Part shown: positions 1 to 64,000 of the stretch, one piece after another
How the letters are laid out: every line of letters starts with the position of its first letter
How positions within the stretch are numbered: the stretch's first letter is position 1
Assembly (NCBI GenBank): GCA_002794775.1
Contig: NBAY01000001.1
Span: 2,294,001 to 2,358,000 of the forward strand
Length of the DNA stretch: 64,000 nt
Origin: Porodaedalea pini
Taxonomy: Eukaryota; Basidiomycota; Agaricomycetes; Hymenochaetales; Hymenochaetaceae
Reading direction: 5' to 3'
Program-made: the position numbers and the translations under genes
Notes under the pieces: model-generated
The model's input: the letters and a program-made list of their open reading frames with translations, nothing else
Database searches by the model: none
Told to the model about the DNA's origin: nothing

Positions 1-579
1 ACCAGTTTATATGTTGGGTGTCAGCTCATTAGTATTATTAAAAGAGTGTAAAATAAATTTTGGCAAACAAATAATGCACTACAGGAATTTTTATAAATTA
101 TTTGTGCGGTGAAAGAGAATGTTTTTAGCTCAAGTGAGCAGGGTTCACGATTACAGAAGGAGATTCCCACAGGTACTGCGCTTAAAACCAAAAACGCAAA
201 GCGCGTATCACTTCTTCCGCCCTCCACCATCATTAATGTGCCTAGCACGCGCGCCTATCCACTGCCTCCGTCGCTGGCCACCGCCCTCCCTCCTTTCATC
301 GTCGTGCGTCTTCATGGATGGCCAAGGGACTCGTCAACGTCCATGAAGTGTTTGTGTGGTCTGGGCTAGTTAATAGTTATTAGTGGCCATGGAATCTATT
401 TTTTTTGCAAAACATTCTGTGTGTGACGGACTCGCAAATCTCTCGCTCTAAAGTACCTGCCTGCAAATGAAAAGTTCCAGTTCATGGTCTACGGCCCTGG
501 TAAGACCGAAGTGCACAAGCAGGGAATGCAAAGAAACTCGGTGCTGACAGTTTCCTTAGTTACCAAGTAAGGCCGCATT

Positions 580-700
580 ATGGTGTGCGGCCGCTCTGTC
601 ATCCAGCCAGCAGATACAAACACCATCGCTTTCGTTGATGAAAATCGACATTTCATGACGACGTCGGACGACAAAACGATCCGTGCTTGGGACCTTAGTC
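580..700 (+). pseudogene. Prp17/CDC40-like WD40 gene fragment
   Basis: A single short strip resembles part of one WD40 blade of the splicing factor Prp17/CDC40: an NTIAFVDENRHF motif followed by TTSDDKTIRAWDL. Prp17 acts in the second step of pre-mRNA splicing, but the full protein has seven such blades and none of the others is present here. The frame is lost soon after the WD-type dipeptide. Just upstream (about 450-570) is another protein-like strip containing FMVYGPGKTEVHKQ that I could not assign. I read this as a non-functional gene fragment. Family assignment is from remembered motif similarity only. Confidence 0.5.
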
Positions 701-1040
701 GTTATCAATTATATCGCAGTGCCTTTCATGCACTCCATGCTTCACCCGGCAAGTCCAGGCTTGTCCGGTCAACAAACGACGACATCCTCTCAGACCCTCT
801 TCGTCATCGTCCATCACAGTGAGCTCAACTTCAGCACAGTCTCTCTTAGCGGCGGCTAGATTATCGTTGTCGATCGGCAGAGTTTAGAGAAGCGCGAGTG
901 TGGAGAGTCCGTGTGAGTCCTTCGCCTATCTGTCTTACTATCCCAGCCGTTCGACTGAAGCTCGAGTCGGCCTCAAAGCTCAGTTCAGATATAAACACGG
1001 TTGAACACCATCGACGGCGGACGGCGGACTATCCCCCGCA

Positions 1041-1509
1041 TGATCGGTCCATGGAAAATCGGCAGGACGATTGGCAAGGGCGCGATGGGTCAGTCTCTCC
1101 AAAATATTCATTAATGTCAACTACTTATTTGTTGATATTAATGTGAGGATTGCACGCCACTCGAAGACGGGTAAACATGCCGCCATCAAGATCATGTCGA
1201 AGATGCAAGTCGTACAAGTCCTGTCGTTCGTTGAACAACCTCGAGGATGAAGCCGAGCGCATAGTGCTTGCACTCGAGCGTGCGATCGTTGTCATGAAAG
1301 TTGTGGATCATCCAAACATCATGAGTCTATACGATGTCTGGGAGACTTCTGGCGAGCTATACCTCATATTGGAGTATGTCGAAGGCGGCGAACTTTTCGA
1401 CTACATCATAGAACGAGGTCGTCTTTCAGGATCCGAAGCGCTCGACTATTTCCAGCAGGAAAGTGGATCAGGATGGCTTAATCAAGCTCAGGGTAAGTTC
1501 ACTGACTAG
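1041..1509 (+). pseudogene. Truncated Gin4/Nim1-type Ser/Thr kinase N-terminus
   Basis: The stretch encodes the start of a protein kinase domain similar to the Gin4/Hsl1/Cdr2 (Nim1) group that controls septins and mitotic entry. A glycine-loop start (GPWKIGRTIGKGA) is followed by RIARHSKTGKHAAIKIMSK with the ATP-binding lysine, then DHPNIMSLYDVWETSGELYL, LEYVEGGELFDYI and SEALDYFQQ. Similarity ends at subdomain VIa. No HRD catalytic loop, DFG or C-lobe follows, so it cannot be an active kinase. The break between the glycine loop and the lysine strand suggests that an intron position is preserved, so the piece looks copied from genomic DNA rather than from cDNA. Confidence 0.65.
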
Positions 1510-2184
1510 TCATCTTCTATCGTTTGCTAACATTGTTCAACGTAGGACTAGCGCCTTTCTGCAACCCTTGTATTGTACTTATCGTGTATCCCATACGATT
1601 TGCGACTCGGTTGCATCATAATACACCATACTCGTTCACTGTCAAGAACGGTTTCGATGACCCACAAACTCTGCTATGAAGCTTCAATCTATCATAGAGT
1701 GCCAGGATTGCCCCAAAGTGATAAACTGAGCTCTATAGATCTACTACAACACCTATGCATATGTTAGTATACAGAGCGTGAATTAACAAGTCCGCAATGA
1801 AATAAGATCTACGGTATAGCAAGAACAACATGAATACGCATCGGGCGACGTTTAGGATTACCGCTCGGCATCAACAAGAACCACAGGACACAGAGCAAAG
1901 CTACAAAAACAGCAGAAATATATGTCTTGCTTGTAGCAAGTTTAGAAATAATTTCTCACAGGCACTGCGCTCAAAAGGCCGCGGAGAACGCCGCGAACAC
2001 CTTCTGCTCTCCTGTCGTCGAACTCGTGCCTGACACTAGTGCTAGTGATCGAAGCAATCGAACAGGTCGATCGAATACATCGAAAGTCAAAAACCGAATA
2101 GCAAGAATGTCAAAACGTGTAAATGCCAATCAGCACTAGTTCAAAGCGCTAGATTGGACTTAATGAGAAACATAGACTCGTAGT
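1510..2184. other. Interval with no assignable gene
   Basis: Several short open frames occur (for example 1927-2139), but none shows a motif I recognise or good exon structure. It may contain an upstream exon of the following Spt5-like gene, whose N-terminal acidic segment appears at about 2185-2289, or more decayed sequence like that to the left. Confidence 0.4.
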
Positions 2185-4952
2185 GACATTGAGGCGCTTG
2201 TGGAGCGCTTTTTCGATAGAGAGGCATATGCCTTTGACGACGACGACGACGACAAAGATACAAACGATGCAGAAGAAGATGAGTTATCTGTTAGTATTAT
2301 ATACAGAGCAATTATTCTAATTCATTTTTGTATATCTACGTTTCGTAGACGATAGTCCCATCGCAAGCTCGTCTCGCCTTCCTGGTCCATCTATCGCCCG
2401 TCCGCCCTTTGATGACGATGCTGAAGCAATCGTGGAACGCCTCAAGAAGCGTGCGTGCATGTATGAGGCTGACTCAAGCATTACGCATCCCGTCCTGCAA
2501 CCATTAATGCGGACGAGTCGTTTTCCACAGGAGTCAGGCATTGATGACTCAAGATATTTACTTCTGATGATTCGGGTTTCTGTAAGTTCACTTGTTTTGT
2601 TGTTTGCTGCATGTAACTAATGCACTTTGAAGTCTGGTTTGGGGAGCCGTCTTGCTTCCCTGGCGAGTGAATGGCTACCACGCCATTGTCTCTCATTTAT
2701 CGTTCCTACGCTTCCTCACCGAATATATGTGTGGTCCCCCGACCAAAAAACAGTATACGATGCGTTCGAGAGGTGCTCCCATCCCATACAGTCTCGGCAA
2801 ATGAGCATCGTCCCTCGAGATGAAGTGAATGAAGTGTTCGACTGGAAGGAGGGACGGCGCGCACCGGACTTTCGTGTGGGGAATTGGGTTACTGTGCAGC
2901 ATGGATTGTATAAGAACGATCTAGCCATCATACGGCATGTTCTGGAAGGCGATGGTTTGGGTCTGGCTGTCGTCCCACGCATAGGCATAAACACACCCTC
3001 CAGGTCGACACGTCCGGAAAAAAATTTGGCATTTGCAGATGTTTTGGAGAGGCAGTATCCCAACAATCAGGTCATTCGCATCTCGGAGAACGCATTTTCT
3101 TTTCGAGGTGAGCGATATGTTGATCACCTCCGTATGCTGACTGTCCCCGGGCTTCATTCGGTTAAAAAGGCGTCCCCCACACTGGAGGATGTTTTTTATT
3201 TTGCGCGCACTGATCTGGGCGAACTAGAACTCATCGAGCCCTTTCTGCGTCGGTTTGATGTTGTGGTTGTCACCCAAGGACAGTATCAGAGTATGGCTGG
3301 CACGGTATCGTCAATAGACGATGAATTTTGCGTCTTAGCTCAATCTTGCCGAGTTGACAAATTCGTCAGAGCTTCCGTGGAACAGGGCAACAGAAAGGCG
3401 CTGCAGTGTCTAGTTTCCCGCTCGCAAGTCAGGCATATACAAGACACCTCGCCAGACTTACCAGAAATTACGGTCTCTCGCAAGGAAATACGCAGGTTAT
3501 TGTCCATGGGGGATCACGTCGTCGTGAAGGTTGGACCTCGAAAGGGAACTAAGGGCATAATAATGTCCATCGATAACAAATCTATCTCGCTGTATGTCAG
3601 CGACTCTAATGACTTTGTAAGTCTTTCATTTCATACTATACTATCGTAGCTAATATAAATCGTTAGGTGGACATACGACGCATTTGGGTTGAAACAAAGG
3701 ATGAAGACGACAGTCCTGGACTTCGTAGAGCACAGCCGACTGATGTATACATCAACGCGCCTGTTATTTTAATGAAACCGCCTTTCAAAGGTCGAACAGG
3801 CGTCGTAATGGCGATGGAGAACGAAGCGGTGACTGTCGCACTATTCGGTAGGAAGAGAACGGAAGTAAGTATAGATTTCAGTATATACAAGACAAAGCTG
3901 TCACTTACGGGCTTCTGTAAGGTCGAAGAGCACATGAGCGGCGTGCAAGTCATCCTCCCATATACCGATGTCAATGCCGTGTTGAACGACTTGGCTATGT
4001 TCTCGCCGGAAAAACGTAGCGTGTATGTTGGCACGCCCGTGCTTATTCGAGGCAACGAAGGAGCGGCAAGACACGCAAAGGGACTGCTAGGCTATGTCCA
4101 GCATGTCGACAGTACTGCGAAGAAAGCCCAAGTCTCCTACGGCGACACTAATAAAGTGTCTATGTTTTCTCTCTCAAACCTTGTTTCTCTGTGAGGTTTT
4201 TGTATTTCTCGTTTAGCTTGAAGATCACTGACATAGTACTTGCAGCAATAACTACCAATGCTTGGATGAAGCACGCCCTCTCTCAACAGCGGAGGTAGAT
4301 GACCTGACAGCGCAGTTCTCCGACCTACGAAAGTCGGGACCTGTACCACGCCCGTTAACTCCGCCGCCACTCCCATCGTCCTCTCAGGACGCATGGTCGC
4401 TGACAGAAGAGGAACTTAACAGCGGTCGGGAACCGCTCGGGCCAATTACAGGTGAGTTACAATACTAATTAATTCATGTGCACTGGCCTACTAATGCACT
4501 TGCAGATTTCACTTCAACAGGCATGTGGATTTTCTCGCCAGCTTTACGGACTATTTCGTCTCAATACAAGGTGTTGGTTCGTCAAATAAATGGGAACCGG
4601 TCTGGCTTCGTTCGGTATGACCGCCCTGACTTTGAAGACCATCTGATCTGCGCGGAGCGTAAAACCCATTCATCTTGCCGTGTATATGTGGATGTAGATT
4701 CGGGCCATAGGGCGTCGACAACTCTATCGTTTGTCTCAGATCTCAGTACGTGCACTCCCCGAAAAAAAAAAGGAACTTTGCACACAGGTCATGGGAGCCG
4801 CAGGCTCAGTCGGGACGATCTATACAGTTGCCGGCCTTCCGCTAACTCGCGACGGAGGTGGAAAAAAAATCACGGTTTTCTTACCTGGTACCAAGACGGT
4901 TAAGGACCTTCCCGCCTCGATCCTGACGGTTGTCGAACCCCTTGGACGCTGA
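2185..4952 (+). CDS. Spt5-like KOW-domain protein
   Basis: A multi-exon gene resembling the Spt5/NusG-like proteins found in agaricomycete genomes. Spt5 itself is the elongation factor that clamps RNA polymerase II. An acidic N-terminal exon (about 2185-2289, with the run FDDDDDDKD) precedes an exon starting near 2350. The main exon (2633-3616) carries an NGN-like part ending YDAFERCSH and then KOW-like segments such as GDHVVVKVGPRKGTKG. Further exons 3667-about 3863, about 3922-4190, 4246-4450, about 4510-4744 and about 4788-4952 fit GT-AG introns of roughly 43-60 bp. They add KPPFKGRTGVVMAM, GLLGYVQHVD, a proline-rich linker and GAAGSVGTIYTVAGLPL. The frame across the first intron (near 2290-2349) does not join cleanly, so the true start is uncertain and the 5' end may be damaged. 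It is not the canonical housekeeping Spt5 by length or repeats. Confidence 0.6.
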
Positions 4953-5408
4953 ATATTGCATAGATACTCGGTTCACTCATGTAGATTAAATTATTGCATA
5001 AATTATTGATTTCATGGTGCATTTATTCAGTCGGCTGTAAGTCTTCACTGAATATCCTACAGGCCGGATTCAAGCATGTACATATAGTAATTCGTGTGCT
5101 CTTTCCCGTCATTGTGTGATACCTAACGTATCCGTAACCAACACTCCCATCTGTAAATACTTTCTAATGTATCTGAAGCTAAAACTCCCATCCGTAAATA
5201 CTTTGGAGAAGGGAATTCAATGAATGATAAGGCTCCTTTGTGCTCGCTGCTCCGCGCGGTTGCCTGCGCCATAATCCAGTGTCTTGATTAGTCTCTGCTG
5301 CATACACGCTCGCTCGTCTCCGCTGACAGCTGCCTGTTCAAAAACCCGAGTTGCCCCCTGCCATGTTAGTTTCACTCGCCCCTAGTGCAACTCTGGACAC
5401 CGATAAGC
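4953..5408. other. Intergenic interval
   Basis: AT-richer spacer between the Spt5-like gene and the zinc-finger gene. It holds an imperfect local duplication (TCTGAAGCTAAAACTCCCATCCGTAAATAC-like text around 5130-5210, shown only in part by the repeated TAAATACTTT). I see no coding exon or RNA gene. Confidence 0.4.
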
Positions 5409-6060
5409 ATGTCGCAGTAAGGATCAAACAACTTTATTTTCACCTGGCTCCGTTCATTCATTCCTTTATTTTTCAGAGTAACGCCGCTACGGCAGACCGC
5501 TAGAAGGACAGGGAGACCGGGGACGCCCCCCTTGCAGCCGACCGAGCTTGTCTACGCTGGGGCCAACACACCGCCGTGCAATCGATACGCGTTGCTCTAC
5601 GGTGCCCGTTTTTCTGAGGCAGAGAAATGCAACCGACTCGAAAGCTTCACATCGCAGCTTACCCGTCTCCATATCCCGCATTTCACCGTTCAAGAAGCCA
5701 ATGAAGATAGCAGGTGGAACTACCATGTGTTCGAGCTAGCCTCTTACCCTGAAGGTCGCCCCGTCATCTTCGTGCAGTTACTCGACATCGACGGGTCCAG
5801 CTTCGAGATTGGGAAATTCGCCGGATGGTTTTGCCCCCTTTGTCTTCCTGCTGTCCAATATGATGGACGCGTTGCTCTCGAGGACCACCTCCAAACAACC
5901 CACTGGCAACTCAAGTATGAATGGAAAGGCATTGGAAACGTACGTATGTGCTTTATTTGTTTTGTGCATATACTGACTAGTCTTCAAGGTGGATCGCTGG
6001 GGCGCCGACGGAAAGTACTTGCTCCTGGACCTGAAGATCCTAGACGACCACGAAGTCTAA
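5409..6060 (+). CDS. Small C2H2 zinc-finger hypothetical protein
   Basis: Three exons can be built with consensus splice sites: 5409-5416 (ATG TCG CA), 5477-5939 and 5989-6060, giving about 180 residues. The 8-nt first exon is inferred because no in-frame ATG precedes the well-conserved start of exon 2, and the ATG at 5409 sits directly before a GTAAGG donor in the correct phase. The middle of the protein contains FCPLC, and thirteen residues later HLQTTH, a C2H2 zinc-finger spacing. The N-terminus is basic and proline-containing (TARRTGRPGTPP). I do not recognise the family. It may bind nucleic acid or protein. It reads in the same direction as its neighbours. Confidence 0.55.
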
Positions 6061-6497
6061 CTGTTCAGTTCTGGTGAAGGAGGGTGACGCTCGGATCTTT
6101 GCTGATAAATTTTGAATGGGATACGGAGGTATAACCGAGTGTTTGCGCTGTTTTTTTTTTCTATACTTGAATTGGAATCGGAACCTGTCTGTATGCACAT
6201 TGTAAATGAAAAGTCATATAACGGATAGTCCATGACGTTGTCCGTAGTGAATCCGTGTGTTTTGTAATGCTAGGGGGTTTAAGCGAGCCGCGTCAAACGA
6301 AGGTTCGACGCGCTTCGTAGACGCTATGCTCGTGATCTACAAATTACTCCTTTCGGAGCCCGAGGAGCGCTGTCAGCTTGCATTATGTCATTCTCAAACT
6401 CAAGATCGGCAATGACGTAGCTATCAAGCGCGCGCTGTGTCGCGTCGCGTCCCACCTTCTGTCGTTTCCTCACTCCACCCACAACAGTACCCAGAAA
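6061..6497. other. Upstream region of the small HSP gene
   Basis: No exon is seen. It contains a T-run, a possible heat-shock element (6298-6307), and a GCG/CG-rich stretch around 6280-6340. It likely holds the terminator of the left gene and the promoter of the small heat-shock gene. Confidence 0.4.
6298..6307 (+). promoter_or_regulatory. Possible heat-shock element
   Basis: The text CGAAGGTTCG matches the nGAAnnTTCn inverted unit bound by heat-shock factor, and a third TTC unit lies a few bases downstream (CGCTTCG at about 6311). It is about 190 bp upstream of a small heat-shock protein start. One ten-base match can occur by chance, so this is suggestive only. Confidence 0.35.
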
Positions 6498-7026
6498 ATG
6501 TCAACCAAGTCAACCAGCCAGTACACAGTTCCGTCTAGGTGGATAGAGGCCGACTTTCTCGTCCGTACATTTGTCATTAATTTTACTTTGTATTATTGAC
6601 ATATATATATCTAGCCGGTCTTCGACATAGCCGTCTCCTTCGAGGCCAAGAGCGTCCAAGTCACCATGGAGCTCCCCGGGGTCGAAAGAGAGAACGTTGA
6701 GGTCTCCGTGCTGAACAACCTCATTATTGTCGGCGGCCAAAAAATCATTCGCGTACCCATCAACAAAGATGAAATCGTGCATAGCGGCCGTCAGGGTGGC
6801 CGCTTCTCACGGATCTTCACAACCGAGTCTGCCATTCAAGCAAGTCCTTCAGTAATCTCGTTTACTTTGTCGATATCAATTGAACTACTCTCAGCCGTCT
6901 GACATCAAATGGGACCTGAAAAATGGAATATTTACCATGATTTATCCAGACGCCGGAGTTGCTTCGCTGATGCAGAAGGGTGGCGATAAGAAAGGAGAGA
7001 AACAGTCTCAGGGCAATGCTAAGTAA
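6498..7026 (+). CDS. Small heat-shock protein (Hsp20/alpha-crystallin)
   Basis: Three exons, 6498-6560, 6615-6839 and 6895-7026, give about 139 residues, a normal length for fungal Hsp20 proteins. These ATP-independent chaperones hold unfolding proteins. The alpha-crystallin core is visible: PVFDIAVSFEAKSVQVTMEL, GVERENVEVSVLNNLIIVGG, a basic GGRFSRIF-type strand and SDIKWDLKNGIFTM. The C-terminus is lysine and glutamine rich (GGDKKGEKQSQGNAK). Intron 1 uses a GTCCGT donor. Intron 2 appears to begin with GCAAGT and end with CTCAG, a GC-AG intron, because no GT donor keeps the frame. A usual C-terminal I-x-I/V motif is not obvious. A heat-shock element lies upstream. Confidence 0.8.
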
Positions 7027-7143
7027 ATACATGCTTCGTTTCCATGTACGATATGAGCAGTAGCCAAGCGAATGATAACTCGTCTCCTCACTGTATGCGT
7101 CCGAAAAACAGAGAGTTTAAATTTGTTCACTTTATAAACTATT

Positions 7144-10100
7144 TTACAACTCTGCATATCCTTCAGACTCGTCTCCATCGTGCTCTTCATCATCTTTGTC
7201 AAGAAGTGCAAGCTCATCATCTAGATCCAGTTCTTCACCCTCCCCATCGCCATCCTCCTCTTCTTCTGAATTCTGAGAGTCGTTCGCCTCAATTTCATCT
7301 TCCGCTTTCTCCTCCAATTCCATTGCCTGTCCGTCTGGTTCGCTATTGCTGATGTCCGATCGAATATCCTTCATCAGGGTGTCGTTTAGGTGCCAGGTTG
7401 ATTTATGCCCTATTCCTCCACCTCGATGCCTCATGAACATATCTCGATCAACAAATCTTTGTAAATCCTGTTAGATAGACGGGGGAAAAATACATGATTA
7501 ATACGTACATGTTCACATAGTAGTAGCAGAAGTCTTCATCGTTTTCTGATGGCAGACGAGCGAGAGAAAGAGGGAGGAAGTCTCGAGTGCGACCTTGAGC
7601 AAAGCCAGGGATTAAGTGAGCACCTCAAATAATCAGCTCGGGATCCAGAAATCCAAAGGCGTCAGGTTCAGAGTGATGAACGAACTGGACTCGAGGGAGG
7701 CACTTCACAGTAAAGTCAGAAGGTATGCTTGAATCGATTTGAAACCACCGGACCCAGACAATATCGAGTCTCTTGAAGTTCTGAGCAGGCGATCCCGGGC
7801 CGCTATAAGCAACATCCACATGAAAGAGGCCGATGATTCGTGCATATGCGTAGGGGTGCTCAGACTGAGAGTCCAGAGAAAGTAGCATAATATCTGCTTG
7901 AGTTCGTGGATTGAGGGAGTCCTGCAATCGCCTAATATCATACGATGTATAGTTGATCCGTAACACCTTGTGTCGATATATTTTGTCGTTCTTGATACGT
8001 AGACCATCGATTTCATCCGGACTGAAGATATCATCTTCGCTTCTGGAGAGTAGTCGACTGAGAATATGAGGCCAAAGATCCTCTATAAAATTCTAGCAAT
8101 GATTATCAGTGCGTGGACCTGATCTAAAATAAACAGAGCAAACTTTGAGTGCCAGATCGTGTTCGTTTTCATCGAGCCATGAGGATAAATTGAACGAGAA
8201 TTTCTTCGACATTGCCATCTGATAATGAATATCAGGAGATGTTTTTGGGAGAGGCTCGGAAGCGGCAGAAGAGAGTGAAGGATTTCTGATTTTGTCAGAG
8301 CATTTAGATGCCTCCGCATGAGCAAGTCGAGCGCGTATTTCACGCAATTGACGTCCACGGCCTTCGAGTTTCGTGATATCTTTGGCGGCATCCTTCTTAT
8401 TTGTCCTTCCAAACATGCGTTTGACTTGTCTGTGTTGCGCTTCACCCTGTTGATGTCAGTTTAATGAGCAAGCAAAGTTCAACAAAAAAAAAAGGACATA
8501 CATTTTGTGTACTGAACGAGTCGGATGTGCCGAATCGTCGAATCGCCTCTGCGTACCCACCGAGAGCATGAAATTTAGGAGTGTTTATGTTGAGCTCCTT
8601 ACGTTTTGCAGTAATCTTCGTCGACCTTTCGTCTGGTTTGGTAACCCCCTTCTTGACCATGGCTGCTTGGCGACGTCCTCGAGCTGCTATCTCTTTTGGT
8701 AGCTCCCGGGTTTCGTATACCGCGCATGTAGTCTTCTTGAATATACGAACTTGCTGTCCTAGTGCTGTCGTAGTCCGTTCAAGAAGCTGTATAGTCGTAT
8801 CCGTATGAATACGGAGCTTCGTGTAGGTATGCCAGGTTGCCAGAATGAATATCAGATCAAGAACGATTTTATTGTGTTTTCCTGGAAGCAGGTCCTCAAA
8901 TACTGGAAGAGCGCACTGGAAAAAAAGACATCAAAACTGATATCTGTTCGTGAAATAATAATAGACACCTTACTTGCAACATATCCTCAAAATTCCGGGC
9001 TGCGAGCTTTTTCATGGCGGCGGTGTTGTCCGTAAAGCGTCGAATTGTGCCCACGCCGAACGTCGGGACAAAGTGGTACCTTTACAGAGTTTTAATTAGT
9101 CCCGTATCTGCGACTGCCTCCATGTACTCGCCTTCTGTTGAGAATGGATACTATATCACCTCCTTGCGCAACAAGTATGCGCATCAAATGAGTGAAAATT
9201 GACTTCCATACGCCGAGTTCGAACTCGTGCAGGAGATCAGGGGCGAACATGTCGTGAAAATTAAATCCATGTTTTGAAAGTATCGAGAACGCATTCTATT
9301 ATAAGTATAATATAGAATTGTTTCAAGTGCAACTCAAGCGGAAGACATTACACTCATGTTAAGGGGAATGAGTGAGCCTTCCTTCAGTACGTTCTTTACT
9401 TTTGTAGATTCGACTGGTGTGCCGAGCTCAAAGATCCATTTTCGTGTCTTAGCAATTCTTTCCTGTCGCTGGGAGTCATCGATGCGTCTATGTGCTCGTC
9501 GCTGCTTATCGACCGTTGTGCCAAGCTGGTGAATGTGCTTCAAGGGTATTAGGCATGACGGACATGGAAATTGACCCAGAACCCGAAGAGTAGCGACGAG
9601 CATTCTATTAAGAGAGTCAGTATAGTAGCATGATAGATTATACAACTGACCTCTCTGGGTAATCTGCTGAATAAATTACAATTCTTGGAAACAGTCTCCG
9701 GAGTATCTGATCTGAGCAAAGGAACATAATGCCCGACTCGTAGGCCTCGAGGAAATCCGGGTGAAGGAGAACTAAGGACAAAACTGCTTGCATCAGTTCA
9801 CGCTTGAGATGCGTGAGGAGCTGGGATGAGGCAGAGCGATCATAAGTGTCGCTATATGTTTCCTGGATCGAAGCCGGTAGCTAGAAGCGAGATACGAGGC
9901 GTTTAAGAAAAGGTATGAATATAAATCTGCGCAACGTACCGATGGGATATATGCTAAATGATGGCAGGTGGGTTCCGTAATTTTACAGCGCATATATTTT
10001 GATTGCCCGCCCAGATACATGTAGAGCGGCCAGAGCGAAGCAGTTCCAAAGTTTGCCAGATGAGTGGAGTCGGAATAGAGCATTATGGGGAGTACGCCAT

Positions 10101-11308
10101 TTTCTACTTTGTCCTCTTTCTGTAAAGTTTGTATCTCCTCATGCGCATCAAGCCAGGCATCGGAAGAATAAAGCTCTCCGTATACGTGTTCCGGAGCGGA
10201 GCTGTGATTGGGTTGCCAGTACTCTTTGTAGGGCATGTAGTGAAAGGGAGGCGCATCAGAGTCGTCTAGTGCGCAGTAAATCGTATCCATTATCGACCGG
10301 TGGTGAACTCCTTTGATCTCACACTCTGGAGCATTCGCTTCGCTGCCAGCGTGTTTTTTCCCATCTTCTGCAGGTAGTTTGATCATAACAGAGCCTTCGC
10401 ACCAGCCATCGGTAGAGGAGGAGCTTTGCCCTTCTGACTCGTCTCTGTGGCCGTCAAGCCGATCATTCTCCCGTTTTGCACTATAAGTCTTCAAGTCATC
10501 CTTGCAAAACTCTGGATGGAGTATTACTTCGTGAACTAGCTCGTCCAGCTCCTCGTTAGTCTTTCCCCTGACCTCGCGGTTCGCCCAGGCAGTCAAAAGG
10601 TAGTTCGTCGCATTTTTAAAGGGGGCGTAGATATTTGTAACGAAAGAAGGCAATTGGGGATTCCAGGAGTTCCTCTCGGGCACAGAAAGGTTAGGCGAGT
10701 CACAAAAGTCTTCGAGGTCAAAACTTTCGTCAGGATCATCGCTCGGCTTGTCTGGATAGACACGAAACAGGGCATAATCATTTGAATGCGTCGTAAGAGG
10801 CGTGCGGAGATTATATGGAGCTGGAACCGGCACGAGAGAAGGCGCAGGAGCAATATTGGGTTCAGAAGGAGGGACGAGTTCTAGGAGGTGAGGTAGTGAT
10901 GCTGATGGAAACACAGTTGAGCTTGAGCTCGTGGGCAAATGGTCTATAAACCGTTTCGGCAGTCTCTTTTTCCTCTTGGTTCCAGGAGGAAGTTCCAGAG
11001 GGGTATCAAATAGGGCAACTGGGTCTGGACTGTACAGGTCCATCGTGACTTCTTGAGGTTCAGGAGGAAAGGACAGCTGTCTTTTTCCGTCTATATAATA
11101 TTTATTATTCAGTTATTGAACGTCGTGACAGATAAAACTCGCCCTTCAATTCCCGCTTTCGCCTAGCCTCCTTAACAGCCTTGATGCGTCTAAGAGCGCT
11201 CGTACGACTACTCTGTTTGCCCATTCCTTTGCAGGTATTTCGATGAATTGCGAGTCCTCGATTCACATGAAATTCTTCGCCACAGTCTTCACAGACTTGC
11301 ATTGACAT
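7144..11308 (-). mobile_element. Plavaka-type DNA transposon transposase
   Basis: Minus-strand multi-exon gene with the architecture of basidiomycete Plavaka transposases (CACTA/KDZ-like). It opens with a C2HC zinc finger (CEDCGEEFHVNRGLAIHRNTC spacing, 11308-11105), then a large exon (11043-9793) with FTP-like PFKNATNYLL, HPEFCKDDLKTYSAKREN, GVHHRSIMDTIYCAL, the acidic DSTHLANFGTASLWPLYMY and CHHLAYIPS. Later exons carry LRRLFPRIVIYSADYPE, CPSCLIPLKHIHQLG (9645-9540), FHALGGYAEAIRRFG (8580-8515), RLDIVWVRWF and a terminal MFMRHRGGGIGHK with an acidic tail. An in-frame TGA at 7625-7627 sits where related proteins carry arginine (ELII-stop-GAHLIPGFAQG), so the C-terminus is cut unless it is read through. 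Terminal inverted repeats could not be found by eye. ATG at 11308 is chosen because it directly precedes the finger. Confidence 0.8.
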
Positions 11309-11443
11309 TGTGAGCAGAGTTTGTTGGACTTGGGAAGTGTGTTTGCATTTAAGAGGGTTCGTTTGATGCACTGTTTCTGTCAGACCGAGTGTTATTGCCA
11401 GAGATAATGAATAGTGCGGAGGCGATGACAGAAGTAAGCGAGA

Positions 11444-11467
11444 CGCGTCCTACTCGACGCGTCGAGA
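11444..11467. promoter_or_regulatory. Paired ACGCGT boxes with a 14-bp palindrome
   Basis: ACGCGT, the MCB-type core bound by fungal MBF/SBF cell-cycle factors, occurs at 11444-11449 and 11458-11463. The second lies inside the perfect palindrome CTCGACGCGTCGAG (11454-11467). The site is between the divergent starts of the Plavaka transposase (11308) and the DUF6698 gene (11565). Function is inferred only. Confidence 0.35.
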
Positions 11468-12404
11468 TCAGGCGCACATGACCGACATATACTATTTAAG
11501 GAAAGTGCGCGGGAGTCCCCCCCTCCCGCAGTCTCTGCTCCCTACTGTCACCCCACTGCCCAAAATGCCCCCTGCTGCCTTGTACAATAACCAGAACAGA
11601 CATCGCCACCAATTAACAACGCCGCCGCCTTCTGACCCACCTGTACGACCCAGCTTGGACGTGCCTTTGCAGGACTCATCGCCGACCAACAACAGCGAGG
11701 ACGCCCCTCCCCCCAAGCATCGAAGACTCATAACTGACATTACTACAGTTAGGAGGGGAAGGAATAAGGCTGCCATGTAAGTCTTCATTTCTCTGTTTCG
11801 AATCTACTGATATGTGAGTGCATACACAGACGGAAGGATTCGACGGTGGCACGCATCCTCCAGCTCGCTCAATTCATCAAGCGTGGCATCGACCTCTGGA
11901 CACACATACCTCAGGCTATCAATGTCGGAACGGCCGCTGAGCTCTTGGAGCAATACAAGACCATGGACCCGTCGGACGATGACTACAACGAGGACGACAA
12001 GAAGGATGCTGAACTAATTCTTGAGAACTGGTGAGCTAGAACCTCACTATATGCATGATATCTGACTACCGTTTGCTTTCTTATGTAGCTCGAAGGAGAA
12101 GGACACACTCATCAAGGCTTTTAAAGGCATCATGGCGTTGTTTTCGACGCATATCAAATATATCGACGCTCTGAATGACGAAGAAGCGGCGGACCTCTGG
12201 CACCAGGTAAGTGATTTGCCAGAGAGATGTCTTCTTTTATGACTCTCGCATCTACGTTACAGGTCAATATGGCTGCAGAGCAAGGTCGTAACAATGACAC
12301 GGCAAGTATCAAGGCTAAGGCGCACAAATATGTGCTCAAGACCGGCCAGCCATTCCCGCCGATCGATGACGACAAGTCAAAGTATGGTACCAGTCATCCA
12401 CAGC

Positions 12405-12409
12405 TTCTG
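12405..12409. repeat. Target-site duplication TTCTG (left)
   Basis: TTCTG directly precedes the 5' LTR and is repeated at 18729-18733 directly after the 3' LTR. A 5-bp duplication is the usual product of Ty3/Gypsy integrase. Confidence 0.95.
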
Positions 12410-12833
12410 TGTCAGGACTCGAACTTTCCCTTTTCTTTATTTCCCCTTTTCCTTTTTCGTTTCTGTTAATTGCTCCTTTTCATTATCTTTAATCATCTTT
12501 CCAATCACTTCCCACACTCCCTCTACACGACCTTCATTCGTTCCATTCCCACTCGTTATGTAATGTTAGGTAATATAGTATCACGGTCGTCGCTATATAA
12601 GGTCTCAGGAATCGCATGAACTCCTTGTTCTGCTTTTCCTCTTACCTCCGCGTCGACCTAGGTGAGACTCGTCCCCCTTGTATTAGTCTAGTCTTGTATT
12701 AATCCTCTTACCTCCGCGTCGACCTAGCCTGAGTACAGCGTGTCCCGAGTCCCCGCTCGAGTATAGCACGTCCCAGACGACAGTCAGCCGAGGCCTGCCC
12801 AGTCCGAGTCGTCTCCCGGACTCCCGCCTAACA
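12410..12833 (+). repeat. 5' LTR of Gypsy copy 1
   Basis: Runs from TGTCAGGACTC to CGCCTAACA, so it has TGT...ACA ends, and matches 18305-18728 with no difference seen. It holds a TATATAA box at 12594-12600 and a predicted transcript start at about 12627. An internal direct repeat of CCTCTTACCTCCGCG-type text ending CGACCTAG occurs at about 12639-12661 and again at about 12706-12728, within the presumed R/U5 part. Confidence 0.95.
12594..12637 (+). promoter_or_regulatory. LTR promoter: TATA box and self-primer sequence
   Basis: TATATAA at 12594-12600 is followed 33 bases after its first base by GTTCTGCTTTT (12627-12637). That is the usual distance from TATA to transcript start, so this 11-mer would be the 5' end of the RNA. 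It is the exact reverse complement of the primer-site sequence at 12835-12845. Confidence 0.65.
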
Positions 12834-12834
12834 T

Positions 12835-12845
12835 AAAAGCAGAAC
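12835..12845 (+). other. Primer-binding site of the self-priming type
   Basis: AAAAGCAGAAC starts one base after the 5' LTR. It is perfectly complementary, over 11 nt, to GTTCTGCTTTT at 12627-12637 in the same transcript. Tf1 of fission yeast primes reverse transcription by folding the first 11 nt of its own RNA onto the primer site, which matches this arrangement. No TGG-starting tRNA-type primer site is seen at this place. Confidence 0.7.
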
Positions 12846-13598
12846 CCCACCCAGGCTCATCCCCAGCGTACATCGTCGCTGTCGACTCGCCTTCACTCGG
12901 TCTAGAGGAGCGCTCCCCTCGACGGACTTGACGTGTAAAACCCCTGAACGACAACCCTCAACCCTGCCCGGGCGTTTTCGAACGTTCGTGTATTAAGTAA
13001 TCCGACTTTCCCCGACCTTTACCGCATTTGGACGCCTACTCGACCTTGGAGGACCTGACGCCCTAATCGGGAAACCCTCTCCCACCCTGGCTCTCCGGAT
13101 TAGCCTCTGGTGGAGCACGCACCTGACGTGGACGTGGGTAACCAGACGAGTACAAACTTCGACGACAATCTCGTTTGTAATCTCACTCGGATCCTACCGC
13201 CTCGTCATCAACTTCGCTGACGAACCCGCTCAACGTTGGCGTAACCCCGGATCGAACACGCAACCGATCCCTGTCCCACCGCCAACGTCAAGATAGATCT
13301 CACCGACGAACAGCGACGGGCCCTTCCTGCCTCAGCCCGTTGGGATCCAGATTGACCAGGCTACGTCGCGACCAATAATAGCGGCGTCACTCACGACATC
13401 TGGTGGAGTGAAATCCGGCACGGCTGGTATTCGTCAGACGAACGAGGAAGGAGAGCAAGGTGGCCTCCAGCTACCCCATCGTCACCCGCACCGTCAACAT
13501 CTACGGTGAACCTACCACCGACTCCGGGTCCTTACCGCGAGACCAACAGAGATCCCTCACCGCCGACTCCCCCAGAACCTTCAACACCCGAACCCGCG
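12846..13598 (+). other. Untranslated leader of Gypsy copy 1
   Basis: About 750 bases of leader between the primer site and gag. Short open frames are present. The homologous position in copy 2 that reads ATG (about 52800) reads ACG here, so the first good in-frame ATG is at 13599, with in-frame coding-like sequence reaching up to about 13506. Confidence 0.5.
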
Positions 13599-14678
13599 AT
13601 GTCAGCAGAAGGTTTCAGCCAACAGCAAATGGCGCAGATCGCGGCCATCGTTGCAAATGCCTTCGCCCATCAGGCGAACAACACCCCAGCACCGGTCGCG
13701 GCCGCTAACCCCCCGACCCCCAACATAGATGTCGCCCGACCACGTGAATTCACTGGTGGCGACGATTACCTCGACTTCAGACGCGAAGTCCTTCTTTTCG
13801 TGTCCGCGAACCCAAGCCGATACCCTACGTCGGAGAGTAAGATTTACGTAGCTCTCTCCTACCTGAAGGGTGGTAATGCGGCAACGTGGGCGCAGAACTA
13901 CGTCGAGGAGTCGACAACGGCGGGAATCGTTACCTTCACGGACAGCTGGGAAAGATTCCAGGAACGACTCGACGCCTCGTTCGACGATCCGAACCGAAAG
14001 GAAGCTGCGCTGAAGGATTTCCGGGAGAAGGTTCAGAAGGACCTCGCCGCGGATAAGTTCTTCCAACAACTTGACGTCATCATCAAGCGGGCGGAACTGA
14101 AAGACGACAGCGTTATCTGCGACCGCCTCAAGCGAGCAATGAACATCGAGGTAGTCCGCGGCGTGCTGAGGTCGACGCCCGTACCGACAACGTATGAGGC
14201 ATGGAAGAACAAAGCTATCGAGATCGATCGCGGAGAACAGCAGATCCGCGCGATTCAACGAGGCCGCCCGTTCATACCGCAACCTCGCCAACAACAACCG
14301 GCACCCCCCGCTCGGCGCCAAGTTGCAACCCCGCACGTCGACAAACGCGACGCGACCGGCGTCACGTTCGGAGGTATCGGACAACCGATGGACGTCTCTA
14401 TGAACGAGGCACGTCGCAGAAGAGCTTGCTGGATCTGTGGTCAAGAAGGCCACTTCAAGGACAGGTGCCCGCAGGGGAAACCGATTATCCAGCGTATGCT
14501 GGAACTGATGGCCCCTGGCGAACGCCGCATCCTCGCAGACGAGCTCGGAGTGATGAAGGAGTCAGCCTTCGAGGAAGTCGTAGACACTCGGAGGTCGACG
14601 GTGGAGGACTATGTGGAGGAAGGAGAGAATGACGAAGAGGTCGTCGACTCGCAGGGTTTTGCGAGTGGTCAGGCGTAG
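13599..14678 (+). CDS. Gag (capsid/nucleocapsid) of Gypsy copy 1
   Basis: About 359 residues from the first in-frame ATG at 13599; the frame is open from about 13506. It has a retrotransposon gag domain (DYLDFRREVLLFV, SYLKGGNAATWAQNY, TDSWERFQERLDASF) that builds the virus-like particle. Near the end is one CCHC zinc knuckle, CWICGQEGHFKDRCP, for RNA binding. It closes at TAG 14676-14678. Just before the stop lies a -1 frameshift signal leading into pol. An upstream proline-rich part (about 13506-13598) would be included if a non-ATG start is used. Confidence 0.9.
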   Translation: MSAEGFSQQQMAQIAAIVANAFAHQANNTPAPVAAANPPTPNIDVARPREFTGGDDYLDFRREVLLFVSANPSRYPTSESKIYVALSYLKGGNAATWAQNYVEESTTAGIVTFTDSWERFQERLDASFDDPNRKEAALKDFREKVQKDLAADKFFQQLDVIIKRAELKDDSVICDRLKRAMNIEVVRGVLRSTPVPTTYEAWKNKAIEIDRGEQQIRAIQRGRPFIPQPRQQQPAPPARRQVATPHVDKRDATGVTFGGIGQPMDVSMNEARRRRACWICGQEGHFKDRCPQGKPIIQRMLELMAPGERRILADELGVMKESAFEEVVDTRRSTVEDYVEEGENDEEVVDSQGFASGQA

Positions 14679-17600
14679 CCATCGGGGCGACTGACCGGGA
14701 GGAACAAGGGACTTTGAATCCGGACTCGTTAAAATATAACCAACCGTCTGTACAACACGTAGATGCGAACGACGTCGATGGTTTTCTGGAGTATGAAGTC
14801 CCCACCGGTGTGAAAAGAAGTGAAGAGTACGAGCGGTTGTTCATGAGAGGAACTGGCGGACGCCAGCTGGACCTTCTCCTGAACGTCGGACACAGTGTGA
14901 AGGGTGAAGTGAGGGAGGTAGACGCTCATGCACTCGTGGACTCGGGATGTACAGGATCGTGCATCGACGTGAGGTTCGTCGAACGGTATGGGCTAGAGAC
15001 GAAGCGGTATATCCGACCCCTTGCGGTGCTCAATGCCGACGGCACGCACAACGAAGCCGGGTTGATCGAGGAATACGTTGACGTTGAACTCACGATCGGT
15101 CATCATAAGGAACAGATCGTCCTGGCAGTAACCTCATTGGCGTCTTCTAACATCTTCCTGGGGTACGACTGGCTTCGACGACACAATCCAGAGGTCAACT
15201 GGAAGACGGGGACACTCGACTTTACTCGCTGTCCAGGTGAATGCGTGGTAGAGAAAGGCGACGAGAAAGGTATGCGGAGGGTGTGGAGAGCAGCAGAGGA
15301 GACGAGGAGGGTGAGAGAGGTGCGAATGGACAAGGAGTCCTGGCCCGCATACCTCAACGACTACGCCGACGTCTTTAGCGAAAAAGGCTTCGAAAAGCTA
15401 CCGGAACACCGACCGTGGGACCACGTCATCGACTTGAAGCCCGACTTCAAACCAAGTGACTGTAAAATCTACCCGCTCACGCCAACAGAGCAACAGTCAC
15501 TCAAGGACTTCCTCGATGAAAACTTGAAGTCGGGTCGCATTCGACGGTCGATATCGCCCATGGCGTCGCCCTTCTTCTTCATTAAGAAGGCCGACAAATC
15601 GCTACGCCCGATCCAGGATTACCGTAAGCTCAATGACGGTACGATCAAGAACAAGTATCCCCTCCCTCTCATTGACGAACTCGTCGACAAGGTCAAGAAA
15701 GCGAAGTACATCACTAAGCTTGACCTTCGCTGGGGGTACTACAATATCCGGATCCGCGAGGGTGACGAATGGAAAGCAGCGTTTCGCACAAACATGGGCC
15801 TCTTCGAACCGACGGTCATGTTCTTTGGTCTCTGCAACGCCCCGGCAACGTTCCAGGCTTTTGTCAATCACATCTTCAAGGAACTGATTTACGCTAACCT
15901 GATCATCGTATACCTCGACGACATATTGATCCTCTCGGAGACCATTGAGGAACATATAGACACGTCGAGGCGCGTCCTTCAGATCCTGCGAGAGAATGGC
16001 CTGTACCTGAAGCCGGAGAAGTGCGAATTTGACGCCAAGGTCGTCAAATACCTCGGCCACATCATCGGTAATGGCGAGATCAAGGCTGACCCAGCAAAGA
16101 CGGAAGCGATTGCGAACTGGCCGGTCCCACGAAACCTGAAACAGCTACAACAATTCCTCGGCATGGGTAACTGGCTACGACGGTTCATCAAGGACTACAG
16201 CAAGGTGGTCCATCCGCTGATGTCGTTAACGGGCAAGAAGGACTGGGTATGGGAGACCGAACAGCAGGAAGCGTTCGAGGAGCTGAGACGACGTCTCTGC
16301 TCACCTCCAGTCCTAGCCATTGCCAACGACGAGGGTCCTTTCCGCGTAGAAGCGGACTCGTCAAACTTTGCGCTCGGCGGTGTGTTGTTGCAAAAACAGG
16401 AAGGGAAGTGGAGGGTGATTGCCTATAGGTCAGAAGCACTCCTACCCGCTGAACGAAACTACGAGATCTACGACAAGGAGATGCTCGCGATCGTTTCGGC
16501 GCTCAAGGAATGGCGACAATACCTCCTCGGCGCTCGCCACACGATCGAAATCTGGTCCGACCACGCTAACCTCACCTACTTCAGGTCAGCGCAGAAGCTG
16601 AGCTACCGTCAAGCCCGCTGGCGAACCGAACTCGAAGAGTTTGACTTCCACCTCGAACACAAGTCGGGGAAGACAATGGGCAAGGCGGACCTATTATCGC
16701 GCAAGGCAGGTTACGACAAGGGCCAGGATGACAACGACGGCATCGTCTTCATCAAGGAAAAGTGGTTGAATCGTGGAATAGTGAGGACGTCGCGGGATGA
16801 AGTGTTGGAACGAGTGGGTGAAGCGCAGAGGGCACAAGACGAGTCGGAAAGGCCGACGAATATGGTAGAAGTCGACAGGTTGTGGCGAATGAAAGGCAAG
16901 GTGTACGTGCCGTCGACGATGAAGGAAGCGGTGTTGAGGGAGTGCCACGACTCAACCCTGGCAGGACATCCGGGATCGTCGAAGACGGTCGAACTGGTAC
17001 GCCGAGACTTCTGGTGGGCATCGATGTTCTCCGATGTCCGAGCATACGTCCGAGGATGTGACCGCTGCCAACGAACGAAGGCTCTGAGGGCATCAAGGTC
17101 GAGGCCACTTCATCCAAACGCGGTCCCTGAAGGTCCCTGGGAAATTGTCACGGTCGACCTCATCGGAGAACTCCCGGACTCCAAGGGGCACAACGCAATC
17201 TGCGTTGTCGTCGATAGGTTCTCGAAACAGATGCACGCGATCCCGACGACGACAAAATTGTCAGCGGAAGGCATGGCTCAACTGTACCGCGACCACGTCT
17301 TCCGTCTCCACGGCTTGCCAAAAAAGATCATCCATGACCGAGGCACGCAGTTTGATGCATCAATGATGAGGGAGCTGTACAAACTCCTACACATCGAAGG
17401 CAACCCGTCGACGGCGTATCACCCGCAAACGGACGGTCAGACGGAACGCGTCAACCAAGAGCTCGAACAGTACCTCCGGCTCTTCGTTGACCATCGGCAG
17501 TCAGACTGGAAAGACTGGCTCCCTCTCGCAGAGTTCGCCTACAACAACCGAGAACACTCGGCAACAAAGATGTCACCCTTCTACACGAACACTGGACGTC

Positions 17601-18304
17601 ACCCTAGGAGCTTCGACGCCGTACGAACTTCCTCTACCAACATGTCGGCAGAAGAATTCGCGAAGCACATCAAGGAGACCCATCGCGCGGCAAGGGACAA
17701 TCTGGTCAAGGCAGCAGAAGACATGAAACGCTACCATGACCGGACGGCAGGAGCATCGGTGGAATACAAGGCTGGCGACAAGGTCTTCCTTGACGGGCGA
17801 AACATCAGTACGGACTCGCTGACAAAGAAACTTGCAGACAAATGGTACGGCCCCTTTGACGTCGTCGACAAGGTAGGAGCGAGCGCGTACAAGCTCAAAC
17901 TCCCGAAGCGATGGAAAAAGGTCCACCCTGTCTTCAACGAAGCCCTGTTGAAACCCGCCGTTGAACCGTCTTTTGAGAGCCAGAAGCTACCGCCACCGCC
18001 GCCACCGGAAATCGTTGACAACGAAGAGGAATACGAGGTTGAAGAGGTCATTGACTCACGTCTGCACCGAGGTAAACTACAGTACCTCGTCAAGTGGGTC
18101 GGGTACAACGAACCGACCTGGCAACCGGAGACGGACTTCGGCGAGAACGCAAAGGAGGCAATTGCTGAATTCTACCTCAAACACCCCGGTGCTCCCCGCA
18201 AACTCGATATCCCTCGCTCACGACTCCGTCCGCTCTTCGTCGACACCGAGCCAGACGACCGCGATCTTGGTTGGTCGGGACGCCCAACCTTGAGGGGGGG
18301 GTAA
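14633..18304 (+). CDS. Pol polyprotein of Gypsy copy 1
   Basis: Open frame of about 1200 codons lying -1 to gag. Counting from 14714: aspartic protease with ALVDSGCTG at residues 73-81; reverse transcriptase with active-site YLDD at 400-403 (15911-15922); RNase H beginning near EADSSNFALGGV (about 16350); integrase with an HHCC zinc domain (GHPGSSKTVEL to RGCDRCQ, about 16967-17075) and catalytic acidic motifs TVDLIGE and HDRGTQFDAS; and a C-terminal chromodomain (YLVKWVGYNEPTWQPE, about 18080-18130) that usually steers integration by reading histone marks. No stop interrupts it. The first in-frame ATG is well inside the protease region, so translation most likely comes from frameshifting. 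Products are cut from the polyprotein by its protease. Confidence 0.95.
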   Translation, partial: RRGRRLAGFCEWSGVAIGATDREEQGTLNPDSLKYNQPSVQHVDANDVDGFLEYEVPTGVKRSEEYERLFMRGTGGRQLDLLLNVGHSVKGEVREVDAHALVDSGCTGSCIDVRFVERYGLETKRYIRPLAVLNADGTHNEAGLIEEYVDVELTIGHHKEQIVLAVTSLASSNIFLGYDWLRRHNPEVNWKTGTLDFTRCPGECVVEKGDEKGMRRVWRAAEETRRVREVRMDKESWPAYLNDYADVFSEKGFEKLPEHRPWDHVIDLKPDFKPSDCKIYPLTPTEQQSLKDFLDENLKSGRIRRSISPMASPFFFIKKADKSLRPIQDYRKLNDGTIKNKYPLPLIDELVDKVKKAKYITKLDLRWGYYNIRIREGDEWKAAFRTNMGLFEPTVMFFGLCNAPATFQAFVNHIFKELIYANLIIVYLDDILILSETIEEHIDTSRRVLQILRENGLYLKPEKCEFDAKVVKYLGHIIGNGEIKADPAKTEAIANWPVPRNLKQLQQFLGMGNWLRRFIKDYSKVVHPLMSLTGKKDWVWETEQQEAFEELRRRLCSPPVLAIANDEGPFRVEADSSNFALGGVLLQKQEGKWRVIAYRSEALLPAERNYEIYDKEMLAIVSALKEWRQYLLGARHTIEIWSDHANLTYFRSAQKLSYRQARWRTELEEFDFHLEHKSGKTMGKADLLSRKAGYDKGQDDNDGIVFIKEKWLNRGIVRTSRDEVLERVGEAQRAQDESERPTNMVEVDRLWRMKGKVYVPSTMKEAVLRECHDSTLAGHPGSSKTVELVRRDFWWASMFSDVRAYVRGCDRCQRTKALRASRSRPLHPNAVPEGPWEIVTVDLIGELPDSKGHNAICVVVDRFSKQMHAIPTTTKLSAEGMAQLYRDHVFRLHGLPKKIIHDRGTQFDASMMRELYKLLHIEGNPSTAYHPQTDGQTERVNQELEQYLRLFVDHRQSDWKDWLPLAEFAYNNREHSATKMSPFYTNTGRHPRSFDAVRTSSTNMSAEEFAKHIKETHRAARDNLVKAAEDMKRYHDRTAGASVEYKAGDKVFLDGRNISTDSLTKKLADKWYGPFDVVDKVGASAYKLKLPKRWKKVHPVFNEALLKPAVEPSFESQKLPPPPPPEIVDNEEEYEVEEVIDSRLHRGKLQYLVKWVGYNEPTWQPETDFGENAKEAIAEFYLKHPGAPRKLDIPRSRLRPLFVDTEPDDRDLGWSGRPTLRGG
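14654..14696 (+). promoter_or_regulatory. Predicted -1 ribosomal frameshift signal, gag to pol
   Basis: The heptamer GGGTTTT (14654-14660) sits in the gag frame as G GGT TTT, the X XXY YYZ pattern. A 6-nt spacer (14661-14666) is followed by GGTCAG (14667-14672), which pairs with CTGACC (14691-14696), giving a stem that encloses the gag stop. The pol frame is open from 14633, just after a TGA at 14630-14632, so the slip would fuse gag to pol without a gap. The same heptamer and stem arms are kept in copy 2. Confidence 0.65.
18290..18304 (+). other. Polypurine tract
   Basis: CCTTGAGGGGGGGGTAA-type text, with eight G residues, lies directly before the 3' LTR and would prime plus-strand DNA synthesis. 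The same G-run precedes the 3' LTR of copy 2 at about 59019-59030. Confidence 0.8.
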
Positions 18305-18728
18305 TGTCAGGACTCGAACTTTCCCTTTTCTTTATTTCCCCTTTTCCTTTTTCGTTTCTGTTAATTGCTCCTTTTCATTATCTTTAATCATCTTTCCAAT
18401 CACTTCCCACACTCCCTCTACACGACCTTCATTCGTTCCATTCCCACTCGTTATGTAATGTTAGGTAATATAGTATCACGGTCGTCGCTATATAAGGTCT
18501 CAGGAATCGCATGAACTCCTTGTTCTGCTTTTCCTCTTACCTCCGCGTCGACCTAGGTGAGACTCGTCCCCCTTGTATTAGTCTAGTCTTGTATTAATCC
18601 TCTTACCTCCGCGTCGACCTAGCCTGAGTACAGCGTGTCCCGAGTCCCCGCTCGAGTATAGCACGTCCCAGACGACAGTCAGCCGAGGCCTGCCCAGTCC
18701 GAGTCGTCTCCCGGACTCCCGCCTAACA
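18305..18728 (+). repeat. 3' LTR of Gypsy copy 1
   Basis: 424 bp, the same as the 5' LTR on visual reading, followed by target copy TTCTG at 18729-18733. Confidence 0.95.
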
Positions 18729-19618
18729 TTCTGCGGATGATTGTACCAATGTCGATTCTTCACAAAAACGGGGCAGACGCAGAGTAAGCTGATTATATGC
18801 ACTTAATTCGTCTCTGATTTTCACTGTAGTTTCGAGGCCGGCGTAAAGGCCAAGAAATACAAGATCGACCACAAGTCCATCCCGGCTTTTTTGTTTGATG
18901 CTGATTCATGGAACCCCCACGCTCCGGATGGAGGGTTGCTCAAAGGGCACTTCATCGTACGCGTAAGCCAACTTCCTTACCTTCTCTATTGTTCGCTGAC
19001 ATCCAACTTGCTCCAGGTCCTTCGTCACATCCTTACTGGCCCATCCTCTGCAAAAACGGAACCTGGCAAAAGAGGTAGGTCGACACGAGCAGGCAACGCG
19101 ACCATTGCCGGGCAGACTGAAGTCACACCCGAAATGATTGCGTATGCCTGCGTTCATGTAAGTTTCACACTCATCAAACCGTTAGTTGTTGTTAACTTCT
19201 ACTATATGATAGGCTCGTCACTTCATCTCGAAGCTCGAAGTATTCAGCGAAACCGATGAGCGGTTCAACGTAAAGAAATTTTACTATGATATTATCAGGC
19301 TTTTCGACAACAGGGAGTCCAAGTGGGTTAAGGATACTCTCGCTTGGTGGAACGAGTATGTACATCATCTAATCTAATTCTCACTCTAATGCCTTTTCCA
19401 GACAGGTTTTTGGCGCCGGTGCGGAAGACGAGGATGAAGAGGAAGACGACAACACGGACGAAGACGACAACACGGACGAAGACGAAACCTCCTTCGCGAA
19501 CATCCTAGCTATGCGAGAGGCCCGCGAAGCACAAGAAACAGTGCCTGAAGAGCCTGCGATAAGTCAAACTCAGCTCGACTCTCAGTATACTCAGGACGCA
19601 TTTCCTGACCTCCACTGA

Positions 19619-20580
19619 CTGCCCCCGACCCCCCCCCCCCTCTCTGGTTACGTGTGTTTCTGGTCCCTGTCGCTTTCATGCTCCTCAGCATCGTCTCTGC
19701 TCAGCTCGCTCATCGCAAACTCAACATTTCTTTCGCTCGCCTGCACTCGATGTATTCTCACTCTTGTCTCTCTTGCCGAACCAAGCAATATGCTGTCATC
19801 ACTATTATACACTGTCATCACTATTACCTGGATGCACCGCTATTACCATTCACTGCATTGCTGAAATATGAACTGTAGAACGGATAGCACTCATGTATCA
19901 TCATAACAAAAATACATTATTATTATATTATTTAAATGGTGTGATAATGAACCAGTAGACTTTCGGCCTCGTATAACGACTTGCAGACCTTATATAAGAA
20001 CTCTACCAGACACGACAAGAACCACAAGTAAGATATTCCCATGTCATTTTGAAGCTGCGCCGTATTCTCTTCTATATTTCTTCAGGGCCGGCCATTCTTG
20101 TAAGTGACGATCAGTATGACCTAACTTGGCAATATGCATTAGACTTGCGGCGATCTTGCGGCAACTTGTACATTTCTGATCATTTTGAAGCTGCGCTAGA
20201 TTCTCTTGTACATAATATACAAATTTTACATAATTTACTATCTTCTACGGCTATGTAAGCCCATGCAAGATTTTAGACTTTTTCGTGATGAAGCTGTCGT
20301 GTAAATGTTGTTTCAGACATTTTAGCATCACGTGAACAGAAAGCACGTGCGTGTTCTATCTTTAGATCCGACTCACCCGACTCTTCTGAGATTCGGATTT
20401 ATTAAAGCAACAATTTTATAACTTAGTCAGATAGTCTCACTCTACCACGCTACCAGATACAGTGTGGATAGAAGCCACTCATAATACTCCGGGTCAGTGA
20501 CATCGGCGATGAGACACTGAACTTATAGTAGACAAGTCCATGCTTGTGCCTGTAGCAAAGTAAGCTGCCTTTTCCATCTA
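19619..20580. other. Intergenic interval between convergent genes
   Basis: C-rich then AT-rich spacer between the DUF6698 gene and the kinase. A 30-bp imperfect direct repeat with core TCATTTTGAAGCTGCGC occurs at about 20043 and 20178. No exon is supported; the 69-codon frame at 20049-20258 only spans the repeat. Confidence 0.4.
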
Positions 20581-22464
20581 TCACTTATTCAGCCACTGTC
20601 AGTTTTGCAGACGGCATAGTGAGTCCTTCGTTCTGCGTGTGCATAAATCATCCAAGACTTACCGTAATTTTAAGGGCTTGCTCAGCTGTGAGCCTCTTAT
20701 TGTGATTTTTATCCAGTATGCCTTTTGCCAGAGGCACAGCTACAGAAAAAGTGGTAAACATCATCTCCTGGATATGCATCGTGGTCCAAATAATCTCAAC
20801 GCTACTCGCCTTCAGGATTGCTCTTCCACTCGTCCGTATTGAAATTCAGTTCTTTCTCGAACTCTTTCTTATTATACTCTGCCATGTACTTCCTTACCAC
20901 TGTTTAAATAACAGTCTCAGTCCATACGACTTATCAAGATCAAAACAAGGAAACAAGGAAAAGGAGCCTACCGTCAGGCGGACCCTTTTTTTCTTGCATA
21001 GCTATTGCGCCGCTCATCGGCCGAATCGGAAACTTGTCCAAACCGTGGAACATCTCCCATAAAACGACCCTTAACAAAATTTCATTCAAATAAGCTTCAT
21101 TTTACCTGAGGAATGCATGCAAAGGGATAAGAACATACCCGAATCCCCATATATCCAGCTTGGGGCTGACAAGGCTTTCGTGTCCAAATACTTCGGGCGG
21201 ATGATATATCGGAGTTCCGGCGAGGATTTCGTTGTAGTATGGCCCTCTCTGGGAACTAGAGAGAATAAATCAGACCTCCATGTAGCACACGAACAGTAAC
21301 TTCCGTAAATTGCACAGAGACAATTGAATGGATCCTTACAACCCGAAATCAATGATTTTTATAGTATAATCCTTGGGGTCGCTAGTCTTGAACATGATGT
21401 TCTCTGGCCTTTCGTGAAGTGTTCAGTCTTTTAAGAAAAAAATCAAATCGGGAAAAGAGTCGGACCGCTTACTTTATGTCACAATGCACGATATCATGTT
21501 CATGCAAGAACTGCAGGCCTCCCAGGGCCTGGCTTCGAGAAGAGGAAGCCCGAGTTAATACATGCACGTCTATTGTTGGAAACAGTTTGAAAGAAGGACA
21601 TACACACTAACTCGCTTTATCATGTCGACGTTCTTGATGGGTCCGGATTTTAGAGTTGACACAAGGCTTCCTCCACAAAGTTCCTCGAAAACGAAGTAGG
21701 TCCGCAAATTTCCGTAGTATGATTCGTGGAATTCAACCTGGTAAAACGCATACGCGAGGATATCACTTAGAATCAGCAGCTATCGTGACTTGGGAGGACA
21801 AGAACTGGTTTGAGTGTATTGTACTTACGATACTTTCATGACGCTCGCAACGATCTCGTAAAAAGGTCAAGGTCGCTTCCTCTCGAGCTACCAATTCTTG
21901 AGCCCGTTTGACACGTCCGTATTCTGGCTTCAACGTCTTCACGGCATAGCACCTTTCTTCCTCGTCGCTGCACTTCTGTTGAAGGAATGAAGGTGGGAAG
22001 GAAGTGGGGTAGGTGCAGAGAGGAGACGGGTGAGTTGTGTTTAATTAAGACGTGATAAATGGAAGGGGCGGGATGTATAAATCACGTACAAAGACGAATG
22101 TGTAACTCCCTGTTCCAATGAGCTCTCCGATTGAGTATTGCCGCTTTGGAGGCCTTCCCATCCTCTCATGTTCGGTCTGCGAACCCTGTCCAATCTGCCC
22201 AGGTTCGTGCTTCAAGACTTTTGGCAAAGAGTCCAGCGGGCGTTGAGTCGGAGGAGCCTGGCTCGAGGAGCTCCCCACTGCGGTACTAGTATGCCGCTGT
22301 CTCGGCTCCGTTTTTTGACCTGTATTCGAGCCGGCTTTGGCAGCTCCCGACTTCGCATTGTGCTCCTTAGGACTTGAAGTAGCGCTCCCGCTGTTGTCAG
22401 TGGCAGCCACCCTTGGGTGTTTCTTAGGTTTTTCTTTATTCGCGTTTCGTTTACGCCCGGACAT
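20581..22464 (-). CDS. Ser/Thr protein kinase
   Basis: Minus-strand gene with short introns. Exon 1 (22464-22089) encodes a Lys/Ser/Gln-rich low-complexity head and the glycine loop YSIGELIGTGSYTFVF. Later exons give RCYAVKTLKPEYG with the ATP-binding lysine, an alphaC helix ending RCERHES, a hinge EELCGGSL, catalytic loop LHEHDIVHCDIKPENIM, a DFG motif (KIIDFG), an activation/APE part GTPIYHPPEVFGHESLV and WEMFHGLDKFPIRP. It ends ILDKNHNKRLTAEQAL then WLNK and stop, so the kinase domain runs to the C-terminus. HCD instead of HRD also occurs in DYRK-like kinases, so activity is likely. ATG at 22464 starts MSGRKRNANKE. No family-specific partner domain is present. The kinase at 35736-37437 has a similar plan. 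Confidence 0.75.
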
Positions 22465-25400
22465 GTGTGACGCTACGTTGGACGAACTGCAGTGGCAGAT
22501 GGCAGACTCGGAGCCCACATATGCATTTTATAATCGTTAAACATACGTCTCCCAGGCAACATTGAAAAACAAAAAAAAACGGTTTGCTCCCGAATAAGCA
22601 ACACTAGGCAGCAAAGTTTCCTCAGAATGATTGTTATGCACAGAAACCGGACGCATACTGGCCAGTCACTGCGCAGATTTACTTTGCACCGCCGATGGTA
22701 CTGTGACCGTCGGAATGTCGAAATTGCTTGAGCGCAGGACGGTCAAGGAGCAGCAGCAGCAATAGTACTTGTTTGGTAAGTTTGCAATCTGCAATTGTTT
22801 TATTATTTTCCGGCTCTCTTTGTTCTTGATTGAAGTTCTGTGTTGGTAGAGAGGGAGAGACTAGCCTAGTAGAGAAACGGCGTCTGTGCCCGGGGAAAAT
22901 GACGATGTGGGTTGTACGACGTTCGTCGAGCCGTCTGCGCAAGAGCCTGAATTGGCGAATTCGATGAAGGAATGAACGGGGTCCAGACTCGACATACATA
23001 CTACACAGTAGTCTTGCTTACCCGAAGCCTGAAGTGGCGAAACAAACTTGAACAAACACGTACTGCAAATATGTACAAATACTGGCAAGCCGAAATGAAT
23101 TCGTGTTAGCCGCCGCGAGGACTATTGTAGTGCCAATTCACCTTGAACTCTGCTCGTTGATTTTGGAAATTTGAGAAAGGGACAGCATAGTAAGGAAAAA
23201 TAAATTGCTCAGCTTTGCAAAGGGTTGAAGCTTTGCGAGTTTTGTCATTTTTGAGTGACACTATTACACTTTGTGTAATCGCAGACTCGGGAACACGAAA
23301 GGGCAAGCTCAGTCTGTAGCGTCTGTCGGTGGATAGAGGGCTCGGACGCCGGGAGAAGCAAGTATGAAATCGACTGGACGTCCGAGTCTCAGGCTTTCCT
23401 CTGACAATATTAATGCCAATATTGATATTAGTGTGCGACAAAACCGTGACAAACATCAGAGGAGACGGTCCGTCGCCATGCCGAGGTATGGCCGCTCATC
23501 AAGTCCGGCGGTCCGCTCAGGTTGCTCGATACGGAATTTAGAATTTAGAGATAACTTATGCTCTACTGGCTTCTCACATTGTAGTACTAGCACTGTATTA
23601 TTTGTATTGATGTGAATCTGCGGAGTTGCAAGTTCAGCTACGGTTGCCATGCAAACATGTATGCGCTGGCATCACGAAGGTCGCGCCCGTTGAACTCGAA
23701 GTCGTCGGTGATCAAATTCAAGCTCAGAGTTCAGAGTTCGAAGTCACAACATAATTACAGCATACCCATGCCCATGATCGCGAAAAAATGGAAACGGAAA
23801 CGGAAACGGAAGCAAAACTCTGAAAAATAACGGAGTCTGTGATATCACTGGCATGATACTGCTACTAGTACTATTAGATTCGCCGTTCGCCGTTCGCCGT
23901 TGCGTTGTTGTGCAGTGCGCGGCGGTGTGTGTATGTATGCTGTTCACAACTTACATGTGATTACTCGTAAGATTAAGATTCAGGATCTGGAGAAGGAGAA
24001 GGAGGGTTGAAGATGGGCCCAGGAAGATCATGATCATCACACGACGACGACGACAGCGACGACGCCGGCGAGAAGGGTAACCATCGTTAACACTACTGCT
24101 ATTAATATTCCCATCGCATCGCATCCCGTCGCCGTCGCCGTCCGTTGTCGTCATCAAGTTGTTGAACAAAGGCGACACGACGCATCGGATCGGGTCGGTG
24201 TGCGGAAGAGGGGAGATAAGAGAGGCCTTTCAATGTGTACTCACAGTTATGTATAGCTCATGGCACGTGGTCCGGTCCCAAGATAGAAGGGAAGGCGTGT
24301 GCGCCGCGGGTCGTGGGTCATGGAGGGCAGACATATGGATATAGATATGAATGTGGGTGCAGTCCGAGTCCATTTTTGTGTCTGGGGAACAGTGGGGCCC
24401 GCGCGCGCGTGTATCAAGGACACAGGAGTGCAATTGACCAAGGGCTTTTCAATAAGTGCGGGCTCGATAAGCCCTGCGTAAGCCGTATGTTCGTATCCAA
24501 CGACACCGCTGGGGGAAGCAGGCGGAAGCTTACTCTAGTGGTTTAGATGCCGGCGCGCTGCTAGTGCCAGTTCTGTGCACGAGATCTCCAACTTGGATGC
24601 GAAAGGAACGCGGAAGAAGCGCAATAATGCGCTTCGCGACCATACGGGGGCATTAATATTTCTGTCGTTGCTGACGCTGGATTTAGAAGTTGGAAGCAGG
24701 AAGCAGGGAGAAGGAAGAAACGCGACGGTCGTATCGCGCATCACGTATCGTGGTTCTGTGACTGGAGCTCTGAGTCAGGCTGTATGATGAGGAGAGAGAG
24801 CGACGAGGCGGCGTCGGAATGAATTTCTAGATGTCTTTGGCGAGTAATCGAGGTAAGGCAGCGTCAAAGATGAGAGCGGAAAGAATGATGGCTCGATGGC
24901 TCGGGTCGGAAGCAGGGAAAAACAGTTCTCGATTCGGATATGTGCGTCGGCATCGGAAAGATAGAAACTCCAAGCTGAGAAATGGAGCTCGATGGTTGGT
25001 TGGGGGCGACGACTCGGGCGATGGCGACGAGCAAGAATGGAGACGTCGAAAGAGGGAAGATAACAAGGTGATTCATATTCCCCGTCCACGTCGCAGTGCA
25101 CATGTGAACATCACATGCGCTAGGCTCGATACTGCTACACGCAGGGCGGCCTGCAGGGATATGGCGCTGAATTAAACATTCATCAAGGCCTGTTCGAGTT
25201 GCACGCCGCTTCGCCAAACAAGGATTTCCAAATAAACACAGTGCATCCGAGCCTCTTCGTTCGCGGAAGTACTGAGTTATCCGAGTTTGGGGTGACAGGT
25301 CGGGTAGAGAACGGAATGCACACATCCTAAAGCATGGAATAGGAAACGAAAATTCACTGACAGTCTCAGTCAAAGACAATAAAGAAATGTGATCGTGGGA

Positions 25401-25966
25401 ATACTCGGCAAGATATCCGGCAAAGGGATCAGACTTTGTGTGCTCGGGCACAGGTACCGTGACTGCCATCTGCCTTTAATCTCCCTCGCCATCCCCGTTC
25501 CCGTCATCTCTCTCCTCCGTCAACCACGACGAGCAACAACACTACCACAACCTCCTCGTCCTCCTCCTCGCAGACGACATTGTGCGCCGCCATCAAGTCG
25601 ACATCACCAGTGCCGCGTCCTGTCACTGCGGACGCTTTGACAAGCATTAGCGCTCTACTGGAGCCGGCACGGGCCTCGCACTCCTCCGACGTGCCTGCGC
25701 TTACGCTCCCCGAGGCCGTCCCGTCTAGGAATATCCCTCTGTCCGACGCTCGCACAAGGGCATCGGGGACGTCGGCCCCGTTCGTCTCACTATTTCTTGT
25801 TCTCCATCTTCGACGACTGCCAGCTCTGCTCTGACGACCGACAGCATCTGATCGAAGGCCTGGGCGTGTGCATCACGCGTCGCTCGTCGCTCGTCGCTGT
25901 CCAATCACCGCACAACGGTGCATAACAAGTCGCTCTGCGCTTGGCTGAGAGAAGGAGAATAACACG
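22465..25966. other. Long interval without a convincing gene
   Basis: About 3.5 kb between divergent genes. It holds simple repeats: AGCAGCAGC near 22750, GGAAAC units at about 23786-23809, CGACGACGA-type tracts near 24040-24070, and CTC-rich text near 25540-25570. Open frames of 60-200 codons occur on both strands, but they lack recognisable motifs, consistent splice sites or frame preference. The right end, 25460-25966, is pyrimidine rich like a basidiomycete promoter/5' leader and probably belongs to the ankyrin gene. A non-coding transcript or a fast-evolving gene cannot be excluded. Confidence 0.35.
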
Positions 25967-28900
25967 ATGCCTGGCACGTCGCGGACGCAGCAGAGGGCAG
26001 AGGCGCGGTATAACGTTACCACGCAGTGTACGCCCTCTCCTCTCCCTCCTCTCCTCATCATACTAATCTTCTAATTCACCCGGCATGCTTACAGTCCCAC
26101 AATACGACCTACACTTCGCAGCCGCTTCGGGGAACCTCGGGCTGGTTGAGTACGCTCTGAGTCACGGGCAGCCCATCAACTCCGTACTAAACGGCGTCCT
26201 CCCCCTCCACGCCGCGTGCGCTGGCGGGAGTGAGGTCGTCGTCAAATATCTGATTGACGAGGGCGCAGATGTGAATGCCCCTAGGTGAGATCGCGATTTC
26301 ATTTCGTTTCGTTTCATTTCGTCTTAATCCCCTGTTGAGCTTGCAATTCATATATCTAACGATGTCAATAGGATACCACGCAGGTATTCAAATGAGAAAC
26401 ATAAATCGTCCGGTTTGGCAGTTGGCGCGAGTGGTATGTGTGATTTTTCTGTTTGTTTATTTCTCATGAGATTCGGCGTGTCGATGGGTGCAGAAGGACG
26501 AAAGTGGAACGTCCGCATACCCACTGTACTGACCACTGTATCTCATGTTTTTGATATATATTCTTCTGATACATATGACACGATCCACGCTGACGATATT
26601 CTACCGTCATTTCTCCCCCGCGTTTATTAATAACAGGCTCAACCCCTCTACACTTCGCCGCTGCAAACGGGCACATGGGCGTCGTACGTCTTCTGCTCGC
26701 GCGCGGCGCGGTGCCGGATAGGGCGGATAAGCATGGCGTGACGCCGGAGATGCTCGCGCGTGAGAACGGGTGGGTGGAGTGTGCGGATGTGCTCGCTGCA
26801 TGGAGCGGCGGGAGAGCGGGCGATTTGCCGCCTGTGCAGCCGGGGGAGGCTTCTGGGTCTGGAGCGGGGACGGGAACGGGTAGTGGACCTGGATTTGGGA
26901 ATGGGATAGGGGGACTGGAGAGAGACAAAGAAAGAGAAAGGGACGGGTGCGAAATCGCGGATTTGATACAGAGCGGCTCGAGGAGGCTGCATATGAAGCG
27001 CTCGATTGATAATGCGCTGCATTTATTCAAGGCGCCGCTTGCGCTGCACCATCATGGCTCCCAAGGTCAATTGCGCGAGCGCGAGAGGGAGCGAGAAAGG
27101 ACGCCGCCTTCGCCATCGAGCACAGCCCACTCGCATTCGCATTCGTTCCTTCCCTCGCACTTCCATCATTCACAATCGCAGACGCAGTCGCACGCCGGCT
27201 CGCCCTCGCATTCGCACCTCCACTCGATCTTCCATCATGCGCATTGGCATTCCACGTCGCAGTTGCAGCCTCCCGGTGGCGGCGGCGGGACTATGACGAC
27301 GACGGCCCCGACTTCAAATTCAGGTTCTGGTGCATCACCCTCGCCCTCGCCTTCTGCACGGCCGCTCGGCGAGTACACGTTCTACCCGCCGACGAGCGCG
27401 AGCCCGATGTCTATGAGCCCCAGTCCTCTTGATGGGTTGCCGTCGCATCGGCGCCCCTCGCTGCCCCAGATCTTCGACGAACCGGCCTCACCGTTCCAGC
27501 GCAGACTTTCGGGACGGAAGCGGAGGCCGAGATCTGCGGGGTCGGATGCCGAGCAGGATGGGAGTGGAAACGGGGCTGGGAACGGCATTAACGGAGTTCA
27601 GATAGGCGGCGGTACACCCGTGAATGGGTATCCCGGAGCTAACGGAGCAAACACAAGCGCGAACCCCTACATGAACATAAACACAAATACGATATCGGCG
27701 CGAAAGCTAAGCAGCAAGATCTCGCTGCGGAACCTCTTCCGGCGTGCAGGTGGGGATGCAAACGCAAGTGGGAGCGAGCCCGGCTCGGGTTCCGCATCTG
27801 CATCCACGTCTTTCTCCACGTCGTCCGCGCCGATTTACAACCACACGTTCTCGCCATTCTCACCTGCGGTTCCTGGCGCGAGGAGCTCTGCGTCACCCAC
27901 GCCGCCGGCGTCGCCGCTGTCGACGTCATTCGCGCCGTCGCCTTCTCTGACGCCGATGACCGGAGGTGGAAGTGGAGGTGGAGGAGCAGGCACGTGGCAC
28001 CGTACGCGCCTCGGCAGTGAGAGCGCCGGCCCCGTTCCGCGCAGCCCGCTCGTCCCATCTGCTGTTGAGCTGCACCATCGGTATTCGCAAGAACAGCTTC
28101 ACGAAGAGTTTCAACAGGAAGCTGAGCCCGAGGCGGAAGCGGATATAGATGCGCAGGTGGTGGCGCCCCGGCTGTCCGCAAGGCCCAGTATACTCCGCGG
28201 CCATAATCGCTCATCGTCGTCGCAGAGCTCGGGCGGGCCGTCTGGAGCAGGGACGAGGACGCTGAGGTTTGAGGCGTCGTCGGCGAGCCCGGGGCCGGGG
28301 CCGAGTTTGGCGACGGCGGTTAGGTTGCGTGGGACCAGGAGCGCGAGTTCGCTGAGACATGGGGAATCGTTTGGGTACGATGAGGAAGATGAGGAGGAGG
28401 AAGAGGATTATGGGACCAGTATTGATGCTCCCGAGTCGGCGCCTGCGGATATGATGGGGTACGAGGACGCGGAACTTGAAGAAACGACCGAACGGGAATT
28501 AGCACCTCCAGCTGATTCGGCGGGATATAAGTATGGGTCTGCCGGCAGGGCTAGGGGTGCCTCGTTTACATCGACGGTGTCCTCGTCCCCGGGTGGTTCA
28601 CCTGAGAACAGCAGCGCCCCATATGAGCCTGCGGAGTTTCCCTTTAGCATCGAACGTCCACCGCTTACGCCGCTTTCCGTGACCTCTGAGTCGTCCGCGA
28701 CGACGCACTACTCTCTTCCTGAAGACGTGCCTGAGAACGAGAATGGGGCCGGGGAGGACGGGGAGGACGACACGGAGTCGCGCCTACGCGGCGAGTCGTT
28801 TTCGAGCGTGGAGACGGACGGAAGCGCGGCGAGCCGGAATGCGACGAGGAGCCAGAGCTCGAGCGCGTCTGCGGTGACGAGTGTCACGACGCCGAGCCCC

Positions 28901-30320
28901 GACGCGCACCCGCGGACGTCTTCCGTCCTCCTCGGCGGGAAAGATGATGATACCGACGCGTCACGCAGCATGAACATGCCCACGAAAGAGATCTCCGACA
29001 CCGTCTACGTGCACGCCTCGCCCTCATCTTCTCTCGAGGACCTCGTGTCGCCGGAGGTGGAACAAGCGACGAAGCCGATGACCCCGCTCGACCTGCGCGG
29101 GATCTCGAACCTCGCGGAGGCAGAGGCGCTGGTGCGGCGTGCGCAGCAGGCGATTCTGGCGAGCGCGTCGCTGCCTGCGGACGGGCCGAGAGTCCAGACG
29201 TGCCGCTGTCGGTGCAGCTCGCGGCGTACGGCGAGATCCTCGCGCTTGAGCGGCGCTTCGCGCGCGGGGAGAAGCAGCGCGAGCTGTGGGCGATGCGGGA
29301 TGATGATAGCGAGGGCGAGGATCCCCGTCCGCGTTTGGGTTCCGGTGCGCCTGGGACGAGGATGTTGCAGTCGGCGAAGGAGGCGCGGATAGCGCAGAAG
29401 AGGAGTCTCAGGGATGTTTCGCTGCGCCAGCGCGGGGCGACGACGGGAGCGGCGGGACATGTTGGGTCAAGTTTTAGGCAGAAGGGCGTTGCGAAGGCAC
29501 CGAAGCATAAGCGCCCGCATACGGCGGAGGGCGCACCTCAAGCTTCTTGGAGCATCAATCGTGCTGCTGGTTCGTACTTGCCTATACTGATTTTTTTTTT
29601 CGAGACTAAAGTTGAAATTAATTAGTTTCTCCGTCAACTTCAGTGACAGGAGCAGATATTGCTGGTGTGGAGAGTGCTCCTCACCACCGCCCATCGCACG
29701 TGCATTCCCATTCCCGGTCAACGTCCACTCCTCTGTATCTCGGTAAGGAGTCGGAGAAGCTCCCGGACATCGAGATAATCGAAACGACGGCGACGCCCGT
29801 CGAGTCGCCCAAGACGTCTGAGGGTGTTGTCATGCATCTCTCACCCACGAGGGACCAGGATCACCACCATCCAAACTCGCGCTACACAATCGACGACGCG
29901 CGTCCTTCGCTTCCTCTCCGGTCGCGCACACCCGATCCAGGCCTATCGGCATCGGCGTCAGCGTCCACAGATGACTTCCCGCTCGGCGTGCCGCTCACGC
30001 GCGTCTCGACCGCCCCGTTGCAGGACACCGGCAGCGCATCGGCGTATGGAAGCTACGGAGCGCGCGGGAGCGCAGTGCGCTCGGACCCGGCGACGCGCCG
30101 CACGGGCGGCGCACACAAGCTCGCGAAGATGGGGTTCTCGCTGGACGCGCACCGGCATCATCATAGCTCTCATAGCCCTCACAGTCATCACCATCAGAGC
30201 CAGAACCAGAACCAGAACGCGTACTCGCCGGCGTCGTCGACGGGCTCGTCGCGCTCGCCGTCGAAGGCGCGATTTGGCGGGATCAAGTCGCTCGTGCGCG
30301 GATTGAAGGGCAAGTCGTGA
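25967..30320 (+). CDS. Large ankyrin-repeat protein, low complexity
   Basis: Exons 25967-26027, 26095-26284, 26372-26433, 26637-29569 and 29644-30320, all with GT-AG introns in phase, encode roughly 1300 residues. The N-terminus has ankyrin repeats: DLHFAAASGNLGLVEYALSHG, LPLHAACAGGSEVVVKYLIDEG, then, across two introns, GSTPLHFAAANGHMGVVRLL and HGVTPEMLARENGWVEC. These form a protein-binding stack. The rest is long and disordered: His/Ser runs (HSHSFLPSHFHHSQ), Gly/Ser tracts, an acidic EEDEEEEEDYG block near 28385 and a basic C-terminus SPSKARFGGIKSLVRGLKGKS. A one-base frame break near 29186 separates LPADGP from SPDVPLSVQLAAYGE. Since both sides look conserved, it is either an assembly error or a recent mutation. 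A cytosolic scaffold role is a guess. Confidence 0.75.
29183..29190 (+). other. One-base frame break in the ankyrin gene
   Basis: The frame changes by one base at GGGCCGAG. One extra C would join LPADGP to ESPDVPLSVQL. No GT-AG intron of usable size fits here. Confidence 0.55.
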
Positions 30321-31114
30321 GGCGGATTGGCTTGTATGGACGTCCCTTGTCGAATGTTGAAAGCTGAGCGCCGAACGCCGAGCGGTGCTAGTTGTATCTG
30401 CTAATCGCAGCTGTATTCCAGTGTATAACCCTCCCCTCTGACGAAATGTAAAACCATCAACCATCAACCATCAACCATCAACCATCATGTTCTTTCTCGC
30501 TCTTATTTGCTTATTCCCTTATCGTTCATCCATATTTCATATCTTTCTTGGAGCTTACACGCACGGCCTGCATGATTTATCATCTGCATCCTGTCCTTCT
30601 CCCACTCTCCTCTCCTCTGCTCTCCTCAGGTTTTCCTTGTTCCTTCTTCTCCCCTATAGCCATATCGACCATACCGCCATACCGCTGTCCTCCTTATTTC
30701 CTGTTTCTTTTCCATATCATGTGCACTGTTCATGTCTATCCTTTCCGACTCCCTGTGTTTGTTGCTTTCTGTGCTTCGAATTCTGTTTTTTCTTATCCAG
30801 GCATGTGTATGCCTCCGGGTCGTGTTTCCAATTCCTTCACAACTCCCTTCCGCCCCTTTCATGCTGAGCGTTCTTTCTTTCTCTATTCCTTTTTTATCTC
30901 GTTATTGGATTCTCTCGCCTTACTTTTCGTGTGTCAAATTTAAATTGTACGGCGAGGTCGCCTGCTGTCTCGATATCAGTGTACATGATTTCGGTGTGTT
31001 TTGGACTAAGGAGTGGATGCATGTAACTTCGGGACCATAGATCGGCGTTTTTGAATTACATAAGATGAGAAAGCAGGAAACTTTCTCGTGCTTGCCCGAC
31101 GTCTACATACGACG
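30321..31114. other. Intergenic interval, pyrimidine rich
   Basis: Starts with a seven-base tandem repeat (ACCATCA, five units, about 30452-30487), then about 450 bases of CT-rich text. The 100-130 codon frames here are composition artefacts (F, S, L, P and C runs). The right end is the likely promoter of the PIH1 gene. Confidence 0.45.
30452..30487 (+). repeat. Heptamer microsatellite (ACCATCA)5
   Basis: Five consecutive copies of ACCATCA with the last unit running into ATG, about 130 bases after the ankyrin stop codon. Confidence 0.9.
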
Positions 31115-32865
31115 ATGGCCACACTCATCACACCGACGCAAGGGACGTCTTCGTCCGTACCCACTACTAGCGACAGCGTGCGCGTCGCACTGGCACCATC
31201 AGCAGGGTTCTGCATCAAGTCCGTCACCACCGACGCCGGGTTCTACACCTATGTCTCTCCGCCTTCTTCCTCTTCTTCCTCTTTGGTCTCGGGCTCGGGT
31301 TCCGCATCCTCTGCAGGCCCCTCAAATCCAAAGCTCCTTGAGCCCATGGCTGGTACGGGCCCGGAGACACGGACGCTCCAGATCCCGAGGGGCGTGAAGG
31401 TGTTTCTGAACATCGCGTGGGACAGGCGCGTGCCGGCGCCGCCGGAGGCGAGCGAGGAGGTTGTGAGGCGCGCAATGGCGGGGGCGGACCTCGACGATAT
31501 TGGGTTGGACGGGGGAGTGGGGACGGGGGCGTATTATGTGCCGGTTGTGGTGAGCGAGCCGCGCGAGGCGGCAGATAAGGTGAGCGCTGGCCTGACTCAA
31601 TTGAAAATGAGGAAGTGCCGAAAGGTTCATTTTTTTCATTTTTTTTTTTTCACGCTTTCCTCTTCCTTGTAGACTGGGAAACCCTCGATTGTGTTCGATT
31701 GTGTGTTTAGCGCGTCGCTTAAGCCGCGATGTACGAAGGACAGGGAGTTTAGGATGTATCTTATTGGTATGTCTGTAATCTCTTTCGTTATTTGCCATTT
31801 GCTTCCGCTGATCTTAGGCCTGGAATCGGAATTTTCCCTGAAACAAAATTATATTGAATATTGAATTTTCGTGTTGCACTTCAAAATCAAATTGAATGGG
31901 GGCGTTTGACACATGCAGAGCTCGCTCTAGAGCACGTCGAAGAGAAAACGCACATCACGCTCTCGCGGCAGGTCGGCACGCCGAACATCACGTCGAAGGG
32001 CAAGCTCGAGGCGCGGACTGTGCTCATGCCCAGGGCACTCGTCGATCCAGACTGGGCTGCCAAAGCCCCAGCCCCGGTCTCGCGCGCGACGCCGCTCGTG
32101 CAGGAGCTCCCGGGCACCTCGTCGAGCTTGGGGTCTGCGGCTCAGGATAAGGGAAAGAATAAGGGTAACTTAGGAGGACGGGCCAATGACATCAGAGATA
32201 AGACAAACGCGAGCACAAACACGAATGGGGAGAGGAGGCCGAAATCTATTTTGAAAGCAACCCTGCCGCAAATGCAAGTGCGGGTGCGTCTGCGGGCGGA
32301 AAAAAGCCGCTCATTGAGGAAGTCACGAATGGTGCGAAGGATGTGGCTGATACGGAACTCGGACCTGGCCATTCATTGGACGAAAACGCATTCCCAGCGC
32401 TCCCACCGCTGCGGTGGAAATGGGGAAAGGACGGCGAGCGGCTGAAGATTGAAATCGAAGTGCCTAACCTCGTACGTTTTTTTGTTTGTTTTGTTTTTGA
32501 ACTAATCAACAGACCTTATTTCCTTTTCCCCTATCTTATCAATAATATAGACGCGCGACCTCCACGCACAATCTACGCTTGATATCGAGCCGCGCCGCGT
32601 TTTGCTGCACATTCCTCAGAAACATTTTCTCGATATCAACCTCGACCTGCCAGATGCACAGATAGGAAAGGTCGGTGCGGTGCCTACGTCGGAGGATGAC
32701 GCGAGGGATGCGCCGCTAGCGGAAGTGCTGGATGTGGATACGCTGCGGGTGAGAGGACTCAATGCTGGAGAGACCCTGAGACTCAAGCGGCAACGCGACT
32801 TTGACGTCGAAAAGGCGCGTGCGGAGTGGCGAGTGGGCGAGGGAAAGCTCGTAATCTCGGTCTAA
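31115..32865 (+). CDS. PIH1-domain protein (R2TP/HSP90 cofactor)
   Basis: Exons 31115-31579, 31673-31766, 31919-32471 and 32551-32865. The N-terminal half fits the PIH1 fold: GFCIKSVTTDAGF, GVKVFLNIAWDRRVPAPPE, AYYVPVVVSEPREAADK, KPSIVFDCVFSASL, then FRMYLIELALEHVEEKTHITLSRQ. In yeast and animals Pih1 joins Rvb1/2, Tah1 and HSP90 to assemble snoRNPs, PIKKs and RNA polymerases. A disordered Lys/Asn-rich linker follows, then a C-terminal CS-like beta domain (LKIEIEVPNL, PRRVLLHIP, FLDINLDLP, DFDVEKARAEW). A one-base frame break is needed near 32249-32252 (a T run), because the linker ends in one frame and the CS-like part is in another, with no fitting intron. Intron 2 is unusually long (152 bp). 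Confidence 0.7.
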
Positions 32866-33363
32866 TCGGACGTAAGGACCTCAAGATAATGTGGTCGTCC
32901 TTCGGATTTGTGTGCTCAAGGGACTTTCACTAAGTCGGATGGCTTGATCCTCGAGCTAGCAAACGTGCTGCCGCCTAGGCTTAGTCGGTGATCGCCAACG
33001 TCCGAGGATGCTCTATGCAGTGACGATCCTAACAGCTCGGCGAAACATCCGCCTCGAGATAGTTTCGACAGGCTGTGGGTTGCGCTTAGCAGTTTATGTC
33101 TCGACTTGTTGCTGCTTGATGCGTTTTTTATAGTCCGGGCCCGTCGGCTTGACGTTATAGTCGGAGGCTGTTCACACGGACATCAGGACTAGCGAACGTG
33201 TCATCTTGAGTGCATCTCGGATGATGTGTTGGCAGCTGCATAGAAGACGAGGCGGAGGCGAACGTGCATACAACCAGGGATTGGCCTGTGTACATACAAA
33301 CAGTACATATAAAATATGCTATATAAGGAAAATGTGAGACGTTTATTGGCTATAAGCGGTAAT

Positions 33364-33370
33364 TGACTCA
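33364..33370 (+). promoter_or_regulatory. Gcn4/CPC1-type site TGACTCA
   Basis: A perfect match to the general amino-acid control element, about 225 bp before the DAHP synthase ATG and 156 bp before its TATA box. Amino-acid biosynthesis genes, including ARO3 and ARO4 of yeast, respond to Gcn4, so the placement is sensible. A 7-mer can occur by chance. Confidence 0.5.
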
Positions 33371-33519
33371 GGCTGTGTACAATTTTAAGCGGAAGCAAAA
33401 TGGAACCAGGCCGCACTTCTGTATATTCTCCTGCTCTCCAATGTCCATCAGCGTCGCAGTGCAGCCATCGCTCTCAGCGGCCGCAATCACTGAATGTCAT
33501 CCAGGTGAGTGACGCCCGC

Positions 33520-33526
33520 TATAAAA
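33520..33526 (+). promoter_or_regulatory. TATA box of the DAHP synthase gene
   Basis: TATAAAA lies 70 bases before the ATG at 33590. This supports that ATG over upstream in-frame codons, which would overlap the box. Confidence 0.5.
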
Positions 33527-33589
33527 GAGCTCATCGAAGCGCTCTCATCAGACTACCTCAACCCACCCACACCCGTAGACATCGAAGAC

Positions 33590-35117
<1,528 letters not shown>

Positions 35118-35735
35118 GAACGCGGTTCCACTTCCCTTTGGGCTTCGGGGTCGTCTTTGGCCGTTTCCGCTCGCTGAGCTTGGTGTGTTGCTGTTGTAAT
35201 GTGTGGTGCTACATATCTAAAAGTACCTCTGGATTTTCGGCGTTCGTTCTTGAGGCGCTGTGCGTTCTGCTATAGACTGGAGGTGCTGAGATCCTATTTA
35301 GATTCTTTTCTTCAAATGTGCGCCGAGTTGTTCGGCGTACAATGTACGATGTAGAAACATGCCCTGCAGCTTATTCGTGAATATGCAGTTCCTCCGAGTG
35401 TGACGCTAAGCATATGCAATCTTTGCAATCTTGCAATAAAATGAAGGTGCAATCTATGCTTCAGCACACTACAGTATGTATGTTCAAGTTCAGCCGCCAC
35501 TTTGCTTGTTTGCCATATGCAAGCAACAGCAATTCAGAACGGCGACATATTGCGTGCAAATCTACTATAAATGACCTCGCCGTCATACAATCCTTGAACC
35601 CTGCTTCTCACTGCCCTCTCCCAAGTCTATTTCTATCTGTCTCACCGGTAGGTCGACTTCGTTAAGTCTGGGATGCTTTACTTAAATTAACGAGGTCATT
35701 CGTTGGTCTGAGATCTGCAGCCGCTCTATCGCAAC
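35118..35735. other. Intergenic interval
   Basis: AT-rich spacer between co-directional genes. No exon or RNA gene is seen. Confidence 0.45.
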
Positions 35736-37437
35736 ATGTCCAGACGAATTCATTACTCACATGTACAACCATATCAGCCGAGTTCAACTCACGTCAGGAG
35801 AGTTGTTACACACAGGGATGCTCCTATGCCAAGGTACAACAGGCCTAGGGCCCCCCAGGACGGTGGGTATGTTCAGACCAGATCAAGCTGGGGACAAGCT
35901 CCTGCTGTTGCGAGATATCCGTCTCCATCTCCATCTCCATCTCCACCACCGCCTCCGCCTGAGCGTGACCTTTTGAGAATTGGAAGCACCGTCGAAGGCT
36001 ACACATCCTTGAAGCGGCTAGGTAAAGGATCTTTTGGAGTGGTTCTCGTACGTTATTTTACGATCAACTTGTAAACCTATGATTTTCTGACTGCCAGTGC
36101 ATCATCGCGTCACATGAATCTTTGGATTATTTATTCCTTGAACTTGTAGTTGTGCAAAGATGAGAGAAATGGCGGCAAATTGGTCGCAGTCAAGGTCCTT
36201 AAAGCGGATGGAAATAGGGAGACCCAAGAAGCACATTTAGCAGAGCAGCGTACAATACGAAGGTTGGCCCAGTCGAAGATGAGCTGGCATGAGAACATCG
36301 TGAGTGCTTTCATTTCTGTACATCGCCTGATGATTCCGCAGCACTAAATCCACCGCTTCCGTCATATTGAGAGTTGTCCCATTTCGAATACTGGCTACTA
36401 TTATAAAGACATCCTTCATACGTGTATCGTCACTGAGTATGCGGCTGGGGGGAACTTGGAAGACAATATGCAGTCGCTGGGTCTGGCTAATGTCAAGCCC
36501 ATCGTAAGGTAGGCAGTGGGTGATATTGTGCTACTTGTCGATTGTCTGGCTTACCTTTCAAATTCATGAAGACAACTCTGTTCAGGATTAGCTCATATAC
36601 ATGCACAGGGCTGTATACATTGTGATTTGAAGTACGGATATATTTGCTATCATGCTCATAAATGGACTTTTTAAAAGTGTTTTTCGTAGGCCGGAAAATG
36701 TTTTGTTGATGCGTCGCGGCGAGTTGGATCTCAAGATTACGGACCTTGGCTTGTAAGCGACCCTGCCATCAACATCAGATGCTGCTTGCATAACTCTCCT
36801 TTGTCACTTAGGGCTCAGTGGCTGGATCCAGGAGAAGCTGAAAGGAGAGTTTATCCCCTAGGCGGAACTCCTGTATATTTTTCACCTGAACACACTGGTA
36901 AAGTGAATATCCTCAATCGTGGTATAGACATGTGGCCTGTGGGGTAAGTTCGCTGTTCCCATCAGACTCGAGAGGTTCAATTTCTTTTAAATTTTAAACT
37001 TGCTCTGTAGGATAATTTTATGGAACCTGATGAATGGTTTGGATACTTTTCCACTTGATGTTGCCCGGTAGACGATTCATTTTATAACAGCTAAAGCTTG
37101 AAACTAACATTTAATGAAATTCGTGAACTACAGGCACGAAAATCTTGAAGAGTTCCGCAAAATTGAAGATGAAAGGTACTGGTACAATGCAAACACGTAC
37201 TGGCATGAACATCCTGAAGGCGAGTGAAGTCACTCAGCCAATGAATAAGATATTAAACTGATGGAAGCTACATACAGCAAAATATTTGGCAGAACGGTTA
37301 TTAGCTCTTAACTATAAAAAGAGGTGGACAGCAAATGAGGCACTTAGATATAGTGTATGTGTCTTTAATGCTGCTGTTGCATTGCAATTGTTTCTAAAAA
37401 TATCTCTGGTATAACACAGTGGCTAAAGCGCAAGTAG
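35736..37437 (+). CDS. Protein kinase, HCD/DLG catalytic motifs
   Basis: About nine exons spell a whole kinase domain. Exon 1 has an Arg/Pro/Ser-rich head and glycine loop LKRLGKGSFGVVL. Exon 2 (36150-36300) has LVAVKVLK with the ATP lysine and an alphaC helix ending SWHENI. Then come CIVTEYAAGGNLED, SGLAHIHAQGCIHCDLKPENVLL, KITDLGL, GGTPVYFSPEH, GIDMWPVG, and finally LLALNYKKRWTANEALRYS-WLKRK and stop. The exon 2-3 junction is odd: the nearest CAG acceptor (36342) leads straight into TAA at 36346-36348, whereas a GAG acceptor at 36369-36371 keeps the frame and a normal spacing. The intron after HPE starts with GC (37220 region, GCGAGT). DLG replaces DFG. It is likely active, but pseudogene status cannot be ruled out. 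Confidence 0.6.
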
Positions 37438-37851
37438 CCAACCGCATGCCCTAGACTTTACGTTTGTGGCAATGACTACACTCACTAGCTAATGCTCAAT
37501 TATTTGGTCCTATTTTTCAATAGCATGGTAACTTATGAAAATATGTACTTCAGATTGTATAGCGAAAGAGATGTTTTCAATTCACATGGCATGACTGTAT
37601 CAAGAAATATTGTCAATTTTGACTGCTGGAACCGATTGAGTTGACGACAATCAATGCTAGACAGAAAACAATTTGGACCCACTGGCACGTCACTAGTACT
37701 GTCGATCATCTCCTTTCGGAAAGAGTTCATTTATAGGTCTCGTGTCCAACTTGCCTCCGACCATGCCCACCGCATGATGACCACGAGCTGCACGCACCCT
37801 CCTCCCTTCCACTAGTATCTTCCACTAGTAACTCGGTCTTCCACTCACGTA
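37438..37851. other. Intergenic/promoter interval
   Basis: AT-rich, then a CT-rich leader with the direct repeat TTCCACTAGTA twice (about 37807-37829) just before the ATG at 37852. No exon is seen. Confidence 0.45.
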
Positions 37852-39355
37852 ATGTCGTCAGAAGTAACAGGCCTCCGCAAACGTCTGGCGTCCTTCAAGC
37901 CGCTGAACTCCTCACCTGTCTCGGAACTGCGTGTTGTGCATGGAGAGGATGGCCATGGTGGGGAAGAGTGCGGAGACGAAGAAATCATTCCGGACGAAGC
38001 CTTCAGTGAGAATATGTCGCAATCGTTCTCGTCGCTTTCCTCGCATTCGAGTCGGAGTGCCGAAAACGAGTACGAGCCTGCCGATGACGGCGTGGACCTA
38101 TCGGGCAGAAGCTTCGAAACTAATGTTCCTGCAGCGACTTCTGAGGAGAAGCCCTCTCAGACCTCAACGCAACCTACACATGCGGAAGTGACTCATAGGA
38201 ACCTACCTCGTGGATCAACAAACCTTGCTCAATCGTCTCCTCGCTCCCAGCGACGGGGTGGCACAAGTGGTTTCCGAGATGTGAAACATACGCACGACAC
38301 CGTCTCCTCGCCTAAGTATACATGGCTAGGTTACGATCCGGCCATTATTATTGCCCTTGTGTCGCCCATAGGCAATCTCCTCACCGGAAGCGACCACATT
38401 AAGAACATTCTTTTACTTCTCTTGCTTATTTATTATTTGCATCAGCTCGTCGAAGGTATTTCCCGTCTGTCACAAAAGTAGATGCGATTGCTCATGCAAG
38501 AGTACCTGTGCAGTCCCGTGGACATTGTATCGTATGTCGATTCCCTCCGGAGAATTTCTGACTTCGATTCCAAAGGACGGAAACCCTGCAAAACGCGCAG
38601 CTCACGCCGAGCTTCGTACCCTTGAACTATTTTATCTGGCCCTCACCGTTCTCTCTCCTTTCCTTGGAGCGACCTTACTTAGATATGTCGCGACATCGAT
38701 ATTAGGGAACTCGGTCACTTTGTCGTGGTTCAGCACTGCACTTTTCGTCCTCGCTACCGGCGTGCGTCCGTGGACACACCTTACGGAGCGCCTCAAGGAT
38801 CGCAGTCGTGCGCTGAAAGCTCTTCTTGAAGAATCCAATGAAGACAAGGATAATTCACCAGACAGCGAGGACCGTGACGCGGAGATCGACGCAGAACTCT
38901 CTGACTTGCGTGGAAAATTCGATTCGCTGGACAAGCGGCTGACGGATTTTAAAGGCTCAAGCTCGCATGAATGGGATGATATTGCAGATGCCATCGAGGC
39001 CATCGAGGTCACCGTCCGACGCTATCAAACTGAGGCGGCCAGGAAGGCTCAGAACTGCGAGGCACGGCTTGTTGTCCTAGAGGCGTACGTGCTTGACCTT
39101 CACAAGAAGGATCGTCAGGCACGTCTCCATTATAACGGACCTTACATGCGGGGCGCGCGTCTGCAGACATTGTTCTGGGACGTGGTTGCGTTGCCGTGGA
39201 CTGTCTCCGCCGTAGTATGGGCTATCGCTTGTAAGAGCGTCAGAGGGATCCTTCTGGGCCGTACTCCATCTGATGGGAAGGGCAAAACTCGCAACTCATC
39301 CCCAGGTAGCATTCCATGCGCCTGCACTGGAGACCATTGTCGAGGAAGACCTTGA
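37852..39355 (+). CDS. Membrane protein with coiled coil, unknown function
   Basis: Two exons, 37852-38455 and 38514-39355, give about 480 residues. The first 140 residues are Ser/Glu-rich and probably disordered. Hydrophobic segments follow: AIIIALVSPIGNLL, ILLLLLLIYYL, LFYLALTVLSPFLGATLL and TALFVLATGV. Then comes a charged heptad region (AEIDAELSDLRGKFDSLDKRL, about residues 330-350) likely to form a coiled coil, and a last hydrophobic part VVALPWTVSAVVWAIA. The C-terminus is Cys-containing (CACTGDHC). No signal peptide is seen. I do not recognise a named family; it resembles conserved hypothetical fungal membrane proteins. Confidence 0.65.
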
Positions 39356-39806
39356 CTTTTAAGACCGAGCCACGCAGAGTGACTTCCCCGTCAGCTACTC
39401 TGATCAGGCGTTGTAGGGGCCATCCGGTATCGCATGGTGTTATCGATTGGTCATAACTGTCGCCTTGCGACTTCTCGCGGTTTTTCAGCATTATTTTCAT
39501 TGCGTATGCTTCTCCTTCTGCCTAAATCACCCCAGACGCTCTTCCGCGCTGTTGGTCGGTAATCGTTCTCATCTCGTTCTGTGCCTTGTACGAGCTGTTC
39601 TTTATCATCGTCCGCCGTTTGCACGTATTCTTAAATTTCTCATCGATGGTCTAGTAGTCTTCTATATTGACATTGGTCTTTTGTTCAGTGTTTTATCGCC
39701 TCCGATAGGCGTCTCTGTTTGAAATAAATGACGATTGCAATACATATGCAATGAACAAACAACGATACAGGGAAACCAGAAACAGTTAGCAGTCGACAAA
39801 GCACCA
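39356..39806. other. 3' flanks of convergent genes
   Basis: Spacer between the membrane protein and APC1 stop codons. No exon is seen; the 91-codon frame at 39447-39722 lacks any motif. Confidence 0.4.
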
Positions 39807-42800
39807 TCAGCTGGTTTGCCACATTTGTAATAGTTCGTTGAACGACTCGACAGTCCAACTCCCAAATGGTCGAACTAATCCAGTTACAGAAGCATGTAGT
39901 ACGAGCTTGACGCCCTGCTCTAGTTCCTTCATCTTGTCCGTACCTGCGACACCATCCGGCGGAGGTCTCGTCTCATGCCTTGCCAATGTCTCGACCGCCA
40001 GCTGCTGCAGCACAGGGAAATACGGAGCATAAGGAACTGCATGACGTTGCAGATACCATGCAAGATCTCGTTCTACATCCGGATTTGCTGCGCTGTTCCG
40101 CACATGCTCGCTGGATGATTGATTGTGTACGTATGCTCGTAAGGCGCGCTTGAATGCGGGCTGCTGCGTTGCAGCGCGTAACTTTTTGTCAACAGCGAGT
40201 ACTGCGCCAGAGACGGAGTTCTCGCGGAGAAGAGCGGGTCTAGTTATACCCTCCGCACGACAACTGAAGCGCCGCTCGAAAAGCTTGGTGTAGAAGTCAT
40301 CTGTACGAAGAAGATCTTGCTGGACTAACTGGAAGTATCGAGATCGTGGGCTCATAAGACGAGCCCGATAAAGAGCCAAATAGGATGACAGCATCTGCGG
40401 TTTGTCCTGGATGATACAATCTAGCAATGCAGCATGGCAGTATGTGTTAAATATCTTTTCCTCTTCAGTGGTACCGTCGGCGCGACACAATCGATCGGCG
40501 AACGCAATAAAGGAGACATCATTGGAATGGGAAGTGATGTAGTGCTGGACATCACTAGCGGGATGAGCACTGGTGTCAGTCAGCTGCGGGAAGTCGAGCG
40601 TTGCGGCATCACCGGTCGACATTCCAGATCGTACAAACAAGCTACGACTGCCCTTCGGATCCTCCATATAGCTTAAAAACATTGTGCGGCGCTTTACAAA
40701 GAGAGTCTGAGACTGGAGCAGACCGCCCATATGACGAGTGTTGTTGGCGATATCGAGGAGGAAAGGCCAGTACCGAGGTGTATCAATTTTTATCGAAAGC
40801 AAACGGTCCAAGCTTGGAATCAACGTCGGAGCTATCAGTTGTGCAGCGCCGGTCGTGCCATTCTCCTCTTTGACTCTGATTTTCATTGGCAGATACACAA
40901 CTTCTTTTGTGTCAACGTCCCGAGCAATGAGACAGCGTGGCTCGACGGCTAGAACCCATAAATGACGCAGCGCTGGAAGATATGCCCTATTGTCGGATGA
41001 TAAAGCTGGGAAGTGAGGGTAGAAGGCTGCTACCATGCACGCAACGGCCGCATCTGAGTTCCCGAGCGAGAACCGTCCTTCACCAAGAAACAGAAGGCCC
41101 AAAGCCATGTGAGTTGCCATGTGAGACCCGTAACGAATTGGTTGGTTATACATTCCATGTGCCAGACGAAGACGCTTCAAGCAACTGAGTTCACCTGTTC
41201 CTACCATTACCATGCCCATTGATAAAGTAACTAGATTGAGGCCATCTCTGGTCGCAGCGCGTTTTATGCGGTGATCAAATGCCGGACCTAATAGCCGGCC
41301 CTGTCAGCGGTAGTCAGTACATCATGCACAGTAAATGACGCACTGGTATGCCATGAAGTTCTTCGGAAGAACTCATAGAACTCTGCGATTATCGAATACG
41401 CTTCATGACTCGCAGTACCAGCGTATTTCAAAGCAAGCGCGAAAACAGCTCCAGCGGTAATATGATAGTAAGCAAGCTCAATGGCATCGTCTACTGTCTG
41501 ATACGGTAGTCGAGTTTCCATTATTTTCATTATTGGTTCAGGAACTTGCTTGAGCAGCCACTCGCGTGTCGGCTTGATATTGCTCCACATGATTAAATTT
41601 CGAGCTATGGTGCGCACCAGCAGAAAGTTGGGCTGGATGTGATTAAGCGCAGCAACCGAATCTGGAATTGTGAGGATATCTGCCACATCTTGACGTTCCG
41701 TTTTGAGATACATCAAACCCAACGCCATTGTCGCTGCAGGTGAGGTGAGATTGACGTCGAACGATTGTTTGACTGGTTTTGTTTGGAATACTGAGGGCCC
41801 TTCGCCATGAATCAGTACACGAAGGCGAGACAGAAGAGCGACATCTGCAGGACTTGTTCTCGCTGTTCCCCTCCCCAGCATGATCATTCCGAAAGACAGA
41901 GCAGCCGCCATAGTGTATGCTTCCCTATTCTCGTTGCTAAGATCTGGCTGCAAAAGATCAGGACGGCTGATCTGGTGCAAAGCTACTTCCGCCATACGTC
42001 GATTCTTGGAGCCCATGTAGAGGAGGCCTATACCGACTAGACCAGCGGATTGTGTCGAAAGTGGCACGTTAAGATCAACATCCGGGGATGGAAGAAGGGC
42101 AGGTGTATGGACAGCGAGCAATTTAGTCACATGTTTGTTCCCACTACCGACATTAGCAGCAGCTAGGCCAAGGAGAACACCGATGGACGTCAATTCATGT
42201 TTTGGAGTCAGATAACCGAACGTATGCCAAGTAAGCATCTCCTTGAGGTGGCCTGTTAGCCCAAGTCCGAATAGAAAGCCTGCATGCTGGGCAGTCAGTT
42301 CGTTTGGCTTATTGAAGGAGATCCATGAGCTGTCGATGGCTCCAGTCGCTGGCGAAATGCGCAGCGCTGCTGCCACTCCATTGTGAAACTCCGCCCAGTT
42401 GATTGCATCAGACGGCATCTTTCCGGACTCGGGCGAGATGCAAATATTCTGCGGCTGGAGACGAATAGTGAGCTCGATCTTAGGCACCGTGTATACTTCC
42501 CTCGTCACAGAAGGGATGGTTGCGAAGGTAAACAATGCTCGGCCAATAGGCAGAGCCAGGGTCCTTTCAGCTGTCCGAAGGACCTGCATTTGTTGTTCCT
42601 TGGCGAAGTCATGTTCGCTAAGAATGATCAAAGTCAAATCATGCACTTCCAGCAAACAGTGGCAAGGGGCTCACTTCAAGTCTGGTCGATCTACCATTCG
42701 TATAGACGGTATATTGGACGAACGCAACATCCTGGCCACTTCTTGCAGACGACGGTCTTGCCCGAACCGCACATCGGTAAAGTCTGCCATCTCAAGCTCG

Positions 42801-45800
42801 ACGCCCGTTACAGATTCTTCACCGTGATCAACTGCTTTATGGACTTCTTCAAATACCATACGGTATGACTTGCGAGGAATGCTTGTTTTCTGTGAGGTAG
42901 GTTGTGAGTTACCAGCTAAGATGTTGCATTTTGGTACTAACCAGATGTTCCTTCATCGAGCGATAGCCATCGTTGAATACAAGATCTCCATTCACTTTCC
43001 CCGATTCGGTGAGATCGCTCCGCCCAACGAATTCATACGCAGTCACGGGCCAGTCAGACGGAGGTCCGAGCTGACATGTACGTGCAGCCTCACGCAGCGG
43101 TGCACTGAACGCCAGCGGCAGGAGGTTAAGGTAGTCGAGGCCAAATTGGTGCTGTGCCATCATCAGTACAGTCGCCTCCGCACGTTTGCGCCCATCGCTT
43201 TGCTTAGTGTCCGAAAACGTGCTGAAGAGCTGCGTGAACTCGCGCAGCACCGGGTGTGGATCGATGCGCCCATATGCATGGGACAGATTCGGTCGATTTG
43301 CCGTATTCTCGAGAAGTGTGGATCTATGTTCTGGCTGCGCGAGACGCGAGTATAGTGCGGAGGAGACGTCGAGTGGAAGCATGACTTCGTCCTTGTGCGT
43401 CATATCGATACCTGAGAAATGGTAAGGAAGTTGAATATCCTGTTCCGCCGGACGCATCTCAAAACCTCCTTACCTGTCATCCATCCATTTGAAGAGCTCG
43501 GATATAGTCTTTTCAAGAGATCAGAGAAGCCAGGGCGGATGAGTTGCGCCATACGGAGAGTCAATGTTGAAAGTCTGATAAGTGCTTCATGTCTATGAAC
43601 CAGGAGACGATATTCTTCGCCAAGGATATGCAATCCCATAAGCACGATATGCAGCGCAAGCTTGTCGGACCGGGACAAGTCACGGAAAGTTGGAAGGCGA
43701 GGTGGAAGCGCCGACAAGGGTACAAGACTCATAAGAGCTGCATCATCTCGCAAGCGAAAGTGAGATGAAGAGTTCATGAGCGCTTCCCAAGGGGAAGATG
43801 ACGTTTTGAGATCCGGACTTTCCGTAGAAAGCCATGCAACACCCCAATTCTTCAGGAGGGCCTCTGCTATACAATCAAATTGCACGTCTGGCAGTGCACT
43901 TCTGTGCCTCGCATTCCAAGCGTGAACAAAGGACTTGTAAATCTTGATGAAATCCTCCTGCTTGCAGTAAACTGTGAGAATTTGGATAATGTGAGCGACA
44001 AGCTGATCAGTGACAGTCAGATCAACCGCTAGTCGAGAAATGCGCCCATCGTCAAGGACAAGCTTGACAGTCGACACCAGCGGGTCGTGTAACGCAATGA
44101 CCCTCGGACTGCCTGTGGTAGATGCCATCGAAAGTTCAGACACGTCAATTCGGGAATCTATCATGGAAACATCGACCACAGATGTGTCTGCCCCTTCAAG
44201 ATCGACAAAGTCGATTTGGAGAGGAATCTCCATGTCTTCAAAGGTAAGTAAAGAAATATTGAAATCGGACTTGAGAATGAGGAGATCCCAAGTATGAGGT
44301 CTAGTAGCCTTCACGGCGGCTATTGACCGTATCGAAGGCCGAGTGGATAGAAATGACATTTTCAGTGTATTGTCTTCCGTTACGGGGCATAGGTCCAGAT
44401 GCACTACTTGGTGAGAAGCGGGAAGACAAAATGCGATATGAGACCGTGGCTTCTTTCCATCAAATCGCTGGTCATATATCGCGAAGCTCATATTTACCCA
44501 TGCCTTGGAACTGCACGCAACATAAGAATTAAAATGAGGTTTCACTGATACAGGAAGGTTACTCACTCGCCCTCATGCAATTCGTGCTCATATAGACGCT
44601 CCACCCAGTATACAGGTAGAATCGACTGGTTCACGACTGGCAAAATAGCCTGGTTCTGAATATCACTACGACGACTTAGCACCATGCGGTCCATCGTAGA
44701 TGTTAGATCGTTCCTGGTCAAGGAATTCCTCCGTCCACGCGAGGGTGCAGAGGATGGCCAGTGTGACATCGCGGAACCCGCACTTGCAAGAGACGCGAGT
44801 GTCGTTGTGCTGGATAGTGTAGGCGCCATCCCCGGCAGTGCGGACAGCGGCGGCATCTCGCCGAATTCCGCTGCCTGCGATGGTTCAAAATCAGGCGACG
44901 GGGGACGAATACGGTCACTCCGTGCAACCATATCCTTTCCAGCATGGCTGGTCACCCTCATCTGCACATGTGCCTTTTCCCCAGAGAGCGGTGGCCCATG
45001 GCGGTTCGTAGGACGTTGGACAGGTGCAGGACTAACGGCAGGAGTAGCCTTCGGCGAGATGAACGTGTATCTCCAGAAAGACAGCTTCTTTCTATTTCCA
45101 TCTAGTGTTGCGAGTATATTGTCCGAGTCTGAAGTATCGTGTGTCCGCGATGCGATCCACACGACCTGTTCTTCAGCATGTATGTTCCGTGCTATTCCGT
45201 CCACTTCGTGCGCCGCGATCTCTGCAGGAGAAGCACTGAAGCCATGCCTGCCCTTGATGCCTTCGGTGAGCCCGACGGGTCGCGGTTCCTGGAACGGATT
45301 CGTCAAGGTATACAAGCTGGGCAAAGGATCTGGCTCGTCCAACTCGACCGGTTCGACTACGCGCTGCAGCAAAACGCCGTGGGGAGAAAGCGGCCACGCA
45401 CGATGCACAATGAATGGTAGTGAGAACGAGTACTCGAGCCCGCTCATGAGGAATACTTTCCCGAAGCTCCGTAAAAATATGTACACTCCGCGCGCGATCA
45501 TGGTGGGTTCAACGGTCCGCATGCACGCCTTACGCGCACGGAAGAAAGGACCAAAGGTGTCCCGCTCTGGTTTTTGCTCTGTTGCGGCAGGAGAGGACGA
45601 GTCGTCCTCGTCATTCGACGCATAACGTGCTGCACCGCCAACGCCGTGGCTGCCTGAGTGCACTGTCCCCTCCGTCATCAGCCACCCGAAACACGCGTAC
45701 TGGACGCGCTGGCCTTCCTCCTCAAAGTTCCAAGACTGCTTTAGGATGCCACCCGTACTGTATACCACTGTGGTCTCGTCCCATGTCAGATCCTCCTCGC

Positions 45801-46017
45801 CGTCTTGTCCGTCGATCGTAGCCGAGATCGTTGAACGAATGGGAGGATCTGGTTCCCTCCCAGAACCTTGAAATGCGGCACGAATTGATCTCAGCAGCTC
45901 AGAGTCATCCTTTTGTGCAATGTCAGACCTCTTCTCACGAATCGAGCTGAAAAGGCGAGACCCTGAAGACGCTGAGGAACAGTAGGCGTTGAGAACTATT
46001 GGTTCGTCACTTGGCAT
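39807..46017 (-). CDS. Anaphase-promoting complex subunit 1 (APC1/BimE)
   Basis: Long minus-strand gene of about 1900 residues in at least five exons (main blocks 46017-44563, 44566-43400, 43457-42909, 42655-41288 and 41219-39807). APC1 is the scaffold of the APC/C ubiquitin ligase that triggers anaphase. N-terminal beta-propeller-like blocks (ETTVVYSTGGILKQSWNF, RGVYIFLRSFGKVFLMSG) precede a helical middle. The C-terminal half has the proteasome/cyclosome repeats: HAGFLFGLGLTGHLKEML, ASVGLLLGLAAANVGSG-like text, GLVGIGLLYMGSKNRRMAE, and HMALGLLFLGEGRFSLGNSDAA followed by DNRAYLPALRHLWVLA, which is characteristic of APC1. The ATG at 46017 starts MPSDEPIVLNAY. No stop interrupts the blocks, so it appears functional. 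The LINE lies about 170 bp upstream of its start and reads away from it. Confidence 0.85.
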
Positions 46018-46259
46018 AGTAATAGTTGTTTAAGGTTCACGTCGTGCAAGTCGTTACTAGTTTTGAGGGAGGTATTCGAGGAGAGAGCTATAGATGTGCA
46101 GTCAGCATCGTAATTTCTACTGTCGGAGGAAATGTAACTAGTGGCCGTTAGCAAGCCCCGGAGCTCCTCAACGCGTCAAGTTTTCCACATTCCTCCTACC
46201 ATCATCATCCACCGTGGGAAAATCGTTTTACGCTCTTCGTTTCTTATCCTCTCCTCGTC

Positions 46260-48496
46260 ATGGACAACAAAATGTTGACCAGGGCAAAAGCATCTCTTCA
46301 CAAGACTAAGTCTACCCGTTCCCTTGCTAATCCCAAGGACCCCACCAAGTGTGAGGAGTGTAAACAGGATCTCCCCTATCACAGTCGCCAATGTGTTAGC
46401 GGGGCCGCCAAGTTATGCAGCGTCTGTGGTCGCGATAAGACCTACAACCACAACGACGCCGTTTGCAATACCGTTCAAGCGAATCGTGCTAACTGGTCAC
46501 TCGATGTTGAGGCGGACGCACACGCCGCCAAGCTGCGCAAGCAAGGGGATCTTCCCCCCACTCCCGAAGTTGAATCGCAGAATACGCTCAAATGCTCTAA
46601 TTGCGAGGAGGAGCACATTTCGCTCCCACCTCCGGCACGCATCAATTCCGACAAGATGGACGACGACGACCTATATGTCCCAGACGAACATCCGTCCCAG
46701 GCCCCGCAGGTCGACAACGATATGGACTTTATCGATGAACAGGAGGACCCGGTGATCGCCGAAAAGGTCAACCGCTCTTTCGTCGAGCTTACTAAGGAAA
46801 CTGTCCAGAAGATTACTATGTTCATTACCCAGCCCATGCGGACTTCTTCCACAGCCTGGTACGACGACCCCGTGAGCGCCGGTAACACCCTTGCAAACAT
46901 CGGTTCGACCTTGGTATCTTGGATTAATAAATCCAACTCTCTCGATGATGAAACTTCCCTCCAGAACTCGGCTAATGAGAGCCTTGAGGCTTTTCATTCT
47001 TCATATCGCATTCACTCACCAAGTTTTAAGCACGTCTTTGAGAATATTTATGTCAACAGTCAAACTGTCTGTGATCAGGAAATCACTGACACTATGCACG
47101 CCATGTCCGCTCTATTCAGCACCTCTCTGCGGTCGTATCTTCTATTTTGGAAAAAACTAACACTATTGAAAAACAGCTTTTGGATTCTCATGTTTCCTCT
47201 TCTAAGCCTTTGAATTCTGCTAACAACACTACTAACAAAAACATCAAAATTCTTCCTGACCCCATTGGTGCTCACTTTGTTCATGATCCTAGGTTCCCGC
47301 CTCCGGCCCCTATCGTTAAACAGTGCGTTCAGACCCCAAAAAATGGTCAAACTGCCTACGCTGATGCCATCACAAAGACTCGCATCCTGGGTTCAGGTTA
47401 TTGCATGACTACAGAAGGCATGATCATCGCTCTGGATGGTTATGCCCACTCAGCACATAATGCCCCACGTGGATCCTAAACTAAGGTCTACTACCTGCCA
47501 GTCGAATCCGTTGGCACAGATAAGGATGGATTTACTACAGTTACGTATGCTAAGACCGCGGCGAAGAAACTGAAAACTACTCCCACCAAAGTAGTTTGTG
47601 TCACCGAACAGAACCCCGAGGGGGAAGTTTCTACTATTCCTATTAACTGGTCTAACAGATCGGTAAATACCCATGTTCGAAATGTTCACCGTATTTTCTT
47701 TTCACTTCCGGGTGACCTCGCTCTTCATCCCCTGACTCTTTCTGTTAAAAATGCAGTTCGTGCAGGCCTCAAGGGCAATCTGCTCTTTAAGCACCTTGTG
47801 GTTCTGAATGTGGAATACACGTCCAACAGTAACCTCCTCATTGCCTTTACTAACATCCGTTCCGACTTCGACTCTCAGTACAGCGCGCTAGTCACCCAAC
47901 TCAACCATATCATCAATATCAGTGGTGCCAGGGCATTTACGCCATCACCGCAGTTTAAAATGGTCATCCCAGGTGTCCTGGTTTACGACAAAGACACCAA
48001 ACTCCTTTATTCAGAAAAGGACCTATTCGATGAAATCTCTGCACTACCACAATTCAATGGTTACGAGTTCATGTTCCCTCCGCAGTTCATGTCTTCAATC
48101 GAATGACTCAACCAATGAGACTTTTGCAATGTCTCAGTTGTCCTTAAAGATGAATCTCGTTTGTGTTTTGATCACTTCTTCCTACATAACAACTGCTCTG
48201 TCCCAGTGTTCGGAGTTATCCACTGCCTCGAAGAAATGAAGGCTTGTCTGACCATTAACCAGTGCGATAACTGTCATTGCCTGGGCCACCCGGCATTGAA
48301 ATGTTGATCAGTCGCCCGCTGTGTGATCTGTTCCGAACCTCATTGTACAGCTGTACATGTGGCAAAATGCGCCCCATGTACCGCCGCTAACAACTTACAA
48401 TGTGACTGCTTCGCCCTCTGCATTAACTGCCAGGGCAATCATAGCGCCAGGTCATCAGAGTGTCCAGCTCATCGTAATTATCGATCCCCCTACTAA
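46260..48496 (+). pseudogene. LINE ORF1 (gag-like), broken
   Basis: The start MDNKMLTRAKASLHKTK is followed by a cysteine-rich part (CEECKQDLPYHSRQC, CSVCGRDKTYNHNDAVC) and an acidic region. The frame shifts near 47110-47150. The continuing frame (LEKTNTIEKQLLDSHVSS) meets TAA at about 47477 and reads on through LPVESVGTDKDGFTTVTYAK. A CCHC cluster near 48258-48480 (CDNCHCLGHPALKC, CVICSEPHC) holds a TGA at about 48306 where arginine would be expected. ORF1 proteins bind the element RNA. This copy cannot make a full product. Confidence 0.7.
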
Positions 48497-48501
48497 TTCA
48501 T

Positions 48502-51500
48502 ATGGTGGACACCATCACTGTCTTTTCTCTTAACCTTCGCAATTCCAAACCTTCTTTTGATTTTCTTTTACATGCCTTTTCTTCTACGCATTCTAGCCCT
48601 GATATTTTATGTTTCCAAGAAATCCCTATTATTCAACCCATCATTCCTTCTAAATCATCTTCCCATGGCTCTCGCCCATATCTAACACGAAATTCTGCTC
48701 CCTATATTCCTTTCTTACCCCCTGTGACTGGCAAACCGTGGTGCTGTACTTTTGTACACCCTCGCATCATCCATCGTGTTTCTATGTATAATCCTGAATC
48801 TCCCTCTTCGAACGTTTCCATCATTTCAATTTCTCGAGGGGATCTATCCCCCCTCTTACTTTGGAACGTTTACAGTTCCCCCAGCTTACATGAATTCGAG
48901 GACCTTTTTCCTTCACTCCAATTCCTTTCTAATATTTTCATGGGCGATTTTAATCGTCACTCCGACCTTTGGTCTCTTCCAGACCAATTGCTTTGACTTC
49001 TTCAATCACAATCATTTGTTGACTGGATCAACAATAATGATCTTATTGTTTGCAATCCCCCAGACCAACCGACCTTTTTCAAACGTTCTCTGAATCAGAA
49101 ATCCGTTATTGATCTTGTCATCGCATCCAATGACTACACTCCTCAACTTATGGATCACATATCCATTTCTGATCCAACCCTTGATATCTCTTCTGACCAC
49201 TTCCCTTTACGATTCTCCTTCAATGTTAATATTATGTCTGCTCCACCACAACCCTCCCTTTGTTCTATTCATTCTCAGGATCTACCCGTGTTTGTGGGGG
49301 AGTTCTGTGAATCTAAAATTTTCCCCTTTTCTCTAACAAACATTCAGACTCCTAAGGCGCTGGACGACCTACTTTTTACCTTCCAATCTTTGTTCTCCAA
49401 TTTCACTACCTTTTTCCTTTGCAAACGCAAACCCCGTTCTTATTTCAGTCCCAACATGTGGTGGACTGAAGCATGTTCAAGGCTATACTGCGCACATTGT
49501 TGCAACCCCCACCCTGAGTTGTGAGTGAGCCTAGATGTCAAAATATCCCGAGCCAAACAGGCCTTTTACGGTGCCCGTCTTCAACGATCTGATGCCCATA
49601 TCATTTGGCGCAATCAACATTTAGGTACCGCATGACACCACACCCCCATCGAAGCATTGTGTATGCCCAACAGATCATTCACTCTCACCGAAACCAACAA
49701 AGTGTCCTTGTTTCACAAGATGTTTTTTCCCTCCCTAACATCTTCACCGGAGGTGATTGCCCTTCCAGCTCTCCGCGACTTCAGGCCTCTAATGATGAGC
49801 AACATACACAATGCGCTCCAGGGTATAGACCATGAGACGAGCCCTGGCAACAGCCATATCTCGTACAAACATCTCGAGCTCCTTATTAAACACTGTGGGC
49901 ATTTTTTCATGGACCTTTTTTCCTTGTGCCTCAAGTTGGGCCATTTTCCTTTATCTTTTAAAACTTCACTCATTACTTTTATTCCCAAACCCAAATGCTC
50001 CGACTTCTCAGTCCCCAGAGCATTTCATCCTATTACCCTGGTGGATACCATCGGTAAACTTTTTGAACACATTCTATTTAACTTTCTTCAACCCTTTTTC
50101 GAAACAAACAACCTTCTTCCCGACGCTCAACACGGGTGTCAAAAACATTGCTCTTCACTCACTGCCTGTTATGAATTATTATCTTCCATTCTAAACCAAC
50201 CCTTCATGTTTTCTGGAGACTGGGCTGGCTCCGTCTTTAAGAGACACCAATATTTCATCACTTCGATCCTCACCATTGACATTCAAGGTTTTTTTGACAA
50301 TATCTCTCATAATCGCCTTCTTGACAAGCTCATCCTTTCTAACATTCACCCAAACATTATCCACGTTCTTTCCACCTGGCTCAGAGACTGGCCAATTTCC
50401 TTCCATTTCAATAATTTCTTCTCTACCCCTTTTATCAAACCTAACTGCGGCGTTCCTCAAGGGTCGCCCTTATCCCCCCTCATTTCTGTCTTTGCCACAT
50501 CAGACGTTATCACGTCCTATAACAATTGTTTTGGTCCACATCACCCCCTTTTGGCATACATGGATGACCACCTCCTTTATTTGCGTTCTCTTAGCATTCG
50601 AACAAATTTGGTTCGCCTTCGCAACCAGTTTCAATTCCTTTCTCTTCAATTTCAATCCATTGGTTTGTCCATTGACCCAGATGCCATTGAACTTTTACAC
50701 ATTCTTCCACATACGTGTTTGGCAAACATTACTTTTCGTTCCTTCTTACAGGATTCCCCTTTGTCTTCAAATGCAGTTCTATCTCTTCCAAACAACCATA
50801 CCATTCCTCCATCACGCCACCTTACTTGGCTAGGTGTTATTTTCTCTTACGACCTTTCTCCTCAGCTTCATTTTCAAGCCTGGGCCAACAAAGCCATATC
50901 CACTCTTCATCAATGTCATTTTCTTTTTAACTGGAGAAATGGCGCTTATTTTCAATACACTAGACTTTTATATTTCGGCTTAGTTCACTCTGTCGCCATC
51001 TACGGTGCCGTCCTTTTTCCTGAATCTTCCTTCATTCGCACAATTCTTCAGTGTACACAACACCTATTCTTTCATTCTATCTTCCACCAGAGCATTAAGG
51101 CCACAGTGGCAGAATCCTTTTTGTCTTGCCCCCCACTCAACCTCTTTATACGTTCCCTCTCCCAACATTTCTTGCTATCCTATTTTTCGCACTCTAACTC
51201 CAAGCCTGTTCATAACCAATATTTGGTTTCGCTCCTTCCCAATGTTACCATTCCCAAACATGTCACCTTTCCTTCTTTCACTCCCGTTCATTCTCATTTG
51301 ATTATGACTCCCGTCCCTTCGCAATCGCATTATCATATCGCCATTTGCAATTTCAATTCCTTTTTTCTACACCCCCCTCCCTATCAGTATTTCATCTTTA
51401 CAGATGGCTCGATCATCCCTGACACTGATGGCTCCTACAACAGTGGCCATGGTTTCATTATTATGCATGATCACCACGAACTCACTGTCTTTTCTTCAGC

Positions 51501-51755
51501 AGCACACTCTCGATCAAACATCTTGTTTGAAGAGCAGGAAGTGCTCATCGCAGCCATGCAACATATCTCTTCCCTCCTGGCGAAATGCTTCACACCAATA
51601 CACATTCACATTGTCACGGATTCACTTAACAGCGCACAACTCATTTTTTCTAATGATGCTCAACACGCAGAATTCATCATAACTTTCTGTCATCTCTGTG
51701 GGATCTTTCTTGCCCTTCATCACGAGGCATCACACATTACCATCCAGTGGCTCCC
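48502..51755 (+). pseudogene. LINE ORF2 (endonuclease/RT/RNase H), broken and truncated
   Basis: Endonuclease motifs: CFQEI, IFMGDFNRHSDLW and SSDHFPLRF (exonuclease-endonuclease-phosphatase fold). Reverse transcriptase (about 49780-50950): ITFIPKPK, TIDIQGFFDNISHNRLL, CGVPQGSPLSPL and active site LAYMDDHLLYL. RNase H near the end: FTDGSIIPDTDGS, LFEEQEVLIAAMQ and VTDSLNSAQ, then cut at QWLPV by the Gypsy LTR. Stops occur near 48994, 49522 and 49636, so the frame is not continuous before the RT. From 49657 the RT-RNase H frame is open for about 700 codons. Confidence 0.8.
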
Positions 51756-52196
51756 TGTTAGGACTTGAACTTTCACCTTTTCTTTTATTTTTCTTTTACC
51801 ATTTCTTTTCTTTTAATTGTCCCTTTTCATTATGTTTAATCATCTTTCCAATCATTTCCCACACTCCTTTCACATGACCTTCATTCGTTCCATTCTGCTC
51901 CCTGATATGTAATCTTAGATAATTGGGCAACCAGTTCTCATGAGGTGATCACTGTATATAAGGAAGAGGAATTGCATCTGAACACCTGTTCTGCTTTTCC
52001 TCTTACCTCCGCGACGACCTAGGTGAGACCGCGTCCCCCTCCTGTAGTAGAGTACATTGTATTAATCCTCTTACCTCCGTGACGACCTAGCCTGAGTATA
52101 GCGTGTCCCGAGTACCTGCTCGAGTATAGCACGTCCCAGATGACAGTCAGCCGAGGCCTGCCCAGTCCGAGTCGTCTCCCAGACTCCCACCTAACA
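51756..52196 (+). repeat. 5' LTR of Gypsy copy 2
   Basis: 441 bp from TGTTAGGACTT to CCACCTAACA. TATATAA at 51955-51961 is followed, 33 bases from its start, by GTTCTGCTTTT (51988-51998), the same spacing as in copy 1. The 3' LTR (59031-59329) differs at several sites (for example TAATCATCC against TAATTGTCC), so this insertion is older. Confidence 0.9.
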
Positions 52197-52197
52197 T

Positions 52198-52208
52198 AAA
52201 AGCAGAAC
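52198..52208 (+). other. Self-priming type primer site (copy 2)
   Basis: AAAAGCAGAAC one base after the LTR, complementary to 51988-51998. It is kept intact although much of the element has decayed. Confidence 0.65.
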
Positions 52209-52800
52209 CCCACCCAGGCTCATCCCCAGCGTACGTTGTTGCTGTCGACTCGCCTTCACTCAGTCTAGAGGAGCATTCCCCTCGATGGACTTGATGTGTA
52301 AACCCCCTAAACAACAACCCTCAACCCTGCCCGGACGTTTTTGGACGTTTGTGTATTACATAAACCTTCCAACCGTTTCTCACCCTGGCTCTCCACATCT
52401 CCCTTTGGTGGAGCATGCACCTGACATGGATGTGGGCAACTAGACAAGTACAAGCATCGACAACACTATCGTTTGTAATCTTACTCGGCTCCTACTGCCT
52501 TGTCATCAACTTTGCTGACGAACCCGCTCAACGTTGGCGTAACCCCAGATTGAACGCACAACCGATCCCTGTTCCTCCACCGCCATCAACATAGATATCA
52601 ATGACGAACAACAACGGGCTCTCCCCGCACCAGCACGTTGGGATCCAGACTGACCAGGCTACATCACAACCAACAACAGCGGCGTCATACACAATATCTG
52701 GTGGAGTGAGATCCGGCATGGCTGGTACTCATCAGACGAACAAGGGAGAAGAGCTAGGTGGCCCCCAGCTGCTCCATCGTCACCTGCACCGTTGACGTCT

Positions 52801-53977
52801 ATGGTCCTTCTGCCTCCGACTCCAGGCCCTTACCGTGAGACTCGGAGAGACCCATCACCACCAACCCCCCCTGAACCCTCGACGCCTACACCTGCACCAG
52901 CAATGTCAACAGGAGGTTTCAGCCAGCAACAGCTGGAACAGATCGCAGCCATTGTTCGCGGGCGCCTTCACCCACCAAGCTGCCAATGCTCCGGTCGCCC
53001 AAGCCGCTGCCCCCACCCCCAACATCGACATCGCCTGGCCACATGAATTCACTGGCAGCAATAACTACCTGGACTTCAAACGCGAGGTCCTCCTCTTTGT
53101 CTCGGCAAACCCGAGCTGGTACCCAACGTCAGAAAGTAAGATCTACGTTGCTCTCTCCTACCTAAAAGGTGGCAATGCAGCGACGTGGGCACAAAACTAC
53201 ATGGAGGAGTCAACAACAGCTGGCGTCATGACCTTCACCGACAGTTGGACAAGGTTCCAAGAGTGCCTAGACGCCTCATTCGATGACCCGAACTGGAAGG
53301 AAAAGGTGCTAGCGGAATTCCGAACCAAGGTTCAGAAGGACCTCACCGCCGACGAGTTTTTCCAGAAACTCGACGTCATCATCACGAGAGCAGGGCTGAC
53401 AGACGACAGCATCATCTGTGACTGCCTGAAGTGTGCGATGAACATCGAGGTGGTCCGTGGAGTACTAAGGTCGATGCCGGTCCCAACAACATACGACAAC
53501 TGGAAGAAGAAGGCCATCGAGATTGATCGCGGCGAGCAACAGATCTGTGCCATCCAACGAGGCTGCGCGCTACCCCCACAATGCCCGCAACAACAGCAGG
53601 CCCCACCTGCTTGCCGTCCATTTGGGACCCCGCACGTTGACAAGCATGACACGACCAGCATCACCTTCGGAGGCACCGGTCAACCGATGGACGTCTCAAT
53701 GAACGAGGCATGATGGCAACATGCATGCTGGCTCTGTGGACAAGAGGGCCACTTCTGGGACAAGTGCCCACAGGAGAAGCCGATCATCCAGCGCATGTTG
53801 GAACTGATGGCACCAGGCGAGCATCGCCTCCTTGCTGATGAACTCGGCGCGATGAAGGAATCAGCCTTCGAGGAAGTCGTAGACACTCGGAGGTCGACTG
53901 TGGAGGACTATGTGGAGGAGGAAGGCAATGATGAAGAGGTTGTCGACTTGCAGGGTTTTGCGAGTGGTCAGGCGTAG
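52801..53977 (+). pseudogene. Gag of Gypsy copy 2, broken
   Basis: ATG at 52801 starts MVLLPPTPGPYRET. One extra base near 52960 shifts the frame inside the part aligned to IVANAFAHQ of copy 1. A TGA at 53711-53713 replaces an arginine codon just before the zinc knuckle (CWLCGQEGHFWDKCP). The frame then stays open to TAG 53975-53977. The slippery heptamer GGGTTTT is at 53953-53959, with GGTCAG and CTGACC arms downstream. Confidence 0.85.
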
Positions 53978-54108
53978 CCATCAGGGCGACTGACCGAGAA
54001 GAACAAGGGACTTCGAATCTGGACTCAGTAAAATATAGTCAACCGTCTGTACAATACCTAGATGCAAACGATGTCGATGACTTTTCTGATTACGAAGCCC
54101 CCACCGGT

Positions 54109-57100
54109 GTGAACGAAAAGGACAAGTATGAGCAACTGTTCATGAGGGGAACTGGTGGATGCCAGCTGGACCTCCTCCTGAACGTTGGACACAGTGTAGT
54201 GGGTGAAGTGAGAGAGGTAGATGCGCATGCTCTCGTCGACTCAGGGTGTACAGGATTGTGCATCGACGTGAGGTCCATTGAAAGATATGGGTTGGAGACC
54301 AAGCACTACATCAGACCCCTTGCGGTGATCAATGCGGATGGCATGCACAATGAGGCTGGTTTGATTGAGAGATACGTCAACGTCGAGCTGATGATTGGAA
54401 GTCACAAGGAAAGGATCATCCTTGCGGTGACATCCCTAGCATCATCAAACATTTTCCTTGGCTACGACTGGCTTCGACGCCACAACCCAGAGGTCAACTG
54501 GAAGGCAGGTTTGATTGAATTCACCCGCTGTCCAGAGGAGTGCACAGTAGAGAAGGAGACTGTGGAGGAAATGAGGAGGGTGAGAGAAGTGCGAATGGAC
54601 AAGGCATCCTGGCCCACATATCTCAACGACTATGCCAATGTCTTCTCAGAGAAGGGATTTGAGAAGCTACCAGAACACCGCCCCTGGGACCACGTCATTG
54701 ACCTGAAACCCGACTTCAAGCCTAGCGACTGCAAGATCTATCCGCTGATGCCGACGGAACAGCAGTCGCTAAAGGACTTCCTTGAAGAGAACCTGAAGTC
54801 AGGCCGTATACAAAAGTCAATCTCACCAATGGCGTCGCCCTTCTTTTTCATCAAGAAGGCTGACAAGTCCCTACGCCCAATACAGGACTACCAGAAGCTT
54901 AATGAGGGAACAATCAAGAACAAGTACCCTCTCCCCCTCATTGACGAACTTGTCGACAAGGTCAAGAAGGCGAAGTTCATCACCAAACTTGACCTCCGAT
55001 GGGGATACTACAACATCCGGATCCGTGAAGGCAATGAGTGGAAAGCAGCTTTTTGCACGAATATGGGTCTCTTCGAGCCAACGGTCATGTTCTTTGGTCT
55101 TTGCAACGCACCGGCGACGTTCCAAGCATTCGTCAACCACATCTTCAAGGGACTGATCTATGATAACTTGATCATCATCTACCTCAACGACATCCTCATC
55201 CTCTCACAAACTCTTGAGAAACATATTGAGACGTCGAGGCGTGTCCTTCAGATCTTGCGAGAGAACGGCTTGTACCTGAAGCCGGAGAAGTGCGAGTTCG
55301 ACGCCAAGACCGTGAGGTACCTTGGACACATCATCGGCAATGGCGAGATCAGGGCTGACCTGGCAAAGACAGAGGCGATCGCAGACTGGCCAGTCCCACA
55401 AAACCTCAAACAGCTGCAACAATTCCTCGGCATGGGCAACTGGCTGCGATGGTTCATCAAGGACTACAGCAAGGTAGTCCATCCACTGATGTCACTGATG
55501 GGCAAGAAGGACTGGGTATGGGAGACCGAACAGCAGGAGGTGTTCAAGGAGTTGAGACGACGTCTCTGCTCACCTCCAGTCCTGACCATTGCCAATGACA
55601 AGGACCCTTTCCACGTCGAAGCGGACTCGTTGAACTTTGCACTTGGTGGCGTGTTGTTGCAGAAGCAGGAAGGCAAGTGGAGGGTAGTGGCCTACAGGTC
55701 AGAGGCGCTCCTGCCAGCGGAACGAAACTACGAGATCTACGACAAGGAGATGCTCGCGATCGTTTCGGCACTCAAGGAGTGGAGGCAGTACCTTCTCGGC
55801 GCCTGTCACAAGATCAAGATCTGGTCTGACCACGCCAACCTAACCTACTTCAGATTGGCACAAAAACTGAGCTATTGTCAAGCTCGCTGGCAGACAGAGC
55901 TCAAGGAATTTGACTTCCACCTCGAGCACAAGTCGGGGAAGACGATGGGCAAGGCAGACCTACTGTCATGCAAGGCAGGCTATGACAAGGGCAAGGATGA
56001 TAACGACGGAGTCATTTTCATCAAGGAGAAGTGGCTGAACTGCAGGATGGTGAGGACATTGCATAATGAGGTGGTGGAACGAGTGGGTGAAGTGCAGAGG
56101 GTGCAGGATGAGTCGGAGAGGCTGACGGGTATGACGGAAGTCAACGGATTATGGCGGATGAAGGGCAAGGTGTACGTGCCATCAACGATGAAGGAGGCCG
56201 TATTGCGGGAGTGTCACGACTCAGTACTGGCTGGACATCCGGGAGTGTCGAAGACAGTGGAACTCATCTGTCGCGATTTCTGGTGGGCGTCTATGTTCTC
56301 TGATGTCTGAGCATACGTCTAAGGATGCGACCGTTGTCAACAGACAAAAGCCTTGAGGACGTCGAGGTCGAGGCCGCTTCATCCAAATGCAGTCCCTGAA
56401 GGCCCCTGGGAAATCGTCACGGTCGACCTCATCGGAGAGCTCCCAGACTCCAAGGGACACAATGCGATCTGCGTCTTTGTGGATAGGTTCTCGAAGCAGA
56501 TGCACGCAATCCCAATGATGACGAAGTTGTCAGCAGAAGGCATGGCTCAGCTGTACCATGACCATGTCTTCTGCCTCCATGGCTTACCAAAGAAGATCAT
56601 CCATGACCAAGGCACACAGTTCGATGCGTCGATGATGAAGGAGCTGTACAAACTCCTACACATCAAAGGCAACCTGTCGACAGCGTATCACCCACAGACA
56701 GATGGTCAAATGGAACACGTTAACCAGGAGCTTGAACAGTACCTTTGACTCTTCATTGACCATCGGCAATCAGACTGGAAGGACTGGCTCCCCCTCGTGG
56801 AGTTTGTGTACAACAACCGTGAACACTCAGCGACAAAGATGTCCCCCTTCTACGCAAATACAGGACATCACCCTCTAAGCTTCGACACAATGTGAACCTC
56901 CTCTGCCAACATGTCAGCAGAAGAATTTGCGAAGCACATCAAGGAGACTCACAGCGTCATGAAGGACAACCTGGTCAAGGCAGCCGAGGACATAAAACGC
57001 TACCATGACCGGATGACAGGAATGTCGGTGGAGTACAAGGCAGGAGACAAGGTCTTCCTCGATGGGTGAAACATCAGCATGGATTCGCCGACGAAGAAGC

Positions 57101-58904
57101 TTGCGGACAAGTGGTATGGTCCCTTTGACATTATCGACAAGGTGGGAGCAAGTGCGTATAAGCTCAAGCTCCTGAAGCGATGGAAAAAAGTCCACCTGGT
57201 CTTCAACAAGGCCCTGCTGAAGCCCGCCGTTGAACCATCCTTCGAGAGCCAGAAACAACCACCACCACCGCTGTAGCGCTCGATTCACGCTTAGGCGTCA
57301 GCCGTCCCAGCATATTATCCGCTTTATTTATTACTATATACAGATACAAACCCCATAAACACAGTCAAGCACTTCGTTTCATCACCGTCTATCTTACACT
57401 TCACATTTCACGTGCTCGAATGGTCACACTCGCCCATTCAAGCATCAATATACCTTCGAAGTTCTCATATTATCCCTTAGTAACCTCATAAATATGTTCG
57501 AACACTTTCATACACCCACTCTAACACTCATACCACTTCCTATTCACACTCAAACGCTTTGTTTCCTTTATATTCATCCCATATCACACTATATACGCGC
57601 TCGAGGACTCTATCCACTTCATATTCACTTGTTTGAACGTTTGTAGCACAGCCGGATCACACAGTTGGGCTCAGGGAACACATTGGGTTCCAGCAGGGGT
57701 CGCTTGAACAGTCCTCAGGCCGCCAATGTTCAATGTATCACGCTCGAACAACCGGATTCCGTCATTCGCCGCGTTCTCCATGCGGCTCGAGCATTATTTA
57801 TCATCGTCTATCACTCCCATGATGTGCATTCATCATCATCACGCCCTTGGGGGTGTTCGGGGATGTTTGAACGGAGTTGTTTGGAGCACACGTGATAAGT
57901 TTCTTGGTTTCATTGGTCTTCTCCTTGATGTCGAACCATTATTCCCCTTCGAGTTCGTGATATATCATGTTCTCGAGTCATTCCATCCCTAACATATGAC
58001 TATTCTGACTCGAACACGCACTGCACGCAATCCTCTACCTCCGTATGTACGCTTGACGTCGGTACCGAGCTCATTTCGACTAGAGTATAAATAGTGCACA
58101 CCTTTGTACTGGTTCTAGAGAGGGAATACAGCCCCCAGTTCACTCCTCAGTACACATTTCGAGTCTGATCAGTCGTTATCATCTCCAGTTCATCCCTGCT
58201 CTGCTTTAACAAGCTTGGCCAAGCGCTCAAATAGCGCATTCGGTTCACCACATACGCTCGAAACCGATATTCCAAGTCTTCGAGCACCCGACAAACCCAA
58301 CAGGGTATCATACCTGCATACTTCCGTCACACCGCACGTTCGCTGCCTACTAAGAAGGCGCTCAATCGCATTGAGATATGTTCAGACACCTTTGAGCACC
58401 GTTTTGAGTGTGTTCGAGCGCTCGATGGGCGCCAACCAGGGATCCAAACTGTCCGGAACAGCCTGATATGGCCCTGCACCTACCTCAACTTCAGGTTTCA
58501 ATCGCTATGGTTATAGGGTCTGCGTTGGGAGCTCGATTCTGACAGAATCAAGCACTTTGGCAAAGCTTCTGAATCAGTAGAGCCATTGTCTTGAGCGTTT
58601 GGTCACTCCGTTTCTATTTGGTTGTCCCTCCTCGACTATCGAGTCACCGCAGTCTCCCTTGGGAAGAATATAGATTCGCCCTCGAGTCGACCGTATGGTC
58701 CACAAAAGAGTCTGCATCGCGATACCGCCGCCTGACATCATCGACAATGAGGAGGAGTACAAGATCGAGGAAGTTCTAGACTCACATCTGCACCGAGGAA
58801 AGCTACAGTACCTCGTCAAGTGGGTTGGCTACAACAAACCGACTTGGCAGCCCGAGATGGACTTTGGCGAGAATGCAAAGGAGGCGATCGCTGAATTCTA
58901 TTGA
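54109..58904 (+). pseudogene. Pol of Gypsy copy 2, several stops and an insertion
   Basis: Protease (ALVDSGCTGLCID), RT, RNase H and the start of integrase are open from 54109 to 56310. There are stops at 56308 and about 56321 where copy 1 has CGA codons, and others near 56746, 56893 and 57067. The RT active site reads YLND instead of YLDD (about 55180-55191), which by itself would inactivate polymerisation. Integrase continues at 56353-56748. The chromodomain (EEYKIEEVLDSHLHRGK, YLVKWVGYNKPTW) lies at about 58740-58904, after the inserted LTR-like DNA. Confidence 0.9.
57272..58723. mobile_element. 1452-bp LTR-like insertion (probable solo LTR)
   Basis: Non-coding DNA that splits the proline run of pol copy 2. 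ACCGC occurs at 57267-57271 and 58724-58728. Removing the insert and one copy restores six prolines, as in copy 1, so this is a true 5-bp target duplication. The insert starts TGTAGCGCTC and ends TCGCGAT. It carries a TATAAATA box at 58086-58093 and no gene, as expected of a long solo LTR. The 3' end is not a standard CA, so a non-autonomous element of another kind is possible. Confidence 0.65.
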
Positions 58905-59030
58905 AAACACCCCGGCACCCCTCGAAAACTTGAAATCCCTTGTCAACACCTCCATCCACTCTTTGTCGATACCAAGCCAAACGACCTCGATCTTGGTTGG
59001 TCGGGACGCCCAACCTTGAGGGGGGGGTAA

Positions 59031-59329
59031 TGTTAGGACTTGAACTTTCACCTTTTCTTTTATTTTTCTTTTACCATTTCTTTTCTTTTAATCATCCCTT
59101 TTCATTATGTTTAATCATCTTTCCAATCATTTCCCACACTCCTTTCACATGACCTTCATTTGTTCCATTCCGCTCCCTGATATGTAATCTTAGATAATTG
59201 GGCAACCGGTTCTCATGAGGTGATCGCTGTATATAAGGAAGATGAATTGCATCTGAACACCTGTTCTGCTTTTCCTCTTACCTCCACGACGACCTAGGTG
59301 AGACCGCATCCCCCTCCTGTAGTAGAGTA
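59031..59329 (+). repeat. 3' LTR of Gypsy copy 2, truncated by insertion
   Basis: Starts TGTTAGGACTT after the G-run and matches the 5' LTR for 299 bp. It then switches after GTAGTAGAGTA to AGGTAGGGGAAAG, the end of the next transposon. The missing part corresponds to 52055-52196 of the 5' LTR. Confidence 0.9.
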
Positions 59330-59496
59330 AGGTAGGGGAAAGATAAACTCAACAAGCTAAGTCACATCACAGTCACGGACCCTGATTACCCCATTAGGAA
59401 GGACCCTGAGGCCAAAATTGCAAGTACAGATTATTTTATTTTTTTTGGCAAAGCAAAGGCAAGTTATAAAATTGTCTAGAGTATAAGTAAATTAGA

Positions 59497-61013
59497 TGCC
59501 TGCTCTATCCAGTTCTTCCATAATTGTGGTATTCAATGTCCTGTGACCATGATATCTTCTGTTAACCCATTGTGCTTGGATCCCATTCAAACCACGGCGA
59601 TATGCATCCATGAATTGAGCTGACCGGTCTGCAAACCTAAGTCATATAAAAAATCAGCATTATAGGATGCAAAAACACAAAATAAAACAGAGAGAGACAG
59701 AAGGAGCTCACTTTTTAAAAAGCTCTAAAGGGATAGAGTCAAGACAGAGCTTGATATTCTGCTCCATTTCCTGTTCATTAGATGTCCGAGGTAGCATGCA
59801 GTAATAATACTTTGCCTTTCCCCAACATTGCTCAATAAAATTGAGCTCACAGTGGAATTTGGGATAGAAAATTGCTTTATGCCCACACCGTCCAATGTAC
59901 TCTTCAAGTGCAGACTTCTGGTTACAAAAATCAGGCTGGTTGAAAAGAATGCGCCTGCAGCAACAAGATGCACTCTCACTGGTATTTTCGCATTTAAAGT
60001 TCTTGCATTGTGAAAGCTTTCCCTGAACATTAATACCGCACTCAGTCAGAATCTGCTCCATGCCTTTGAACTCTCCAGGGTGGTGAGATGGTCCAGGGGA
60101 AAATAGAGAGGTTGAGGCATGCCATTCGGAAGCTGACCAGGTCGCATACCATCCTTAGGTGCTCGCTCGCCCTTCCAACCTGAACCTTTTGGCATGTAGT
60201 GAGCTGAGAGTGCATCCTCTGCATGCTTTTGATGAGTAGTTGCATTATCAAAAGCAAATAGTGCAACGCAGCCTGGAAAACGATCCTCAAAAATATCAAT
60301 TGTGGTTTCAATTTGTGCCATGATATTTTCATGCCCAAAATATCCCTCCCTATTCTTTCTGGCTTTGAAGATAATGCGAGCCTCATGAGATCTGTATAAT
60401 AAAAATAATTCAGGAAATAATGTTTGGAAAACATTTGAGAAACTCACCCATCAGACGACTTGAGCCACCCAGCTTCAGGAGTACAGAAATCTGACACCAT
60501 AATTGAAGTGCCTTCACCCTTTGTTCGCGGCTTTGTGGTGGCATCTTTATGTGTCCATTGTAGATCTTGCTGGTCGTTCATATAGAATGTGGATTCATCA
60601 TGAGTCATGAGAATAAGTCGCTCTTGTGATGGGTTGCGGACGTGATCGAAAGACATGCTCCTTTCAAGCTCTGCCCAAAGAGGCAGAAATACACACTGGC
60701 GGTAAAAAATGACATCCTCTCGTTCATGCCCATCAACATACATCCCTTTAGGAGCCTTGGTGTATCGGTAATCCATGGCATTCAGCCATTTTCGTGCAGT
60801 ATGAATTGTAACAGGCTTTGAACAACCAAGGCAAGAGAGTATACTGGGAAGGTTCAAATAGGCTTGGACATCAAATGGCAATAGGTAGTCTTTTTTAAGG
60901 CTTTGAAGGTGCAAGTGAATCTCCATCACAAAATCTTCATCATTGATAATTGACTTCTTCCAGATGCCATAAAGATTTATGGGCAAAAAACGGTGATCTT
61001 GGAGGTGCTTTCA
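59497..61013 (-). pseudogene. DDE transposase (IS630/mariner-like), one in-frame stop
   Basis: Typical of the agaricomycete transposase family often annotated as DDE endonuclease. Reading 5' to 3' on the minus strand: EDFVMEIHLHLQSL, TIHTARKWLNAMDYRY (helix-turn-helix-like), LILMTHDESTFYMNDQ with the first catalytic Asp, GTSIMVSDFCTPE, then, after an intron near 60440-60395, CVALFAFDNATTHQKHAEDAL with the second Asp, a CCCRR cluster and HCELNFIEQCWGKAKYY with the third acidic residue, and WVNRRYHGHRTLNTTI near the end. A TGA at 61011-61013 separates it from its N-terminal part (VAGRGTHLACNIRSWV-stop-KHLQDHRFLP), which lies in the same frame. Arginine (CGA) is the likely original. The right half is otherwise open. 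Confidence 0.8.
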
Positions 61014-63113
61014 AACCCAGCTACGAATGTTGCACGCCAAATGCGTACCTCGACCAGCTACAGTTGCAGCAGCAAACATTGACGCCTCAACCCAGGTAAA
61101 GTCTTTGTTCATGATATAGGCATGAAGAAAGACTAACATCGCTGTTACACGACCACGAAACAATAGATCAAGTGTTCGGTCCCTTGAGATGCAGTCGAGA
61201 TGCCATATTGCTTCAAGGAGTTCAGGGTTGTTCCAGTCAGGAGCATGAAATTTATTATGCACAACTTGCTCCTCTGACATGACTTGCAGGTCATGTGCGC
61301 CAGGTGGAATAGCGCCCTCACTGCCTTCATTCGGCACGTCACGATGTCCTTCAGGACTTCTCACTTCTATACCCATGAGCCGACCACTCTTGTCGGCGTG
61401 TCGTTCCTCTCCCTCCTCCTCCTCCTCCTCCTCCTCCCATGGCAAGAAGCACAGATGTGCATGGTTATCTCCATCCGGTAGCCTTTCGAACAGATAGTTC
61501 ACAGTCATCTCCTCATTCTTGTCGCATGCGAAGTATGCCTTGAGTGCTGCCTGCCACAGGAAACCAAGGGCCTCAAGTCGATCGGCCATGGTGTGTTCAT
61601 CTGCCACGACAGGCAAGCATCCCAAAAGTGCAGGTGAAGTTATACTGGCACTCTCGCCATTACCTTCGCCTTTGTTCGTGAACTCTGCCTGCGAAACACT
61701 CATTGTTGATGCGGGATCACCGATGCGCAGCTCCGCCTCGTCGAGCGTAGCAGCTGCAAGTGCAGCACTCTCCTCTTTGAAGTACACAATGAGGGCCTTG
61801 CCAGAGAAGGTGCTGTCATCGCGCACGTAGAGCTTCACCTTTGGGTCACCACCATTGTCCTCTTCGAGCACACCGCAGCGCCCAAAATGGGCAGCAAGCT
61901 CCTCTGCAGTCGTGTCAGGCAGCAGCCGCGTCACGTACATGGCAGTGTTCTTGGCATCGACAATACGCGCAGGCACATCAGGTCTGAATTGCGGCGCTGA
62001 CGACCTTAATGCACTGGCATGTGGAAAGAGGCCATTCCGGGTATGTTTGGGAATGGGTGTACCTCGCTGGATTGATTGAAAGGTGAGTGGGACAGGTTCG
62101 GAGAAGGTGAGGCTGGGAGGTGGGACCGCCAGTGGGCTTTCGTAGCTGTATGTGAGTGAATTGTCCATCCGGAAATTGTACTGCAGCTCTGATAATCTTA
62201 CAGAACCTGCCTGTGGAAGAAAAGCATTCTGGATATGTTCAGGAATGCGGACAGGCCCGGAAGATGACATTTGAAGAGGCCACGGTGTACTTTTGAGGCC
62301 ACAGGTGAGTGCATTGACTGACCGTGAACCATACCGAGGCTCCGACAACCTCACAGCACTGACCTGTGGAAGAAAAGCATTCTGGATATGTTCAGGAATG
62401 GGTGCAGGCCCGGAGGACGATGTTTGGGGAGGCCGCGGTGTACTTTTGAGGCTGCAGGTGAGTGCATCAGCCAGTCTCGAGCTATAGGGCAGCTCTGATG
62501 CCGTTAGAGCATCGGCCCGTGGAAGCAAAGCATTCTGGATATGTTCGGGAATGGGTGTACCTCGCTGGATTGATCGAAAGGTGTGAATTTGAGTGCGTAG
62601 AGCAGAGACTTGGTCTTCTGTGAACAAAACTGGAGACTGAGGCGGGGAAGGCTCATCGATGGACGACAGATGAGGGGTTCTAGCTGTCGACACACCATGG
62701 CGTCCGGTCATCATATCATCCTGCTTGCGTCTGACCGAATCAAGAGCCTCGCTCAAATGACGGGTGTCTTGTTGTTCGTCAAGCGAGTCCTCACCGCGAC
62801 CCAGCTCAACGTCAATGTGAAGAAGTGTGTCAACGTCAAACCGCAGGTGGACCGACACCCTATCCGCATCCTCCTGCTCATGTCTGGCCGTCTCGTGAAC
62901 CTTGGCTGCAGTGCAATTAGCCCCTCGCTTGACATATTCTGCCTGGTCTACATGCAGATCGCACTCTGGACGACGCTGCAGAACTTCCCGCTCGGCGTGC
63001 ACATCCTGCTCAAGGAGCTGGAGGAAGTTGTGTGTATGACCCCGGTGTTTTTGATGGTTGATGCTACCAGGCTCAAGTACCTCGATATCCCCATCATCGT
63101 CTGCTATTGCCAT
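61011..63113 (-). CDS. Chimeric 700-codon ORF: Snf2 + Cus2 RRM + Rad23 UBA + transposase N-terminus
   Basis: One uninterrupted minus-strand frame in which parts of unrelated proteins follow each other. Residues about 160-210 (VLFTEDQVSALRTQIHTF, GTPIPEHIQNALLP) match the N-terminal region of fungal Snf2-type remodellers and are then repeated in about 51-residue units to about residue 380. PARIVDA, also Snf2-like, joins at once to KNTAMYVTRLLPDTTAEEL, GVLEEDNGGDPKVKLYV and FSGKALIVYFKEESAA, the RRM of Cus2/Tat-SF1. Next comes a UBA domain like Rad23 UBA2 (MADRLEALGFLW, AYFACDKNEEM, NYLFE), a poly-Glu run, and the N-terminal part of the transposase (WHLDCISRDRTLDLLF, RGTHLACNIRSWV). The first 150 residues read antisense to an AHCY fragment. 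Whether it is translated is unknown. Confidence 0.7.
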   Translation of the reverse strand: MAIADDDGDIEVLEPGSINHQKHRGHTHNFLQLLEQDVHAEREVLQRRPECDLHVDQAEYVKRGANCTAAKVHETARHEQEDADRVSVHLRFDVDTLLHIDVELGRGEDSLDEQQDTRHLSEALDSVRRKQDDMMTGRHGVSTARTPHLSSIDEPSPPQSPVLFTEDQVSALRTQIHTFRSIQRGTPIPEHIQNALLPRADALTASELPYSSRLADALTCSLKSTPRPPQTSSSGPAPIPEHIQNAFLPQVSAVRLSEPRYGSRSVNALTCGLKSTPWPLQMSSSGPVRIPEHIQNAFLPQAGSVRLSELQYNFRMDNSLTYSYESPLAVPPPSLTFSEPVPLTFQSIQRGTPIPKHTRNGLFPHASALRSSAPQFRPDVPARIVDAKNTAMYVTRLLPDTTAEELAAHFGRCGVLEEDNGGDPKVKLYVRDDSTFSGKALIVYFKEESAALAAATLDEAELRIGDPASTMSVSQAEFTNKGEGNGESASITSPALLGCLPVVADEHTMADRLEALGFLWQAALKAYFACDKNEEMTVNYLFERLPDGDNHAHLCFLPWEEEEEEEEGEERHADKSGRLMGIEVRSPEGHRDVPNEGSEGAIPPGAHDLQVMSEEQVVHNKFHAPDWNNPELLEAIWHLDCISRDRTLDLLFRGRVTAMLVFLHAYIMNKDFTWVEASMFAAATVAGRGTHLACNIRSWV
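62018..62590 (-). repeat. Tandem repeats of the Snf2-derived piece (153-bp period)
   Basis: The segment containing AGCATTCTGGATATGTTC begins equivalent units at 62210, 62363 and 62516, exactly 153 bp (51 codons) apart, with a more diverged unit near 62018. The period is a multiple of three, so the frame is kept. Confidence 0.85.
62688..63030 (+). pseudogene. S-adenosylhomocysteine hydrolase fragment, antisense to the chimeric ORF
   Basis: On the plus strand, VNVKPQVDRH, SGRLVNLGC, and MQIALWTTLQNFPLGVHIL-KELEEVV match the C-terminal NAD-binding part of AHCY, the enzyme that splits S-adenosylhomocysteine. A second short copy of the neighbouring motif (MASGHHIILLAS) lies at about 62697-62735 in altered order. 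The enzyme is about 430-450 residues; only about 80-100 are represented, with changes at invariant positions (GCAT is GCSA here), so this is a dead piece. Confidence 0.65.
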
Positions 63114-63203
63114 CTGGTCTATCAGCTTAAAGAAGCCACGGATGTCTGGAAAGCCTTGCTTGCGAAGGCTTTCTTTTTTCTTTTTGGCTTTTGTTTTCTG
63201 GTT

Positions 63204-63545
63204 TCAAAGAGTATGTGCAGGCTTTTGTGATGGCAAACTGACTTTGTTATACCTGCTAGGCTGTGCTTTCTCTTTTATTTGAGACAACCAGTTTGCTAGT
63301 CCAACAGAAAGCTCTTGAAAAAACTTGTTACTGACTTCTGCGTCAACAAGCCCCACATCTGCTTGATCAAGGTCTGCATTTTCATCACTATCATTTGACC
63401 TGATGCTGACAATTGAGGAGCTGCTATCCCAAACTTCATGGTGCTCTGGAGGCTCATCTTCGATGTTTGACTCGGCAGCAGGATTCTGCTCTGCAGGCTG
63501 TTGCAGAGAATAGAGGTAAGGAGAAATCTTAAGAGATATTTTCAT
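63204..63545 (-). CDS. Upstream exon of the mariner-type element, acidic
   Basis: A 113-codon open frame rich in Asp, Glu and Ser (EDEPPEHHEVWDSSSSIVSI, DADENADLDQADVG-like) on the same strand as, and just upstream of, the chimeric frame. A second basic strip (KKKKESLRKQGFPDIRGFFK, about 63175-63120) runs directly into the start of the chimeric ORF, so these are probably exons of one transposase-type gene. No domain is recognised. Confidence 0.4.
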   Translation of the reverse strand: MKISLKISPYLYSLQQPAEQNPAAESNIEDEPPEHHEVWDSSSSIVSIRSNDSDENADLDQADVGLVDAEVSNKFFQELSVGLANWLSQIKEKAQPSRYNKVSLPSQKPAHTL

Positions 63546-64000
63546 GTACTCACTGAGTCCTTTTTACTGCTTAGATTCTTTAGCCAACTGGTCTTTTTCC
63601 TTGAGGGAGGTGGCATCAATTATTTTGCAGGTGGTAACTGAGTCGAACAGAGGAAATGCGGCAGATATGCGCATTAGTAATATTTTGTAAACTACTATAT
63701 ATAGAAATTATTTGTCATTTAGGTATAGCCGAGACTGGCCAAAATCTCCTGTTGAATTTTTCAAAAATCCGTCAGGTTGTTGCACAATGAAATCTGAGGC
63801 CTTTGGCAAAAAAGAGTTTTTTCCTTAAACAGAAAGTCCAAAACTTCATGTTTTTGAAATTTAAAAACACAGATCTCTAGCTAAATACAATCCCAAGAGT
63901 TCTGTGGGGCTTAATTGCAAGTTTGTGTCCAGTTGAAGAAGCAGTTCCCTCGACATTGTGTGTCACCAGATTAGGCAAGTAAGGTTAGTGCCACCCGCGT
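63546..64000. other. Right edge, AT-rich, element interior
   Basis: No exon, inverted repeat or RNA gene is recognised. It is presumed to be the 5' side of the mariner-type element, continuing beyond the window. Confidence 0.35.

Follow-up and report, generated by a model that had tools for sequence, protein, structure and literature searches.

A long open frame in which pieces of several host genes run into a transposase raises the question of whether it represents a gene in its own right and how unrelated host sequences came to be joined to a transposase. Such a frame, reported in an earlier note and confirmed here, occupies positions 61011-63113 of the minus strand in a 64,000-nucleotide stretch of contig NBAY01000001.1 of Porodaedalea pini (the whole stretch is hereafter referred to as the window) and comprises 700 codons from the ATG, or 730 codons from stop to stop. 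It is not a whole gene. The host pieces were probably copied into the linker of a transposase with its frame kept, and the window frame belongs to a dead copy of that element.

The element is a 4.7-kb DDE transposon with terminal inverted repeats (TIRs) and a TA target, its ends (59328-64034, minus strand) being defined by alignment with other copies; 59328-64000 fall within the window and the 5' end lies 34 nt past it. The TIRs measure about 27 nt with one mismatch, the 3' repeat being at 59328-59354, and are accompanied by a TA duplication, which for the window copy was checked against an empty site with a single TA found in L036 and matching this insertion; for the remaining copies the ends were aligned. 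On the same strand, the native transposase N-terminus was located by tblastn, using the N-terminus of copy L022 as the query, at 63126-63428, the first part of the catalytic core at 60447-61253 (72% identity to the core of L023, with one TGA) and the C-terminal part, by tblastn with the homologue P0011, at 59510-60390. A premature stop at 63204-63206 separates the 700-codon frame from the native N-terminus, another at 61011-61013 falls inside the first part of the core, and a frameshift lies near 60082 in the C-terminal part. The window copy therefore cannot be read as a single fused transposase and is a dead element. Its match to Pfam DDE_3 reaches 16.3, where the gathering score is 28.6. Scans for Rfam families and tRNAs gave no matches. 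The frame between the two stops was earlier thought to end in the N-terminus of a transposase; it does contain the first ~80 residues of the core, but the stop precedes any DDE residue and the native N-terminus lies upstream.

Donors for every host piece, sought in the same genome as the earlier note had proposed, were located with 73-95% nucleotide identity per piece, and the lack of donor similarity that it had named as counter-evidence was not encountered. The identity of the donors is indicated by Pfam (AdoHcyase 1.1e-33, QLQ 7.3e-12, RRM_1 5.6e-6). In the direction of the transposase, all on the minus strand, the frame begins with a piece antisense to the AHCY gene (62804-63025; 73% over 249 aligned columns, L041) and a second antisense AHCY piece (62693-62737; 93% over 45 nt). 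These are followed by a sense SNF2 piece bearing the QLQ domain (62500-62652; 85% over 158 aligned columns), SNF2-derived repeats at 62356-62404 (90% over 49 nt, with a 153-nt tandem spacing) and 62211-62247 (95% over 37 nt), and a last SNF2 piece in the donor frame (61952-62083; 75% over 135 aligned columns), which ends in VPARIVDA. The CUS2/Tat-SF1 RRM piece (61654-61952) is 91.3% identical over 299 nt to L037 and is present in the window copy alone among the copies found, its other match being the donor locus. The direct passage from PARIVDA into the RRM noted earlier thus joins SNF2 to CUS2 sequence, with an overlap of about 1 nt at this junction, the one examined closely. The last exon of RAD23 with the C-terminal UBA (61484-61577; 84% over 94 nt, L050) is followed by a poly-Glu run (61404-61436) and a piece of an upstream RAD23 exon (61265-61328; 84% over 64 nt), so that the exon order is swapped relative to the donor. 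The UBA match starts at or adjacent to an exon border, and the sequence ahead of it aligns neither with the intron nor with the exon before, an observation that bears on the idea of capture through spliced RNA.

The SNF2, CUS2/Tat-SF1 and RAD23 blocks recognised in the earlier note are also identified in the window frame by Pfam, with QLQ (7.2e-12) and UBA (3.4e-6) over the gathering score and RRM_1 (0.0058) under it, and by a PDB sequence search (Tat-SF1 7.5e-7, RAD23B 9.4e-6). The antisense AHCY piece, a fourth host gene, and the second RAD23 piece had been omitted from the earlier note, as had the family of related elements, the different gene that another subfamily captured and the probable exchange of the cassette described below.

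Eighteen close copies were found and 17 of them read. The same layout recurs in several copies with differing contigs and flanks. Six of the 17 have an uninterrupted frame reaching from the long exon as far as the C-terminus and carry DDE motifs (HDEST, FDNA and ELNF(I/V)EQCW in intact copies); in them the linker of captured pieces shares one frame with the native N-terminus before it and the DDE core after it. These six apparently constitute complete elements and may be autonomous. The first exon and intron of the transposase are predictions, and the element has further introns. In four lineages the captured part contains no stop in the transposase frame over 440-610 codons, while each of the other 20 readings contains 3-39 stops, and a change in repeat number of 228 nt in L023 is in frame. 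QLQ and UBA exceed the Pfam gathering score in L024 and L025; a Pfam scan of the frames of L022 and L023 gave no UBA match. Another subfamily has different donors, namely an Atf1-type gene and RAD23, and the copy C3 appears to contain three Atf1 pieces. The proposed capture of at least three host genes in sense, with in-frame fusion to a DDE transposase, is supported. In sister copies the patchwork runs stop-free into the catalytic core; for the window copy, with its two stops and frameshift, such a continuous fusion is not supported.

The TIRs and TA duplication of the window copy and the DDE_3-kind motifs of the intact copies are those of the TA-target DDE (Tc1/mariner-like) class. In classic Tc1/mariner elements the second D and the E are ~34-41 residues apart, whereas motif positions in P0011 give ~140 residues; the element is therefore termed Tc1-like and not a classic member. 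A Helitron was rejected, as no Rep/helicase was present in the frames scanned and TIRs and a TA duplication are present, and so was a domesticated host-transposase fusion gene, in view of the 18 close copies, the TIRs and the differing flanks. The core and C-terminus are shared with Tc1-like DDE_3 transposases of Agaricomycetes, the best named relative among the 120 homologues listed (P0011-P0130) being from Sanghuangporus vaninii (66%). DDE_3 was detected in 36 of the 68 homologues scanned with Pfam, and an extra domain in two (kinase, RNF220). The located homologues have at most 377 residues before the core, except P0012 with 485, many of the models being truncated, as against ~610-780 codons in the six open copies. 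Searches of other genomes revealed no transposase chimera among the 9 matches to the whole window protein (best 7997 candidates scored) or the 10 matches to residues 60-600 of the L024 frame (best 7994 candidates scored), the absence of a transposase domain being judged from precomputed Pfam domains; named or domain-bearing matches resemble CUS2, RAD23, SNF2 or RAD23-domain/phospholipase proteins.

Chance similarity or an assembly artefact is ruled out by the donor alignments, by independent copies with the same layout on different contigs, and by a shuffling control: stretches identical to the donors extend over 18-41 nt, and shuffled donors yielded none against four elements. Separate captures of these host pieces in the individual lineages are very improbable: the synonymous divergence of the cassette is low relative to its flanks and the cassette is close to the donors, as such captures would predict, but the lineages share both a non-donor spacer between AHCY and SNF2 and a derived Ser in place of the Ala of the donor and two other SNF2 proteins. 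A single origin of the AHCY(antisense)-SNF2 cassette is thus supported by sequence comparison. The cassette has probably passed between diverged element lineages, since its synonymous difference between subfamilies is far below that of the adjoining native parts (cassette versus core, 0.374 vs 0.689, 0.335 vs 0.704 and 0.418 vs 0.656 in three pairs). This exchange is not beyond doubt, as the core grouping remains compatible with the QLQ data (AU p 0.067) and dS between L022 and L028 is low in the native N-terminus as well (0.34, against 0.26 in the captured part and 0.65 in the core).

In the reading we prefer, which is likely, host pieces were copied, presumably by template switching in repair or replication, into the linker that joins the native N-terminus to the catalytic core, with the transposase frame preserved; the AHCY-SNF2 cassette probably arose once and expanded through tandem repeats, and CUS2 was probably inserted later in the window lineage. 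The overlap of only ~1 nt left at the SNF2-CUS2 junction was counted against this explanation. As only in-frame, stop-free captures would leave a working transposase, selection may mainly preserve an open patchwork, the bulk of which is most likely a tolerated, frame-filtered linker. We infer that it is translated. It might instead be confined to DNA, being spliced out or never translated, and fungal introns are short and the element does have others; the long stop-free stretches in four lineages, unexpected for an intron, and the in-frame repeat change in L023 make this improbable. A role of the pieces as nucleic acid, in which AHCY in antisense and SNF2, RAD23 and ATF1 in sense would give small RNAs that match host messages and act as a decoy or a damper of the methylation cycle, could draw on the AHCY orientation and on exact host-gene runs of at least 21 nt in all ten elements examined (longest 86 nt). 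It leaves the kept frame unexplained, few AHCY runs remain in the window copy and L028, and we regard it as extremely unlikely.

Retention of the captured domains for function, through stabilisation of the transposase by the RAD23 UBA and recruitment of host partners by QLQ or Aft1/XPC-binding pieces, is possible but unlikely. The dN/dS comparison suggested earlier was performed as rough pairwise estimates (omega) and the evidence is mixed. Values below one for QLQ (0.29 for window-L022 and for window-L024), for UBA (window-L024, 0.22, CI 0.07-0.69) and for the captured part in L036 comparisons (0.38, 0.41) suggest a degree of constraint and weigh against a linker that is purely passive. Omega of L024 to its donors is also low (0.11 and 0.09), which may date from before capture, and RAD23 UBA2 has been described as a stabilisation signal (PMC2535603). 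Against this, omega for QLQ is ~1 between L022 and L024 (CI 0.45-3.39), the captured part reaches 0.68 against 0.19 for the core between L022 and L028, and the UBA match is missing in L022 and L023. Very close copies show too few changes for such estimates, and the core of L036 has an excess of non-synonymous changes. At all 14 amino-acid differences between the window RRM and the donor CUS2 the donor residue recurs in one or both of two outgroup CUS2 proteins, in both at 12 of them, so that the changes fall on the captured side; by this comparison the window RRM decays with no sign of maintenance. An effect of the UBA, RRM or QLQ on the transposase, and a function of the patchwork as such, are possible. 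A broader proposal, that the linker serves as a slot for in-frame host domains (QLQ, RRM, UBA, Aft1/XPC-binding) with cassettes swapped between lineages and at least one, the RAD23 UBA, raising stability or altering targeting, is put forward only tentatively and is doubtful. If true, transposases would evolve by modular domain acquisition inside a mobile element.

Donors, open copies and broken copies occur together in one genome, which makes the route and survival of captures, the movement of cassettes and the effects of host domains testable; such domains could bear on stability, targeting or silencing of the transposase. No report of in-frame capture from several genes inside a transposase was found in the open-licence literature searched; in the captures described there, host pieces are carried by non-autonomous elements or flank the transposase. 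Pack-TYPE or Pack-TIR elements similarly hold host gene fragments between TIRs, with template switching as the proposed source (PMC8903248; PMC8277862); they are described as non-autonomous, without their own transposase, whereas here six of the 17 copies read are open with DDE motifs. A hAT element of Pyrenophora tritici-repentis is likewise a DNA transposon of a fungus that encodes a transposase and carries a captured histone H3-like gene, and its short form is described as encoding an in-frame chimeric protein, but the host gene forms a separate open frame, unlike the pieces of four host genes sharing one frame with the transposase here (PMC3538342). Gene-carrying Helitrons of Pleurotus are also basidiomycete transposons in which captured genes are amplified with the element, but these genes are described as lying downstream of the helicase in rolling-circle elements without TIRs or target duplication (PMC4289320). 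Single proteins that combine a transposase with host domains are also encoded by fungal host-transposase fusions, but these are described as host genes (PMC10799480), while the present elements are repeated copies with mobile ends, and those that are apparently complete hold a mosaic of several host genes within the reading frame of the transposase.

The 700-codon open frame on the minus strand (61011-63113) was confirmed as real, and the Snf2, Cus2/Tat-SF1 and Rad23 identities proposed for its parts in the earlier note were borne out by Pfam matches, a PDB sequence search and donor loci in the same genome. In the window frame, QLQ (7.2e-12) and UBA (3.4e-6) lie above the Pfam gathering score and RRM_1 (0.0058) lies below it; Tat-SF1 and RAD23 were named by the PDB search. 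Donors present in the genome (53.27 Mb, 201 contigs searched), where the window occupies positions 2294001-2358000 of contig C1, are CUS2 (L037), SNF2 (L038), adenosylhomocysteinase (AHCY; L041), RAD23 (L050) and an Atf1-type gene (L049). A Pfam scan covering all donors except RAD23 confirmed four (AdoHcyase, QLQ, RRM_1, Aft1_HRA), and the AHCY piece was named by NCBIfam. Among the matches listed, the closest named CUS2 homologues come from Fomitiporia mediterranea, at 77%, and Coniferiporia weirii, at 70%, which makes a hymenochaetoid wood fungus the probable host. The RAD23 last exon fits two contig sites, C7:22212-22325 and C11:889252-889365, equally well; either the gene has been duplicated or both haplotypes are represented among the contigs.

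When the copies are aligned, the carrier element spans window 59328-64034, and its first 34 nt therefore lie outside the window. It has TIRs of ~27 nt, and locus L036 supplies an empty site with a single TA. Core matches in the genome comprise at least 26 rows, 19 (18 places) at >=60% identity and 7 distant; 17 of the 18 copies were read (L021-L029, L031-L036, L039, L040), L030 supplying the rest of the L029 copy and a copy on contig C3 being left out. The in-frame host-transposase fusion suggested earlier stands for six sister copies (L022, L023, L024, L025, L032, L035), which carry all three DDE motifs and whose frame stays open across the long exon and, beyond two short GT-AG introns, up to the protein end, but not for the window copy, in which stops interrupt the frame at 63204-63206 and 61011-61013 and the frame shifts near 60082. 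Between these two stops lies the 700-codon frame, which is thus a stretch of a dead copy of a TIR/TA element with in-frame host pieces and open relatives. A short putative first exon is visible in some copies. About 610-780 codons precede the core in the six open copies; homologues with a located core, many of them incomplete models, have at most 377 residues before it, with one at 485. Related transposases of Tricholomella constricta (P0041) and Gymnopilus dilepis (P0063) have additional annotated domains, a kinase in the former and RNF220 in the latter, which are either other captures or gene-model fusions. Elsewhere in the window, polyprotein-like frames at 54109-56748 (+) have, in translation, the look of a reverse transcriptase and integrase of a putative retrotransposon.

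Along the minus strand from 5' to 3', the native N-terminus ends in DIRGFF and is followed by antisense AHCY, SNF2 with QLQ, SNF2-derived repeats spaced 153 nt apart, a final SNF2 piece with VPARIVDA at its end, the CUS2 RRM, the RAD23 UBA exon, poly-Glu, a RAD23 upstream-exon piece and the transposase core, the order of the two RAD23 exons being reversed relative to the host gene. The motif QGFxDIRxFF immediately before the capture site (native N-terminus, 63126-63428, and sister copies) resembles a PCNA-binding (PIP) box; related forms are present in some homologues. The SNF2|CUS2 junction has an overlap of ~1 nt, and since L024 departs from the window copy at this point, the CUS2 piece appears to have been inserted later, in the lineage of the window copy. 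A 32-nt SNF2 stretch (62215-62246, 62368-62399 and 62521-62552; L038 4758-4789) has, at <=3 mismatches, 25 genome sites, one in SNF2 and 24 in ten elements, with 2-3 occurrences in each element and none for the reversed control. It is conserved at synonymous sites too, which may be due to duplication in tandem, to conversion or to a role of the nucleotide sequence itself.

The Atf1-type piece is present in L031-L036 and L040 (93.6% over 500 nt in L032), and the linker therefore acquired different host genes in different branches. The RAD23 piece NPALLQPMIQQIAQSNPN adjoins the core in L032, L036 and L040, the three aligned to donors. A more distant copy (C3:266571-268654) gives three successive matches to the Atf1 piece, as if it were repeated. 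Synonymous differences between L032 and L036 amount to 32.5/292 in the captured part vs 1/185 in the core, which may represent another exchange event inside the Atf1 subfamily.

The simplest reading of the sequence comparisons is that the AHCY-SNF2 cassette, or the 5' part, was exchanged between element lineages. The window copy, L024, L022 and L028 have in common an AHCY-SNF2 spacer matching neither donor, and a serine at a position that is alanine in the donor as well as in SNF2 of Fomitiporia and Sanghuangporus. The cassette shows much less synonymous difference than the core (0.374 vs 0.689, p 1e-8; 0.335 vs 0.704, p 3e-10; 0.418 vs 0.656, p 4e-5), and for these pairs the native N-terminus, which flanks the cassette opposite the core, is as saturated as the core (only 28 codons in window pairs); in L022-L028 the N-terminus is included in the region of low divergence. 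The trees support exchange less firmly: the window copy groups with L022/L028 in the core tree (99/98) and L024 does so in the donor-rooted QLQ tree (83/87), the QLQ grouping being rejected by the core (AU test, p 0.014) and the core grouping not rejected by QLQ (p 0.067).

In four lineages (window, L022, L024, L032) the captured part has no stops in the transposase frame vs 3-39 in each of the other 20 readings. Ten close-copy comparisons of this part gave in-frame indels of 228 nt (L023), 9 nt (L031) and 6 nt (L033); out of frame were a 1-nt indel in L033 and two insertions, one of 1246 nt in L027 and one of 1001 nt in L036. Pfam domains in the captured part are QLQ in L022/L023, QLQ and UBA in L024/L025, and Aft1_HRA and XPC-binding in L032/L035. 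Selection results for the captured parts are mixed. Between subfamilies the core has omega 0.11-0.15 (dS 1.6-2.5); QLQ has 0.29 (0.12-0.62) for window-L022, 0.29 (0.11-0.75) for window-L024 and 1.01 (0.45-3.39) for L022-L024, the SNF2 repeats 0.46-0.76 and the UBA 0.22 (0.07-0.69) for window-L024. Among close copies the captured part ranges from 0.38 to 0.93, with an interval below 1 only in two L036 comparisons (0.38, 0.41), where the core has the opposite pattern (5.8, 2.9). In the pair L022-L028 the captured part contains 6 stops and three indels that break the frame; omega is 0.68 (0.54-0.88) in that part, 0.19 (0.13-0.27) in the core and 0.31 (0.17-0.52) in the N-terminus. Values against the donor (window RRM 0.42; L024 QLQ 0.11 and UBA 0.09; L032 Atf1 piece 0.32) partly reflect constraint that acted on the donor or preceded the capture. 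At each of the 14 positions where the window RRM differs from its donor, one or both of two outgroups have the donor residue, and no constraint is visible on this RRM. QLQ and UBA may be under constraint; we conclude that what is kept is the captured part staying open.

Host pieces may have been captured by template switching, in-frame captures would then have passed a filter, and spread would have proceeded through transposition and recombination between elements. Since PMC2535603 describes the UBA2 domain of RAD23 as a signal for stabilisation, a first hypothesis for the captured domains is that the UBA might stabilise the transposase. Several host genes within one apparently complete transposase frame were not found described in the accessible portions of the literature searched. 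Template switching has been proposed for Pack-TIRs (PMC8277862), and it is well established that DNA transposons capture genes (PMC8903248, PMC8277862, PMC3538342, PMC4289320, PMC10799480, PMC13317346).
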